From Tilletia caries (taxonomy: Eukaryota; Basidiomycota; Exobasidiomycetes; Tilletiales; Tilletiaceae): a stretch of 64,000 nt of DNA. Numbering within the stretch: position 1 is the stretch's first letter; each line of letters opens with the position of its first letter. Where the stretch lies: contig JALUTQ010000018.1 in the NCBI GenBank assembly GCA_032718865.1, forward strand, positions 558,001 through 622,000. Direction: 5' to 3'. The translations under genes and the position numbers were made by a program. Of the stretch, positions 1 to 64,000 are shown in pieces. The notes below the pieces were generated by a model. That model ran no database searches and was not told where the DNA came from. It saw nothing but the letters and a program-made list of their open reading frames with translations.

Positions 1-790
1 CGGCTGCTTCTGCTGCGAGTTTGGCCTGTTCGGAGCGGAGCTTGTCGAGCACGCGGTCGTCGTGGATGGCGCGGTTCTTTGCGGCGGAGGAGGCGGAGGT
101 GGACGGGATCACGGTCGCGGCTGCTTCGTCGTAGGCTGCTGCGAGGGCTTTGCCTTCTTCGTCTTCTTCGTCGTCGTCGTCGTCGTCTTCATTTTCCGCT
201 TCGGAAGGCTCGCCGTTGTCGTTTTCTTCGTTCCAGTCGCCGGCAAGACCGCGGACGGGCAGGCGTTTTCGAGAAAGACGGTCGTCTTCCTCTGTCTTTT
301 GAATTTCTGTCCGTTTTGACGATCTGGAGACGCGGGCTGCGTATCGATCTTCGCGGGCGTCGTCGTCCTCGTCGTCCTCGTCATCCTCTTCGTCTGAATT
401 TTGGTCCATCTCGTCGTCGTCTTCGTCGGAGAGGTCATCGTCATCATCGTCAGAATCAGAGAGGTCGTCGTCGTCGTCCTCATCGTCGTCGCTGTCGATG
501 ATGGCAGGCAGGTCTTCGTCTGAGCCGGGTTCTTCTCCGTAGAAGGCGAGTGCGTCGTCTGCGTCGGAGTCGTCCTCTGAGTCGACCTTTGCCTGCGCAC
601 CGTTCACATCAACGCTCCCGTCGTCGTCGTCGTCCTGCTCGTTGCCATCAGCTCGGCCGCGCTGCTGCTCGATGCGAGCTCGTTTGCGGGTCGGGCCAGC
701 GCTGTTGCCGTTCTTCGCCTTGCCCCGGCCCGCACCGGCACCGGCACCGGCACCCGCTGCGCTGGTCTTGCTCTTCAATGCGCGCGGCAT
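1..790 (-). CDS. acidic nucleolar-type protein, 5' part (gene continues left of the window)
   Basis: One frame stays open from an ATG at 790 to the left edge, about 263 residues with no stop. The start is an Ala/Gly repeat and a basic patch (KRARIEQQRGR). Then come long Asp/Glu tracts from about residue 50 to 200, a segment RLSRKRLPVRGLAGDWNEEN, and a charged region that looks helical at the cut end. Acidic N-termini followed by a basic RLPV-type segment occur in ribosome-biogenesis proteins such as Noc3, and that is the best guess, but the conserved core lies outside the window. Nucleolar location is inferred from composition only. An (AGTC)n tract lies just upstream of the start. The gene is real with fair confidence; the family name is weak. 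Confidence 0.6.
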   Translation of the reverse strand, partial: MPRALKSKTSAAGAGAGAGAGRGKAKNGNSAGPTRKRARIEQQRGRADGNEQDDDDDGSVDVNGAQAKVDSEDDSDADDALAFYGEEPGSDEDLPAIIDSDDDEDDDDDLSDSDDDDDDLSDEDDDEMDQNSDEEDDEDDEDDDAREDRYAARVSRSSKRTEIQKTEEDDRLSRKRLPVRGLAGDWNEENDNGEPSEAENEDDDDDDEEDEEGKALAAAYDEAAATVIPSTSASSAAKNRAIHDDRVLDKLRSEQAKLAAEAA

Positions 791-822
791 TCTGTTCAGC
801 AGCAGCTTCCGTTCTTCTGTGA

Positions 823-861
823 CAGTCAGTCAGTCAGTCAGTCAGTCAGTCAGTCAGTCAG
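823..861. repeat. (AGTC)n microsatellite
   Basis: Nine or so uninterrupted copies of a 4-bp unit sit about 30 bp upstream of the ATG at 790, in what is probably the promoter or 5' UTR of the acidic gene. Up to 962 nothing else is recognisable. Confidence 0.95.
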
Positions 862-1326
862 AATTCATTTGATTGCCAGACCATATATGTATGCACTTTT
901 ACGGCCGAGACAACGCTTCGATCTCGATCCACAGACGCACAGAACATCATCAGCAGAACCACTTAGGCGGTGATCAGTTGCGGGCGCGCTCACCTTGAAA
1001 AATGAGCGCGCGCTCTTGTTTTTTTTTGGGCCGACATGAAAGCGCACGCATGTTCAGTTCCGCGTTTTCAGAGCCGGGGGCCCAAAAATTTCAGAGCGCT
1101 CTCACTCAGTTCTGAGCGCGGCGCTGGGCCGACCTATTTCGATCGGCCCACCTCGAGCGCGCTCTCCGCGCTCGCTCTTGCGTTACAAAGTCATTACAAA
1201 TCACACTGTAACGAAAAAAGTTTTTTCCCTCAGCCAGGCGTAATACCAGTGTCCTGACTCCTGCCCTGCATAGTGCATACTCCCTTCGTGCATCGCTCTC
1301 CTTCCGTCCTAGGCCAATAACGCAAG

Positions 1327-2929
1327 ATGTCTCCAATCTCGATTCCTTCAACTCCGGTTGCAGCCAGACCTGCAGCGGCTGTGGGCTCCTCTACTCCCGC
1401 TGCGACCCCTCCCACGCAAACCAATCCGGGTACTCCTGCTCCACAGCAGAAAGGCAAAAAGAAACAGGACACCCTTCCAGATGATCCCGCGAAAGTCAAG
1501 AAGGAGCTCTGCGTTTGGAATGATAAGGATGACGAGTGTCTCTTGGCTATCCTAGAGGATGCAAAGGCTGCTAACGAGATGTCTGAGAACGGTTTTTAAA
1601 GTGAGTAAAGTGAGCTGGCTAGTGTCTACTGCCTACCCCTTCTACGACTGGCGGCTATATATCAATTCTGACACATCCTCCCTCCTTCCGCTGCATAACG
1701 ACTTCGTATTGACTACAGGTGCAGACCTACAACAAAGCGGCTGCGTCACTAGAATTGATTAGGATCACAGGTGCAATTAAAACATCTGCGCGCGTACAGG
1801 ACCACTTTAAGAACGTGAGTTTTGTCTCTATTCCCTTGTCAGGTGCCCGTTTGTCCATAAGACGCACTACTATTGAGTCTGATCTTTGAGCTTTCCCTTT
1901 GTAGATGAAAGCCAACTGGAAGGAGGTCAAATTCCTTGCCAGCCAATCTGGCTTCGGGTGGGACAATGACAGTAGCTTGGTCACGGCTCCCGCCGACGTG
2001 TGGGCTGCCCTAATCAAGGTGAGATACTGAAATCAAAGGAACATCTAGACTCTGAGTGTCAGAACTGCGGCTGCAGGCTGTTTGGGAGACAGAGCGGGTG
2101 CAGTCGAGCAAACTTGTCTAACATCACTACTCTACGTTGAATTGCAGGCTAAACCCGCATACAAGAAATGGATGCGCACTTCGCTTTGGTATTACGACAG
2201 GATGGATGATCTCGTCGCGGAGTGCACCGCAACGGGCGACTACGTCTTCGATCCCACCGCCCCTCCGAAACCAGCAGCGTCTTCCACGTCGAAGGGAAAT
2301 CCCATAACGATTGACGACGATAGCGACGGCGAGGAGGCTGCTGGGAGTGATGCTGGCACGCCTCTGGATGGAGAGTGGTCTGAATCTGAAACAGAGTCCG
2401 TGAGTAGTGAACGTACAATAAGAATCTGAGACACTTCGAACCCGAGCTCTATTGGGCTTAGGCGGACAGGCGGCAGTGCTTGTCACAGCTCAGGCTAGTG
2501 CAGCTTAGCGTTTCTGGGACCTGGTGCTAATTGAATGTTGTTTGTTGAATACAGAAGGAGAAGAAACGTGGCGCTGCTGGGGCTTCTCAGGGAAGCCGCA
2601 AGAAACAGAAGCCCTCGGCTTTGGCTGAAATCACCAGCATCGGCAAGTCCGTCGGTGCCTTGGTGAGGCTGGAGAAGTCTAGGATGGAGATGGACAAGCA
2701 GGAGATGGCCTCGGATCGAAGTGCTGCGGACGCTACGACTATTTCCCTGTCCGCTCTCATGCAGCGTGATAAGGACACTTTCTCAGGGTCAGAACTCGAT
2801 ATCATCGCCTTCGAAGTCAGCAAGCTTCCGGCTCTGCTCGCCACCTGGGGGGCGCTTGCCAACCTTGACGAAGCACGGGTTGCATTCCTGCGAGAGATCA
2901 TTGGTAACGCAGCCTCTACATCTAAATAA
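1327..2929 (+). CDS. Myb/SANT-like DNA-binding protein of Harbinger-1 (one frame break)
   Basis: Five exons with GT..AG junctions: 1327-1600, 1719-1814, 1905-2018, 2148-2399, 2555-2929. The product has a Pro/Ala/Thr-rich N-terminus and then a Myb/SANT-like trihelix region (VWNDKDDECLLAILEDAK, ..ARVQDHFKNMKANWKEVK, ..SGFGWD). An acidic linker and a helical C-terminus follow. In PIF/Harbinger elements this protein binds the ends and helps import the nuclease. The exon sum is 1111 nt, one more than a multiple of three. The extra base is in a T5 run at 1593-1597, where four T would keep the frame into exon 2. The same fold and exon plan are seen in the gene at 15130-16527. Confident on family; intactness depends on the T run. 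Confidence 0.82.
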
Positions 2930-3096
2930 TTGTAGCCTCCCCCCTCTTTCCACCCCTCTCTCTTCCAAAAACAATCAATATGCACTCCCTTCTCTTTCTT
3001 GAACATACTACACACAATGTGCCAGACGTCAGACAGCAAGTCTGGGGAGAGGCAAGGGTAGTTGTGAGACATGTCAGATGGTCACTTCGATTGCAA

Positions 3097-4496
3097 TTAA
3101 GATCCATTGTAAGCGGTCCACATGAGATTCGCCCTCATTGTACGACCAGCCTCTGCCCCTTTGTCGTCCTTGAAGATGGGTGGTTTCTGAGTGCTCGGAG
3201 GACTGAGGCTTGCATGTCTCTCCAGCCAGATGTCGATCTCACGGTCGGACATGATGTCCTCAGGGTCCACAAGGCGGATGAAGTTGTGGACTACTGCCAG
3301 GGCCGGGAAGAGAGCAACCTGAACCCGCAGGGGGGGAAGTCTGACCCGAGGGCTAAGACCTTGAACCGTTCCTTGATGACCCCAAAGATCCTCTCGATCA
3401 CGCTGCGCAGACCCGCATGCCGCCTATTGTAAAGTTCCTGGGCAGTACGAGGTCTGAGGCAGATTGAGTCGTTGTCAGATCAAACACAAGGGAATAGAGC
3501 GTCCTGGAATTAAACTCCTCACCTGGCATTACCAGTCGCCCATTCTTTCAAGTGGTACCTAGTACCTCGGTAAGGCACCAGCACCGTCTTGCTTAGTCCG
3601 AACCCCGCGTCTCCCAGATACGTCCGACCCTGAGGCATCTTGACAGATGTTTCCATTGCCTTTTTCAGCACGTAGCCATCCCCGGCACTCCCCTCCCAGC
3701 CTGCAACCACAAACTGGAAAAGCAGGTCAAACGAGCAGCCAGCCATGACATTGAAAGACAAGTTGCCTTTCCTGTCTCTGAAACGGGCTCGTTCGGAAGC
3801 GGGAGGACGAGCGGGAAGGTGCGTCCCGTCGAGGGCACCGACTACGTCCTTGAATGCACTTTTGACTTTAGGATCGTTCCGAATACGTTCGGGCATGGGG
3901 GAATCCGCGAGCGGCATCTTCACGTACACGCTGTACATAGCCGGGTCCACGAGGCACTGGATTGTACGACGAATAGCCCTATAGTGCACGGTATTGGGTG
4001 AAGCAATTTTTGGGTCAAATAGAGTGTCCCTTAGTCACAATTTAAGTCTATAAGATACGCACAGTGACACAGTTGCCATCGCATGCCCAAAGGTATGGGA
4101 CAGTAGCCGGCATGTTGCACCCGAGCGACAGGCGTACAGGAAAATAGCCAGGTGCTGATGGGCTGACAACTTTCTCGTGTCTCCAAACCGAGTACGAGCG
4201 CGAAGTTCCTTAACAAGGGCGAGAAATGCCCCTCGATTGATGCCGAGAACGTCGCGACAGACTACTCCGTCCTTCAGAAGCCTGCGAACGAAGAGAATCC
4301 CTCTACTGCTCGAACTGCGCTTGCGCTTACAGTAGTATCGTCGCACGTAGAAAGAGAGTGCGCTTGTGGCGGCGGCGAGGACGATCAACAAGCGGCGGCG
4401 ACGTGCTGCTGCTGTCTGCTGTCGGCGCGCCGGAGACGATGCACTGGAACCAGAAAAAATCGCATTGAAGATTGAGTTAGCAATGCTGACGCGCAC
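3097..4496 (-). CDS. PIF/Harbinger DDE transposase (one frame break)
   Basis: Three exons on the minus strand: 4496-4063, 3978-3523, 3453-3097. The first encodes a membrane-like or basic N-terminus and a helix-turn-helix type region. The second carries the first catalytic Asp (VVGALDGTHLPA) and the second (YLGDAGFG). The third carries the Glu in SVIERIFGVIKERF. These are the DDE motifs of the DDE_Tnp_4 family. The exon sum is 1247 nt, one short of a multiple of three. The missing base maps to a run of seven G on the plus strand at 3330-3336, after which the frame is lost before ..FPALAVVHNFIRL. The protein would nick and rejoin DNA at the inverted repeats. Similar to the intact copy at 13526-14921 but clearly a different subfamily. 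Confidence 0.85.
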
Positions 4497-4893
4497 ACGC
4501 GCATAGGCACCCTATAGGCAGGGCCCTTGCTGGTAGCCGATAAGCCTGTTGTGTGTGTAGTATGTGCTTACCTGCTTGAGACCATGGCTTGCACACCGTA
4601 TACATATGCATAGACTAGTGCTGAAACAAATGTAGCAAACAAAGAGCCAGGCAGGAACCGAGCGCAGAAGATGATCATTGAGAAATTGAAACGACCGTGA
4701 TCAAAATTGAATGAAAGTGGAGCGTCGGAAAAACATAGGCAAGACGCACTACCCAGCGCGAGTGTGTTCAGCTGTGGGCGCGCGCTCTGAGAAGCAGATT
4801 TTCAGAGCCGAGCGCGAGGGGCCTCGCGCTCTGTGTTTGAGCGCCCTTTTTGAGCGCGCGCCCGCAACTGATCACCGCCTTAGAGCCTGTACT

Positions 4894-5312
4894 CAGTGCT
4901 CCGCACGAAGGCCCGGCCCGACGAGGCCCGCCTGAGGCCCGGACCTTCGGGCTCACTATTTCTCGAAATGGCCATTTTTATCGGGCCCAAAACAGTGCTG
5001 AGAAGATCGGGCCAGGCCCGAATCTTTGCAGGCGGCCCGCTAAGGCCCGCTAAGTTTGTCCTCATATGAGGTATGGCACGTGATCGAATGTACTGGAACC
5101 TTTGGGGCTGGGTGGCACGTGCATAGCCGTTCCGAAGCCGTTCACACGTGGGAAATGAGCATTATCTGGTTATGTAATCAAGCCCGGTGGCCCGCCTGGT
5201 TGGCATCGGGCCTGGTGCAAAATAGGTGCGATCTTAGCGGGCCAGACTCCAAAGGGGTCAAGCCCGGAAAAGCCCGCCCGGAGCCCGCCTGGAGGCTCGC
5301 TGCGGAGCACTG
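4894..5312. mobile_element. hAT-like miniature element
   Basis: Inverted ends CAGTGCTCCGCA (left at 4894, right ending 5312) are bordered by near-identical 8-bp repeats, CCTGTACT (4886-4893) and GCTGTACT (5313-5320), 7 of 8 matching. An 8-bp duplication and CA(G)TG ends fit hAT. The interior has many GCCCG/CGGGC motifs near both ends, as expected of transposase-binding subterminal repeats, and no coding potential. It sits only a few bases from the right end of Harbinger-1. Confidence 0.72.
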
Positions 5313-5592
5313 GCTGTACTGCTGCAAATCTGAGCCTGATCCGCCATATGAAAACGGAGACCATGATTCGTCACGGATCAGCTCCACATCAGAATCAGCA
5401 TGGTCTGTACTGCTGGCCTTTTCTGATCCATTTCTCAACCCTCGACGGCTCACGAAGTCGGCTCACGTCTAACAGAAAATGAATCGACCTCCGGAGGTCG
5501 ATCCAGTCTGATCTGATCCAAGCCACGCGACCAAGCAGAAAGCGCGCACGGCGCCGTCAGGACGCGTCGCGCTGTCGCGTCGTTGCTGCTTC
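5313..5592. other. non-coding, no feature seen
   Basis: Unique-looking sequence between the hAT-like element and a small open frame. A short palindrome GACCTCCGGAGGTC lies near 5485. Nothing else is recognisable. Confidence 0.4.
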
Positions 5593-6006
5593 GTGGCCAA
5601 CATCTCCTTCTCTCCCTTCCTCTCACCCATTCCTACCCACCGTGCTTCCCCCCTCCTGAGTCCTGACTCTTCCGCGTCGGGACCTAGGTCTACTTTTGCA
5701 GCTACGAACAGGACACGGCGATTTCGCCGAATACCACGAGCGATTTCACCACCAAGACACAACCGTGTCTGCCGTTGCGGCGAACGCAGGGCCCCACTTC
5801 ACCCCGTGGCCTGCATGTCCTTTGCAGCACATCGGCCTCTCCTATCGGATCGAGACGGGCGACCGTTCACGAACAGCCAGCTGTTGAACGATATTTCCGG
5901 AGGAAAGGCGCTGCTGGCGTTCGCTCGGGCGACGCTCGCATACGAGGCAACCACACACTCAGGGCGAGATGAGGTAGATCTCGATGAGGTGCTGGAGGAG
6001 GAATAA
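5593..6006 (+). CDS. small hypothetical protein
   Basis: A 137-codon frame ends in a compact C-terminal part (from the internal Met at 5815: MSFAAHRPLLSDRDGRPFTN, then ISGGKALLAFARATLAYEA, then an acidic tail DEVDLDEVLEEE). The upstream half is Ser/Pro/Arg rich and may be 5' UTR, so the Met at 5815 is an alternative start (63 residues). No family is recognised. The C-terminal composition looks protein-like rather than random, which is the only argument for a real gene. It may equally be an exon remnant in this transposon-rich stretch. Confidence 0.3.
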   Translation: MANISFSPFLSPIPTHRASPLLSPDSSASGPRSTFAATNRTRRFRRIPRAISPPRHNRVCRCGERRAPLHPVACMSFAAHRPLLSDRDGRPFTNSQLLNDISGGKALLAFARATLAYEATTHSGRDEVDLDEVLEEE

Positions 6007-6362
6007 TCAACACACAGCAAGCACTATACGACCACGAGCACCCAACCAACAACCACACACCCAGGCTCCGTCTCCGAACCCCATCCAACTCCAGGCCCCC
6101 TCACTCATTTGTTCCGTCCGTCATCTCTCTTTCCATTTCTCTTCCAACAACCTCCTCGCATGGTGACGCCCGCTCTGGGGTACTGGACTCCGCCGGTTGA
6201 TCAGCGATAGGAGCGACGAGACTCGAGCCCGTACTGCGCTCAAAAGGCTACAGCGATGCTGTTTTATCCTTCATTGTACTTGATTAGTACACCATTGTGG
6301 TGTGCGTGTCGTCTCGACGCGCGCCGTTTTGCTGCGCCACTTGCGCGGTTCTGGCCAATAGA

Positions 6363-6393
<31 letters not shown>

Positions 6394-6534
6394 CGACACG
6401 CACAGGCATTGAAAGTATACAGGTATGATGTCGTCCACTTTGCCCCCAGCCCCGCCCCCTCCCTTTTTAGGAGACGACTCCTTCTCCAGCGAATTTACGG
6501 CTGCTTCGTCTGCGGACAGCGCGCCGCCAACTGC
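6007..6534. other. non-coding leader with (CT)n tract; target site of the LTR element
   Basis: Contains a (CT)n run at 6366-6393 and, from an ATG at 6427, an open frame (MSSTLPPAPPPPFLGDD..) that reads up to the ACTGC at 6530-6534. Joined across the LTR element to the sequence after 21132 this frame stays open for a further 20 codons or so. The target was therefore probably an exon or the start of another element's gag. No identity can be given. Confidence 0.4.
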
Positions 6535-6656
6535 TGTGCTGGTGTACCACGTGGCTGGACCACGTGCTCCCCTCTAATATCTTATCTCTTATCTTCTTTT
6601 CTCTCTTTTCTCATCACTTCTCCTTCTCTCGGCCGAGAGACTTCCCTTTCTTCCTC
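6535..6656 (+). repeat. 5' LTR, first 122 bp
   Basis: Matches 20868-20989 with five substitutions. Contains the two CACGTG boxes and the palindrome TCTCGGCCGAGA seen in the 3' LTR. It stops abruptly after TTCTTCCTC, where the 12.3-kb insert begins. Confidence 0.88.
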
Positions 6657-6657
6657 A

Positions 6658-6714
6658 TTCCCCAGACTCTTTAGAGTTATGGGGTTATTGGGGTGGTTTT
6701 CGTTACGGCCGTAA
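6658..6714 (+). repeat. terminal motif, copy A
   Basis: TTCCCCAGACTCTTTAGAG, then a GGGGTTA-rich stretch and the palindrome TTACGGCCGTAA. The same order of motifs occurs at 57499-57554 and, more diverged, at 9420-9472. Confidence 0.7.
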
Positions 6715-7564
6715 ATCTATTCGCTACATCGCTCGAACAAACTTTTTATTTTCGTCCTCAAACCGCCTGAAAGTTTCTCACGAGAGGGGTATCTGAATTC
6801 TCTGTTATGCTACCAAGGAATAGCCTTTATCCGATCATGGCGATGGGTACCTCGTTCGAGTCGAGGTTGGTGAGGATGCGGAGATTGTTGTGGTTGCGCC
6901 TGGAGATACCATGGTGCGCTGGTGCGCACCTCGGAGCATTTCCATGGAACATCATGGAGCGCATGGAACAAACTTTAGCTGCGCACTCTCGACGCGCTCG
7001 ACACCCGACATTCGACAAGGCTTCACGCTTCACGCCTTCACCGCTTCACCCACCACTTCGACATCCATGGATCACCAATTTCAATCCCTTGGGTTCTGAC
7101 TGCTCACTGCCCACTGCGTTGCTGATAGCTCACTGCTGTTCTGCTTTTCCTCAGCACCTTGATCACAGTCTCCGCTTTGTTTCCAGCTTCACTCTGTCTC
7201 AGGCCTCATTATCTCCTTTATCGTCACCCAAGGTGCTTCAACAAGGTGCGTTGGCGAGTCACTGCTTCTAACACGCTCGCAGTTTTGCTCACCTCACTTC
7301 TCTTTCTTTATCATCTCGACACGACAGGGTTAGCTGCTGGCCTTCGTGACGGTCCGGTGCTCTCCTCGCCAGCCTCGGCTCCAACATTATGGGTGAGAGG
7401 CGAGAGCAGTCTAGTCGTTGAGCTTCCAACGCATAAGTGTACGAGCCACGAGGCACAATTGACAGACCTCCTCCACTCTCGGGCCCTTCTGCGCGTTTCT
7501 GTTCCAGGTTATTTCCTCCAGGGCGGTCTCAAGCTCGGTGGCTTCTCAAATCGCGGCCTTCTGG

Positions 7565-8019
7565 ACGCGCGTTCTTCATCAATCATCGTATGGGCCCTGT
7601 TTGGTACGTTTGTCGAGGCTCTTGTGATGTATCACTAATCGTTGACATCTCATCCTGACTGACAGGCATCTCATCCTGATTGACCTCGCAGGTGTCGGCA
7701 TTCTTACGGTCATCTTCTCTGTGCTGGGGGTGAGTCCTACGATGCTGGCATTGTTGTGCTTCGACAGGTGCTGGCATGAGAGACTGAAGACAATTATTAT
7801 CAGGACGCATGGGGAACGATGTACAAGCATACGCTTGCGGACTCCAGGAGGAAGTACGGCTGGAAGGCACGCTGGCGACGCCGACGGGAGCTCAAGCAAA
7901 AGAAGGAGCAAGCCAAAGAGGGCAATCCGAACGAACCTGCCGAACCAGCCAATGAGGCAGATGAGGAAGGTGCCGATCCTGATCAGAGCCAAGCGCCGTA
8001 CGAAAAAGCTGATGGATGA
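7565..8019 (+). pseudogene. C-terminal fragment of an outward-rectifier (TOK-type) potassium channel
   Basis: Three exon-like pieces with proper GT..AG borders: up to 7603, 7692-7729 and 7804-8019. Together they read ..IIVWALFG / VGILTVIFSVLG / DAWGTMYKHTL.., followed by a Lys/Arg then Glu/Pro-rich tail ending at 8019. This resembles the last membrane helix after the second pore of fungal two-pore channels. A GRAFFI segment just before it is in another frame, so the piece has a frameshift. The pore itself is absent. The fragment cannot encode a channel. It is the first of three same-strand host-gene fragments in the 12.3-kb insert. Confidence 0.5.
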
Positions 8020-8207
8020 ACTGGCACGGGTTCCTTTGCACCATCGGACGCCGGCGATGACATGGACGAAGGCCAGACGGGGGACAACACGAGGCTATGC
8101 TCTCCCTCGACCTCCAGTCGCCTATCACTATACAGTGAGTGTTTCCTCTGACGCGTATGATCTTTCTCTGGCTGTTTGTTAACAATTATGTCCTTGGTCT
8201 CCAACAG

Positions 8208-9145
8208 CTGGATTGCCTTCGTCCCTGTCATCATGTCCCAGGGCACCCCAGACCAGATCGATCGTTGGGGCAGCCGCGCCATGCGCCACGAGATTATGGG
8301 AGGTACGCACTCTTCCCCCACCTTTCCGCTTGTATGATTAGTAAAGCAGCTCACAGATCTTCTCTGGCGTCTTCTCCCCTCCCTCGCCAATCAACAGCCT
8401 ACCTCCAGACCGAGCTCGGACACGGAAGCAACGTCGCCGGTCTTGAGACTACCGCCACCTTCGACAAGGCCTCGGCCATCATTCACTCGTCCACCTTGAC
8501 CTCCACCAAGTGGTGGGCAGGCGGTCTCGGCACCACCGCGACGTGAGTTCTCTCTCTTCCACAACGATACTCGAAGACCCCGCGTCTGGTTTCTCACCAC
8601 CGCCCACCTTTAACCCGTTTCTTTTCCCACCAGGCACGCCGTCGTCCAAGCACAGCTCATCCTTGACGGCAAAGGCATTGGCCCGCACCTCTTCTTCGTC
8701 CCCCTCCGCTCCGTCGAGACCGGCCAGCTCTTCGAGGGCGTCCACGCCGGTGACATCGGTCCCAAAGCCTACGGCGCCTTTGGCGGGCTGGACAACGGAT
8801 GGGCGCGTTCCGACCACTACCGGATCCCGCGCGAGAATATGTTCATGAAGCACTCGCAGGTTACGAAAGAGGGGCAGTATGTGAAGCCGCCGTCGTCGAA
8901 GATGTCGTACTTGGGCATGACGTTCATCCGCTCGCAGATGATCGACCGTTGCGGGTATGTTGTCATATGGGCATCACTTGGTTCTCTCTCTCTATGATGT
9001 ACTCACGCGTATCTCTCTCTCTCCTTGTAGATGGATGCTTTCTCGTGGCATCACCATCGCCATCCGGTACTCCTCTGTCCGTCGTCAATTCCGCGGCCCC
9101 GACTCAACGACCAAGTCCGACGAAGAACGGGCGGTGATCTCGTAA
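8208..9145 (+). pseudogene. internal fragment of a peroxisomal acyl-CoA oxidase gene
   Basis: Four exon pieces with intact splice borders: 8208-8302, 8398-8542, 8634-8954, 9031-9145. They read through typical acyl-CoA oxidase motifs in order: [39 protein letters not shown], then [20 protein letters not shown], then DHYRIPRENMFMKHSQVT, and finally RYSSVRRQFRGP. This corresponds to the middle of the enzyme (FAD and acyl-CoA binding). The first third and the entire C-terminal half, including the catalytic Glu region, are missing. The frame stops at 9145 where the next exon should follow. Acyl-CoA oxidases start peroxisomal beta-oxidation. Preserved introns argue for a genomic, not cDNA, origin of the fragment. 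Confidence 0.85.
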
Positions 9146-9419
9146 TTATCACTTCACTCACAGCTCAACCACACCATCATGCACCATGCATCTTTCTGTA
9201 ATAGTAATCATGTCTTAGAAATGCAATCTTCCTTACTTAGTAGCCTCGGACAGCTCCGATCACTTCCTGCGCCCGACCACGACCATGTTGTCCGGTACAG
9301 GGGGAGACTATGTCATTCATTTTTCTTTTTGATTTATTTCAATACTGTAAATGGTAGCTACAGTCTTGCTGAACATGTATGGGAAGGGTTTAGAAAGAAC
9401 GAGCAGGAATTGAGCGAGA

Positions 9420-9472
9420 TTCCCCAGACTCTAGTTCTGGGGTTCCTTGAGCCTGGTTAGAATTTCGGCCGA
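9420..9472 (+). repeat. terminal motif, copy C (diverged)
   Basis: TTCCCCAGACTCTAGTTCTG, a GGGGTT segment and TTTCGGCCGAA occur in the same order as in copies A (6658) and B (57499). It precedes the malate dehydrogenase fragment, so the 12.3-kb block may be a composite of two elements. Confidence 0.5.
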
Positions 9473-9525
9473 ACTTTTACTCTCGACATCGATTGAAACT
9501 TTTTTTTTTCGCACCAAGCAAACAC

Positions 9526-9605
9526 TGTTGTGAACATTCTACCACTATACTAAAAGGTGAGACCAGTCTCGACCCAAGTGTCATGGATGATGCACATATC
9601 CAACA
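9526..9605 (-). repeat. solo LTR of a miniature LTR (TRIM-type) element
   Basis: An 80-bp sequence starting TGTTGTGAACATTC and ending ATATCCAACA, nearly identical to the two LTRs at 21896-21975 and 22172-22251. It is flanked by AACAC on both sides (9521-9525, 9606-9610). It is therefore a true integration that later lost its interior by LTR recombination. Strand given as for the full element. Confidence 0.93.
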
Positions 9606-10084
9606 AACACACCTTTCAGTTCTAATATATCTTGATCTTATGGCTATCCTCTGCTACCGCCCCAAGTTTGAGAGCAGCTGAAAGAGAATTCGTGCACTGG
9701 GGACGCTCTGAAGTGTCACTTTTGATTAATTCCGTCGGCCGATCACGCTGTTGCTAGGCGGATGTACGCTTGGCCGCCCATCTGGCACTCACTGACTTAT
9801 CCAAGGCATCAACACCACAGCTCAAAGCTGATACTTATCTACCTTGGTCACGTCCATGAGGCTCGCTGTCAATTCCGTCCCGCTTCTCCTCCGCATAGCT
9901 CTGTGGCTCTCGACCTGCGCCGTTTCTCCAGTGCAGCCGCAAACCGATAGGTCGCTATCCCCCGACCTCCGTGCTACCGTTGGCACTGGTCAGCCTGTGA
10001 CTCTGTGAGCACACGGGCACACCCTCAAGTCACAACAACACACGCTCGTTACGCGATTTCTGGACTGACGCCTCCCCTTTACGT

Positions 10085-10595
10085 TACACAGATCGCTCTT
10101 CTCCTCAAGCAGGAAACCCAGGTCACTGACCTCCGGCTGGCGGCTGTACGACATCCGTCTCGCCCCCGATGTCGCTTCCGATGTTGTCTACAACCCCAAG
10201 CGGTGAGTTCTTCCTCTTCCCTTATTTGGGCGGCTCTGACGCGTCATGAGCTACAATGATGCTCACAGCTCATCACTTCGTAACCTCGTACAGTCTGTTC
10301 GGTGTGATCACGCTCGACGTCAACCGCGCCTCCACCTTCCTCTCCGGCATTGCCAACTTCAAGCCCGCTAAGGTCAACGTGCCCATCGTCAGTGGCCACT
10401 CTGGCGTGACCATTGTGCCCCTCTTCTACCAGGTCGCCCATGGCTTCTTCGTCTCGGCCGGCGAGCTGCGAGCAATGCGAGAAGTGCAAACACTGCATCC
10501 AGTTTGGTGGTGATGAGCTCGTCAAGGTTAAGGATGGCGCAGGGAAGGCTACGCTCTCCATGGCGTACGCTGCCGCTGTCTTCAGCGGAGAGTGA
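10085..10595 (+). pseudogene. malate dehydrogenase gene fragment, internally deleted
   Basis: Reads IALLLKQETQVTDLRL, then YDIRLAPDVASDV, then jumps to VVYNPKR. The middle of the enzyme, about 100 residues with the NAD-binding and first active-site segments, is missing. After an intron-like gap the frame resumes as SLFGVITLDVNRASTFLSG and [19 protein letters not shown] frameshift follows and the last part ([19 protein letters not shown]..) is in another frame, ending near 10592. The order of motifs is that of NAD malate dehydrogenase of the mitochondrial/peroxisomal type. Deletion and frameshift make it non-functional. Same strand as the two fragments before it. Confidence 0.82.
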
Positions 10596-12525
10596 GTCTT
10601 ACTTTTCCTCCCCCACGCGGAACACGCGTCTCTCATCTGCAAAAGGTTGACACTCTCCTTTCGTTCCTTGCTCAGCCTAATCCGCGCCCTGAGGCCTAAA
10701 CGGCGAGAACGGACGGTGTCGTCAAGTGCACATATACACGTCCAACAGTCCGACTCGGACCTTCCCGAGGCAGCCCCAAGGCCCAGAAGTGTCGCTGCTC
10801 CTAGTTCTTACACCGGAATTGATGCTCGAAGTTGATGCGGCTGACAGCGATCTTCTTCACCCAAACGCAACGACGACGGCCTTCGAAAGGGTTCGTTCCT
10901 TATCCCCCGCTCCCTCCTCACGCGACCGGATCGTCGAAACTCAGCCCTCGGATGCTCCGTCTCCTCATCAGTTATCCGCCACATCCCACAACTCAGCACC
11001 AGCAGCACCATTCTCGCTTATCGGCACTGCCCCGGCCATGCTGTCCTCCACATCAGCTATGTCATCTTTCTCCGCTCACCAACACACCGGCGAAATTATC
11101 TCGGTCCTTGCACCCGTTCCGCCGCGCGTGCAGGGCGAGCGACGGTTGGATAGGTACAGCTGGAACGTACGGCGTAAGCAAGAGAGCTGCGGCTGCGGCT
11201 GTACCGCTGTCACCATCGATGAGCTCTTCCGCTGGTGGTGGGATCGGATCCAAGTTCTCCCTACGTCGACGGGTGAGCGAGGAAGGTCTCGGTCTCGTTG
11301 GCCGAGCAGGTCATCCGCCATGACCACCTCCCCGCTCGACAGCGCTCGGCGCAGTATGAGTCTAGTCAGCCACTCGCTTCCAATCTCACTGACCGAAGCC
11401 ATCGCCTCATCTTCCATCTATTCTACCACCACTCGCCCTCACGCTCACTCTCACTTCCACCATCGCGCTAGCTAACCCTTCCCTCCTTACTCTCACAGCA
11501 ACCCTCCTCCACGATGTCTGACCGCTGACCGCGCCGTACGCTCTCTGCCGTGATCTGGTCACTGACTCTCCTTATCTCCTCGTTCGCCTCGCGTCTTTGT
11601 TTTATACGGGATTTCTCTACTCCCGCTCCTACTCTTCCAATTCTTTCCAGCTCCCTCCCTTTCTTTCCCCCTCTCCCTCTCCCCGGCTGCTTCTTTATTT
11701 TCTCCGGTCCGATTCCCCGTCTGCTCCCCTATTTTCTCCTTCACTCCTTCTGTCTCAGCTTCGCGGCTTTTTTGCCCCTGTCTTCTCTTTCATTGCATTC
11801 ACAGCTGTTCTCTGTCATCGTCTCCTCTCTGCACAATCAGTAACATCATTGGGCGTTGCTTTCTGCTTCTTTGGTACATACGGCCGTGCGGGATAATTCA
11901 CTACGTGTGTTAAGTACCTTGATCAACATTCAACATGTGACATGAACAATGATAATGATAGCTACGGTCACAACGGCGTGGCGAAGCAGACGAAGGGTAG
12001 CGAAGCTACCCTGAGCTTCTGCGTAGCCATGCCAAGCTGGCTTTCATCCATAATCCATATGTCATCTCATGACATGCTTTTTGTGTTCCGGTGGCGCGGG
12101 GCGCCTCCCAGTCAGTTTCGGAGGAAATCTACCAAGACTTCTGCCAGGCCATAAGGATCAGAGGTCTACACCGAGTCTGGGGGATCCTCTGGCCTTCAGC
12201 CAGGTCACTATCCATTGGGGCAAACTTGGCGGGGAAGAAGTATGTACCCCTGCGCGCGACGCATATAATCAGGCAGAACTCGAAAATGGCGTTGTTCCCG
12301 CGCTTCAAATTTCACACACTAGTCCATCACACCCTTACACATCTTTCTGACATGACTGGAGAGAAATTGAGTCAGAGTTTAGCGAGATCCGACTGTTTGA
12401 AGTATGTTGTGTAGGAATACGTGAGGTTTGGATTCGGAAACCTTTTCTCGGCCGAAAGAAATTGCTCAAGCTTTGTTCCAATTTCTAACAACATAAATGG
12501 ATTTGGGAGATGGCCACAACCTTGA
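10596..12525. other. low-complexity and unassigned sequence of the 12.3-kb insert
   Basis: Contains a Ser/Pro/His-rich open frame (10726-11475) without recognisable homology, a pyrimidine-rich stretch (11620-11800), a long hairpin repeat (11962-12030) and AT-rich spacer. No gene can be supported. Confidence 0.4.
11962..12030. repeat. palindromic hairpin repeat, copy 1
   Basis: Core GAAGGGTAGCGAAGCTACCC with flanking arms (..GGCGTGGCGAAGC / GCTTCTGCGTAGCC..) gives a near 60-bp palindrome. Related copies lie at 57848-57905 and 58015-58075. Confidence 0.7.
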
Positions 12526-13525
12526 GGGCCTGTTCAGTAGCAAGCCAGGGCCCTTTTCGCAGGCTTGAAATTCCAGAGAATTTTGGCACTCTGATCAGAC
12601 TTGCTTTTAAGCCTGAGCCAACATCTGCGAGCTGATCACCGGCTTGGAAAAACGCGTGTTCGAGGCACGTCTAGAAAATTAGCAGACGCGACGCGTCTTC
12701 TTTGCGCACCTCTGCTGCCATCAACAAGCCGCATTCATAGTCTCAACTCTCACAAGTCACACACATCCTCGCTCGTGAGTCTCTGAGCGTCGTGGACTTG
12801 ATACCCATCGCGCTTCTTACTCCCAAATCCCAATCTCTCCACCGCTTTCCAGGTTACGGCAGCCGGGCAGCTCACGTCATCAGCTCCCCAACGACGCGCT
12901 CGGACGCGCCGACGGCTCTTGTTCTCTCCGCCTACGCCCTTACTCGTCGACCTCGGACCTCGGCCTCCCTCACGGGCTTATCACACCACACCGTGAGCCT
13001 CGTTCGCGCTACACAATGACAGCACGCTCTAATGTTCACTGACACAACTCTCTCTTCTTTCAGTGCACTATCTCGAGCAACACTTCGCTCGGTCTCCTTC
13101 CGGTCCGTCTTCTTCTTTTTGACGCTGTCTGTGAGTCCTGTGCTCTCTGTCTGCTTTCTCTCGCTGCGCGTCTCAATGCAACAGAGGACTGAAAGTGTTC
13201 TTGTTCCTTCTCTTTGATTTCATTACAGGACAGATACGCTTGTTGCACGCGTCTTTGGCTCTCTCCCGCGCGCCCTCATCTACTGCTGGCCGCCTGGATC
13301 CATACGCTGTCAAGGTCAGTGTCTCCCGTCGTCTTCGCGTTGCTGCCTGCCTCGTTGCTGATATAGATCAATGCAATCTTACTTTTTCTATCGTCAGCCG
13401 CACGAATCATCGTATCTTTTCTGGTTTCGTCTCCCGTGAGTGCATCAGACCCGGATGCTAGACTTTTTGCCTATGTTTTACATATACTGACATGTATTCC
13501 CTCTATGATTGCACGATGATGCAGA

Positions 13526-14921
13526 ATGATACATCAACGTCTACGTCCCGTGCGTCCGCTTGCCTCGTTCTCTGCTCGTCGTCGGGATCAGCGGCGAAGA
13601 TCTGTGCTCGCCGCTGTTTCGATTGCAGCAGCGATGTATGCGCGCCGCTACTTCGTCAAGGAGGAGAAATACACGGGTAACGGTCAGCGTTTCGTGGAGA
13701 GTCTTTTCGATGGAAGCAGTGTAGTGTTTCGAGAGGCACTAGGCGTCCGCCCTGCCGTCTTTTCTGCCCTACTCGTACAGCTCGAGACAGAGACAGCCTT
13801 CGGCGGCACTCGCTGCATCTGCGCCCGCGAACACTTGGCCATATTTCTTTGGACAGCACGCTGGGCGGCTACCTGCCGTCTCGTGGCCATCACATTTGGC
13901 CACTCTACCGCTACAATCTCGAGGTGAGTATACCTCCAACCAGCGATCCCAAGCTTCCAAGCTTACACCTTATTGACTACATAATACATCTTCACTTCAG
14001 TTCTTTTCGGCGCACTATCGCGGCCCTGTTGACGCCTTCAGTCTACCAGAAATACATCAGAATGCCAACAAACTCAACCCCGGTCCCTGAGCGCATTCAG
14101 CGCGACCCATCGGTGCGCGCGTTCTCAGCAGTGGTTGGAGCCGTCGATGGCACTCATTATCCCGCACGCCCTCCAGCGAACGTTCGTCAGCGCTTTCGCA
14201 ACCGCAAAGGTACCTTGTCATTCAACGTACTTGCCGCGTGTTCGTTGGACATGATGTTCCAGTACGTCTACACTGGATGGGAGGGAAGTGCTGCAGACTC
14301 GATGATATTTCACAGAGCTCGGCAACTCAGCTGGCGAGTCTCAAAGGGAAAGGTCTGGCTGGGAGATGCCGGATTCCCGTCATGTGATTCCCTGTTGGTT
14401 CCCTTCCGCGGCACGCGTTATCACCTGAAGGAATGGGGACCAACTGCAGACCAGTGAGTATCACCGTTGCCTGCACCAGGGCGCATGATCCACATGCCAC
14501 TATGCCTATCAATCTCATGGTTCTTTTTATTCCTTCTTGTAGACCGCGGAATGCTCACGAGCTCTACAACAAGAAGCACGCGTCCCTTCGCAGCGTGGTA
14601 GAGCGCATCTTCGGCGTGATTCAAGAGCGATTCAAGATCCTCGTAGCCGGGTGCGATTACGACCTCAAGACCCAGGCCAACGTGTTTCCCGCCCTCGCTG
14701 TAGTCCACAACTTCATTCGACTGCACGACCCGGACGACACGACTCCTCATCCGGACGACGACAATCGCGGAGGCGACATCGATGTCGCGGACGAGGGAGA
14801 CCTCAGTCGCACCTCATGCACCACCTCGGCGGAGAAGAAGAGGGGCGAGAAGGAGCGAGAGAAGGTAGCTCAGAGCTTGTGGATGTCCTACCGAGTCAAG
14901 AAGAGTGCGCTTGGTGTCTAA
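13526..14921 (+). CDS. PIF/Harbinger DDE transposase, intact
   Basis: Exons 13526-13923, 14001-14453 and 14543-14921 sum to 1230 nt (409 residues) with GT..AG junctions and no stop. The catalytic Asp residues are in VVGAVDGTHYPARPP and WLGDAGFPS, the Glu in VVERIFGVIQERF. The C-terminus is acidic then basic. A 5' exon or a start in the leader 12600-13500 is possible because that stretch is also intron-like. The enzyme is expected to cut at the GGGCCTG ends of this element. With the Myb gene at 15130-16527 intact too, this copy could be active or recently active. Confidence 0.88.
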
Positions 14922-15129
14922 TGTGCTGCCTACAACTAGTATTACCTATTTCTATGCTTTCCTTCACCGTCCCCACAATACATGTTCCTCTTTCTGTTAC
15001 GGCCTAGAGACCAGTGCGAGGAGGGAGAACAAGAAGGAAAGGAGAATAACCGCGCATGGGCATGTCACATGTGAATTGAGAAGTTGAGAAAGACAACGCG
15101 AATGATGAGGCATAATGCAGAGACAGCCA

Positions 15130-16527
15130 TCAGGGCTCTGTGTTGGACAAAACACGACGGAGGTAGGCCTCGCGGATCTGTTCCGTGCCGGTGCGCTTGG
15201 AGGCAGCCAGGGTCACATAGGCGCGGGCGGCTCCGCAGTTCTCAGCAAAGTGAGAGACAAGGACGGCCACCTCATCGACGTCGAAGCTGTCGGCGTCGAG
15301 CTCGAGGAGAAGGCGAGTGGCCGCGTCGATTGGGTCCTCATCCCGGTTGGAGGAAGGTCCGGCCTCGGGCTGTGCCATGACGGACAAAATGTCAATCATG
15401 CGGTCAAACTGATCGCTGCCTCCACCACGACGCTTGGTGGCACTTTGAGGGGCGGTGGAGGGAGCGGCGCGCTTCTTTCCTTTGACGTCCTTTATTTGAG
15501 AAGATGAATGTCAATATGCGGAGGAAAAGGGAGGAGATACGAGAGAAATGCTGAGATACTTACCTCGTCCGCTTCATCCTCTTCGATGTCGTCTGGTGCT
15601 TCGCCCGTCGAGCCCAAGGCAGGGTCGAGAGCGAATTCGCCGGTGGCCACGGCCTCGGAGCAGAGTTCATCCACACGGACGTAATACCAAAGGCCCTTCT
15701 TGCGCCATTTCCGGGCCTTGGGGTTCTTCTAAATGGGAGTCAAGACAGTAAAAGGGTTCAGAAACCAGGAACATTGCATACAGCACAGCTGCAAAACAGA
15801 AAGATCATGAAATTTACCTCCACGTAGGCCTCCCAAACGGCAGTCTCCGCTTCGATGCAGTTCTCTTCGGCATTCCATCCGAAACCAGACTGAGCAACAA
15901 TGCCGCGGACCTCACGCCAAGCCGCCTTCATCTGTCAGAGTAGAAGGAAACATGAGTCAATCATCTGAGACCTGTTGGTCGCTGGGAGTGGGAGTGGGAG
16001 TGTGGGACAGAGGTCGAGGACGAATGAGTGATGACTTACAATCTTCCAGTGGTTTTCGACCGCCTTATTGTCCTTCGCCTTGGCCTTGCCGCTCTTCTTG
16101 CTGCCGGGGGCCGCTGCTTTGGCAAGAGCAACCTCAATGTCGTGATACGTGGATGCCTAACAGTCAACAGTAGTCAACAACAGGAAATATCAAAAGAATG
16201 AGGCATCAATGAAAAGCTTTGATAGTTCAGCCACGCAGTTGGGACTCTTACCTTGAACCCGTTGTCGGAGGCTGCACCACTGGCCTTGACTTCCTCGAGG
16301 ATATCCAACAAAATTTCCTCCTCTTCCTTGACCCACATGACCTTTTCCTTTGCCGTGTCTTCAGCTTCCTGCGGGGTGATCTGCGCATCACCCGCGGGAG
16401 GAACAGGAGCACCACCAGGCTGACCTGGAGCGGGAGGAGGGGAAGGGGGAGACGAAGAGGCAGGAGCTGCACCGGAGGCAGGAGCTGCACCGGAGGCAGG
16501 AGCTGTGTTCCTTGTACGACTCGCCAT
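15130..16527 (-). CDS. Myb/SANT-like protein of Harbinger-2, copy 1 (intact)
   Basis: Five exons on the minus strand: 16527-16252, 16156-16040, 15931-15818, 15728-15564, 15489-15130. They sum to 1032 nt (343 residues). An Ala/Pro/Ser-rich N-terminus with a repeated ASGAAP unit precedes the Myb/SANT-like region (VMWVKEEEEILLDILEEVK, ..VENHWKIMKAAWREVR, ..SGFGWNAEE). An acidic linker, a basic segment KGKKRAAP and a helical C-terminus follow. Exon number and phase match the Harbinger-1 gene, confirming the model. The start is the ATG at 16527, preceded by an in-frame GTG. Role: end-binding and nuclear import partner of the transposase. Confidence 0.87.
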
Positions 16528-17109
16528 GTTCACTCACTTTGAACTGTTGAGTGTCTTGTTGGTACGGAGAGAAAAAGAATGTCCAGAGATGATGGTGGGC
16601 ACGACTCAGGATGAACTCAGATGAAAAGACCGGAATCTTCCTGTTTCAACGCGTCCTCACGGTGGTATACGCGACGCGTAAAATGGCAAATGAGATGAGA
16701 AAAAATGAAAATGAGGTGAGGATGCGCAGGCTTGGTTCAACCCGCAAAAATTTGCAGGCTTGCGGTCTGTATGGGCGGGCTTGAAAAATTTCAAGCCTGC
16801 GCTTCGACCGTCAAAGCCCGCGCTCGCTGCTGATCGCAGACTCACTACAGCGCGTGTTTAACTGAGCCCGGGCTCACTTTCAAGTAAGGCCGGTCTGCTA
16901 CTGAACAGGCCCTGAGTCTGGGGAATACCTCTGGACTCTAAAATCACCGTCCCCACAATACATGTTCCTCTTTCTGTTACGGCCTAGAGACCAGTGCGAG
17001 GAGGGAGAACAAGAAGGAAAGGAGAATAACCGCGCATGGGCATGTCACATGTGAATTGAGAAGTTGAGAAAGACAACGCGAATGATGAGGCATAATGCAG
17101 AGACAGCCA

Positions 17110-18514
17110 TCAGGGCTCTGTGTTGGACAAAACACGACGGAGGTAGGCCTCGCGGATCTGTTCCGTGCCGGTGCGCTTGGAGGCAGCCAGGGTCACATAG
17201 GCGCGGGCGGCTCCGCAGTTCTCAGCAAAGTGAGAGACAAGGACGGCCACCTCATCGACGTCGAAGCTGTCGGCGTCGAGCTCGAGGAGAAGGCGAGTGG
17301 CCGCGTCGATTGGGTCCTCATCCCGGTTGGAGGAAGGTCCGGCCTCGGGCTGTGCCATGACGGACAAAATGTCAATCATGCGGTCAAACTGATCGCTGCC
17401 TCCACCACGACGCTTGGTGGCACTTTGAGGGGCGGTGGAGGGAGCGGCGCGCTTCTTTCCTTTGACGTCCTTTATTTGAGAAGATGAATGTCAATATGCG
17501 GAGGAAAAAGGGAGGAGATACGAGAGAAATGCTGAGATACTTACCTCGTCCGCTTCATCCTCTTCGATGTCGTCTGGTGCTTCGCCCGTCGAGCCCAAGG
17601 CAGGGTCGAGAGCGAATTCGCCGGTGGCCACGGCCTCGGAGCAGAGTTCATCCACACGGACGTAATACCAAAGGCCCTTCTTGCGCCATTTCCGGGCCTT
17701 GGGGTTCTTCTAAATGGGAGTCAAGACAGTAAAAGGGTTCAGAAACCAGGAACATTGCATACAGCACAGCTGCAAAACAGAAAGATCATGAAATTTACCT
17801 CCACGTAGGCCTCCCAAACGGCAGTCTCCGCTTCGATGCAGTTCTCTTCGGCATTCCATCCGAAACCAGACTGAGCAACAATGCCGCGGACCTCACGCCA
17901 AGCCGCCTTCATCTGTCAGAGTAGAAGGAAACATGAGTCAATCATCTGAGACCTGTTGGTCGCTGGGAGTGGGAGTGGGAGTGTGGGACAGAGGTCGAGG
18001 ACGAATGAGTGATGACTTACAATCTTCCAGTGGTTTTCGACCGCCTTATTGTCCTTCGCCTTGGCCTTGCCGCTCTTCTTGCTGCCGGGGGGGGGCCGCT
18101 GCTTTGGCAAGAGCAACCTCAATGTCGTGATACGTGGATGCCTAACAGTCAACAGTAGTCAACAACAGGAAATATCAAAAGAATGAGGCATCAATGAAAA
18201 GCTTTGATAGTTCAGCCACGCAGTTGGGACTCTTACCTTGAACCCGTTGTCGGAGGCTGCACCACTGGCCTTGACTTCCTCGAGGATATCCAACAAAATT
18301 TCCTCCTCTTCCTTGACCCACATGACCTTTTCCTTTGCCGTGTCTTCAGCTTCCTGCGGGGTGATCTGCGCATCACCCGCGGGAGGAACAGGAGCACCAC
18401 CAGGCTGACCTGGAGCGGGAGGAGGGGAAGGGGGGGAGACGAAGAGGCAGGAGCTGCACCGGAGGCAGGAGCTGCACCGGAGGCAGGAGCTGTGTTCCTT
18501 GTACGACTCGCCAT
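17110..18514 (-). pseudogene. Myb/SANT-like protein of Harbinger-2, copy 2 (frame-broken duplicate)
   Basis: Same gene in the second tandem unit. Exon 1 has a G7 run at 18430-18436 where copy 1 has G5, and exon 2 has a G9 run at 18087-18095 where copy 1 has G5. The first change ruins the Myb region. The second brings the frame back by net six bases, so exons 3 to 5 would be in register. Introns and all other bases match copy 1. Either a very recent duplicate damaged only by slippage, or a sequencing artefact. Confidence 0.88.
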
Positions 18515-18946
18515 GTTCACTCACTTTGAACTGTTGAGTGTCTTGTTGGTACGGAGAGAAAAAGAATGTCCAGAGATGATGGTGGGCACGACTCAGGATG
18601 AACTCAGATGAAAAAGACCGGAATCTTCCTGTTTCAACGCGTCCTCACGGTGGTATACGCGACGCGTAAAATGGCAAATGAGATGAGAAAAAATGAAAAT
18701 GAGGTGAGGATGCGCAGGCTTGGTTCAACCCGCAAAAATTTGCAGGCTTGCGGTCTGTATGGGCGGGCTTGAAAATTTCAAGCCTGCGCTTCGACCGTCA
18801 AAGCCCGCGCTCGCTGCTGATCGCAGACTCACTACAGCGCGTGTTTAACTGAGCCCGGGCTCACTTTCAAGTAAGGCCGGTCTGCTACTGAACAGGCCCT
18901 GAGTCTGGGGAATACCTCTGGACTCTAAAAGGCCAGGCCGGTCCCG

Positions 18947-19084
18947 ATCACCTTCTCCGCTCTCGCTGCTCTCCCTTGTACTTAGTTACTCTGAGCAATT
19001 ATTCACCCTTCTCTCCTATCTCAGAGGCGTTGCCTACTACAGAGGACGCAGTCCTACTTACTCTACTAGCTGCTAGCTAGGATA
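18947..19084 (+). repeat. 5' LTR, last 138 bp, followed by a primer-binding site
   Basis: Identical to 20990-21127. The next bases, TGGTGATGAGAGTGC from 19085, begin with TGG directly at the LTR edge and are the likely tRNA primer-binding site. Confidence 0.9.
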
Positions 19085-19683
19085 TGGTGATGAGAGTGCT
19101 TCTCTCAGCTGTCCGGACGACGGAGGCTGAGCACCCGCCGCCGCCCGACTACGATCTCGCCGAGATCTCACCTTCTAGACCATCTCGCTGAGATGCGTCC
19201 TGCTGCGCTGCAGCCTACCAAACGACGGACACTGGAGACTCGTCGCCCTTGACAGTTGCGCTGCGACGTCAATATCAAGTTTTCCTCCTCGAGCGATTGG
19301 CACGTCACCATCGCAGTCGGTTCCTCCTCTTCAACTTTCTTTGCAGTTGCACATCTTTTCAACCAACTCCTTCCGCCCGCCATCCTTCCACAGACCACAC
19401 GTCATCTGCTTTCGACTTAGCATCGATACAGCACGCTTTTCCTCCCGGTCTCCGCCCTCAAACCGGTCCACCTGTCCAGATGCGCGCCGGCGCCGGTAAG
19501 CACCAGCTTCTTTGCTCGGCGCGACTCTTCTCTCTATCAGCGCGGGAGTGTCGAGGTCGAGCAATCCCTCCGCCCCCGACAGCTGTTTCTTTTCGCGAGA
19601 CCTCTCCAGAACACATCACGGAGTCGGCGTCGCCAAGAACACACCCCGCCACCCGCACACCAACACCCGCATACACACACACG

Positions 19684-20867
19684 ATGAGCTCAACAACACA
19701 GCGCCTCATCGCACCGGACGAGGTCGCAAAGAACAGCACCGCAGACTCATGCTGGATCTCCTACAAGGGAAAAGTCTTCGATGTCTCCTCCTTCCTCGAG
19801 AACCACCCGGGCGGGGACGACTACATCCTCAAGTATGCAGGCAAGGACATCAGACTCGCCATGGACGGCCCTGACGAACACTCCCACTCCGACTCCGCAT
19901 ACGAGCTCCTCGACGAGTTCCTCATCGGCCGTCTCGCACGCACAGATAGCCCAGAGGAGTCCTCCGCCGTCGCACCCGCCTCCGAAGGTGGCGCAGGCTT
20001 CTCAGGCAAGGACGACGCCATCGTCATCACCGAGGACTTCCACCCCGAAGAGACCGACCACGCCCAGGACCGCAAGAAGCACGCGTTCCTCGACCTGACT
20101 GAACCGCTCATCCCGCAGATGCTCTTCGCCACCTTCAGCAAGGACTTCTACCTCGCGCAGGTACACTCGCCCCGCCACCTCAAGGACCCCGCGCGTCTGT
20201 TCGGACAGTGGTACCTGGAGATGTTCACTCGGACGCCCGGGTACGTCGTCCCTGCCTTCTGGGGACCTATCACTGCCGCCCTCTTCTACCGCTCCATCGT
20301 CCAGTTCGTCGACCCCAAGGGCGCCGGTGCACAGCCGATGTTCAGCCTCGACCTCTCATCGCACCACATCGTCTCCAGCCCGTTCACCTTCGCCACTCCG
20401 CTCTCGCCCGCTTTGGAGCCGGGAGCATTCCAGATGGCAGCGTGTACCAAGACGCTGCCGTGCTTTGCCATCGGGTTCGTCATCTGGACCATCTTGGAAT
20501 ACGTCCTGCATCGGTTCCTGTTCCATGTCGATGACATGCTGCCCGACAAGCCATCTTCCTCCTCCTCCACTTCATCCTCCACGGTATTCACCACTACCTC
20601 CCCATGGACAGACTGCGACTGGTCATGCCACCGCTCCTGTTCACCCTCCTGCAGGCACCCTTCACCTCGCTCGGCTACGCCCTCTTCTCACCAGCAGTCG
20701 CCAACGGCATAATCTCAGGTGCCTTCACAATGTACATTAGCTACAACTGCATGCACTACGCCCTTCCTTGTTCCCCTGCGCTCTCTCCACGCTACCTCTC
20801 CTGGCTCACACCCGTTGCAGTTATCCTTTCATGCCGACTCGGGACAGTCGTCTTCTAAGGGTGGGCA
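19684..20867 (+). pseudogene. sphingolipid fatty-acid 2-hydroxylase (SCS7/FA2H-like), retro-captured and truncated
   Basis: From the ATG at 19684 the frame encodes a cytochrome b5 domain (residues ~1-80, KGKVFDVSSFLENHPGGDD with the haem-binding HPGG). The hydroxylase domain follows, with WTILEYVLHRFLFHVDDMLP and its first His box. At about 20550 the frame shifts, and IFLLLHFILHGIHHYLPMDR with the second His cluster continues in another frame through VMPPLLFTLL to YISYNCMHYAL. The last His boxes (HHY..) are absent because the 3' LTR begins at 20868. Family role: alpha-hydroxylation of ceramide fatty acids in the ER. No intron interrupts 19684-20750, consistent with a cDNA origin. The GC-rich leader 19249-19683 resembles a fungal 5' UTR. 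Start chosen because the b5 domain begins at once after it. Confidence 0.85.
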
Positions 20868-21127
20868 TGTGCTGGTGTACCACGTGGCTGGACCACGTGC
20901 TCCCCTCTTATATCTTATCTCTTATATTCCTTTCTCTCTTTTCTAATCACTTCTCCTTCTCTCGGCCGAGAGCCTTCCCTTTCTTCCTCATCACCTTCTC
21001 CGCTCTCGCTGCTCTCCCTTGTACTTAGTTACTCTGAGCAATTATTCACCCTTCTCTCCTATCTCAGAGGCGTTGCCTACTACAGAGGACGCAGTCCTAC
21101 TTACTCTACTAGCTGCTAGCTAGGATA
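20868..21127 (+). repeat. 3' LTR of the SCS7-carrying element
   Basis: Intact 260-bp LTR, TGTGCTGG...CTAGGATA, preceded by a purine tract and followed by ACTGC. A TTATAT stretch near 20910 could serve as TATA box. Confidence 0.88.
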
Positions 21128-21153
21128 ACTGCTCAGCTAAGGATGGGTGCGGA

Positions 21154-21184
21154 GGGCCCCGGAGTGCTCCGTACTCCGGGGCCC
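21154..21184. repeat. 12-bp GC-rich perfect hairpin
   Basis: Stem GGGCCCCGGAGT / ACTCCGGGGCCC with a 7-base loop GCTCCGT. The same GCCCCGGAGTG wording recurs at the ends of the hAT-like element at 21605, so this may be the scar of a related element. Confidence 0.75.
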
Positions 21185-21604
21185 CTACTCCGGCTGACTC
21201 TATGAATCATCGCTGCTGCAACATCGAGCTCGAAGTGGGTGGTATTCGGTCGCGCGCTCACCTTTACGTCGTGGAAGGACCCTCGTACGAGCTTCTTCTT
21301 GGTCGCCCTTGGCAACGCGCGGTTCGATACGAGCACCGCGACATTGAACAAGGTCTCCTCGTCACCATCTATGAGCCCGGCAGCAATGTTCCTCACTCCT
21401 TCATGGCAGCCCCGGCCGAGCAATTTGATCCTCGTTCTTCTTACTTGACCGAAGGAGTTGACAGCGTGCGCGAAGTCTCACACTTGCTGTGTGTCACGGA
21501 GTTGGAAGCGGTCCTGGAAAGGGAAGCCGGTGACCAAGAAGCGGCATTCCTTTCCGGAGAGCTACGGTACAGAAGCGACCCCAAGCCACCGTCAGCGATG
21601 ACGA

Positions 21605-22735
21605 TAAGGAAGAGCACGGAGTGCCCCGGAATTTCCGCACTCCGGGGAGGACCTCCGCAGCAATTCCGGGGCCTCTCAGGGCATTCCGCATTCCGGTTAA
21701 ATTACTCTTCTTTCGGGCGCAGAGCTCCGTATTCCGGGGAAAGATTCAAATTCGTACATCTGGAATTCCGGCTTCCGTCAAAATTTAGGCTTCGATCAAT
21801 TTTCGATTCCGCATTCCGCAGCTCCCGGAATGCGGAATTTCGCCGGATTCCGGGACTCTCCTCCGCAATCGCAAGATCATATGAAAACGAGTCGATGTTG
21901 TGAACATTCTACCACTATACTAAAAGGTGAGACCAGTCTCGACCCAAGTGTCATGGATGATGCATATATCCAACACTCCCTCTCATCATCATGACCCTTT
22001 TGGTCTGAGACGCGAGACCCCATAGGACTAGGGGTGAGACTCTTTCGGCCCGGAGTACCCGGAGCACGTGCTGTGGAAAACCCGACAAGCACCCGACAAG
22101 AAAATGGTCGGAAAAGAAATCTCGAGATACCGGGAATCGAACTCACGACAGAGTCGATCAGACTCTTAATCTGTTGTGAACATTCTACCACTATACTAAA
22201 AGGTGAGACCAGTCTCGACCCAAGTGTCATGGATGATGCATATATCCAACAGTCGACCCCTTTCTAAATCGGCTTTGTACTCGTCCACAGTCTACATTGA
22301 AGCTCTGCATTGGCCATTTGATGCCTCACTCGCGTCCATTTGCTCCTCTTCAAGCCTCATGTGTCCTGTTGAGACCACAAGACTGGGTCTCCTCATATGT
22401 GAAACTCGCCGGAGAGTCTCATTGATAAATGAAACCCCGAATGAGACCCCACATCACGTGAACCCCGGAATCTCCCGGAATCCGGCGGAATTTCGGGAGA
22501 ATGAGCTTGTCTAGCCACAGATTCCGCATTCCGCAAGAAAAGTCACGGCCAAAGCAAAATCCATTCCGCATTCCGGCTGAGCGGTATCAGGAAATTCCGG
22601 CTTCCTGCTTAAAAGGACTGAATTGACAAAAATTGAAAATTAGCATTCCGGGTTCCGGGTACCGCCGGAACTCTGCCCGGAGTGCCCCGGAATTCCTGCA
22701 AACCCATTCCGGGGTCTACTCCGTGCTCTTCCTTA
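21605..22735. mobile_element. hAT-like non-autonomous element inserted in Gypsy pol
   Basis: Perfect 18-bp inverted ends TAAGGAAGAGCACGGAGT with the 8-bp target duplication GATGACGA (21597-21604, 22736-22743). No transposase. Both sides are full of ATTCCGCATTCCG/GGAATNCGG words, a dense set of subterminal repeats as used by hAT transposases. Contains the miniature LTR element at 21896-22251, so the order of insertion is Gypsy, then hAT-like, then LTR. Confidence 0.9.
21896..22251 (-). mobile_element. miniature LTR retrotransposon (TRIM-type), 356 bp
   Basis: Two identical 80-bp LTRs (21896-21975, 22172-22251; TG..CA) flank a 196-bp interior, and GTCGA is duplicated at 21891-21895 and 22252-22256. 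On the minus strand a purine tract GATGATGAGAGGGAG precedes the 3' LTR. The interior starts right after the 5' LTR with GATTAAGAGTCTGATCGACT. Its complement reads like the anticodon arm of tRNA-Lys(CUU), i.e. a primer-binding site for a half-tRNA as in Copia-type elements. A B-box-like GAGTTCGATTCC follows. It encodes nothing and needs proteins from another element. A solo LTR of the family lies at 9526-9605. Confidence 0.92.
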
Positions 22736-25700
22736 GATGACGATGTATAAGCCAGTTGCCCGCAAGGTACGCCCGGTGGCCACGAATATCAGTGAGGACG
22801 ATCGGGTGAAGATCAACATTCCTCCCGACTTCGAGGACGACCTTCCTCAGGTCCCTTTCTCGGCTCCTCCCTTCGAACCTGGAAAGCGCCTCACAAAGGA
22901 GCGCCTTGACGAGCTCGATCTTGACCCAGACAAGATGCTCAACGAAGAGGAGAGAAAGATCCTGATTGCGGTGATACGGCAGAACGAGCTCGCTCTCGCC
23001 TTCGACGAGACGGAGAAAGGGGTCATTGATGCTGATATTGTTTCCCCCGTCAAGATTCCCGTGGTCGAGCACATGCCGTGGCATCACCGGAACATACCAA
23101 TCCCTGCCGCAATCAAGGAGGATGTCCTTCGTTTGCTTCAAGACAAAATCGATTCGGGGTTGTACGAACCGTCTTCAGCGGGATATACGAGCAAGTGGTT
23201 CGCCGTGGCGAAGAAGCAGAAGGGTCAATATCGTATTGTCTACGATCTACAGCCGCTGAACGGAGTATCGGCACGAAACCCAGGTCGCCTCCCGCAGATC
23301 GACGCCTTCGTTGGCGAACTCAGCGGCAAGGCTTGCATTGGAGCTTTGGACCATTTCTCGGGTTTCGATCAGGTTTGGCTTGCAGTGGACTCCCGCGACT
23401 TCACCACCTTCGAGACTGCCATCGGACGCCTTCGTCATACTCGCCTTCCTCAAGGGGGTACCAACTCATGCATCGTGTTCCACTACATCGTTGTTGCGGT
23501 TGTTGGGAGGGATGGTAAGGTGTATGTGGACGACACGTTCATTCCTGGTCCAGACTCTACATACGACGACGAGCCGATTTCCGAGAATGCCAACGTCCGA
23601 CGCTTCATCTACGAGTACCTCGTCAAGCTCAATCGCGTTCTGTTCCGGGTTGGGAAGGCTGGAATGACGATCTCCGCTCGGAAGATGTCGCCAATCCGAC
23701 GGACTGCTGAGGTCCTCGGGCAGGAAGTCAGTCCTGAGGGTCGTCGGGTTGCGAAGGGGAAGGTCGAGGCGATCGAGAAGTGGAGTCGATGTGGCTCGGT
23801 GTCCGAGATTCGGAGCTTTCTTGGGATCGCAGGTCAAGCAAGGGCTTGGATCCCGAACTACTCGACCCTCGTCAAGCCGCTCACAAACCTGACTCGGAAA
23901 GGAGTAACGTTCGCGTGGGGGACAGAGCAGCAAGAGGCCATGGACAAGATCAAGAAGTTCGTGGCCGAGCGGACGCACTTGGTCGAGCTCAAGTATGGAG
24001 AAGACATGTAGCCCATCAAGCTCGGGGTCGACGCAGGCCCGTTGGCATGTGGGTTCTGGCTCGGACAAGACGATGACGCAGGCGTGACACAGGTGGCGAG
24101 GTATGGCTCACTCCCTTTCAACGATCGCGAACAAGCCTACTCGCACGCAAAGCGAGAGCTGTATGCGATCTTCCGGGCCTTGAAGTTCTTCAGGCATTGT
24201 TATGTCATGCTCTTCGACCTTGTGATCCAACATGTCAAGGCGAAGGACAACGAGCTCGCTGATGGGCTATCTCGCAGGCCTCCTCAAGCTGGCGATGACT
24301 CGGTCACCGATGATGAGGAATGGCTAACAGATCGGCTCGAAGACTTGCCCTCGGCTGATGGACCTGGCGCAGAAGCAGGAGTCAACCATATGCACGCGGC
24401 TGTCTCATCTCTTTGTCCCTCCCCTTCCAGCTCGTTTCCTCCTTCTCTCTCTTCCCCATTTCCCATTCTTTCCCCTCTTTTGCTTGCAGACACAGAACCA
24501 GTCAGTCTCCTTGCCGTTCTCGCAGATGGGGGCGAGATCGACGCCATGGTGGTAGGGGAAGGCGGTGATTTGGTCAAGGAGCGAGTGTACACGGACGAGC
24601 ATCAGGAGATACTCGGCTTCCTTACCCTTGGCAAGAAACCCTCCGGCCTAGACGACTTCAATGCCAACAAACGATTCCTTAAAAGGGTCTCGAAGTACTT
24701 CGTTGCCGGCGGAACGCTGTGGAGGAAAGGAGGAGTTGGCGAAGCAGGTCGTTTGGTTGTGGATGGTGAAGAGGAGCAGAGGCGTTTACTGTCGGTGGCA
24801 CACGATGAGGCAGGCCATAAGGGTGTCGACTCGACGACGCGGGCGTTGGAAAAGAGGTATTTTTGGTCAACACTTTGGGCAAGTGTGAAGGAATGGGTTT
24901 CGTCTTGCGATGCCTGTCATAAGCGGGAGCGAGTCACAAACGAAACGTTGATTCGACCTACCATCCCGCCAGGCCTCTTCCAGCGCATCGGTCTCGACAT
25001 CACCTTTATGCCCAAAGCACTCGGTCGTCGCATTCCTGTGGTGGTTCGTGACGATTTGAGCGGTTGGATCGAAGCACGAGCACTCAAGAGGAAGACGGCA
25101 CCAGGAGCTGCTCGTTTCCTGGACGAGGACGTCTTTATGAGACATGGACTTCCGCTGCAGGTGACGACCGATCAAGGAACGGAGTTCAAGGGCGTTGTGG
25201 ATTACCTGCTCAAGAAGTACAAGATCGGCATTACTCGGACCAGTGCATACAACCCTCGAGCAAACGGAGCAGTGGAGCGTGGACATGGCCCTCTGAAAGA
25301 GGCCATCATTCACTGTGCTCGTTCCTTGGATCTTCCTTGGCCTCAAGTCGTGGAGGTCGCGTGCTGGATCGACAGGATTACTTTGCGGCGACAATACGGA
25401 CACTCGCCGTTTTTCCTACGTCATGCCCCTTGATCTTGCGGATCCCCTGCTGCTCGAGAGGTATCAGTCGATTGCGGATGCGGACGACGAGCAGGCGCTG
25501 TTGGTGATGATCGCGGAGCGTATCAACAAATTGGAGGCGCACAAGCTCATCGTCGAAATGGCACGGAAGTCCAAAGCTGATGCGCGAGCTCAGTCGTCGG
25601 CACATCGGAACCTGCAAGACGCTCTCGTTGAACCAGCTTTCACGAAAGGACAACGTGTTCTCGTTCGAAACCTCAAGGCGATGGAGTCTAAGGAGTCTGA

Positions 25701-25905
25701 GGTCAAGCTGCAGGACAAATGGCACGGGCCATATGCGGTTGTGTCGCGGGGAATGAACGGAGGCGTCTGGCTCCAGAACCTCGATGGCATTATGCTTCCC
25801 TCGCCCCTTCACCCGACGCACGTCAAACCCTATCGCCCACGGATCAAACACCTCTTGCTCCCTGAAGTCGCCACCACCAGCACAGTTTTCGTCGAGAACC
25901 CGTAG

Positions 25906-26673
25906 TTCTCTTCCTCCGTCGTGGGAGATGTGGTCGGCTGAGTGGTGCCGACAGGTGCTCACCAACAAAGCCTCGCAAACGCTGTGGATCAGCGTCGGAT
26001 TCGACGTCTCCTTTTTCTCATCTGGCTCAGGTCTCTCCCTCTCGCAGATACATGCCGTGTTGGACCTCCTCTCGGTCATGACCTCGGCGAACCTTCCACG
26101 CTCTGTCTTAGTTCTCTCTCATCCCCTTTCTCTCTCCCTTCGAGATCATTGCCATTCTCTGTCCTATAAGAAGGTCGCCCAACTGTACCTCTTCCAAGAG
26201 AATTCGGACAATTCATTCTTGTTTCCTTTGACTTCTCGTTCCCTTCCACACACTCGTTTGACCTCTCCTTCGATTCCCTCTTTTTCCTTCTTCTTCACTA
26301 CCATCGTTCAAGGTCTCGACCACAGCGCACCTTTTTTTCTTCTCTTCTCGACGTCTCTCGGCCGAGACCGCTCCCCAGCGCTGGCAGCTGGATGCCTGAA
26401 AATCGCCAAGTTCCAAACTCTGCTGCATGGACGCTGTGTTGTAATTGAGGGATCTGGAGGTGTTGTAACGAGCGATACAAAAAGAAATATTAACCCAGTC
26501 AAAATGAGATGCGGCACACTGCGCCAAAAGCCGGCCGCAAAAAGGAGACGTTTCGTGGGTCGAACACGGTAAAAAACGTGGATCGGCCCAGGAACATCCA
26601 CGTTTGACCCCGGACATCCATGTTTTTTTTTTACAGACGGTCAAGGTTGGCGGACGGCGGTGTACCACATCGG
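25906..26673. other. non-coding, possible 3' LTR of the Gypsy element
   Basis: Directly follows the integrase stop. A TATAAG at about 26164, pyrimidine-rich stretches and a TCTCGGCCGAGA palindrome at about 26355 would suit an LTR, but no second copy exists in the window. Ends in a poly-T run near 26623. Confidence 0.35.
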
Positions 26674-27316
26674 TAGTCTGGTCACACCAGACCGTCGCGC
26701 GCACGTGATGACCAAGGACTGATCCCGTGGAGACGGTCTGGACGCACTCGACCCGTTTTACTTAGTAACTGCCCCCATACAGAGGACCAACTTGTCGCAA
26801 ACCGCTCACACACCGCTCACACACAGACACCAGCAGAGCACAGCTCCGTCCATGTACCCTCCGTTGAGAGACAGATCGGCAGGAAGCATCCCTGACGCGA
26901 CAAGTCTTGCGTGGAGGCTGCAGTTGAGGGATAGACGTGGAACCACGTGGCAAACACGTGGGAGCGGCTCAGAGTGTACGTCTACTGTGTTGGATCGGGA
27001 ACGATCGGGCAGACTCATTCTTTTCTCGATTTTCTGCCCTTGACACAACTCACCATCAGACGCTTACTGCCTTATTGAACTATCTACAAACGCCCAGAGA
27101 AGGTTCCTTATGGATATCTGCTACTTCAGTGCAACTTTGAAGGGATCTGGTTGTGTTGTTGACTCGCTGTGGATGCGCGAAGGTGAGCTTCCAACAGTGC
27201 TGACGGAGCTTTGGTGGGGCAGTTACTAAGTAAAACGAGTCGAATGCGTCCAGACCGCGTACGCGGTATAGTGCTTCAGCTCATTTAGAGTTACAAGGTC
27301 TGGCGTGGCCAGACTA
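26674..27316. mobile_element. Mutator-like miniature element with long inverted ends
   Basis: Ends TAGTCTGGTCACACCAGACC and, inverted, TAGTCTGGCCACGCCAGACC. Further in, a second block of about 45 bp (CGGTCTGGACGCA..TTTTACTTAGTAACTGCCCC) matches in inverted orientation on both sides, so each arm is about 120 bp. The 10-bp ACCACATCGG is repeated at 26664-26673 and 27317-27326. Long inverted ends with a 9-11-bp duplication fit the Mutator (MULE) superfamily. No gene inside. Confidence 0.72.
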
Positions 27317-27742
27317 ACCACATCGGGCTCGTCTATTGGCCGACCCGTCGGCCCGGTACCCGAGAGGGCCCTTATCGCCCTCGCCCCCAATGCCACGTTT
27401 CATCGGTGATTAGGCGATCAGGACGCGCGTTAGCGCGATTTGACTACTACCTAGTGTATATAATAAAATCTGGCAAAAGGTGGTGACGAGGGCGGGACGC
27501 CGAGATGATCCGAGCGGGACTTCACGGAAGGTCCCGTTTCCACTGTCCACCAGCAGTGGTCCCGTGCATGCGTCGCACCGGGCAAGCTGGCCATTACAGT
27601 GGAGCGTAATGCATACAAACTGATTACAAAGTGTCGCACAACGCGTCGCGTGAAGAGAGTCGCGCTTACAGCTTCCATCCACCATCCTTCTCTCTTTCAA
27701 GCCCGCGATGTCCATTCTCCACAGGGCCACAGGGCTGTCAGC

Positions 27743-30700
27743 ATGACCGTCTTGCCTTTGCCTGCAGAGTTGGAGGTCGAGCGCTCCATGGATGGCGCTG
27801 CAAGCGTTGCCTTGGCAGCGCTGACGAGCGCTGAGGTGCTGGAAGAAGCAGCAGCACTTCGAAAACGGCTATGCGCGACCCATCTGGACAAAACACAAAG
27901 CGACTACGACAGCTACCTGGCGGAGTACGAGAAGTACTGCAACGACCGACAGCCGCCCATAGAGCCCTACCCCATCACCGCGTCCAAAGCTGCGCTCTTC
28001 ATCGATATGACAATGAAGCGCGAGCATGTGAGTAGCCCTTGACTTTGTTTCTCCCAGTGCCCACCACTCCACCAGAGTCCTAGAAGATGTGGACAACGAG
28101 CAGCAGTTCATTCATCATTGGATCATACTTTCGTCCGTCATGGTCAAGGCTGGATGCGAAGGGAAGGGGCAAGGGCGGTGGTAATGTGGTACCACGAGGT
28201 TGTCGAGCGTGAATGGTCTTCGAGCGTGATGGTCTCAATGCGTTCGGCTCTACAATCCCTGTGGCCTGTGGTTTCGGAGTTTTGGACACGCTCACACGCT
28301 GACAGCCTCTTTTCATTTGTCTGCAATCCATCTTTCTAGTATGTCAGCGGTCGAGGAGCTGGATCGAGCTCTGAGGCAAAGAAGACGATTGCAGGAACTC
28401 AGTTGGGGTACTCGGCCATCAAGCAGCGTATCAACGCGTTGGAATGGTTTCGAAAGGTCAATGAGGACGATTGGCGAGAGCATCCCGACTTTACTGCTAC
28501 ACGGACAAAGCTCCGTGACAATGCGACCATCAACTCGCTGGAGACTACCTCCAAGAACGACAAACACAACAGAGCGGGCGCAGGGCAAGAGCAAAAAGGC
28601 CCTCGGGTCTTCCTCTGGTGAGTACCAAGTCAACCTACTCTCTCCTGTGGCCTATTCCCTTGTCAGAAGACCGCAGAACAGCTAACCTCACCGTTGATAC
28701 TTGATGTGCAGCTACGCTTAGAAAAGAAGAGGTCTTGAAGTTGAGTGAGTGGGCGCTGGGACAAGGTCGTACACCAGCCAAGTTAGGCACCGCGGTACGA
28801 GATCGGTCTATGCTTTCGCTATCCTTGGCAACTGCGTTTCGAGGAAACTCTCTTCGCCAACTGGAGTGGTCCGATTTGTTCGTCCATCATGCAACTGTTC
28901 CTTCCCGTGGCGATGCGAATCCAATAAAGGCAAGCGCATCCTGGTGTGGTGTGGTGTGTTCTGCCTCTACTTGTACTGATCTAACACTCTTCCACACTCT
29001 CTCATCACTAATGGACTAATTCAGCTTCTAGCACTTCGCGCCGACAACAGCAAGACGAATCAACAGGGTCGCTTGGACGAGTTTGCCGCGGCGCGGCACA
29101 AAGACCCTCTTCGCTGTCCTGTCGGCGCGCTGGCGATGCAGGCGCTGTGGTCGATGCAACTTGGAAGCCGAGGGCGACCTACCTTTGCGCCCGACTTCAA
29201 GAGAAAGACCCACGGCAAGTACGGTTACAGGGAATGGTGGGGTTGGGTTGTCTTCCGTGGACGACATTCTGCATCAAGCAAAGAGATGAGCTACAAGAGT
29301 GAGTAGTTCTGCTGGAGCCGGGAGAATAGAGATTGTTGTGGATTGCCGATTGGGGTTGAGGTTTGGTTGGTAGGAGCTCCATGGTTGATGGTTGGAATAC
29401 TGTTTGGGATGAGGGTTGGGAGGGCGACACGCACGCACACATGCTGCTGTTATGGTGTTTCTCAATTTGACGAACGTTTCCTTCTCCCCAATTCATCAGC
29501 TCATGACGGCGCGGTGCGAACGATGTTTCGCCTCAACAATGTTGATGTGGGCAAGACCACACACGCAGGGCGTACCGCGGGAGCCATGCACGCTCGCTAG
29601 AACGGGGCCAGTGTTTCTGGAACGAAGGCGCTCGGAGGGTGGTCCAACGGTGGAGCGTTCCGGTCCTGCTACGATCGTTCGTTCCCCCTTGATGCGATTT
29701 GGGCGGTCGCTGGATTCAATGGACAGGACCTGGACTCGTACTATGTTGCCAGGGCCCACACAAGTAAGATCCCGCTCTCCATTCCTTCACGCTCGTCAAC
29801 TGCACAGTTCTAGGTTGCTGATCGTTGCTCTTCTCCTCTCCATCTCTCCACTTTAGAGCCTCCCGACGTCCTCCTTTCCCAGCTCTTTCCGTGGATCGAA
29901 GACGAGCGAGAGAAGCTCAAGGAGCGACGGACGGCCAACGAAAATGCGTCCGACTTTGCTCTCTCTGCCTTCTTGGATTGTTTCGAATGGTTCCGAGAGG
30001 TGCTGCTTCAGGATGCGGCGATTCTCAGCCAGCATCCTGCTTGGTCGACCTTCAAGCCCTTCGCAGCGTGTCCGACCTTCTCCAGTCCGCAGTTTCACGC
30101 GTTTGCAGCAGCTCTCAACACAGCAGTCAAGGCGGAGGACTCAGAGGCAGAGAGGCAGTTCTCGCAACTTCCACAGCAGCTCGGAGCCGGGGTCAAGCTG
30201 GCGCTCGCTGATATCAAGACCGGTTTTGAGCGCAGGGACATGGCGTTGAATCAAAAGCTCGACCTTTGTCTGCAGCTTCTTGTCTTTCAAAACCTCCCGA
30301 GTGATGCACGATATCATCAGCAGCCTGCCCCCCCTCTCTCCACCATCACCGCTTCTGCTGCTCGTCCTCTACTTTCGGTTTCCAACCAGAGTCTTTCCCT
30401 TTCGGCCGGTGTCGGCACCTCCAACTCCAAGGATGTGAGCAGCGCGTCAGCTGCACGTGCGCCGTCTTCCTTCAGCAGCGGCACCCTCAGCAGCAGCGGT
30501 ACAGCAAGCAGCTCCCGCGCCTCGGCATTGTGTTCCTCGATCTCAACCACCACCAGCAGCAGCAACTCTTCGCACCTTTCCTCTCGGCACCCGTCTGGGC
30601 ACGCAACAAACCTCAATGATGCTCCTCAGCAGCTCCTTTCTCCTTCTTCGGCTCCGCAGCTCTCTTCTCCTCCCTTGCCGTCTTCGATTTCGGCTCCTTC

Positions 30701-31452
30701 TTCCCCCCGGAACCGTCCTGCGCAACGCCGCACCCGCCATCACCGGTCCAACCCCTCCCATTTCCCCACCCGGGCCGATCCACCCGACCATCTTCGACCA
30801 GTCCTGCTTCAGCCCTCAGTCTGTCGCTCTCCTGGCCGACTTCATAACGGCCTCGGCCTCCTCCATCGCTGCCATCTCCAGCGCCTCTCCACCCTCAGCT
30901 CCGGCTCCTCAGTCCTCTAGCGGCACTGCCATCTCAGGCGCACAGCAGGAGAGGATTCAGGAGTTGAAGTTGAAGGAGGAGGAGCGATGGGGAAAGCAGA
31001 AAATGGATGCGAACGAGCCATGGCAATACGACGTCAACAGGGACACGGTCTTCCCCTCGTACCAATTTCGTCCAAGTCCTTCGGTGCGAGACGTGTGGGT
31101 GGAGTACAGCATAGGCGTGAAGGGTAAGTTCGGAACGCGGTGCATGGAGGAGATGTGGGGGACGGTGTGGAGATCTGCGCCGGGCATGAAGCAGGAGTGG
31201 AGTCGTCGGCGAAAGGTTATCGAATTGATCGAGGAGATCACTCGGTCTCGCCCGGCGTGGAAGCAAGAACACGCGCTCAGATTCTTTGAGGCGTGCTACG
31301 GCGGCTACAGCGCGAGAGGTCTCTCCGACTGGCTCTCGAAGACATCTGGCTTCAAACGCAAGCGCGCCGACGTCGACCACGGGCGACATCAACAAGACAC
31401 GACGTCAGCTCGGGATGTGATCATGGGACGGCTTCGTACATGGTTGCCCTAG
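27743..31452 (+). pseudogene. Crypton-type tyrosine recombinase with GCR1_C domain (decayed)
   Basis: A multi-exon reading. Exon pieces include 27743-28028 (N-terminal helical region), about 28350-28620 (GYSAIKQRINALEWFRKV), 28720-28928 (first catalytic Arg in ATAFRGNSLRQLEW), 29037-29300 and 29500-29770. The last piece holds THAGRTAGAMHAR and, beyond an in-frame TAG at 29598-29600, ALGGWSNGGAFRSCYDRS with the candidate nucleophilic Tyr. A long Ser-rich linker follows with a frame change between about 30600 and 30920. A GCR1_C DNA-binding domain (about 30990-31340, WVEYSIGVKGKFGTRCMEEM, then WRSAPGMKQEWSRRRKVIE) ends at 31452. The domain pair recombinase plus GCR1_C defines fungal Cryptons, which move by site-specific recombination. 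Nonsense and frameshift make it inactive as read. Element borders not found. Confidence 0.78.
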
Positions 31453-32900
31453 CTCCAACATCAAGCAGTTGCTCACTTGCTTTTTGTTCTGAATCTTGAT
31501 CTCCATCTCTCTTCACCTTCTCTCTTCTACGATCGCCCGCTCTTTCTCGCATGTAAATTGTAATCGATCGACTCGACGCCATGTATAGGTCTAGCTGCGG
31601 GCTAATGGGAAGGATAGGGATGCCGGATGTTAAATCAGCTCGCAAGTCCAAATGCATGACTTCCCTTTGAGCTATCATCGCCCCTGGCCTGCAGAGTGCC
31701 AGAGAGTAGAGATGAAGTGAGGATGGTGGGAGACGATGGTCAAACAATGCTGGAAGAAGGAGGCAACCACATCCTCTTCTTCCCGTCCTCCCATCCTCTC
31801 AAATCCAGCATCGAGATTCGCGCGTGTCGACTGTCATAGGCCTTTAGGTAGGCGTCCTGAATCCTGATTGAGCTTGGTAAGCCCTGAGGGAATAAGACAT
31901 CGAGAGAGAATAAGACATCGGAAGTGGAATTTGGAGACATCAGCAGGGAACAGGATCAGAAAAGCAGTCAGCCGAAGCCAGCGTAGCAGATGCAGACGGC
32001 GCGCAAAAGGATCATGTATGGTGCTATGCTGTGATCTGGAAGAAAATGAGCCGTCATTCACCAATAGTGCCATGCGAGTGTGCGAGTGTACCGCGTGTGG
32101 GACGTGGGCAACGTCGACCATATTGCGTACAACGTATGCAATCTGCTCAATGGCTCAACCTCAAAAAAGTAAGGACATCAGTCTGTCATCACTCATAGCA
32201 TCCGCACTCTGAATAGAAAATTTCCCTGAACGTTGAAGCTTCGATATCGTTGTGTGCGCACTGTTTAGACGGGAGGAAGTGGTGTGGAATTGATCAGTGC
32301 CGACACATCAGACAACAGACTACATGCGGCCAAAAACCACAACTTCTGCTCACTCACGAACGAGAACGAGTCTAAGGACGTTGGGCGCCTGAGAGCCGAG
32401 CATGCAGACCTGTTCGAGGTAGAGAAATAGGGGAAGCAGAATCAGTGACATTGAAAGATTTCTGAGCCACGGTTAGGACGCTTACTCACCATGTATGGTC
32501 CAAACACACGCACTGTCGGCCGTCAGACGCCGATTCGCGACACGCGCACAGCACAGGAAGGGCAGAGAAGAGATGTGGATTGCGAAGCTGTTGAAAGAAA
32601 GGTGTTTGATCAGTAGTCGTGGAGAGGACGGACAGTTGGAGGGAGTGAGGGAGAGTATTCACCTATTACAGTGTCCTATTGGCCGTCAGCTACAGCAGAG
32701 AGCTTGCTCAACTATCCTCCTTAAATTTCTGCGGCGGCGGATAGGAAAGGAACCATCAGCTTGTCAGCTGGTCCCAGCTTGGTAACCACTTCCTTTGCTA
32801 TCCAATCATGGTGATGTGCTGCTTTGTTGACCAAGCGGTGGTGACCAGCACGCTCACGTTAGGGGTGTTCATATATTGCAATAAATTGAGACCGACATCA
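31453..32900. other. non-coding, exon-like fragments not assigned
   Basis: Short open pieces with possible splice sites exist on both strands (for example RVYRVWDVGNVDHIAYNVCN near 32085-32150 on plus) but none reaches a recognisable domain. No gene is called. Confidence 0.35.
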
Positions 32901-32908
32901 ACTTTCCC

Positions 32909-32985
32909 TCATAGTTCAGCGGTTAGTGATGCAGCTTGCGATTCTGCAAGCCTACGGTTAGATTCCCTCCTTGATCATCCTTTTT
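32909..32985 (+). tRNA. tRNA-like sequence, probably degenerate or SINE head
   Basis: Reads TAGTTCAGCGGTTAGTG (A-box like), a hairpin GCTTGC-GATTCT-GCAAGC, then GGTTAGATTCC (B-box with one mismatch) and, downstream, a T-rich run that could end pol III transcription. The anticodon loop is not seven bases and the acceptor ends do not pair, so it is not a functional tRNA as read and no anticodon is assigned. Confidence 0.4.
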
Positions 32986-33115
32986 TCTTTTCTTTTTTCC
33001 TCTTTTTTCGACTTGGTCGCTAAGTTAGGACACCAGTCACCATTTTTTCTTGCAGGTTAGAGTTAGCGCGTAGCGGGCAGGATTAGACATGATCGCAATC
33101 ACTGCTACCATGGGG

Positions 33116-33737
33116 GTTGTTTTAAGGGGTGTAAAGCGCTTTGTAATAATTTTTTTTACAATGATTTTACGGTTCTCTCAAAACATCCCTGTTGTGCAGG
33201 AGTTTTAAGGGCTCGGCAAAAACCGCAGCGTTTTACGTGGTGCGGAATCATGTCTGAAAACAATGACGTATTGGACCCCCTGGGAGGTTGTTCTACGGCT
33301 GCTAGAACCGAAGACAAGATAGACTTTCAGTTTCTCTAATTAGAATGGGTCTGCTCGGTGGTCTCAGAGTCTCTGCCCTGCATCTCAAAAGGTTCACAGC
33401 TGCTTCCACACTCAATTGATGCTGCTCTCTGAAGACAGAAACCCTCGATTTACAGTATTGCTACCCGTGGATGACATGTTGAGGTTGGCTGGGCATGGCG
33501 GGTGGGTGTGGTGAGGGCCGTGGTGTCGAGCAGGGTGGTGGCGGTGAGGAAGGCGTCTGGAGACGCCTAGTCTCACTTCCCGGGTCGCTGCAGCAGTCAC
33601 GTGATCACCATGCCTACTGTGTTTTAACACTATTAGAAAGGTGTTTTAACACCCAAATCAGCGGAACAAAATAGAAAATTATAACATGGGGTAAACACGT
33701 GCGTTCCAGAAGCGCTTTACACCCCTTAAAACAACCC
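33116..33737. mobile_element. miniature inverted-repeat element
   Basis: 28-bp perfect inverted ends beginning GGGTTGTTTTAAGGGGTGTA (33116-33143 and 33710-33737). Both sides have CCATGG (33110-33115, 33738-33743), extended to TACCATGG / CCATGGTA. The target is palindromic, so the exact duplication length cannot be fixed. No coding capacity. Superfamily not assigned. Confidence 0.75.
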
Positions 33738-33793
33738 CCATGGTAGTAGTGAATGGAGACGGACAAGACTGTCCTTTTGGTTGGGGGGGTTCC

Positions 33794-33812
33794 GGGGGGG
33801 CAAAGCCCCCCC
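33794..33812. repeat. G7/C7 hairpin
   Basis: GGGGGGGCAAAGCCCCCCC, a very stable stem with AAA loop, preceded by another G7 run, in otherwise non-coding DNA. Confidence 0.8.
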
Positions 33813-34974
33813 GCCGAGCTGGAAGTGGGGTCACGTGATCTAGTTTTGCTCCCACGTGGAATTGGGGGCGAGGGCGATACGGGCGTCGCCTACCCGACCC
33901 CTCTGAGTTACCCACTTTGACCGTCCCAGCAACGTACTTAATAATGCAGGCTCAAATTTTGCATGAAGGTCAAAGACGTCTGTATGCGTACTCATGCGAG
34001 ATTCGAGGTCAATTGATGCAGAATTGATGTTGAAATCAAGGGAGGAGCCGTTTTCTTTGGTTTAAAGAGACGAAAAGTGGAAGTCTTTGTGGATTCAGAG
34101 CTCTGACTGCTCTAGTGCCGGGGTCGGCCCGTCGACCTAAACCGACCGGGGTCGGCCAATAGACCAATCCGTACCACATCCGTGATGATCGGCCCTCATC
34201 GGAGTTTGGCGTATTATGTAGACAGAACGATCAGTCTCTTGCCCAACGCAGAACACGTCGAAGTTTTCACCACCACATCGACGCGTTCATTCGGACCTGC
34301 CTGCGAGGTTCTTTCTCATTTTCTTTTTTTCCGCCCACCCACCCTGGTTCCTTGATCCTTCTTGGCTCCCTTCTCACTCACTCATTCACTCAAACACGTC
34401 CCCGTCACGGTCCACATACATATGTATACTGATACTTTCGCACAGAGCCGACATTCTCCCTTCCTGCCCATGTCGAGAGTACTGACCGGAGCCGTGCGAT
34501 GGATGGATGTGGGCTGTGGCTGACCGCTGACCGCTGACCTGTCTCTCTTTCCCCCGTCCCTGCTTCCCAATTTGTCACTTCAACAGCGGCCTCGCATTGA
34601 CTGGCTTCTCAGTCTCTCTCCTCTCTCAGCCCAATTCGCAGCCCTGGTGGAGCTCCTCCGGACACTGGACAGTTGTCTCTTTGAGTACTCAATCACTGAT
34701 ATGGGCTACATCGCTGCATCTCCCTCTCAGTATTGTGACATCCAAGGTTCAATTTGAAATGTAATGATCTGCGGTTCAGCAAAGAAAGTATGATTGATTC
34801 CCTTAGTGCGGGAAGACGGAGAATCTGATGTGTGGGAGACAAAGAGGATGACGACCGAAGCAGCTGTGCGTTTGGAAGAGCTTGAGGTGAAATGGTTGTG
34901 GCAGGATCTTGCGCGAGCTCGCAACCAGTGTCGGAAGGAACGCGTTGAGACCTTGAGGTTCCAGGCTCCAGGCT
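33813..34974. other. non-coding stretch upstream of nothing recognisable
   Basis: Holds inverted partners of sequences near 27331 (GTCTATTGGCCGACCC) and 27369 (ATCGCCCTCGCCCCCAA). It also has, at 34579-34660, a stretch similar to 38336-38410 (..GATTCGCAGCCCTGGTGGAG). The 3' end lies downstream of the carboxylesterase stop. Confidence 0.4.
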
Positions 34975-36894
34975 TCAGGTGCGGTAGAGCTGCCAGTCGA
35001 ACTGAACCGACTGTCCCCACAGACCCGAAGGACCCCACGCTCCCTTGCGCTGCGTCTGCTGAGTCTGGCTCTTCCCTGTTGTCGCATTCGCACCAAGTAC
35101 AAGCAAGTTGAGAGCACTAGCACTGCCCACGGCGTTCCACCCGCCGTAGGTGTTCGTGTTGGGCGAACCGGAATTGACAAAGGCGCCCAGTCGGGCCTGC
35201 CACTCTGCCGAAGCGGCCTTGACGGCGGTCGAGGACGAGGACGGCAGGTTGCCGAAGATGAGGAAGATGTCGTCCTCGTGGCAGACGACACCTGCATTGT
35301 GACAGTAGTCGATGTCCTTGTTGGAAGGGTAGGTGGAGCCTACGTTGGTCTGAGCGAGGTAAACCTTGGCACCGGCCTTTTGTGCGCTGAGTGAGGCAAA
35401 GGGGGAGGGAAGGGCAGATGCGCAGTGATGAGAAAGCAGTTCTGTAGGAAGGGACCAAGAACAGAAGAAACTCACTTGATAGCGTTCGTCTGAACAGCAC
35501 AACGCCATAGACCATCCGTTCCGAGCACTTCGACCTGGGCGCGAAGCGCATCAGCAGCTGAGCCCTTCGCATTGAACGCGTACACTGGGCTCTGAGCCGC
35601 GTTCAAGCCGCGACCCGCGTTGAAGATCAGACTGGCGGCCGTCGTGAAGTCAACACGGAATCCGTTCGCGCGGATCATCAAAGTGGTCGCTCCGGCCTTC
35701 GTCGACTCAAAAACGAGTCCAACCTGACTTCCAGCTTCGTTCTTCACGGTAGAGAAGAGGACAGGCTTGTTCTTGAGAATGAACGCCTGTGCGACCAAGC
35801 CACGTTCGAAGCCGCGTTCGAGAGAGCGCGGGATGTAGGCTCCTTTTGCAGGGCGAAAGGGCTCACCAACGGGCATGCTCGGGTTGGAGGGCGGAACGTT
35901 GGAGAAGGCATCATATGTGGCATCGAGGATATCATCGGCCGACTTGGACCGCGCGCACGCAAGAGTAGTGCAAGACAATCCCTCCAGAGCGTAATCTGTC
36001 AGTTGGCCGGCTTGAGTTGCACTCGAAAGACCATAGTTTTCGGGGTCGGAGAACAGGGCAGCACGAGCAAAGAGGCTGGAGGCGGCGGGCGTGGTTAGTA
36101 GAACTCGGACCAGATGGGCACCGCTCGACTGGCCGGCGATGGTGATGGCGGTAGGGTTTCCACCTAACGCGGCGGCGTTGTCCTTGATGAAACTGAGAGC
36201 GGCGACAACGTCACGGACGGCTTGGTTGCCTGCGACCTTATTACCGTTGGGAGCGCCCCCGTTTGCCTCGTCCAAGGTGGCGGCATTCTGGAAGAATCCG
36301 AAAAGACCTGTGATGAAGAACGTTTTATGTGAGCCTGAAGCGTTCCAAGAACTCTGATCCAAGCGTTCCCATCTCACCAACACGGTACTGAAGCATGACA
36401 ACGACCATGTTTTGCTTCACAGCGAGGGCACTGGCATCGAGGCCTGCGGCAGTAGCACTGCCTCCGATGAAGGATCCACCGGGGATCCAGACGAAGACAC
36501 CGAGCTTGGAGGTCGAGCTGGCGCTGGCCGGCGTATACACGGTGGCATAAAGGCAATCCTCGCTAGGCTCATTTCCACCTCGAGCGTCGTTAGAGCCGTA
36601 GCAGCTGGGCGGGGTCGACGTGGCGTCGTATGTCCCATTCTCGAACGAGGACGGAGCTTGGGGATTGGCGAAACGTAAATTGCCGATGGGAGGTTGAGCG
36701 TACGGTAAGGTGAACCGGGCAGCTCCTGAGCCGCTGGAAACACCCTTAGCCGAACCGAGGGTGGTCTTGATAATGTAAGAGGAGGAACCGATGGAGCGGC
36801 TGGCCAAGTGAGGTGTTGCGGAGCACTGGCTCAGGATAACGATTAGGCCGATGAGGTGGCAGAAGGTAGAGGTGAAGAGGAAGGACAGGCTCAT
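34975..36894 (-). CDS. secreted type-B carboxylesterase/lipase
   Basis: Three exons: 36894-36378, 36307-35476, 35386-34975, sum 1761 nt (586 residues) with GT..AG introns of 70 and 89 bp and all phases consistent. The start at 36894 gives a signal peptide (MSLSFLFTSTFCHLIGLIVI). Upstream frame is open but lacks the motif order expected of a mature start. Motifs: LPYAQPPIGNLRF, the acidic EDCLY signature, an oxyanion stretch WIPGGSFIGG, the nucleophile elbow IAGQSSGAHLV (Ser about 233), an acidic candidate in TVKNEAGS, and a His in CHEDDIFLIFGN. Length is typical of the family (about 550). Expected role: hydrolysis of carboxylic esters outside the cell or in the secretory path. Intact host gene; substrate unknown. 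Confidence 0.9.
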
Positions 36895-38951
36895 CGTTAG
36901 AGAGAAGAAAGGGGCAGCAGGAACAGGGGCAGAAAAAGGTGATGTGTGAGAATGGGAGGTGAAGTGAAGGAACGAATGGAAAGGTAAGGCGGTAAGGAGA
37001 GGAGGCAGAAAGAGGAAATTCGACTTGGGCCGTCCTGGTTTTAAGGCGGTTCGAAGTAGAGCAATAGCAGGGTGGGACGACAGTGCCGATTGGGTTGACT
37101 CGAGAGCGCAGCTCCAGTGCCGGAAAAAAGGGCGAAGGCGCGAAGGGAAAGAGGCCGAAAGAGAGAAAACCGAGCGAGGGAAGATGGCACAGTCCTGCTG
37201 TGTGCCTGTGGCCCTGTTATGGAGGAAGGGGAAGGGCACGAGCAAGAAGAGGGAGGCAAAGATTGCAGCAATCAAAACGAAAGTGGAAAGTGGGAAGTGG
37301 GAAGTGGAAAGTGAAGGAAGAGTCAGCGAGAGCAGAGGAAGAGCACAAGACGAGGTCAACGTTCTGCGGAAGTGGGCAGAGGCATTGCACGCCTTTCATC
37401 TAGCTTCAGCGGTTGCTGCAGCAGAACACTGAATTCTTCCTACTCCTTTGTCAGTGTCAAAAGAGTCGTTGAGTTGATCGTTGATCTGACGGGGTGGAAT
37501 GAGTTATGAGACTGTGGGACGAAGTACGAAGCTATGAGCCGTTTCTTTTCTCATGCCAATCCCGTTCCATTCATTGTCCCACCTCCTCTTGGCCAAACAA
37601 ATCTCGGTGTCCATCCGGCAACTTCCCATTGTTCTGTCTGGTGAACAAATTTCCTTCGCTTTCTGCCAGCGCGCCGGACGCCGGTACGCGGTACGCGCAC
37701 ATCTCACGCCTCCCGGTGAGTGCATGATGACCGATGACCTTCGATGAATTCCTGCCTGCCTTTAACTAACTTGGCTTTCCCTTCCCTGCATTTGTCACTC
37801 TTTAGACCTCTTCTGTGCAAGACGCATGGCCGCACGCCCCAGATCGCGACACGGCACACCATCATTATACCCACCCCACCTCACGTCCTTACCTGCTATC
37901 ACCTTTGCCCCTTCCCTTCGGGTCATGGCACAGGTGAGGGTGAGCGCTGGCACACGTCCTACTCAAGATGCTGTTACGGACACGATCCCTCCTTTTGATC
38001 AACACCATCGTCTATATTCGTCTCCAAGGACGGTCATTTCGCCTGGTCTCCAGTACGTTTCATTCAACCATTTCCTCTGGTGTCCACACAGATTGCGTTT
38101 GCTGACTTGTTCTTCCCGGTTCTCTCTAACTGGCCATCGCCTCTGCAGCCACCTGACCCTGGCGTCCTTGTTCTCGCCCGACTCCGGCATAGTCCTCAAC
38201 GTTGCCGAGTCCATCGCTCCCTTGGCTCGATCACTTCCTCCGACTCCGGCACGCTGCTCGACCTCGCCAGTCGGCTGCCAAGGCCCAAGGCAGCCTGTCC
38301 ATAAGTGTGAGTTTGATCCAACGCTGGGGACGATGACCTCGCATTGACCGGCACCTCTGTCTCGCTCCTCTCTCAGCTGGATTCGCAGCCCTGGTGGAGC
38401 CATCCGGACAGACTGCATATCCTTCTTCATCGAGGTCGATCCCGGCACGGATTTCTTACACCAACGTCGGACATCCCTGCTACAACAATCAGCATCTTCA
38501 GGGCTCCTTTAGGAGTGTCTGCGCTCCGTATGGAGTTCCGGCAGCTGTAACATTCTGTTCAATCCTCTCTCGGAGTTCATGCCATACGTACATTTTCCAC
38601 TTCCTCCCCTTTCACTCTCATGTCTTCGCACGTTCCTTCTACTGCAAAACTACCTGTTTGGAGAAAGAAGATGCTGCTCCTTTATCCTCACTTGCTGCAC
38701 GCTACCCTAGTCCCTATGTAAATGCTTTTGGGTACCTTTGGAGGTTCAGAACCCCGCCGCTTGTCGGCTACATATCCCCCACTCTCATACAAGAAGTTAT
38801 CATGGCGGAGATGGGTTGCCAACTTTTTTCTTGTTGCTATGCGGCGAGCCATTCCCACTTCAGAAGAATCTCACTCTTCGCCCAGCCAGCAGACAGCCAG
38901 CAACGACACACTTCCTTCCTTCCTTCCTTCCTTCCTTCCACAACAACGAAG
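36895..38951. other. intergenic, divergent promoters; repeats and exon-like fragments
   Basis: Contains tandem GTGGAAAGTGGGAAGTGG words near 37280-37315 and possible spliced fragments at 37800-38350 with no family. It also holds the relative of 34579-34660 at 38336-38410 and (TTCC)n at about 38912-38940 just before the next gene. Confidence 0.4.
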
Positions 38952-39710
38952 ATGGCATCCTCACTCCGATCTGGCTGCACTGCTGCTCGCGCTGTTGCCG
39001 CCGCGGCCAGCCCCCTCCGCGCCCCGCTCCCGCTCCTCCGGGCTGCCTCCATATCATCACCTACACTGCTCTCCCGGGCATGCATACACTCCACCAGTGC
39101 CCAGCGCTTCAGCGACGCAGAGGGCCAGGAAGACCGAGGACAACAACGACGCAAGAGCAACTGGGCAAACCGCCGCCGGCAGGACAACCGAGGCGGAGAT
39201 CGGCGTCAGCAGAATAACCAAGGAGGAGGAGAGCGACAACGCCGCGAGCCCGCCCCGCTCATCGGCCGGTACACCGACTCGTTCCCAGTCGAGCTCTTCC
39301 GGGTCAATGGCGGGGACCGGATCTTCCTGCGTGACTACCACAAGCAGCGGTCCCTGGGCCGGAACGGGTTCGACATCACGCTGGGCGAGGACCAGCTGGT
39401 GCACCCGCGTCCCGGTGCCGACTACTCTGGTCGCAACGGTCTCTCGATGCGTCCGCTGAACCCGGTCCTGACAGAGAATGTTGAGAGGTTCAATTCTCCT
39501 TCGGCGCGCATCTTTCGACTGCCGGAGGGGACGAGTCTGGAGGGGAGCGGGCTTGTGCTGTTGCATGAGCACACCGATCACTACAGTCTGCAGACGACGG
39601 AGAGCGTCACCCTGGAGGAACTCAACCAGCGCTTGACGGACTTCTGCACCAAGGTCGGCGAGCTGTTGACCAAGGAGGAGTGGTTGGAGCGCTATGCGTC
39701 CCAGCAGTGA
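38952..39710 (+). CDS. Tse2-like ADP-ribosyltransferase-domain protein with predicted mitochondrial presequence
   Basis: Single exon, 252 residues. The first 45 residues are rich in Ala, Arg, Ser and Leu with no acidic residue, as in a mitochondrial targeting peptide. A basic Gln/Arg/Gly-rich linker follows (about 50-100). The rest matches the pattern I recall for fungal members of the Tse2 ADP-ribosyltransferase fold: FPVELFRVNGGDRIFLRDYH, NGLSMRPLN, ARIFRLPEGTSLEGSGLVLL and HEHTDHYSL, ending with EEWLERYASQQ. Tse2 of Pseudomonas is a type VI secretion toxin; fungal proteins with this domain have no known role. No immunity-like partner is seen next to it. Start chosen because the ATG opens the targeting-like segment; the frame is open further upstream through non-coding-type sequence. 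Family assignment is from memory. Confidence 0.7.
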   Translation: MASSLRSGCTAARAVAAAASPLRAPLPLLRAASISSPTLLSRACIHSTSAQRFSDAEGQEDRGQQRRKSNWANRRRQDNRGGDRRQQNNQGGGERQRREPAPLIGRYTDSFPVELFRVNGGDRIFLRDYHKQRSLGRNGFDITLGEDQLVHPRPGADYSGRNGLSMRPLNPVLTENVERFNSPSARIFRLPEGTSLEGSGLVLLHEHTDHYSLQTTESVTLEELNQRLTDFCTKVGELLTKEEWLERYASQQ

Positions 39711-40380
39711 GCAAAGTCGAACTCGTCCCTCGTCGATCCTTGTCACAAGCGCGGCCCTCCTTTCGCCGTATCCTTCCTCGTCAGTCGGCCGACGACCTTC
39801 TCTGATGGTCGAAAGACCCTCGACTGCGTCTGTCGGAAGTGCAGGGGCGATCAGCATCCCCTTCCTCAGCATCAAAGCCACCTCGACGCACTCTCTTCGA
39901 GGACCCAGGAGAAATCGAAATAAAAAATGTCTCCTTTCCGTTCCTGTGCCGTTTGAGGTGAAATGAGGGAAGCGATGGCCGTTCCTGTTCGGTTCAATTG
40001 TACGACCCTGCGCACGGACACCAGTGAGATGAATTATTGCCCGGACCTCCCTCGTCGCTGTTGCACTGAGGATGAGGCCGATGAGGGAGGCAGTCGTGAC
40101 TCGTGACTCGTGACTCGTGAGCGGGCAGAGGGAGAGAGAGATGCGCGGCGCAGAGGGAATGCGATGCTCGGTCTGGGGAGAGTGCTGTGTGTGCTGTGTG
40201 CTGAGTGCTGAGTGCTGCGTGTGATTATTATGTATTGCCAACGGACTTCTCCCGCTCGCTCTGGCTCCTGAACCTGAACCTGATCGCCTGATCGTCTCCC
40301 ACCATCACCGCCACGACGACAACGACGACGACGACGAGGACCTCCTGGCCAGCACCGCCCTCACCGCCACTGCTCCCGCC
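39711..40380. other. intergenic, head-to-tail between two plus-strand genes
   Basis: 3' region of the Tse2-like gene and promoter of the eIF4E gene. Holds short tandem words (GTGACTC x3 near 40090; GTGCTGTGTGCTGAGTGCTG near 40188) and a (CGA)n stretch just upstream of the ATG. Confidence 0.5.
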
Positions 40381-40672
40381 ATGTCCAGCACCACAGACAC
40401 CCGCCCATCAGCATCGACCTCGACCTCGACCTCGACCTCGACCTCGACCTCGACCTCGACCTCAGGCTCAAAGCGGCCTCCTGCCCTCGCAGAAATCGCA
40501 GCCAAACTCAAGATCGAGGACAAGATCAAGGAACAAGGAGGCGAATCTCCAACCAAGGCTCTCCGTCTCCCAGCTGCAGGCAGACTCAACCCAGGCGCAC
40601 CAACCTCTCCCGCTCCTGCTCAGCACCCATCCCCCGCTCCTGACACTCCCTCTGCCACCACCCCGGCACCAA

Positions 40673-40706
<34 letters not shown>

Positions 40707-42755
40707 CGGCTCAGACGCGTCAACGCCCAAGCCAGATGTAGCATCGCCCGCGCCGGACTCCAACGACAAGGTGCCCCAGAGAACCGCATCCGGCGCGCCC
40801 AAGCCCGAGAAACCAAAGCTTCATCCCCTCCAGCATGTCTGGTGAGTCAACCAAACCCCCCTGGCCGTCTCCCGTCTGTTTGATGATTTTCTCATTTCGT
40901 ATCTCCAACCCACAGGACTCTCTACTACGACTCCAAGTCGCTCCAGAACAACTCCGCTGCTAACTCAGCCGCTCCTTCTCCAAATCCAGCGACCCCTGCT
41001 CAGGCTGACAAGAACAAGGTAGCTACCAAGGACAAGGACACTGAGAAGGACAAGGAGCTACAGCAACAACAGCAGTCTCCCCTCTCCAAATCCTCTACAT
41101 CCACCCTCCAACCACCCGGATCGGCCCCAGCCGGATCCACCACGCCCGGCTCCACCTCCGTCACCTCCGGCGAGAGCTGGGAGGCACAGCTCAAGTTCCT
41201 CGGCAAGTACAACACCGTAGAAGCCTTCTTCAAGACATTCGCCACCCTCCGTCGGCCCTCGTCCCTCGACAGGAACAGCAACTACCACCTCTTCAAGGAC
41301 GGCATCAAGCCCATGTGGGAGGACCCCCAGAACGCCAATGGCGGCAAATGGCTCCTCACCCTTCGAGGCACCAACCCCGCTCTGCTCGACCGCACTTGGA
41401 TGTGGCTCGTGCTCGCCCTCATCGGGGAAGACCTCGACGACAAGAACGAGATCACGGGCGCGGTATGCTCCACCCGGCCCAAGGGCGACCGTATCGCGCT
41501 CTGGATCCGCTTTAAGGACGATATCGAGCGCGTGAACTCGATTGGCAGGCGCTTCGTCTCGTTGCTTGATGTCGAGAAGGAGCCGGGCGTTAGTTTGGAG
41601 TTTGTTAGTAATTCCGAGGGGAGGAGGGGGAGTGTCTTCCGCTCGCATGGCGGTCATCATAACTACATGCGCAGTGGAAGCGTCGGCGCTGGCGCCGGCG
41701 CCGGCGGGCCTTCCGCGAGCTCGGATCCGGCCAACACCTCGCCGTCGGAGGCCTCGGCGGTCAAGGAGAAGGAGAACAACAACAACAACTCCACGCCTTC
41801 AGTGGTCGTCGAGTCCGAGTCAAGCAAGGCGGACGATAGTATCAGCTCTGTCGGCTCCAAGCCCGCCGGTCCATCCAAGTACATCAGCTTCTCGAACCCG
41901 CCGCCGCAGTCCCAGTTCGGACCCGGTGGACCGCAGCAGCATCAACAGCAGCATCAATATCAGCAGTTTCCTCAGGGAGGAGGGGGAGGACCCTTCCATC
42001 CACACCCGCAGCAGGGTGGGATGCCTGGCTTTGGAGGCGGTGGTGGTGGGATGCCGAATGGGATGCCCGGTTTGATGCAGGGTATGCCGAATGGCGGTTT
42101 CCCACCCGGCTTCCTCCCGCCCGGGATGAACAACCCTCAACAGCATGGCCAACAGCAGCAAATGGGCATGAACATGGGCAACATGGGAATGAACATGGGC
42201 AACATGGGCGGCATGATGAACCCCATGGCGGGCATGTTCCCACCCGGCACACCGATGTCCCCGCAATACCTGGCCGCAGCGGCTGCCGCGGGCATGGCCC
42301 CGCAGAACATGCACTACTTCCAGCATCAGCTCGCGTTGCAGCAGCAGGCGCTGTTCGCGGCGCAGATGATGCAGGCGCAGAATCAGCAATCGCCACACAC
42401 CGGCGGCGGCGGCGGCGCAGGAGGCGGTGGGGGACGGCGAGCGTTCGGATCTGGGATGGGGACGTCACCGGAGAAGGGATCCCCTTCGAAGTTCGGCTCG
42501 TCGGCCTCTGTCTCTGTCGGCCCTGCTGGAGCTGCTGCGGGGGGAAGGAGAGGGTCTGAGATGGGTCTCGCGGGCGGGGGAGCCTTTGGGGGCTTTGTGA
42601 GGAGGGGCTCGGATCATCCTTCGGAGGGCAGTAATGGAGCTGGAGGGGGTGGGGGAGGGGCGATGGGTGCTTTTGGGTCGCCGATTGGGCGGAAGGGGGG
42701 CGTTGGGGCTGGGGCTGGGGCTGGGGGGAAGGGTGGAGTGGCTGAGGCGAAGTGA
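40381..42755 (+). CDS. eIF4E-family cap-binding protein with long low-complexity extensions
   Basis: Exons 40381-40841 and 40916-42755 (intron 74 bp) give 766 residues; ordinary eIF4E has about 215. N-terminus: a (ST)n run, then Ala/Thr/Pro-rich. The core starts at about residue 148 (HPLQHVWTLYYDSKS). About 75 Ser/Pro/Lys/Gln-rich residues then intervene before SWEAQLKFLGKYNTVEAFFK. The cap-stacking Trp residues are kept (W242 in SWEAQL, W288 in MWEDP), as are KGDRIALWIRF basics. The Trp that normally contacts eIF4G (VEDFW) is Phe here. The C-terminal 350 residues are Gly/Gln/Met/His-rich and disordered. The family binds mRNA caps in the cytoplasm. This form may be a class II-like regulator or granule-associated variant, which is inference. 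Confidence 0.92.
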
Positions 42756-43435
42756 AGTGAAGCGGACGACGCATGTGCCACGCGGGGACGGCGTCCCTTG
42801 ATTTCTATCTACGAGTTTTTTCTCCCTGATGGGCGGTGGGACGCTGGAGCACGGATACGGTCCTTAACGCTTCACGGTGGGCTTGTCTGGCTCCCTTTGG
42901 TTCCTTCCCCCCATCTTCTTCCCTTGCTGCATTCATTCCCATCTCTGTATAACTTCTTCTCAAAGAAACATGTCGTATCGTTCTCTGCGACCCCCTTAAC
43001 AATCAACGCTAAGGGGTACAGTGGCTTCCTTACGTTTACGAGATTCACGACAGAACTGGGTCCCAGAATCTGTGGACTTCACTGGTTTGCGAGGAAGGGG
43101 AAGAGCGGCAGTGCGTGCAGGCATGGAACGTTTGGCACTGGGTGGTCGCCTGGTTGATCAAGCTTCCCCCCCCCCCCTCCCTCCTGGACCTTGCCAATCG
43201 GCATTCCGATGGCTTTCGTCCTCGTTCCTCCCTCTGCTGGTATCTGTAAAAAGGTGCGTCCTGGCCCCGATTTCGAAGCCCCGCGTATGTACAAGTGTAT
43301 GGATCAGCCATACCGACTCCGTATTTCCGCCTTCCCTGGCGCCCTCTGATTCCGTCCTGAGGAGGGCATACATCCGCAACAGTCCGAAGCTGGCCCCTGA
43401 CGCCTGACGTCTGACGTCCTCGCTCCTGTTCCGAC
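42756..43435. other. intergenic between convergent genes
   Basis: 3' regions of the eIF4E and V-ATPase subunit e genes. Nothing recognisable apart from a C-run near 43166. Confidence 0.5.
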
Positions 43436-43930
43436 TCAGTCGAATCGGATATCGGCTCTCTTGGGTTCTGTGGTTGTGAGGGAAGCGTCGAGGGAGGGAG
43501 CAAAGTAGGAAAGGGGAAGGAATGGAAAGAGGGGGGGGAGGATGAAGAAGGAAAGAAGAAATGGGAGAGAAGAAAAGAGAAGGAACTCAGGGGTTGTTAG
43601 TAGGGAGCTCGCAGAGGAGCGATTTCAGGAAAGGCGGGTGCAACTTGTCCACTCACGGATGATGGGATTTAGTTGAGCCATGAAGATGATGAACCACATG
43701 AGGTAGCAGCATGAGATTGTGAGGAGGAGCGAGGTGCGGACCAATCTGGAGGGGAATAACACAAGAAGGGAGTGGGTAAGTGAGGCTGCCTGCGGGTGCG
43801 AGGTGAAACCAAATTTACGAAGGGAGGGTACTCACACTTGGTTGGGACCCTTGGGGGTGGCGATGAATCCCCCAGCAGCGGCCAGGACGGCGGCGATGAG
43901 GACCCAGATGACGACGAAGCCTGATGCCAT
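43436..43930 (-). CDS. VMA9: V-type proton ATPase subunit e
   Basis: Three small exons on the minus strand: 43930-43836, 43745-43657, 43467-43436, sum 216 nt (71 residues). The product MASGFVVIWVLIAAVLAAAG.., ATPKGPNQVLVRTSLLLTIS, CCYLMWFIIFMAQLNPIIQP, KRADIRFD* has two membrane helices with the conserved PKGPNQ loop and the AQLNP motif of subunit e. It is part of the membrane (Vo) sector of the vacuolar proton pump. The third exon, only 32 nt, was found by matching the expected C-terminus PKR-D-R. It restores phase and stop. Divergent from QCR9 with 493 bp between the start codons. Confidence 0.92.
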
Positions 43931-44423
43931 TGTGTGTATTTATGTGTGAGTGTGAGGAGCCTAGGGGCTGGGCGGGTGCTGTGGTTGTTGCCTTGGGGAG
44001 TGGGGTGCGCCTTGCTCAGGGGTGGGGAGGAGTGCGCGCGGGTAAGCTGAGTGCGGTGCGGTGCGGTGCGGTGCGCCAGGCGAGGGAGTGTCGGGAGCAG
44101 AGCGTGCAGCGTGTATGGGAATGTCGACGATGGGCAGTCACGGTCGATACTCGATGGGCAGGCAGGCAGCGAGGGGGGCCAAGCTTGGGGTCCATGCTCG
44201 CCCTCGTAATTGTCGCAGAAGATATTTCCCGAAAATCGCCTCCGTTTTTGGAAAAAACACTTTCCCCTTCCGCCTTTCCGTTTCCGTCCGTGGTCTCGAA
44301 GCAGCAGCGAACGAGGAACACCTTCCAGCCAGCATTCATCTCGACACCGACATCGACTGCCCTCTTCGCGCGCGCCCCCCTCCCCTCAAGTCTCAGCAAG
44401 CACCCTCCTCGCATTCTTTCGCC
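43931..44423. promoter_or_regulatory. shared divergent promoter region of VMA9 and QCR9
   Basis: Contains (GTGCG)n near 44053-44075 and GC-rich boxes. No defined factor site can be assigned. Confidence 0.5.
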
Positions 44424-45252
44424 ATGGGAATCGCCGGCCAAGTCTACCAGACCGTCTTCAAGCGCAACTCCGTCTAGTGAGTACATAGCACAGAGAGACT
44501 TAAACCCACCGGACGCTTCGCTGATCCCTGCTTCCTTCCGCTTCTCGCGCGCCCCAGCGTCGGCTCCGTGTTTGCCGGCGCATTCGGCTTCGCAATCGGC
44601 TTCGATGTCCTGACTACCAAGTGGTGGGACGCCAAGAACCAGGGGGTGAGTACGCCCTTTCTCCTCTCTCTCTACACGTTCCCTGGTTGGGAATGCTCCT
44701 CGGATGGAGGCAGGGCGCGACCTGTCCAACGGTGCAGAATAGCTGGAGGTGAGGGAGTGGTTAATGGGGGGCTGGGCTGGCGCTGGGGTCTTGGTGGTCC
44801 CCCGAAGCCAGGTGGAGAGAGGCCCGACGGTCGGAGCCGCCAGGGTTACTCCCGCCTTTCCCGTGCTGGCGGAAGGCTGCGCATTCCGGGTACAAATCAC
44901 CCGGTTTTGGCGGTTGTTGAGACGGATTAGGGGCTTCGGCCATCGTACGCCTGGATTTCTACCCGGGTTTCCTTTCTCACTCCTTGAACATGCGCGCTGA
45001 CCGGACCTTCTTCTTCTTCTTCTTCTTCTTCTTCTTCTTCTTCTTCTTCTTCTTCTTCTTCTTCTTCTTCTTCTTCTTCCTCTCATCCTCCTCTTCCTTT
45101 TTCCCTGCGAGCAGAAGCAATGGAAGGACATCCGTGACAAGGTGAGGCAAGCGCATTTTCCACCCTGCTGCATTCTACTCCGTCAAGCTACATTCTGACG
45201 GGTCCTGTTTCCTTCTCTTCCTTCTCTTCAGCACGTCGAGGGCTCAGAGTAG
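44424..45252 (+). CDS. QCR9: ubiquinol-cytochrome c reductase subunit 9
   Basis: Four exons: 44424-44476, 44558-44645, 45115-45141, 45232-45252, sum 189 nt (62 residues). The product MGIAGQVYQTVFKRNSVYVG, SVFAGAFGFAIGFDVLTTKW, WDAKNQGKQWKDIRDKHVEG, SE* has the FKRN-VYVG motif, one membrane helix and the KQWKDIRDK tail typical of Qcr9 (about 60-66 residues). It is a small subunit of respiratory complex III in the inner mitochondrial membrane. Intron 2 is unusually long (469 bp) and holds a (TTC)n tract. The tract creates a false poly-Arg frame on the other strand. Confidence 0.93.
45010..45079. repeat. (TTC)n microsatellite in QCR9 intron 2
   Basis: About 23 perfect trinucleotide units close to the 3' splice site, where they extend the polypyrimidine tract. 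Confidence 0.95.
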
Positions 45253-45612
45253 ATCGACGGACAGCTCGACTACTATCCAAACTCTCCATTCCAACCAACC
45301 TAGAACGAGCGGAGGAAAGGATAGGTCAAAGGAAGGGCCAGGCCGGAGTTTCCGCGAAGGTTTTCAACTCTGCCCATCCCGATGTTCTTCCCAATCCAGG
45401 ACGCCGAATTCAAAACATTCATGGGAATGCGATTCCCGCTATCCTCTCTCCCCGTCTGTGACCCTGTTCGCTCCCTTTCTTTTTAATTATGATTTTCCTT
45501 TCCTGTCTGTGCGAACTGTGCTAACTTCTCCAGTTTGGACGTACAGCAGGACATCAGCCACCGCCCGAATCGCCAATGAAGGACCTCGCACAATCATCAA
45601 ACATGCCTCTCG
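45253..45612. other. QCR9 3' region, ending in target site TCTCG
   Basis: Non-coding. The last five bases (45608-45612) are the left target duplication of the chromovirus. Confidence 0.6.
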
Positions 45613-46042
45613 ACCAAGTGTAACAAGAAACCGAGTCTGTAAATGAGAATTGGGAAATGTATCTGGATTCAAGTGTGTGTACAGAATTAGGATTTTGTGT
45701 CGGATTTGACGCTGTGTCGGACACCACCTGTCGGACACAATATGTGGTCTCAGACTCCACATATCATGACCTCACCACTCCTGATACCGGAGCATGTTAC
45801 CTGCGTCAGACACAAAGCTCAAGTATCCACTTTCTACTCATTTGTAATCGGATCAGCGATTACAACCTCACTTGTATGCAGCTGATGATCGTTTTCCTCT
45901 TCAAAGGAGCCGTGATCATAACGCGCGCTGCGCGCTCTGGACGCGCGCGCGCGCCGCGTCTTCAACCATTTCCTCACATCCATGAGACCATGATCCAACC
46001 TCCAAGCTCCAGCTGTCCAGCCCGCATTGACGCTGATCACAT

Positions 46043-48406
46043 ATGGCCCGCGCTAGAAACCAAACGAAGAAGCGACCGGCCGCGAGCTCAACCGCCGCTT
46101 TGGTGTCCACCGCCGCCGAGCAGGACGCACTAGCGGAGCAGGCAACTCGGACGCAGAGGAAGGAAAACCAGTCCAAATCCACTCGAGTGAACTGGGACCC
46201 GAAGCAGAAGGAGTTCATCGCGTGGACGAAGCAGCGGTACGGAGGCGAGCAATGTCCCGAGCTTGTGGATGGAACAAAGCTTCATTCATTCTTGGCTCAT
46301 GAGCAGGTGGGGCGTCCCACGAAGCGGCCTCGTAAGACCGGAGCGTCGACAGACGAGCAAGCCATAGGATACAGCACCATCGAAGCCTACACCAATGCAA
46401 TCATCGACCTGTGGCAAAGCCAAGTCGACCTCGGCATCAACAGCAGCTCCCATCCTCGCACTGCGGCCGTCAAAGCACTCCTCCACAACGTCCAAGCAAC
46501 GACGGCTGCTCGAAATGCAGCTGCATTCAAGGACAAGAGAGGAGCTGCTGATGATGGGTACGATCACGAATTCTATCGTGCTCTCTGCCAACACTTTCTG
46601 CAAGATGGCAGCCCGGTCGGTACGCGCTCGCTGCTGGCTCAGGTTCTGGGGCATCAGTGCCTGTTTCGTGGTATCAACTTGCGCAAGATCTGCTTGTCAG
46701 ACCTCGAACTAGGCGAGATGCCCAATTCTCTGAGCCCAGCTCGAATTCTCATCTTGCGAACCAACGAGAGCAAGAAGAACCGCACCGGTCGCACAGAGTA
46801 CAGCGGCGCACTTCGCCACTCAGAGAGCCTCCTCGATCCCCACTTTGCCCTCGCACTATACCTCTTTCAACGCTTTCATCTACTCTCCGAGCCCTTTCCG
46901 GATCTCTCGTCCAACAGCGCGTGGTATTCGGTTCGATTGCTTCGAGGACAAGACGATGTTGTGACTCCCATCTCTTACGACACCCACAAAAATCCAATCA
47001 CCAAGGCGTTCAAAGCTTTGGGGCTCACAGGATGCAAAAAGGTAACGCACGCTGCGAGAGGCTCAGGCGCGCGAGAGGCCGAGCTGCTGGAGGTGTCCAG
47101 CACTGACATCTCCCGGTTGGGGGGCTGGAAGGCTTCTAAAGATGCAATGGAGCAGTCATATTTGACTCATCTCCCAGTGAGGGCACTTCGAGCGATGGGC
47201 GGTTTTCATCCGAACGGAGGGACATACTATCTTCCTCGCGACACGCTCGAGCCGACGAAGGAGCTGCAGAACCAAATCTTTCCCCAGGTGGAGCAACGGC
47301 AGCTGCGGATTGATGAGGGCAAAGTAAGCACAAGCGGCGGAGTCGACAAGTTCCTGGCTTTGCTCCATCATCTGCGGCGAGTCCTTCTTCAGGACGCCCC
47401 CAACCTGGTCAAGATCAACCCAGCTCACCCCGTTCTCCAGAGCCCCATCTTCCGCTCCGCTGGTTTCCAGGCGTGGTCAAAGCAGCAAAGCGACTACCTC
47501 AATCAACACATCCCTCCGCTTGAGCTTTCCCTCCGCACTGTCGTTCCAACCATTACCGACAAGCTCGAGCGTCTCTCTCAGCAGCAGGTCGTTATCCAGC
47601 AGCAACTCACGCGCATGCAGGAGAGCAAGGAGGGATCAGAGGAGCTGTCGCGACGGAGAGACGAGGCGATAATGTACGAGATCCAAAGGCACAGCGAGAC
47701 GATGCGCAGACTCCAGACGGCTCCCACTACTGCGTTTTCGTCTTCTGGCCAATCTTCTTCTTCGCAGCAGCACTCAGACGCAACCCAGCAGCTCTCCTCA
47801 GGCATCTCTTCTTCTTCGCCATCAACGTTCCAGCGCGAACTGGAGCTGCCTGGCCTTGGTTTGCCTCCTCTTCCTCCGCCGGCTATCGGTACACTATTCA
47901 GCAGCAGCACATCTACCAGCCTCATCACCTCTGCATCAGCAGCAGCAGCGGTGGAGCGGGTGTCAGGAGCTCAGAGCGCAGAAGAAGCAGCTCAATATCA
48001 GCTTAGTGGTGCAGTAAAGACGGTCGCCCAAGCATGGCAGGAGTGGAATGTGGGTTTTGCGGGAGGTCCCTCGCTCAGATCGTTGGAGAAGGAGTTCGGG
48101 ACAGCTTGGTGTGGGGGTCCCTCTACTGCTAAGAGGAGAAGTTTCCTTCGTCGTATGGTCATCATCAAGACCATCAACGATCATCAAAGTGGCACGTTGG
48201 ACGACGCCATCATCAAGCTTGACCGCCAAATGGGATCGCATTCGCTCGATTGGCTGCGCAAGCAGCTTGGGGCCAGAAAGTCCAGCGCTCATGACGGTAT
48301 GCTTTCCTTTCCCCTTCCGAGCCTTCCCATCCTCATCTCTTCTTCTTGCATGACTGTCACTGACCAACATGCTTGCCTTTGTCATCTAGATCGTTCTTCT
48401 CCCTGA
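46043..48406 (+). CDS. Crypton tyrosine recombinase with GCR1_C domain
   Basis: Starts at the ATG at 46043. A 93-bp intron (48297-48389) with good borders is likely near the end; reading through it keeps the frame, so both models end at 48406 (about 755 or 787 residues). Basic N-terminus, helical SAM-like region (residues ~90-200), first catalytic Arg about 207 (CLFRGINLRKICL), Lys in NESKKNR, H-x2-R at about 335 (VTHAARGSGARE), LGGWKAS, Tyr about 372 (MEQSYLTHLP). A coiled-coil Gln/Ser-rich linker follows. The C-terminal GCR1_C DNA-binding domain (~654-750) contains VAQAWQEWNVGFAGGPSLRS and LEKEFGTAWCGG. No internal stop. Family role: cutting and joining DNA through a phosphotyrosine bond to move the element as a circle. 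Confidence 0.9.
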   Translation: MARARNQTKKRPAASSTAALVSTAAEQDALAEQATRTQRKENQSKSTRVNWDPKQKEFIAWTKQRYGGEQCPELVDGTKLHSFLAHEQVGRPTKRPRKTGASTDEQAIGYSTIEAYTNAIIDLWQSQVDLGINSSSHPRTAAVKALLHNVQATTAARNAAAFKDKRGAADDGYDHEFYRALCQHFLQDGSPVGTRSLLAQVLGHQCLFRGINLRKICLSDLELGEMPNSLSPARILILRTNESKKNRTGRTEYSGALRHSESLLDPHFALALYLFQRFHLLSEPFPDLSSNSAWYSVRLLRGQDDVVTPISYDTHKNPITKAFKALGLTGCKKVTHAARGSGAREAELLEVSSTDISRLGGWKASKDAMEQSYLTHLPVRALRAMGGFHPNGGTYYLPRDTLEPTKELQNQIFPQVEQRQLRIDEGKVSTSGGVDKFLALLHHLRRVLLQDAPNLVKINPAHPVLQSPIFRSAGFQAWSKQQSDYLNQHIPPLELSLRTVVPTITDKLERLSQQQVVIQQQLTRMQESKEGSEELSRRRDEAIMYEIQRHSETMRRLQTAPTTAFSSSGQSSSSQQHSDATQQLSSGISSSSPSTFQRELELPGLGLPPLPPPAIGTLFSSSTSTSLITSASAAAAVERVSGAQSAEEAAQYQLSGAVKTVAQAWQEWNVGFAGGPSLRSLEKEFGTAWCGGPSTAKRRSFLRRMVIIKTINDHQSGTLDDAIIKLDRQMGSHSLDWLRKQLGARKSSAHDGMLSFPLPSLPILISSSCMTVTDQHACLCHLDRSSP

Positions 48407-50275
48407 GTTGTCGATTCGCCTCTGCCTTTGACGACGACCTCGCCTGTCCCATCTTTTCCTTCCCCTCCCCACCTCCGCAGTCGACTCTGCCTACCTCTTC
48501 GCCTTTTCCTCCCTTCGGTCCGGCTCTTCCGCCTACATCTCTCACTCTTCGTCTTCTCTTCTCTCCCTCTGGCCTGGCCCCGCCTTCATCTCTCCCATCT
48601 ATCCCAATCTTCTTCTTCTCTCGTCCCGCGTCCGACTCTCCCTCTCTCGCCCCCCTCACGGCTCGCTCTTCCGTCCTTCTGCTTCCGGCTTCCGGCTCTC
48701 GGCTCTCGGCTCTCCCAGCTCCCCAAAGGCTCTTTGTTCTGCTCCCGGCTCTCCAAAGGCGTTCAGACTTCAGCTCGGTCTGCCCCTCTTCTGCTTCCCG
48801 CTCTCCAACGGCCCACCATTGCGCTCGGCTTCCCTTTCTTTCCCGGCAAGCATCTTCCCTTTCCTTCCCGGCATGATCGTTTCCGTTTCTGCTCGCTGCG
48901 CGCTTCGGGTGGGCGCGGCGCGACACTGGTTGCTCGTTTGGCGCGTTCGTTTTTCTTTTCTCTTGCCGTCATGAGTGCGTTCGTGTGTGTGGGCGTGCCC
49001 GGTTCTTTCTTTCAGTGAGTAGTATCGACTTTCTTCTTCATTCATTTCTCACGTCTCTCTGACACGATACTCTTCTCTCTCTTCTCTGGCCACCACCCGC
49101 AGCTCTCTTTCCTCAGTCTCCATCATTCCTTCTGGTCGGCCGTCCCCCAGACTCCTCACCCTCCAGACTCCTCAGCATACATGCGCCGCCACCCAGTCTA
49201 CCCAGCATACGCATCCCGCCCTCGCAATCGAATCGCAATGTTTTCTTTTTCCATCATCCCGGAGGATATTCTTGCTTCCTATCGTAATGGGGATGACACA
49301 GGCTCGGAAGATAGAAGGTAGTTGATAACGATTGAAGAGAAATTGAAATAGAGCAGAGCCAGAGCTGTATTGGAATTGGAAGTATGAAAGGAGCATTCTA
49401 TAGACTACAGGAGAATAAGAGACTAGACGAGCTGCAACGAGAAGAAGGATAGAGATAGTGAATGGACATGACATGGAAGGATGCTGTGCGCGTCTGACTA
49501 TTGCGCATGATTTCATGATCGTCTGCGCCGCTGCGCGTCTCACGTCCGTCTGGGAAGAATGCGTTGGTGCGAGAAGACGGGTGTTGATGCTGGCGTTTAG
49601 AAGGAGAAAAGAACCATCACCAGCTCAGTGGTTTGCAGTACTCCCGAGCAGCTGCGCAGGTCTGCAGCAGACCTAGATGTGTCATGCGAGTGAGCGCATC
49701 TTATTCCCTTCCTCCTAAGCAGTAAGCCTGACTCTTGTCCTGGGTGTGACGACTGATGCTTTGCTGCCTGCTGAGTGCTGCTGGATGGGACGTTCCGATT
49801 TCCGAGACGACCTAAGGGAGCAAGGGAAGGATACAAGCAGCAGAACAAGCAGCAGAACGCGGTGCAGAACAGAAGAGATGCCTGGTGGGAAGAGGGAAGG
49901 GAGAGGATAAGTGAAGAGCTGAAGAGATTAAGAGATCAGCAAAAGGAAACAAGAGCAGTCAGCAGTGAGGTTTCAACAGAGCAGCAGCAGCTCTTCTCTT
50001 TCTCTTTGACCAGCCAGAGCGCGCGTACCGGCTTCGAACTGCCCTGCATTATCTGCTTTGTGATGAGGAAGAAAAGGGGACAAGAGTCGTTCCCAAAGTG
50101 CCGTTTCGATGGAGGAAAGTGTTCAAGTCGTGGACGGTGGTCGAGAGCTTGCGGCCTTGCGCGCTTCGCGCGCAGATTTTTATTTCTGTTTGATTTTACA
50201 TTTTATGGCTATGTCTGGTTTAAGCTGTGTCGGAGGTTCTCCGTCCCACCTCGCTGCCATACTAATATGGCCTAC
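48407..50275. other. non-coding 3' part of Crypton-2
   Basis: Pyrimidine-rich repeats (48470-48880) with TCTCGGCTCTCGGCTCTCCC-type words, then mixed sequence. An open frame at 49775-50437 has no protein character. Confidence 0.5.
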
Positions 50276-50433
50276 GTTACAGTCGAAGTCGTGCGCAGCA
50301 ATGAGACGAGAAATTCCTCCTTCATGACCGTGGATCTCGCCCCGATCCTCACCAGTAGTACCCATCGACCATCGATCTCGACCTTCCAAGCAGCCCCACC
50401 AGATCCCGACCCACCAGACCCCAAAGCCCGTAC

Positions 50434-52197
50434 CTAGTTCGCCTGACCCTTCTCAATCCTGTCCGTTACACCCGCCCCCACAGACGAGAGGCTCGTCCCC
50501 GAGCCGCCAGTCTCGTTCTTCTCCCCTTCATCCAGCACCTTGAGGATCCTCGCTCTGTCTTTGGCCTGACTCAAGATGAGTTCACGAGTCGGTGACAGGC
50601 GTTTGATCCCGAGCTCTTGACGAATGTGTTTCTCGAGGTCCCTTCGTGCCCAATGGAGGCCAGGAAGACGTCGGTCACATTGCCAGGTTGGCTGGATATC
50701 GCCGATCCATTTGACTAGATAGTCGTAGCGATCCCCGTCAAGGAATTGCGTTGGCCGACGACCGAGGAAGGTGATGACTCGTTGCTCCGGTTGAGCTCCT
50801 TCTTCCTCTACTCCGGTGATCTTCCGAGGGATGACCTTCGTCGGATCACCAAGGAAAGGCTCAAGTGCCTGGATAGGAAGGACACTGTGGCCCTTGAACC
50901 ACGACGGCGTGTCGAATTCATACGCTCCGGGCGTCACCTCGGTCTTGATGCGAAATGGACCAATGTGTTTGGGTCCGAGCTTGATCTTGGAGCGTTGCGT
51001 TGGATCGAGACGAGTCTTGTAGTGTTCGGTCCGAACCCATACCCAGTCGCCTCCCTTAGGTCGCCAATGTTGATGATGAATATCGTATTGGCGTTTCTGT
51101 CGCTCCTGCGCCTTGACGATTTGATCCTGTACCTCCTGATGCAAGGACAGTAATTGATCTACTCCCGACTCCTTCTTCGGTTGAGCAGGCGTCAGGAACT
51201 GAAGCGGAAAGATGCGCGGGAGTCGGCCGAAGACCAGCAAGTAGGGTCGCTGTTTGGTCGTCTCGTGGATGGTCTGGTTGTATGCCATCATAGCACTTGG
51301 CAATCGCTCGGCCCAGTCGTGTTGATCTAGAGCCACCGTGTGTCGGAGTAGCGTTGCCAATTGCTGATTTAGACGTTCCACTTGGCCATCTGTTTGAGGG
51401 TGATAAGCCGTCGACATCGAGTGTTGAATGTCGAGCTTCTTGACAAGTGTTTGCCAGAATTCGCTCGTGAACCGCACATCTCTGTCAGAGATGATTCGCT
51501 GCGGCAGGCCGGTGTAGGGGTAGACCCGCTCGAGGAAACGTTGCGCGGTGTCCGAAGCTGCATCGGTGGTCTTCGAAGGCCAAAAGAACGCGAACTTCGA
51601 GAACTTATCGGCACAGACCGTGATGGAGTCGTAGTGTTCGCGACCGTTCGGCGTCAAGCCTGTGACGAAGTTGATCTCAATGGTGTGGAAGACTTGTGAC
51701 GGGCTGAAGATCGGATGCAGTTCCCCATAAGGTAGGTGGTGTCGGGTCTTGTTGAGCTGGCACTCAAAGCAAGACTTGACGTGCTCTTTGATCCGCTTGC
51801 TGAAGTCAGGGAACGTAAACGTTTCCTTCATCGCATCGATCGTCCGCTGTGAGGAAGGATGCCCGGCTCGAGATGAGTTGTGGAACTCATGGATCACGAG
51901 CGGAATCTTCTCCTCTGGAACGCATAGCTTGACGACTTCGTCCGTACTCGACCCCTTTCGTTCGAACAAGAAGCCTTCTTGAACGAAGAACTGGGTCGGT
52001 GGCTTCGAGCGTCGTGTCCTTCGACTTGTCTTGAGTCTTGGGCTTCGACGACGAGTCGATCCGGACGCACCTTCAGTCATCGGGGACGTCTCCTTCTCCT
52101 GAATGTCCACCTCCTCCTTCTCGTTTCCTCCAGCAACCAAATCCTGCCCATCATCTCGACCATGTCCTCCATTGTGTCCGCCCTTCTCCTTCTTCAA
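50434..52197 (-). pseudogene. chromovirus integrase with chromodomain (first catalytic Asp changed to Asn)
   Basis: 587-codon frame. A charged linker, then the H2C2 zinc finger (HEFHNSSRAGHPSSQ..SCFECQLNK), then the catalytic core. The second Asp (IISDRDVRFTSEFW) and the Glu (YHPQTDGQVERLN) are 36 residues apart, as normal. The first position, usually Asp in an MDFI-type motif, reads EINFVTGL, an Asn, 62 residues before the second Asp. After the GPFRI/HSVLP C-terminal domain comes a chromodomain (about residues 460-520, YDYLVKWIGDIQPTW). The chromodomain targets insertion to heterochromatin in this clade. The stop lies 38 bp inside the 3' LTR. Without the first acidic residue, strand transfer is not expected. 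Confidence 0.85.
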
Positions 52198-52342
52198 ATC
52201 CTTCCCAGAACCCGTCCTCCATTGTGTCCGTCCTTTCCCTTCCTCGACCGACCCGGCTTCCAGCTCCTCAAACGTTCCCAGCCTCGACCACCCTTCTTCA
52301 TCTTCCCCAGTTCCTTCCTCTCATCGACATCGACCTTCTCCT

Positions 52343-53254
52343 TCAGCCCTTCCTGTTCCAACTTCTTCTTTTCCTCGTCCGCTTGCGACCCTTCGCTCCC
52401 CACGCGATCTCTTTTTCCTCTAGCCGCATAGTTTCCCGTATCCTCCTCAGCATCCTCCGTTTGTCGGCGAGACTTGTCGTTGTTGACCAAGCGTTGCCAA
52501 TTCGTTGATAATGGGGGTCTTGTCGATACGCTTTTGCCCAGCTTGTCTTCTCGTCGATGTCGAAGGTCAACGAGCTGCTGGTTGTTGTGGGAATTTCTTG
52601 AGATGTTGAATCGGCTGTTACTGTGTTCTGAGAGGTAGAGAGTTTGGTTTGGGAGAGGGATTGAGAAGCTGCATTCTGAGAGGTTGAGACTTTGTTTTGG
52701 AAAAGGGTTTGGGAATGGGAATCGAGCGTCGCCACCAATGCGCTCTTCTTCTTTTGTTGTTCTGGTTCTTTTTCTTCTTTGATGGGTATTTGCATCATGA
52801 TTTCATCTTTTGTCGTGTCCTCCTCTTCGACCGGGGCTCTGGAGAGAGCATCCGCCACCTGGTTCGATGTACCCTTGCGGTACTCGATCTTGATCTTTTC
52901 CCGAAGAGGTGCTAGGGAAAGAGTTAGTCTCTGGAGACGGTGAGAGAGGTCAGTTGATTTTAGATTCCAGAGCCACAGCAAAGCCTTGTGGTCGCTCCTG
53001 ACGGTCATCTTCCCTCCGTCCAGGTAGTGTCGAAGTTTCTTCACGGCCCACTCGATGGCTTGAAGCTCGAGGTGAGTGGCAGGGTATCGTCGTTCTGCAT
53101 CCTTTGTTTGTCGAGACAGGAAGATGATTGGATGTTCCTTACCTTCATCGTCCTTCTGGATCAAAGCAGCACCGAAACCGACAGCAGAGGCGTCCACATC
53201 GAGGATAAACGGTCGTTTAAAGTCGGCTCTTCGCAACACGGGAGGAGTCGTCAT
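52343..53254 (-). pseudogene. chromovirus RNase H and linker
   Basis: Begins with VLRRADFKRPFILDVDASAV. Continues with THLELQAIEWAVKKLRHYL, then TVRSDHKALLWLWN, then GTSNQVADALSRAPV, the four acidic motifs of Gypsy RNase H. It is in a +1 frame relative to RT (overlap at 53217-53254). It ends in a Lys/Glu-rich linker whose frame changes again before the integrase. The linker contains a repeated word CCTCCATTGTGTCCG (52169, 52214). RNase H degrades the RNA strand during reverse transcription. Confidence 0.85.
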
Positions 53255-54059
53255 TCGTCAAGGCCTCTTTGATTTTCGTCATGGCGTCCTCTTCGATCTC
53301 GGTCCAGGCGAAAGGTTGTTGATTGATGGCTTCATTCATCGGTCTCGCCAAGATCGCAAACCTGGGAATGAACCTTCGGTACCATGATGCCATGGCGAAG
53401 AGTCGTCTTGCTTCAGTAGCCGTTTTCGGAGAGGGCAAGGCCTTGACCGCCTTCACCTTTTCTTCGTCGACCATAGTGCCGAGTTCCGTCGCCCGATACC
53501 CAAGCACCTGAAGAGATTTAAAAGCAAAGGCACACTTCTTCGGCGCGATCGTTAGTCCTGCGTCTGCTAGCTCCTTCAAAACGTTACCGACGTCCCGGAC
53601 ATGACTGTCAAAGTCGGGGGAGAAGATGATGATGTCGTCGAGATAAGCAATTGCACACTTGCGTCGATATTTGCCTAAGATCTTGTCGATTGTGCGTTGA
53701 AAGAAAGCAACAGCGTTCTTCGGACCGAATGGCATGCGGTTCCAAATTCGAACTCCTCGATACGTGGCAAAGGCGAGGAGAAGACGGGCTCGATCGGAGA
53801 GACCGAACTGGTGATATCCTTTGTTGCAATCTACAATGGTGAAGAAATGTGAGTCATGCAAACAGTCGTGAACCTCGTCAGTCGTTGGAAGGAAGTATTG
53901 ATCGTCTTCCGTCACCGAGTTCAGGGGTCGGTAGTCGTTGCAGAGTCGGATCTTATCCTTCTGTGGGACGAGCACGATTCCAGACGTATAAGGACTCTCA
54001 CCCGGTTCCGAAAGACCCATTTCATCGTGCTCTTCCAAGGTCTTGTCGATGGCTTCCTT
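53217..54059 (-). pseudogene. chromovirus reverse transcriptase
   Basis: In phase with the gag-protease frame but behind a TAG at 54060-54062. Conserved RT blocks in order: SPYTSGIVLVPQKD, RLCNDYRPLN, FFTIVDCNKGYHQFGL, NRMPFGPKNAVAFFQR, CAIAYLDDIIIFS (YLDD centre intact), KKCAFAFKSLQVLGY. The YKRFIP-like WYRRFIPRFA follows. The C-terminal end runs out of frame at 53217, where RNase H takes over in +1. Synthesises element cDNA. Confidence 0.88.
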
Positions 54060-56234
54060 CTAGGCAGGTGACGTCCGTCGAGGAGGTTCGCTGTGGGTCC
54101 AGTTCTCTTGTCCGATCTTGAGCTTGATATCGAAAACGCCATGCTTGTACAAGCCGATAGGCCTCCGCTTCGTCGGCCATACCTCATGTCTCGCAAGTTC
54201 CTCAGATAGGCGCTTTCTTTGTTCAGTCGTCAACGCAGCAGAAGTCGCAACATCAGGTTTTGTCTCTGAACTCGGGATGTCGACTTCAAGCTCTTCGATG
54301 ATCGTGTCGTCTGTCTGACTTAGGCCCGACAAGTCAACCGTTGCTTGTCCTCGCGATTCATTCTGTATGTCGTGGATAGTGTCGAGGTCAGCCTTCGAGA
54401 TTGTAAGACTGTCCTTGCTCGACTTACCAGCACCTGTACCTCCTTCCGGAAACAACATGTTCGCCCGTTGAAGAGTCCCTCTCTTGAATTCGACCGTCCA
54501 GCTCGTGGGATCACAAAGCATCCCCAAGTTCTTGATGTTGTCGACTCCCAACAACCAACCATCCGAGCACCGATCGACCACGTGAAATTCGCACATCTCC
54601 GTGCGGTCTCCACCCTCGCATTCGAAGACAATAGGCAACATGATGACCGCCTTCGTCCGCTGGGGCAGTCCGTCGTCGAACGCGTGCAACTCGATTGGCT
54701 GTGGTGGGTGCCAAATAGCGTTGGGAGCAATCTTGCGAGCCGCTTGCGTCGAGATCAGACTGATTTTCGATCCCGAGTCGACGAGGAGTTCGTAAGGGGT
54801 GAGGCAATAGACGTCGTTGCTTCGATTCAGCCAAACTGCCAGCTTGTATGCAGAGGCTGATTCATGAAGACGACCCGGTCCGTCGGCCTGTGTGCTCCGA
54901 AGGCGTCGGACAACGGTCCGAACGCGTATTGCCTTGACATCGTATCGAGGGTCTTCGGAGGACGAATCCCCTGATCGTGTCCCTACCTCCTTGATGTCCT
55001 CTCCTTCGTCGAATCGGACTTGCTTCTGCACCTCTCCATCAGAAGACAAATCCTCCTCACTCGACTCCTGTCTTCCAGCCAACACCCTCGCTACGAACTC
55101 CTTCTCCACACGCCGTGCGATTTTAGCCTGCTCCGGGTGTGACTTGCAATCAGCCGCCGCATGACCTGGCTTGTGGCAAAGAAAGCAGGAACCCGTCTCG
55201 CGGTCTTTTCGACGTTGCTGACGCTCGGTGTCGGACAGCTGGGAAGTCGACCGTTGGCCCGAACGTCTTGGTGGGGTTTGCGGTCTGAATGATGTCGTGG
55301 CCGACGAAGAAGCCCCGACTGACCGTGGAAGATTGGCTGATCTTCGTCGCGGACGGCTCTCCTTCTCTCCCGGGCTATCCTCAGGAAAGTCCGACCCATA
55401 TCGAGATGGGTAAAGCGAACCCCGCAGCACCCCCTCTCGACGAACCATATTCTGGACGTAGTCCTGCCAGGTTGGCGAGTTCTCGAGCGTATCCAACGTT
55501 CGCTCTTGCCAGTCCGGAGGAAGTCCATCGTGGACGATCTCGAGCAGATCCCCGACGGATCGATGCTGGAGTATCTCCGGCACGGAGAACCGAGGAACCT
55601 CTCCTCGGAGATGTGATCGGCTGACCATTCTTGCCACTCCTTGTTCCCCAACCAGCCAGTACTTGTCGTACAGGTATTGAGACAAGGTTTCCTTCTCCGG
55701 CTTGAATCGACGCGCCTCAAGTCGCTTCGACACGACGTTCGGATTTCCGGTCCATCGTCGGAAGAATGTCTCCCGCCACTCGTCCCAGTTCATGGGTCGA
55801 GGCCAGACCGTATCCCACCAATCATTTGCCTCCCCTTCGAAGCAACCGTGGAGGATTGAGATGATCGCCGCATCGGTGTAAACTCCTCCCTCTCGGAAGT
55901 GTTCGAGTCGAACCCAGAAAGCCAGAGCGCGACGACGCTTGGGATCGAACTTGCCAATATCGGTGGCTCTTGGGACCTTTTGGGTTGAGAAGCCTTGTTG
56001 ATTTGGCCGATCGATCCTCCAATCATCCCTGTGCGGGCCGCCACCATCACCGTCGCCTCCTCCGTCGCCTCCTCCAGGTCCGTTGCCGCCACCACCTGGT
56101 TCACCACCCGGTCCTCTCCCTCCATCTCCGTCTCCACCGCGCCCCCCACCACTGGGCACTGGGTTCTCCACCACCAGGTCCTCCGTCATCCTGGTCCCGC
56201 TGCTTGCCTCTTTGTCGCTCGCTCGGTTGTCCAT
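54060..56234 (-). CDS. chromovirus gag (capsid, zinc knuckle) and aspartic protease
   Basis: 724 residues in one frame. Gly/Pro-rich start, then a retrotransposon gag domain (ALAFWVRLEHFREGG, then GEANDWWDTVWPRPMNWDEW, then ETFFRRW). A CCHC knuckle follows (CFLCHKPGHAAADC, about residue 355), an acidic spacer and a protease with ELLVDSGSKISLIST (catalytic DSG, about residue 500). Gag forms the particle and the protease cleaves the polyprotein. The frame ends with TAG at 54060-54062 directly before RT. This could be a mutation or, less likely, a read-through signal. Confidence 0.88.
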   Translation of the reverse strand: MDNRASDKEASSGTRMTEDLVVENPVPSGGGRGGDGDGGRGPGGEPGGGGNGPGGGDGGGDGDGGGPHRDDWRIDRPNQQGFSTQKVPRATDIGKFDPKRRRALAFWVRLEHFREGGVYTDAAIISILHGCFEGEANDWWDTVWPRPMNWDEWRETFFRRWTGNPNVVSKRLEARRFKPEKETLSQYLYDKYWLVGEQGVARMVSRSHLRGEVPRFSVPEILQHRSVGDLLEIVHDGLPPDWQERTLDTLENSPTWQDYVQNMVRREGVLRGSLYPSRYGSDFPEDSPGEKESRPRRRSANLPRSVGASSSATTSFRPQTPPRRSGQRSTSQLSDTERQQRRKDRETGSCFLCHKPGHAAADCKSHPEQAKIARRVEKEFVARVLAGRQESSEEDLSSDGEVQKQVRFDEGEDIKEVGTRSGDSSSEDPRYDVKAIRVRTVVRRLRSTQADGPGRLHESASAYKLAVWLNRSNDVYCLTPYELLVDSGSKISLISTQAARKIAPNAIWHPPQPIELHAFDDGLPQRTKAVIMLPIVFECEGGDRTEMCEFHVVDRCSDGWLLGVDNIKNLGMLCDPTSWTVEFKRGTLQRANMLFPEGGTGAGKSSKDSLTISKADLDTIHDIQNESRGQATVDLSGLSQTDDTIIEELEVDIPSSETKPDVATSAALTTEQRKRLSEELARHEVWPTKRRPIGLYKHGVFDIKLKIGQENWTHSEPPRRTSPA

Positions 56235-57063
56235 ATGTAGGACGGTCCGGAGTCGACATCGTCACGGCAGACAAGCCCGATGGTCTTGAAGTGCGCATGT
56301 AAGGTTGGACTCCGGAGCGTTGAGTGGGAAGCTGCGGTGTCTGGTACTGAGGGAAGTGCATGCCGTAAGGAGTAGTCGGCGGCTGTTGCTGAGGTCGAGG
56401 AAAGATCATCGTCTCGATCGGTGACTGCGCCGCGAATTGCTGTGAGGGAGTCATGCCGAGAGGAAATCCAAGACTAGATCTCGGAACGTCTTGCACTTGA
56501 CCTCGTTGTTGGATGACCGTGGAGTCCGAGCTCGGCTGAGAGAGTTGTCGACCCTGGCCGAGTCGAAGCTGCTGCAGCTCTTGCTCGAGTGATTGGTTCT
56601 TAGACTCCAAGTCTCCGATCCTTTTTGCACTCGAGGCTGACGTCGAACCTCGCGCCCTTGTCGACGTCGTTTGGTCGGACTCGCCGGAACTTGAGGACTG
56701 TCGAGATCCAGAAGGGTTGAGTTCCTTCTCTAGTTGATGGATCGTTCGACGTCGCTCTCGTCGCTCCTTGTCCTTCCGTTTTTGGTCCTCCTTGATCTTG
56801 AGCAGGGCTTCGATAGCCTCCCTCTGCTTTCGATCCCGCTCCTCGTCCGAAGGAGTTTCCGTTTGCTGCGTCCGAAGTCGGGAGAGCTCTTCAAGTCGCT
56901 CTTCCCGAGTCTTCTGCGCCGGTGTCGACATGACCGATCTGACTGGATGTCCGGTCTGTGGTCGAGGTATTCCAGATGCGCTGGAAGTCGAGGCCCGGCC
57001 CTGCTGGGCCTCCGATGCTGGAACGTTTCCAGCCTTCGCCTTCGTCGTTTGTGTTGTCGCCAT
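56101..57063 (-). CDS. chromovirus first open frame, coiled-coil gag N-part
   Basis: From the ATG at 57063 (the frame is open into the LTR, but this is the first Met inside the element) to 56101, about 320 residues. Charged heptad-like stretches (TREERLEELSRLRTQQTE, then KIKEDQKRKDKERRERRR, and IGDLESKNQSLEQELQQLRL) predict coiled coils. A Gln/Pro-rich tail ends in PYMRTSRPSGLSAV. It overlaps the gag-protease frame by about 130 bp in a +1 relation, so it may be a separate gene, the product of a frameshift, or a split gag. Confidence 0.65.
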   Translation of the reverse strand: MATTQTTKAKAGNVPASEAQQGRASTSSASGIPRPQTGHPVRSVMSTPAQKTREERLEELSRLRTQQTETPSDEERDRKQREAIEALLKIKEDQKRKDKERRERRRTIHQLEKELNPSGSRQSSSSGESDQTTSTRARGSTSASSAKRIGDLESKNQSLEQELQQLRLGQGRQLSQPSSDSTVIQQRGQVQDVPRSSLGFPLGMTPSQQFAAQSPIETMIFPRPQQQPPTTPYGMHFPQYQTPQLPTQRSGVQPYMRTSRPSGLSAVTMSTPDRPTYGQPSERQRGKQRDQDDGGPGGGEPSAQWWGARWRRRWRERTGW

Positions 57064-57187
57064 AACAAGAGCTGCTCTTGAGGCAACCGAAGGCGGAATG
57101 CAAGCAAGCTGTCTGGCGCTTCGCCAGGTCTTGCTGTGTCTGTCCCCTCGTTGTCCCGTGTGCGCTGCGCTGGGACGAGGCGGAGCT

Positions 57188-57453
57188 ACCAAGTGTAACA
57201 AGAAACCGAGTCTGTAAATGAGAATTGGGAAATGTATCTGGATTCAAGTGTGTGTACGTTACAGTCGAAGTCGTGCGCAGCAATGAGACGAGAAATTCCT
57301 CCTTCATGACCGTGGATCTCGCCCCGATCCTCACTAGTAGTACCCATCGACCATCGATCTCGACCTTCCAAGCAGCCCCACCAGATCCCGACCCACCAGA
57401 CCCCAAAGCCCGTACCTAGTTCGCCTGACCCTTCTCAATCCTGTCCGTTACAC
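57188..57453 (-). repeat. chromovirus 5' LTR (intact)
   Basis: 266 bp with ends ACCAAGTGTAAC..CCGTTACAC on the plus strand, followed by target duplicate TCTCG. Supplies the reference for the split 3' LTR. Confidence 0.9.
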
Positions 57454-57498
57454 TCTCGAACGTCTGCTTCGTTCTCGTGCAAAGTGGAGCCTTAATTG

Positions 57499-57554
57499 TT
57501 CCCCAGTCTCTTTAGAGATTGGGGTTACTGGAACCAGTTTTCTTACGGCCGTAA
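57499..57554 (+). repeat. terminal motif, copy B
   Basis: TTCCCCAGTCTCTTTAGAG, a GGGGTTACTGG stretch and TTACGGCCGTAA, aligned with copy A at 6658-6714. Opens the second block of gene fragments. Confidence 0.7.
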
Positions 57555-58159
57555 GCGCCTGAACCAACATCAATAGAAAAGATATTTTCCCTTCCAAGGA
57601 AAGACGTCCCGAAGGTCAGAACGACTAGGGTTCAAATGCTGAACTCTTTCAGGCTGCAAACTTACAGCTCGTCAGGTTGTGTGGTTGATGCTGTGGAAGC
57701 TGTTTCTGACTTTTTCTGCTTATGTAATCACACAAACTTAACTCCGCTCACCAAACACGAACCGAAAGAACGACCCAATCGATCCTCTTTCCCTCCTACA
57801 GCTTTCCTTGCACAACCGCAAAGGATGCAGATACTGTCAAGTGTCAGCATGGCGGACCGGCCGAAGGGTGGCTGCGCCACCCTGAGCGCGCGACCGCGCG
57901 TACTTACTTAATCCTCAGTGGCTATTTTGTGAGCATGCCTTCAGACCTCCCCCTCATCCCAGTTCCCACTCGCCAATCGGCGATCCCACCTGCAGATGGC
58001 CAGAGGCCACCGGCATAGCGAGGCGGACGAAGGGTGGCGGCGCCACCCTGAGTTGCGCGCAGCCATGCGCATTCCGGAAAGCCGAGTTTAGGACCTCTTC
58101 CTTTTACAACCATCACCACCTGATCGAGGTCAAGGACGAGGCCGAGCACGAGGACGAAG
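57555..58159. other. non-coding with two palindromic hairpin repeats
   Basis: Hairpin copies 2 and 3 lie at 57848-57905 (GAAGGGTGGCTGCGCCACCC) and 58015-58075 (GAAGGGTGGCGGCGCCACCC), both with arms related to the copy at 11962-12030. No gene. Confidence 0.6.
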
Positions 58160-59734
58160 TTCCACGGCGGCAGCGCTACCAGCGACTCGAACTATGGAAG
58201 CGTCATAAGTTCCGAGGTGAGGGACGATGCCTTCGAGCGCGGTCGGTACGGCGGCCGAAGAGACACGCACGGCAGTGATGACACGGACGAACATCAGGAA
58301 CTGCTGAGCGCTGACAGATCCTGGCGGAACGTGCTGGGCGGTCGTCGGCAGGACAGCAGCCCATGACCGGCCCCTACGCACGCGGCGACGATCTACAACA
58401 CAGTCACCTACCCCGTCCGCGCCGTAAGCTCCCTTCTCTTCAGCCCACGTTCTCGCTCGCGATCCCCCGTTCGGTCGTCGACCAGTGGGACACCCGCTGT
58501 CGGGGCGAGGGAAAGGATCATGAAGAAGATGACCAAGGCGAACTTGAAGGCTATGGTCACCGAGCCGATCACTGTGCTTCCGGCCGTCGTTCTCGGGTTG
58601 CTACTCAACCTACTTGATGGAGTCAGTTATGGCATGATACCTTCCCGAACAGCAATCCGATCTTTGTTCACTTTGGTACGTACCGAACGTCAGGCAGAGA
58701 TTCATTCGAGCATTTATTGACATTTCTTGCTTCTATGTCAATTACAGGTGGAGACGGCGTCGCCATGTTCATCGTCAGTGAGTTCACGCCAACATCTCCT
58801 CTCACCAGTGGCGAAACACGATGGTTACGCAGAATGCTGACTTTGTGTTCACCCATCTGCTGCACAAACAGCATGCATCATATCGCAACTAATATACTCA
58901 CTCGGCGGGAGTGCCTTCAAGGCGGGAAACGGAAGCATGATGATCGAAGTCGTCCCCTTCTACCACATACTCGTCCGCAAGACCGTCGAAGAGATTGGCG
59001 ACAACGGCGGCCGTGATCGCGACGACATGCATGGCCTTCGCGCTCTCCTCCGTTCTCACCGGCCTCGTCTTCCTCCTCCTCGGTCTCCTCTGTCTATGCT
59101 TCCTCATAGGCTTCTTCCCGCGCCATGTCCTCGTGGGCTTATCGGCGGCGTGGGCATCTTCTTGCTCGAGACTGGCTTTGAGGTGGCCGGTCGATTGCAG
59201 TCGGAGGATGGGTTCCAGTATAACCTTGAGACGCTCAAGTTCTTCTTCTAGAGCCCGCATGAGGTTGCGCTTTGGTCGATCCCGCTCGAGTTGGCCATCT
59301 TGCTCCGCATCATTACGGCCCGGTTCAACCACCCGCTCGTGGTGCATGCGTACTTCGTCATCAGGCCGGCCGTCTTCTTCGCTGTCACCCTTCCCTTCGG
59401 CTTCTCGCTCGCCCGACTCCAGAGCAGTGGGCGGGTATTCGACATCGGCAGAGCAGCCCACGCGCCCTTCTGGCGCTTCTACACCTACTTCGACCTGACG
59501 CAGACGAGCTCGATGGCGCTGGTGGCAACGATGCCGACGCAGTTCGCCCTCGTCTTCTTGAGCGTACTGCACCCGCCGCTCAACATCCCTGCGCTGGCGG
59601 TCAGTGTGGGACAGGATGATGTCAACACGGACCGGGAGTTGACTGCGCATGGATGGTCGAACATCATCGCTGATGCTCATGTGCTGATTCCGGCGCTTTG
59701 CTTCTTCATTGCGGGCAAGTATCTGCAAGCATGA
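58160..59734 (+). pseudogene. SulP-family membrane transporter (fungal vacuolar type), broken
   Basis: Pieces in order: an acidic N-terminal tail (ATSDSNYGSVISSEVRDDAF), then a stop, then ANLKAMVTEPITVLPAVVLG with LLLNLLDGVSYGMI, a frameshift, and FPNSNPIFVHF. An intron follows, then GGDGVAMFIVS, a second intron, and [20 protein letters not shown]. Alternating frames follow ([20 protein letters not shown], then [18 protein letters not shown]), a stop at 59251, and finally [40 protein letters not shown] and AHGWSNII in frame to about 59680. This order matches fungal SulP-type anion/amino-acid transporters with a later STAS region (YGR125W-like), but at least four lesions are present and the C-terminal half is missing. 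Same strand as the fragments in the 12.3-kb block. Confidence 0.7.
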
Positions 59735-62700
59735 GAGGCGGCGAGAGGGGCGGCCGAGGGAGCTGAGGGCCCGGAGATCGTGGCCGGGCTCGTCGAACGT
59801 ATCGCACCCTGACGTAGCGCAATCTTCCGCACGGAAACGATGCTTCACCTTTCTTTTGTCTTTTCGTCTTTCATTCGCTAATATGGAGGGTTTCCCCCAG
59901 TGACCTCTGCGCTCGATGCATACACTGCTGCGCAATACTAATTCATCCACTTCGCACTGTCAAGAACCACGGACCAGCATTCACTTCCTCTAGATCTTTC
60001 CCCGTGCATTTCCATGGCGAGGTCTTTTCAGGTGACCGAGCATCTCCAAGCTGAACATCTCTCGCCCCTCGCCTGTTCTACTCTGCTTCCCTGACCCTGT
60101 CCTTTGATTCCCGCAGCTTCTGAACAGACCCGCTCCCCTCCCGGATCGCCCTCGTCGTCTTCTCTGGCCGTGGATGCGTTCGAAGGCTAGACCGGCGTCG
60201 GCAACATCGAGCACTGGTGACCTCAAGGAGCTGCTCGCCTTCACCTTCAGTCGCGTCGCCGGCTACGACGGGCTCTTGGAACCAAGTGCGAGCACGGCGT
60301 TGGTCTCGTGCTGTCGCTGCTGCCCTCGTCTGGGCAACCTGTGACGAAGGAGGAGAGGATGACGGGATATGAAGTGAAATAGGGAGGAGCGGAAAGCGGT
60401 GAGTGTGCCTCCTCTTCCCTTGTGGAAACGAGAGACTGTCAACATATGACTTACACCTCCTTGCCCTTCTGCAGAAGCTGGTTCAGATGCAGAGGATCGT
60501 ATACGGCCATCATGCGAACAGCGAAACGGGAGTATCCTGTTCGGGACGACGTCTTGCGGCGGGCGAACACCAGGCTCAGGACCGGCGAAAGAGCGAACCA
60601 AGGGCTTGACGGACGGCGAGGAGTAGCAGCAACAACGGCTCGCGCGCTTCATCTCGGGCCTCGGCGTCAAAGTCAATCGAGGACATGCATGAGTAGCGTC
60701 GTCATCTTGCCCTGCTTTCCATCAAGATTGTGCTAGAGGTGAGTCTTTTGTCACGCAAATCATCTTTCGCAACGTACGTTTGCTGACAATTGTTCTCGAT
60801 TCACTCCAATGGATCTTCAATAAGCACATTCGTGCGTATCTTCTGGCTAGTTTATTTTCTCCCTAAGAGCCCCCGACTGACTTCTTTCACGCGTATACAA
60901 TCGGCCGCAGCTCGCTACCAGAACCATGTTCGTCGCCAGAAGGTCAGCGTCCTCAGTCCTGTGTCACTGCTGTGGGCTCCGATCCTGCTCAAGTCCCCTG
61001 TCCCACATTAATGGCGACACGATCACCGAGGATAGTATACGCTCCAACGTTCCCGTCCTTCTTGGCTGTGACTTGTGCGTTGTGAGTAGTTACGCCCGGA
61101 AGTTACCCATCATGCTCCCCTTTCTATTCACTCCTTTCAGGGAATCAGGTATAGGCCTTGTACACCCTCACTATTGCAGCTGACAAACAGGATGAGTCTC
61201 TGTGTCACCCTACAGGCCTACATGTACACACTCAGAATTCAGTGTCGTCGCGATTGCTAAACGCTCGGCCCGTCGTGACTAGCTGAAGGTCCGTCCTCTT
61301 CGAGCTTTATGCTTTTAAGTATACCGACATGCTCACACGACACACGGACCTCATACTTTCTCTTCCTTCGTCAGTTATATCCCACAGCACGCGCCCGGCG
61401 CAAGTCTTGAGATGTCGGGAATGCCTGTTTTAGGGCCGTCAACCTGGCATGCTCGGTCAGAAGGGCCACCCGGGTTTCTTTCGCCCGCGTGAATGTTGCC
61501 ACTGACAAGCTTCATATCTCCTTCTCTACTCATCCACCGCGGTATGATATATCTTTCTTTATCTTCCACAGCCAAGCTTCTCGTTTACTCACATTATTTA
61601 TGGGACCTTCCTCACCCGCTTGGGATGTACTTTCCCCACTGACCGCCTCTGTCTTTGTTCACCAGTCATCACTACAGAGCAGCCTACACATCTGGATACT
61701 GGATCCTGGCGCAATTTCTTAGCAGGCCACTCCCCGCATCTACGCGAGCTGCGAAGATCATTCTTTCCGTCCTTCGGAAGCGCGTCGTGATGATGCTGCG
61801 GAGAAGGGCATGAATGAGATCGCCCGCCTTCCGTGAGTGCTACACTTACGGCATGCATAGCGCGCCGCAGGATCATGTACTGACTGTCAGAGTTCGTCGG
61901 TCAGCCCTGCTACCCAGCCTGAACCTCTTGTTGTCCCTCTTCGAGAAGGCCACGTCGTTTCACTTGAACGACCCGCAGAGACCAGATCTCAGCTGCGGTC
62001 GATCTCACACCTCAAGGCTCAAGTTCTGCTCCGAAGGTGTCTTCCTCCGCTGGTTCTCGCTCCGCAGTTCTTCACTTCTGTCCTTATCTTTGAACCTGAC
62101 ACTGACTACCCTCCTCGTTTCAGCGTGTGCATATGAAGAAACTACCGCAAATATGACTTATCTCCCTCCACCTTCCGCTACAACAGCTGCATGTGCGACT
62201 ATCTCAAGGCTACCCACACCGAGATTGTTTCCTCCGCCTGCGTATCATCCTCGCTGCCCAGCTCGTCTCTCTGCTCTCATCGCCCCACCAATGCCCTCAG
62301 CTTCCGGAACAATGATACTATCGATGTCGCTGGCGCTTCGGCCTCCGCCAATCGCCAACCCCTTCAGTCGTGGTTCGACCACTGATATCGATCCAGAACA
62401 GTGACCTCAGGGATGCCAAGAGTGCTTCGTTCAACTCAGTTTTCCTCAATCATGGAAACACGACGGTCACGAATACAGAGACTTGCTCAACCTCAAAGAC
62501 CTTGCGGTCACCATTTGCTTCTCTTCTCCTCCACAGCTCCCGTCCTGCCATTGTTCACGCTTTCATTTTTCTACTTGCTCACCCTTCGGTCTGCAACTTC
62601 TCTCTCTCTTTTTCCTCTTTTTTTCCGACTGCCTAACAACATAGACGCGCTCTCTAAATCTCTCTCTCTAGTTACGTCGAAGGACAAAAAGTAAGCACCC

Positions 62701-64000
62701 GGAACGTTCCATCGGCGGTCCTGCCCTCTATCCCATCAACAGAGCTGATGCGAGATCTCCTGATTCTGCAGTGAATCTCACATTGGGTCTCAACTCCCAG
62801 CAGATCGACGGTTCAAGTTGCCGAGTATGCTCTCTGGAAGGGTTTGTCCATGGTACTTTGTCATTTGACTTTCGTACCTCATCATCTTACACTCCCTTCT
62901 TCACTCTTCCAGGGGATTCCTGTCCGGTTTCATTCCACCTCGGACGAGTGACGACCGTGGAGCAGTGTATATTCGTTGACCCGCCTTTCTTTGCCTACGT
63001 TAACTCCCCATGACTTTAACAGTTAGCTCATGAACAGGGATATTATACTTCGACATCCTAGTCGTGGGCTCAGCCGCCGTAACAACACAGCTCTCGTGCT
63101 GAGCGGCAGTACGACAAGGACAAACCATAACGATAGTACCTTCTCTGCCTACAGAAGAAGTCACCGACTACAGTCTTCATGATGTCCACTTATTTTACAC
63201 AGTGACTTCTGATCGCTTGCCAAGGAGGAAGCCCTCTCCGGCGAAGAGGAAGCACAGGTCCCATCACCGGGTGAGTACTATTCCTCTTTCCTAGATCATA
63301 CTTGCCTCATCTTTGATTTGATTGTCATGAGTCATGACTCATGATTTCTTCCTCTGCCTTTTTAAATCTACATACACCCTAACACTCTCCGATGCGGTCA
63401 TCGCCGCCGTGCTCAGTCTCGTTTTCCCCTGTTTTCTTCTCATTCTCCGAGCGACAGATTGTTCAATTCCGTCCTTCTCGACTCCATATGCCGTCACCCG
63501 TCGCCATGTCGTCTGCTGCCCGAGACTTTCAACTCCTGCTTCTGCCATCTGGAAGGTGAGTAGACCCTGCCATTCGCGTTCTGACTCTTGGTCATCGTCA
63601 TGTATCTTTGGCCATCACTAGCGTACTGCAACACGATTGACTTCCTCACTTTCTCTCCTCTCGCTCATCACTTCTTCGCTCCTTTCCACTTCCTCCTCCT
63701 GTTCCCTTCGCAGAGTCCAGCAGAACTGCGTTCGTCTCAGCGAGCTCGCAAACGGAGCGAATCAGGCTGCACAACTTTGCCCTCCTCGCCATGCGACCAT
63801 CTTTTCCGACGAACGAGGATCGTCTTTGACGCACTGGCCCTCCTGAGACAAACAACTCCACGACACGAAAGCAGCGACACAGCTGAAGGCAGCTGGCAGC
63901 AGCAGCAGCGGTACTCAGCTGCGGACCATCCCTCGATACATTGATGTCGAAAGGCAAGCGGCAACGGTCCGGGGCCATCGACAGCGGCGATATGCACACT
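59735..64000 (+). other. exon-like fragments, unassigned
   Basis: Several short stretches look like plus-strand exons with splice borders: about 60290-60380 (TKCEHGVGLVLSLLPSSGQP), 60478-60610 after an intron, 60905-61075 (GDTITEDSIRSNVPVLLGCD), 62770-63010 and 63150-63280. No domain can be named and frames do not link up over distance. The pattern (plus-strand, with introns, incomplete) is like the fragments at 7565-10595. Confidence 0.4.

What the first reader, a model, noticed from the sequence alone, without database searches (positions are those of the whole stretch)
6657..18948. 12.3-kb insert in an LTR carrying three same-strand host-gene fragments
Both LTR halves abut the insert at the same AT. 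Inside are a potassium-channel end, an acyl-CoA oxidase middle and an internally deleted malate dehydrogenase, with introns kept and all on one strand. Ends show an asymmetric inverted repeat (ATTCCCCAGACTC at the left edge, its inverse 33 bp inside the right edge). This is the pattern of Helitron/Helentron gene capture, but no known terminus (CTRR) is present, so it may be a new family.
Basis: partly seen in the sequence, partly recalled or inferred. Interest (0 to 1): 0.87.

Follow-up and report, generated by a model that had tools for sequence, protein, structure and literature searches.

The report
Nested gene-capturing rolling-circle transposons (Helitron2-like)
In a wheat bunt fungus (Tilletia), a transposon of the rolling-circle kind that had picked up pieces of two host genes landed in an LTR and was later hit by a second such transposon carrying a third gene piece and by an unrelated one, so the "single insert" is really three nested mobile elements of which two belong to a multi-copy family whose likely driver gene was also found.

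Summary
The insert is real but is a nest. Element A (6658-18947) sits in an LTR and carries potassium-channel-like and acyl-CoA-oxidase pieces. Element B (9420-12209), with the same 5' motif, lies inside A and carries the malate-dehydrogenase piece. A PIF/Harbinger-type transposon (12526-18899) sits in A's 3' end; a tandem duplication of about 2 kb followed. A and B are multi-copy in a Tilletia genome. Seven empty sites show insertion exactly between a base (mostly A) and T, nothing duplicated or lost. The ends fit published Helitron2 ends (asymmetric inverted repeats, 5' and 3' hairpins), not canonical Helitron ends. B-type ends recur 23.6 kb apart around a RepHel gene (Rep plus PIF1 helicase, with introns): the likely autonomous partner. 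In subfamily A2 both inverted repeats carry matching changes. Unusual: an A/T-biased target, published as a canonical-Helitron trait, on Helitron2-type ends, and capture of intron-bearing host-gene pieces. Not settled: the RepHel's place in a Helitron1/Helitron2 tree (not tested) and A's own driver (no A-type element with a Rep gene found). Verdict: new family, variant of a known kind.

The parts
6529..6534 (.). target site duplication ACTGCT of the LTR element, left copy (right copy 21128-21133)
   Evidence: direct reading
6535..6657 (+). first 123 bp of the 5' LTR (260 bp in all)
   Evidence: matches 20868-20990
6658..18947 (+). element A with everything nested in it; A's own sequence is 6658-9419, 12210-12525 and 18903-18947 (about 3.1 kb)
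   Evidence: relatives join these pieces directly; empty site in LTR2
6658..6669 (+). A 5' inverted repeat TTCCCCAGACTC, 5' half of a terminal hairpin (6660-6684)
7557..8089 (+). captured potassium-channel-like piece with an intron; 86% to C10:270501-270999; 7557-7675 also in four relatives, 7676-8089 not in those four
   Evidence: weak domain support
8090..9144 (+). captured acyl-CoA oxidase middle piece with an intron; protein matches at about 8397-8543 and 8629-8952
9185..9419 (+). A subterminal repeat unit, present in several tandem copies in some relatives
9420..12209 (+). element B, nested in A between A and T; 5' TTCCCCAGACTCTAGTTCTGGGG
9526..9605 (+). about 80-bp repeat inserted in B, also at 21896, 22171 and in L073
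9885..10769 (+). captured malate dehydrogenase piece in B; likely donor C5:1536834-1538041 (73-79% DNA identity)
12173..12209 (+). B 3' end: inverted repeat GAGTCTGGGG, hairpin CTGGC...GCCAG, GTCACTA
12210..12525 (+). A subterminal region before its 3' end
12526..18899 (+). PIF/Harbinger-type transposon: ends GGGCCTGTTCAGTAGCA, 3-bp duplication TGA, DDE_Tnp_4 pieces at about 14143-14412 and 14547-14711
14964..18930 (+). tandem duplication, units 14964-16943 and 16944-18930, including about 30 bp of A's 3' end
18901..18912 (+). A 3' inverted repeat GAGTCTGGGGAA
18914..18947 (+). A 3' hairpin and terminus ...GGTCCCGA, followed by T
18948..19084 (+). rest of the 5' LTR
   Evidence: matches 20991-21127
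20868..21127 (+). intact 3' LTR, empty site for A at 20990/20991

Best explanation
A and B are non-autonomous rolling-circle transposons of a Helitron2-like family that capture host gene pieces at the DNA level. Shown: many copies share the ends at different sites; seven sites show entry between a base and T with no duplication or loss; captured pieces keep introns and recur in other copies (the oxidase piece in five other places, four of them between A-type ends); B-type ends also bound a locus with an apparently complete RepHel gene. Inferred: RepHel nicks at the 5' TT end, peels off and copies one strand, stops at the 3' inverted repeat plus hairpin, and joins a strand or circle into a new N/T site. 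Capture would follow when the 3' signal is bypassed, followed by internal deletion and exchange between copies. In the window, A entered an LTR; B and a PIF/Harbinger-type transposon entered A; a tandem duplication came after the Harbinger-type element.
For: Ends: 23 matches to the left 300 bp, 17 of which start at the terminus; 21 matches to the right 300 bp, 16 of which reach the last base; the window's own are included. I paired 11 complete elements besides the window copy. Empty sites: flanks of 11 of 11 pairs were joined and 5 gave a bridging match in the sequence held; with LTR2 and A's relatives this makes 7, all without gain or loss. Flank base before the 5' end: 15 A, 3 G, 1 T in 19 distinct sites, binomial P 1.3e-7 against the window's A content. 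Repeat matching: 5 of 5 TTACCC left ends go with GGGTAA right ends, 7 of 7 TTCCCC with GGGGAA, window included. Five of five left-end types folded form the 5' hairpin. Partner: C32:507830-531432; left end 99% to B over 105 bp; window B's right end differs from the partner's in 1 of 39 letters; PF14214 and PF05970; 100% over the 1,119 aa queried to a 1,925-aa T. caries protein, whose junction shows that the interruption between the two open pieces is an intron. Of 57 homologues, the second H is H in 55 of 55 with a letter there, the first H in 53 of 55, and the two tyrosines and lysine of YxxxYxxK in 49 of 49, 48 of 48 and 48 of 48.
Against: No A-type element encloses a Rep hit: 0 of 11 pairs against 60 listed PF14214 places, so A's driver is inferred from shared end motifs only. 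A predicted matching right end for the TTCCCTAGACTC variant was searched and not found (0 hits). Four of 19 flanks are not A. The T after the 3' end (12 of 12) is partly by selection, because pairs were built from right-end matches that include that T. B's two repeats match over 10 bp, then differ at one of the last two bases. The middle of the partner (C32:521001-531099) was not read, so its unity as one element is inferred from end positions, and its helicase end differs from the annotated T. caries C-terminus. For 6 of 11 pairs no empty site was found in what was held. The oxidase piece is only 36-48% identical in protein to host paralogues, so its donor is not identified.
Confidence: 0.9

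Rival explanations
1. Segmental translocation or non-homologous patchwork: the gene fragments were carried in with a chromosome piece, not by a transposon.
For: The oxidase, channel-like and dehydrogenase pieces lie on one strand with intron-like gaps between their coding stretches.
Against: The same ends with different flanks at many loci, exact empty sites, and the oxidase piece in five other places, four of them between A-type ends.
Confidence: 0.02
2. Canonical Helitron1: the A/T target is the canonical one and the family is a Helitron1 with drifted ends.
For: The base before the 5' end is A in 15 of 19 sites and T follows the 3' end in the copies read; a Helitron1-like group of Rep genes exists in the genome (L053 matches Helraiser at 3.2e-152).
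Against: No TC start and no CTRR end; a 5' hairpin and matched inverted repeats are present. The partner's Rep piece finds no solved structure at E up to 1; a 9-sequence RepHel profile matches Helraiser only in the helicase half (5.5e-16).
Confidence: 0.06
3. A cut-and-paste transposon (Pack-type element of a DDE superfamily) captured the genes.
For: Inverted repeats exist, and DDE_Tnp_4 pieces lie in the insert.
Against: The repeats are asymmetric, there is no target duplication at seven sites, and the DDE pieces belong to a separate nested element with its own ends and TGA duplication.
Confidence: 0.02

Closest known systems
Helitron2 (Bao and Jurka 2013, PMC3627910; passages read)
   Same: Inverted repeat at the very 5' end forming a 5' hairpin, its inverse near the 3' end (35 nt inside in A, 28 nt in B) and upstream of a 3' hairpin, 5' T, no target duplication at the seven sites tested, paired changes
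   Different: Published Chlamydomonas target is after TTTT; here it is N/T with a strong preference for A
FoHeli of Fusarium oxysporum (PMC5148889; passages read)
   Same: Fungal Helitron2-type ends, non-autonomous derivatives, no endonuclease domain
   Different: Other end motifs (TCAG...ATTTT or TGCCT...CTCCTGT), target TNAT/T for FoHeli1 and 2; that paper lists 27 putative capture events but finds no evidence that capture plays an important role
HELPO1/2 of Pleurotus ostreatus (PMC4289320; passages read)
   Same: Basidiomycete Helitrons inserting between A and T
   Different: T[C/G] and CTRR or CTTG ends; the authors state that no intact element showed evidence of carrying P. ostreatus gene fragments
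Helentrons / DINE-1 (PMC4067079; passages read)
   Same: Sub-terminal inverted repeats, 3' stem-loop, central repeats, non-autonomous derivatives
   Different: Endonuclease domain and TT target; no endonuclease domain is listed for the partner's protein and only one of 19 sites here is T/T

Membership tests
[quoted passage not shown]
   A: 12 bp, 3' copy 35 nt inside (slightly beyond the published range), 12 of 12 complete copies; B: 10 bp, 28 nt inside, 3 of 3 copies read at both ends
Helitron2 | 5' hairpin made with the 5' repeat | tested here: met
   Predicted for A0, A1, A2, A3 and B (5 of 5 types folded); D by reading only
Helitron2 | 3' hairpin downstream of the 3' repeat | tested here: met
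   Clear in B (CTGGC/GCCAG), interrupted stem in A
Helitron2 | no target site duplication | tested here: met
   7 empty sites; 6 of 11 pairs gave none
Helitron2 | T-rich target (TTTT / T or C; FoHeli TNAT/T) | tested here: not met
   N/T; A in 15 of 19, T in one
Helitron2 | RepHel protein in the Helitron2 clade | not tested
   No named Helitron2 reference protein was obtained; only indirect
Helitron superfamily | RepHel protein with HUH, two tyrosines and SF1 helicase in a partner with the same ends | tested here: met
   C32 partner for B, middle not read; for A inferred
Helitron1 | 5'-TC and CTRR-3' ends | tested here: not met
   TT start, CCCGA or CACTA end
Helentron | endonuclease domain fused to RepHel | tested here: not met
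   Precomputed Pfam domains of P0001 list none
Helentron | TT target | tested here: not met
   one of 19 sites
PIF/Harbinger (nested element) | DDE transposase, short inverted ends, 3-bp duplication | tested here: met
   PF13359, 17-bp ends, TGA duplication; that these mark the family is recalled

The most novel reading that the evidence does not exclude
A basidiomycete Helitron2 lineage has the A/T-biased target regarded as the mark of canonical Helitrons while keeping Helitron2 ends. Target choice and end recognition would then evolve separately. The lineage collects intron-bearing host gene pieces step by step, recombines them between copies (the window copy is a mosaic of two subfamilies), and keeps its two inverted repeats matched to each other, and its 5' hairpin foldable, as they evolve.
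Probability: 0.6. Interest if true: 0.62.

Novelty: new variant of a known kind. Interest (0 to 1): 0.55.

Why it matters
Host-gene capture by fungal Helitrons has been described as less likely than in plants and animals (PMC4289320) or as without evidence of an important role (PMC5148889; passages read of both). Here is a multi-copy fungal family with an ordered nest, exact empty sites, captured exons with intron-like gaps, and a likely RepHel partner in the same genome. The matching changes in both inverted repeats of one subfamily bear on Bao and Jurka's suggestion (PMC3627910, passages) that pairing of the two repeats ends replication, and make it testable by comparing copies.

Tried and rejected
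One 12.3-kb element: rejected, relatives lack 9420-12209 and 12526-18899. Two independent right ends: rejected, the one at 16914 is from a tandem duplication. C34:1311293 left end plus the Rep at C34:1317682 as autonomous partner: rejected, a near-identical segment (L030) lacks the 14 kb that holds the Rep gene, and no right end was found in the 17.8 kb read. Predicted right end GAGTCTAGGG for the CCCTA variant: searched, 0 found. Right end of the D copy at 57499: not found in the window. Potassium-channel identity by search of the reading frames as they stand: nothing relevant. Of the motif places read, L002 and L003 do not show a full left end. Literature on Tilletia and Helitron: two papers by listing, one of which (PMC9172201, passages) names 'helitronORF' among its transposon classes and no more; a search for smut fungi, Helitron and gene fragment gave two papers by listing on other fungi.
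Full report
WHAT IS THERE. The window lies in a 38.1-Mb, 40-contig genome. A RepHel protein piece from the same genome is 100% identical to a Tilletia caries protein and, over 59% of its length, 99% to a T. controversa one, so the host is a wheat bunt fungus of that group; the species was not settled.

IT IS A NEST. The left 300 bp have 23 matches in the genome, 17 of which start at the terminus; the right 300 bp have 21, 16 of which reach the last base (the window's own included). Aligning the window to these loci shows that relatives run straight from 9419 to 12210 and from 12525 to 18903. The stretch 9420-12209 is therefore a second element, B, with its own ends (TTCCCCAGACTCTAGTTCTGGGG ... 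GAGTCTGGGGGATCC-hairpin-GTCACTA), standing between A and T. The stretch 12526-18899 is a PIF/Harbinger-type transposon: 17-bp inverted ends GGGCCTGTTCAGTAGCA, a TGA duplication and DDE_Tnp_4 pieces. A tandem duplication (units of 1,980 and 1,987 bp, 99.5% identical) came after it, since both units contain part of A's 3' end. Order, inferred from nesting: LTR element, then A, then B and the Harbinger-type element in either order, with the duplication after the latter.

CAPTURED GENES. In A, 8090-9144 is an acyl-CoA oxidase piece: PDB matches 1.1e-26 and 1.7e-15 for two coding stretches. It recurs, mostly at 95-96% DNA identity, on C36, C17, C28, C34 and C21. Four of these five (C36, C17, C28, C34) lie between A-type end pairs by position; C21:244692 was not examined for ends. 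Host paralogues are only 36-48% identical in protein, so capture is old or the donor is elsewhere. Upstream, 7557-8089 matches C10:270501-270999 at 86%; the potassium-channel reading is supported only by a weak PF07885 match. In four relatives (L014, L015, L016, L026) the sequence between these two pieces is about 340 bp of a different stretch, which by my reading is the oxidase N-terminus, while the window copy has 414 bp of channel-like sequence. The two forms look like different internal deletions of a longer ancestor (inferred). The window copy is also a mosaic: its first 180 bp are 90-100% identical to L011 and only 73-80% to L014, in 60-bp steps, while from 7078 on it is 97-100% identical to L014 and 26-75% to L011. 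In B, 9885-10769 is a malate dehydrogenase piece (PF02866 5.2e-8; PDB 2e-12), with C5:1536834-1538041 as likely donor (73-79%). Copies on C30, C25, C39 and C3 carry it at 91-93%, and 15 more distant places carry part of it at 74%, 12 of them with a nearby match to B's 3' end region. B copies of 0.73-0.85 kb (C10, C35, two on C40) lack most of it.

ENDS AND TARGET. I paired left and right ends by strand and position: 11 complete A-type pairs besides the window copy, 2.1-21.9 kb long. Flanks of all 11 were joined; 5 gave a bridging match in the loci and window held: C34 in L071 (98.3% over 600 bp), C35 in window 27447-27923 (99%), C22 in L038 (93%), C25 in L028 (92%), C32 in L042 (99.4%); the other 6 gave none. 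With LTR2 and the A relatives for B this makes seven, all without gain or loss. The base before the 5' end is A in 15, G in 3 and T in 1 of 19 distinct sites (P 1.3e-7 for A). The base after the 3' end is T in 12 of 12 complete A-type copies, in part by selection, since they were found by a query that includes it. Duplicate loci (L030/L031, L010/L012) were counted once. Truncated left ends (L013, L023-L027), right ends without a partner, and the D copy were left out.

STRUCTURE OF THE ENDS. The 5' repeat can fold with the next bases into a hairpin in each of five types folded: CCCCA/TGGGG (A0), CCCA/TGGG with the outermost C unpaired (A1), ACCCA/TGGGT (A2), CCCTA/TAGGG (A3), CCCCAGA/TCTGGGG (B). 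A further family, D (TTCCCCAGTCTCTTTAGAGATTGGGG), has by reading a paired change in the inner stem; it has 23 genome copies, 21 exact, one at window 57499. In A2 the 3' repeat matches its own 5' repeat (TTACCC with GGGTAA, 5 of 5), in the others TTCCCC goes with GGGGAA (7 of 7); the A2 change also restores the outermost hairpin pair that is open in A1. These are few evolutionary events: one for A2. The same rule predicted GAGTCTAGGG for A3; a search found none, so either those two copies, with the same flank and thus duplicates of one locus, lack a right end or the rule fails there. B's repeats match over 10 bp and then differ at one base.

PARTNER. B-type left and right ends lie on C32 at 507830 and 531432, same strand, 23.6 kb apart. 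Between them is a RepHel gene: Rep with PF14214 and DUF6570, and PIF1 helicase. The interruption between its open pieces is an intron, as the 1,925-aa T. caries protein shows; that protein's annotated C-terminus differs from the reading frame here. In an alignment of 57 homologues the second H is H in 55 of 55 with a letter there and the first H in 53 of 55; the two tyrosines and the lysine are invariant where aligned (48-49 of 57); Walker A is present in P0001. Three of the 23 D left ends have a Rep hit downstream on the same strand (two on C39, 9.6 and 11.8 kb before one hit; one on C23, 20 kb), a lead not followed. None of the 11 A pairs encloses any of the 60 listed PF14214 places.

MECHANISM. 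Shown: copy number, exact N/T insertion at seven sites, matched ends, recurrence of captured pieces, partner gene between B-type ends. Inferred from the published work on Helraiser (PMC4778049, passages): rolling-circle transposition by RepHel, with the 3' hairpin as terminator and capture by bypass of it. The captured pieces now lie inside the elements, so bypass must have been followed by regaining a 3' end or by internal rearrangement; a filler-DNA route is not excluded.

COMPARISON. Bao and Jurka's Helitron2 description (PMC3627910, passages) fits the ends feature by feature, apart from a slightly longer 3' distance in A; the target does not fit. By the ends A and B are not Helitron1, and there is no endonuclease domain listed as in Helentrons. 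Of the Tilletia Rep genes, L053 is close to Helraiser (3.2e-152); the partner's Rep piece is not. A RepHel tree was not made for want of named references. That A/T is the canonical-Helitron target is as stated in PMC5148889 and PMC4067079 (passages).

NOT IN PRINT, AS FAR AS SEARCHED. Searches for Tilletia with Helitron, smut fungi with Helitron and gene fragment, Helitron with basidiomycete or captured gene fragments (20 of 89 listed), Helitron with gene capture and fungi and Helentron, Helitron2 or asymmetric terminal inverted repeats showed no description of this family in the listings; most subscription papers are not in that library and Repbase was not searched.

Noticed in passing
window 6535-21127: The LTR element that A entered has 260-bp LTRs, an ACTGCT duplication and, inside, a cytochrome-b5/fatty-acid-hydroxylase-like gene without two stretches (about 70 and 97 bp, presumably introns) present in the locus C15:717174-718466 (94-99% identical pieces): it looks like a spliced host mRNA captured by a non-autonomous LTR retroelement. 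The gene name beyond Cyt-b5 is my reading.
   Followed up: partly
window 57499-57524: Left end of a further family (D), 23 copies in the genome, 21 of them identical over 26 bp; the downstream sequence in the window (about 58.5-59.3 kb) reads to me like a sulphate-transporter gene piece.
   Followed up: partly
window 27447-27923: Intact empty site of the A-type element on C35 (99% identical flanks), so this stretch occurs at least twice in the genome.
   Followed up: no
C40:278555, C36:176640, C1:947806-953411 and others: 15 B-like places with a malate dehydrogenase part, all 74% to the window copy, three of them within 6 kb on C1.
   Followed up: no
L030 and L031 (C34:1366361, C34:1311293): A 1.5-kb segment with an A0-type left end is duplicated; one copy holds a 14-kb insertion with a Helitron RepHel gene that has five other copies 99% identical over the fetched parts.
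   Followed up: partly
C32:510413-512289: Between the partner's left end and its RepHel gene lie long reading frames that read to me like an F-box/leucine-rich-repeat protein, possible cargo.
   Followed up: no
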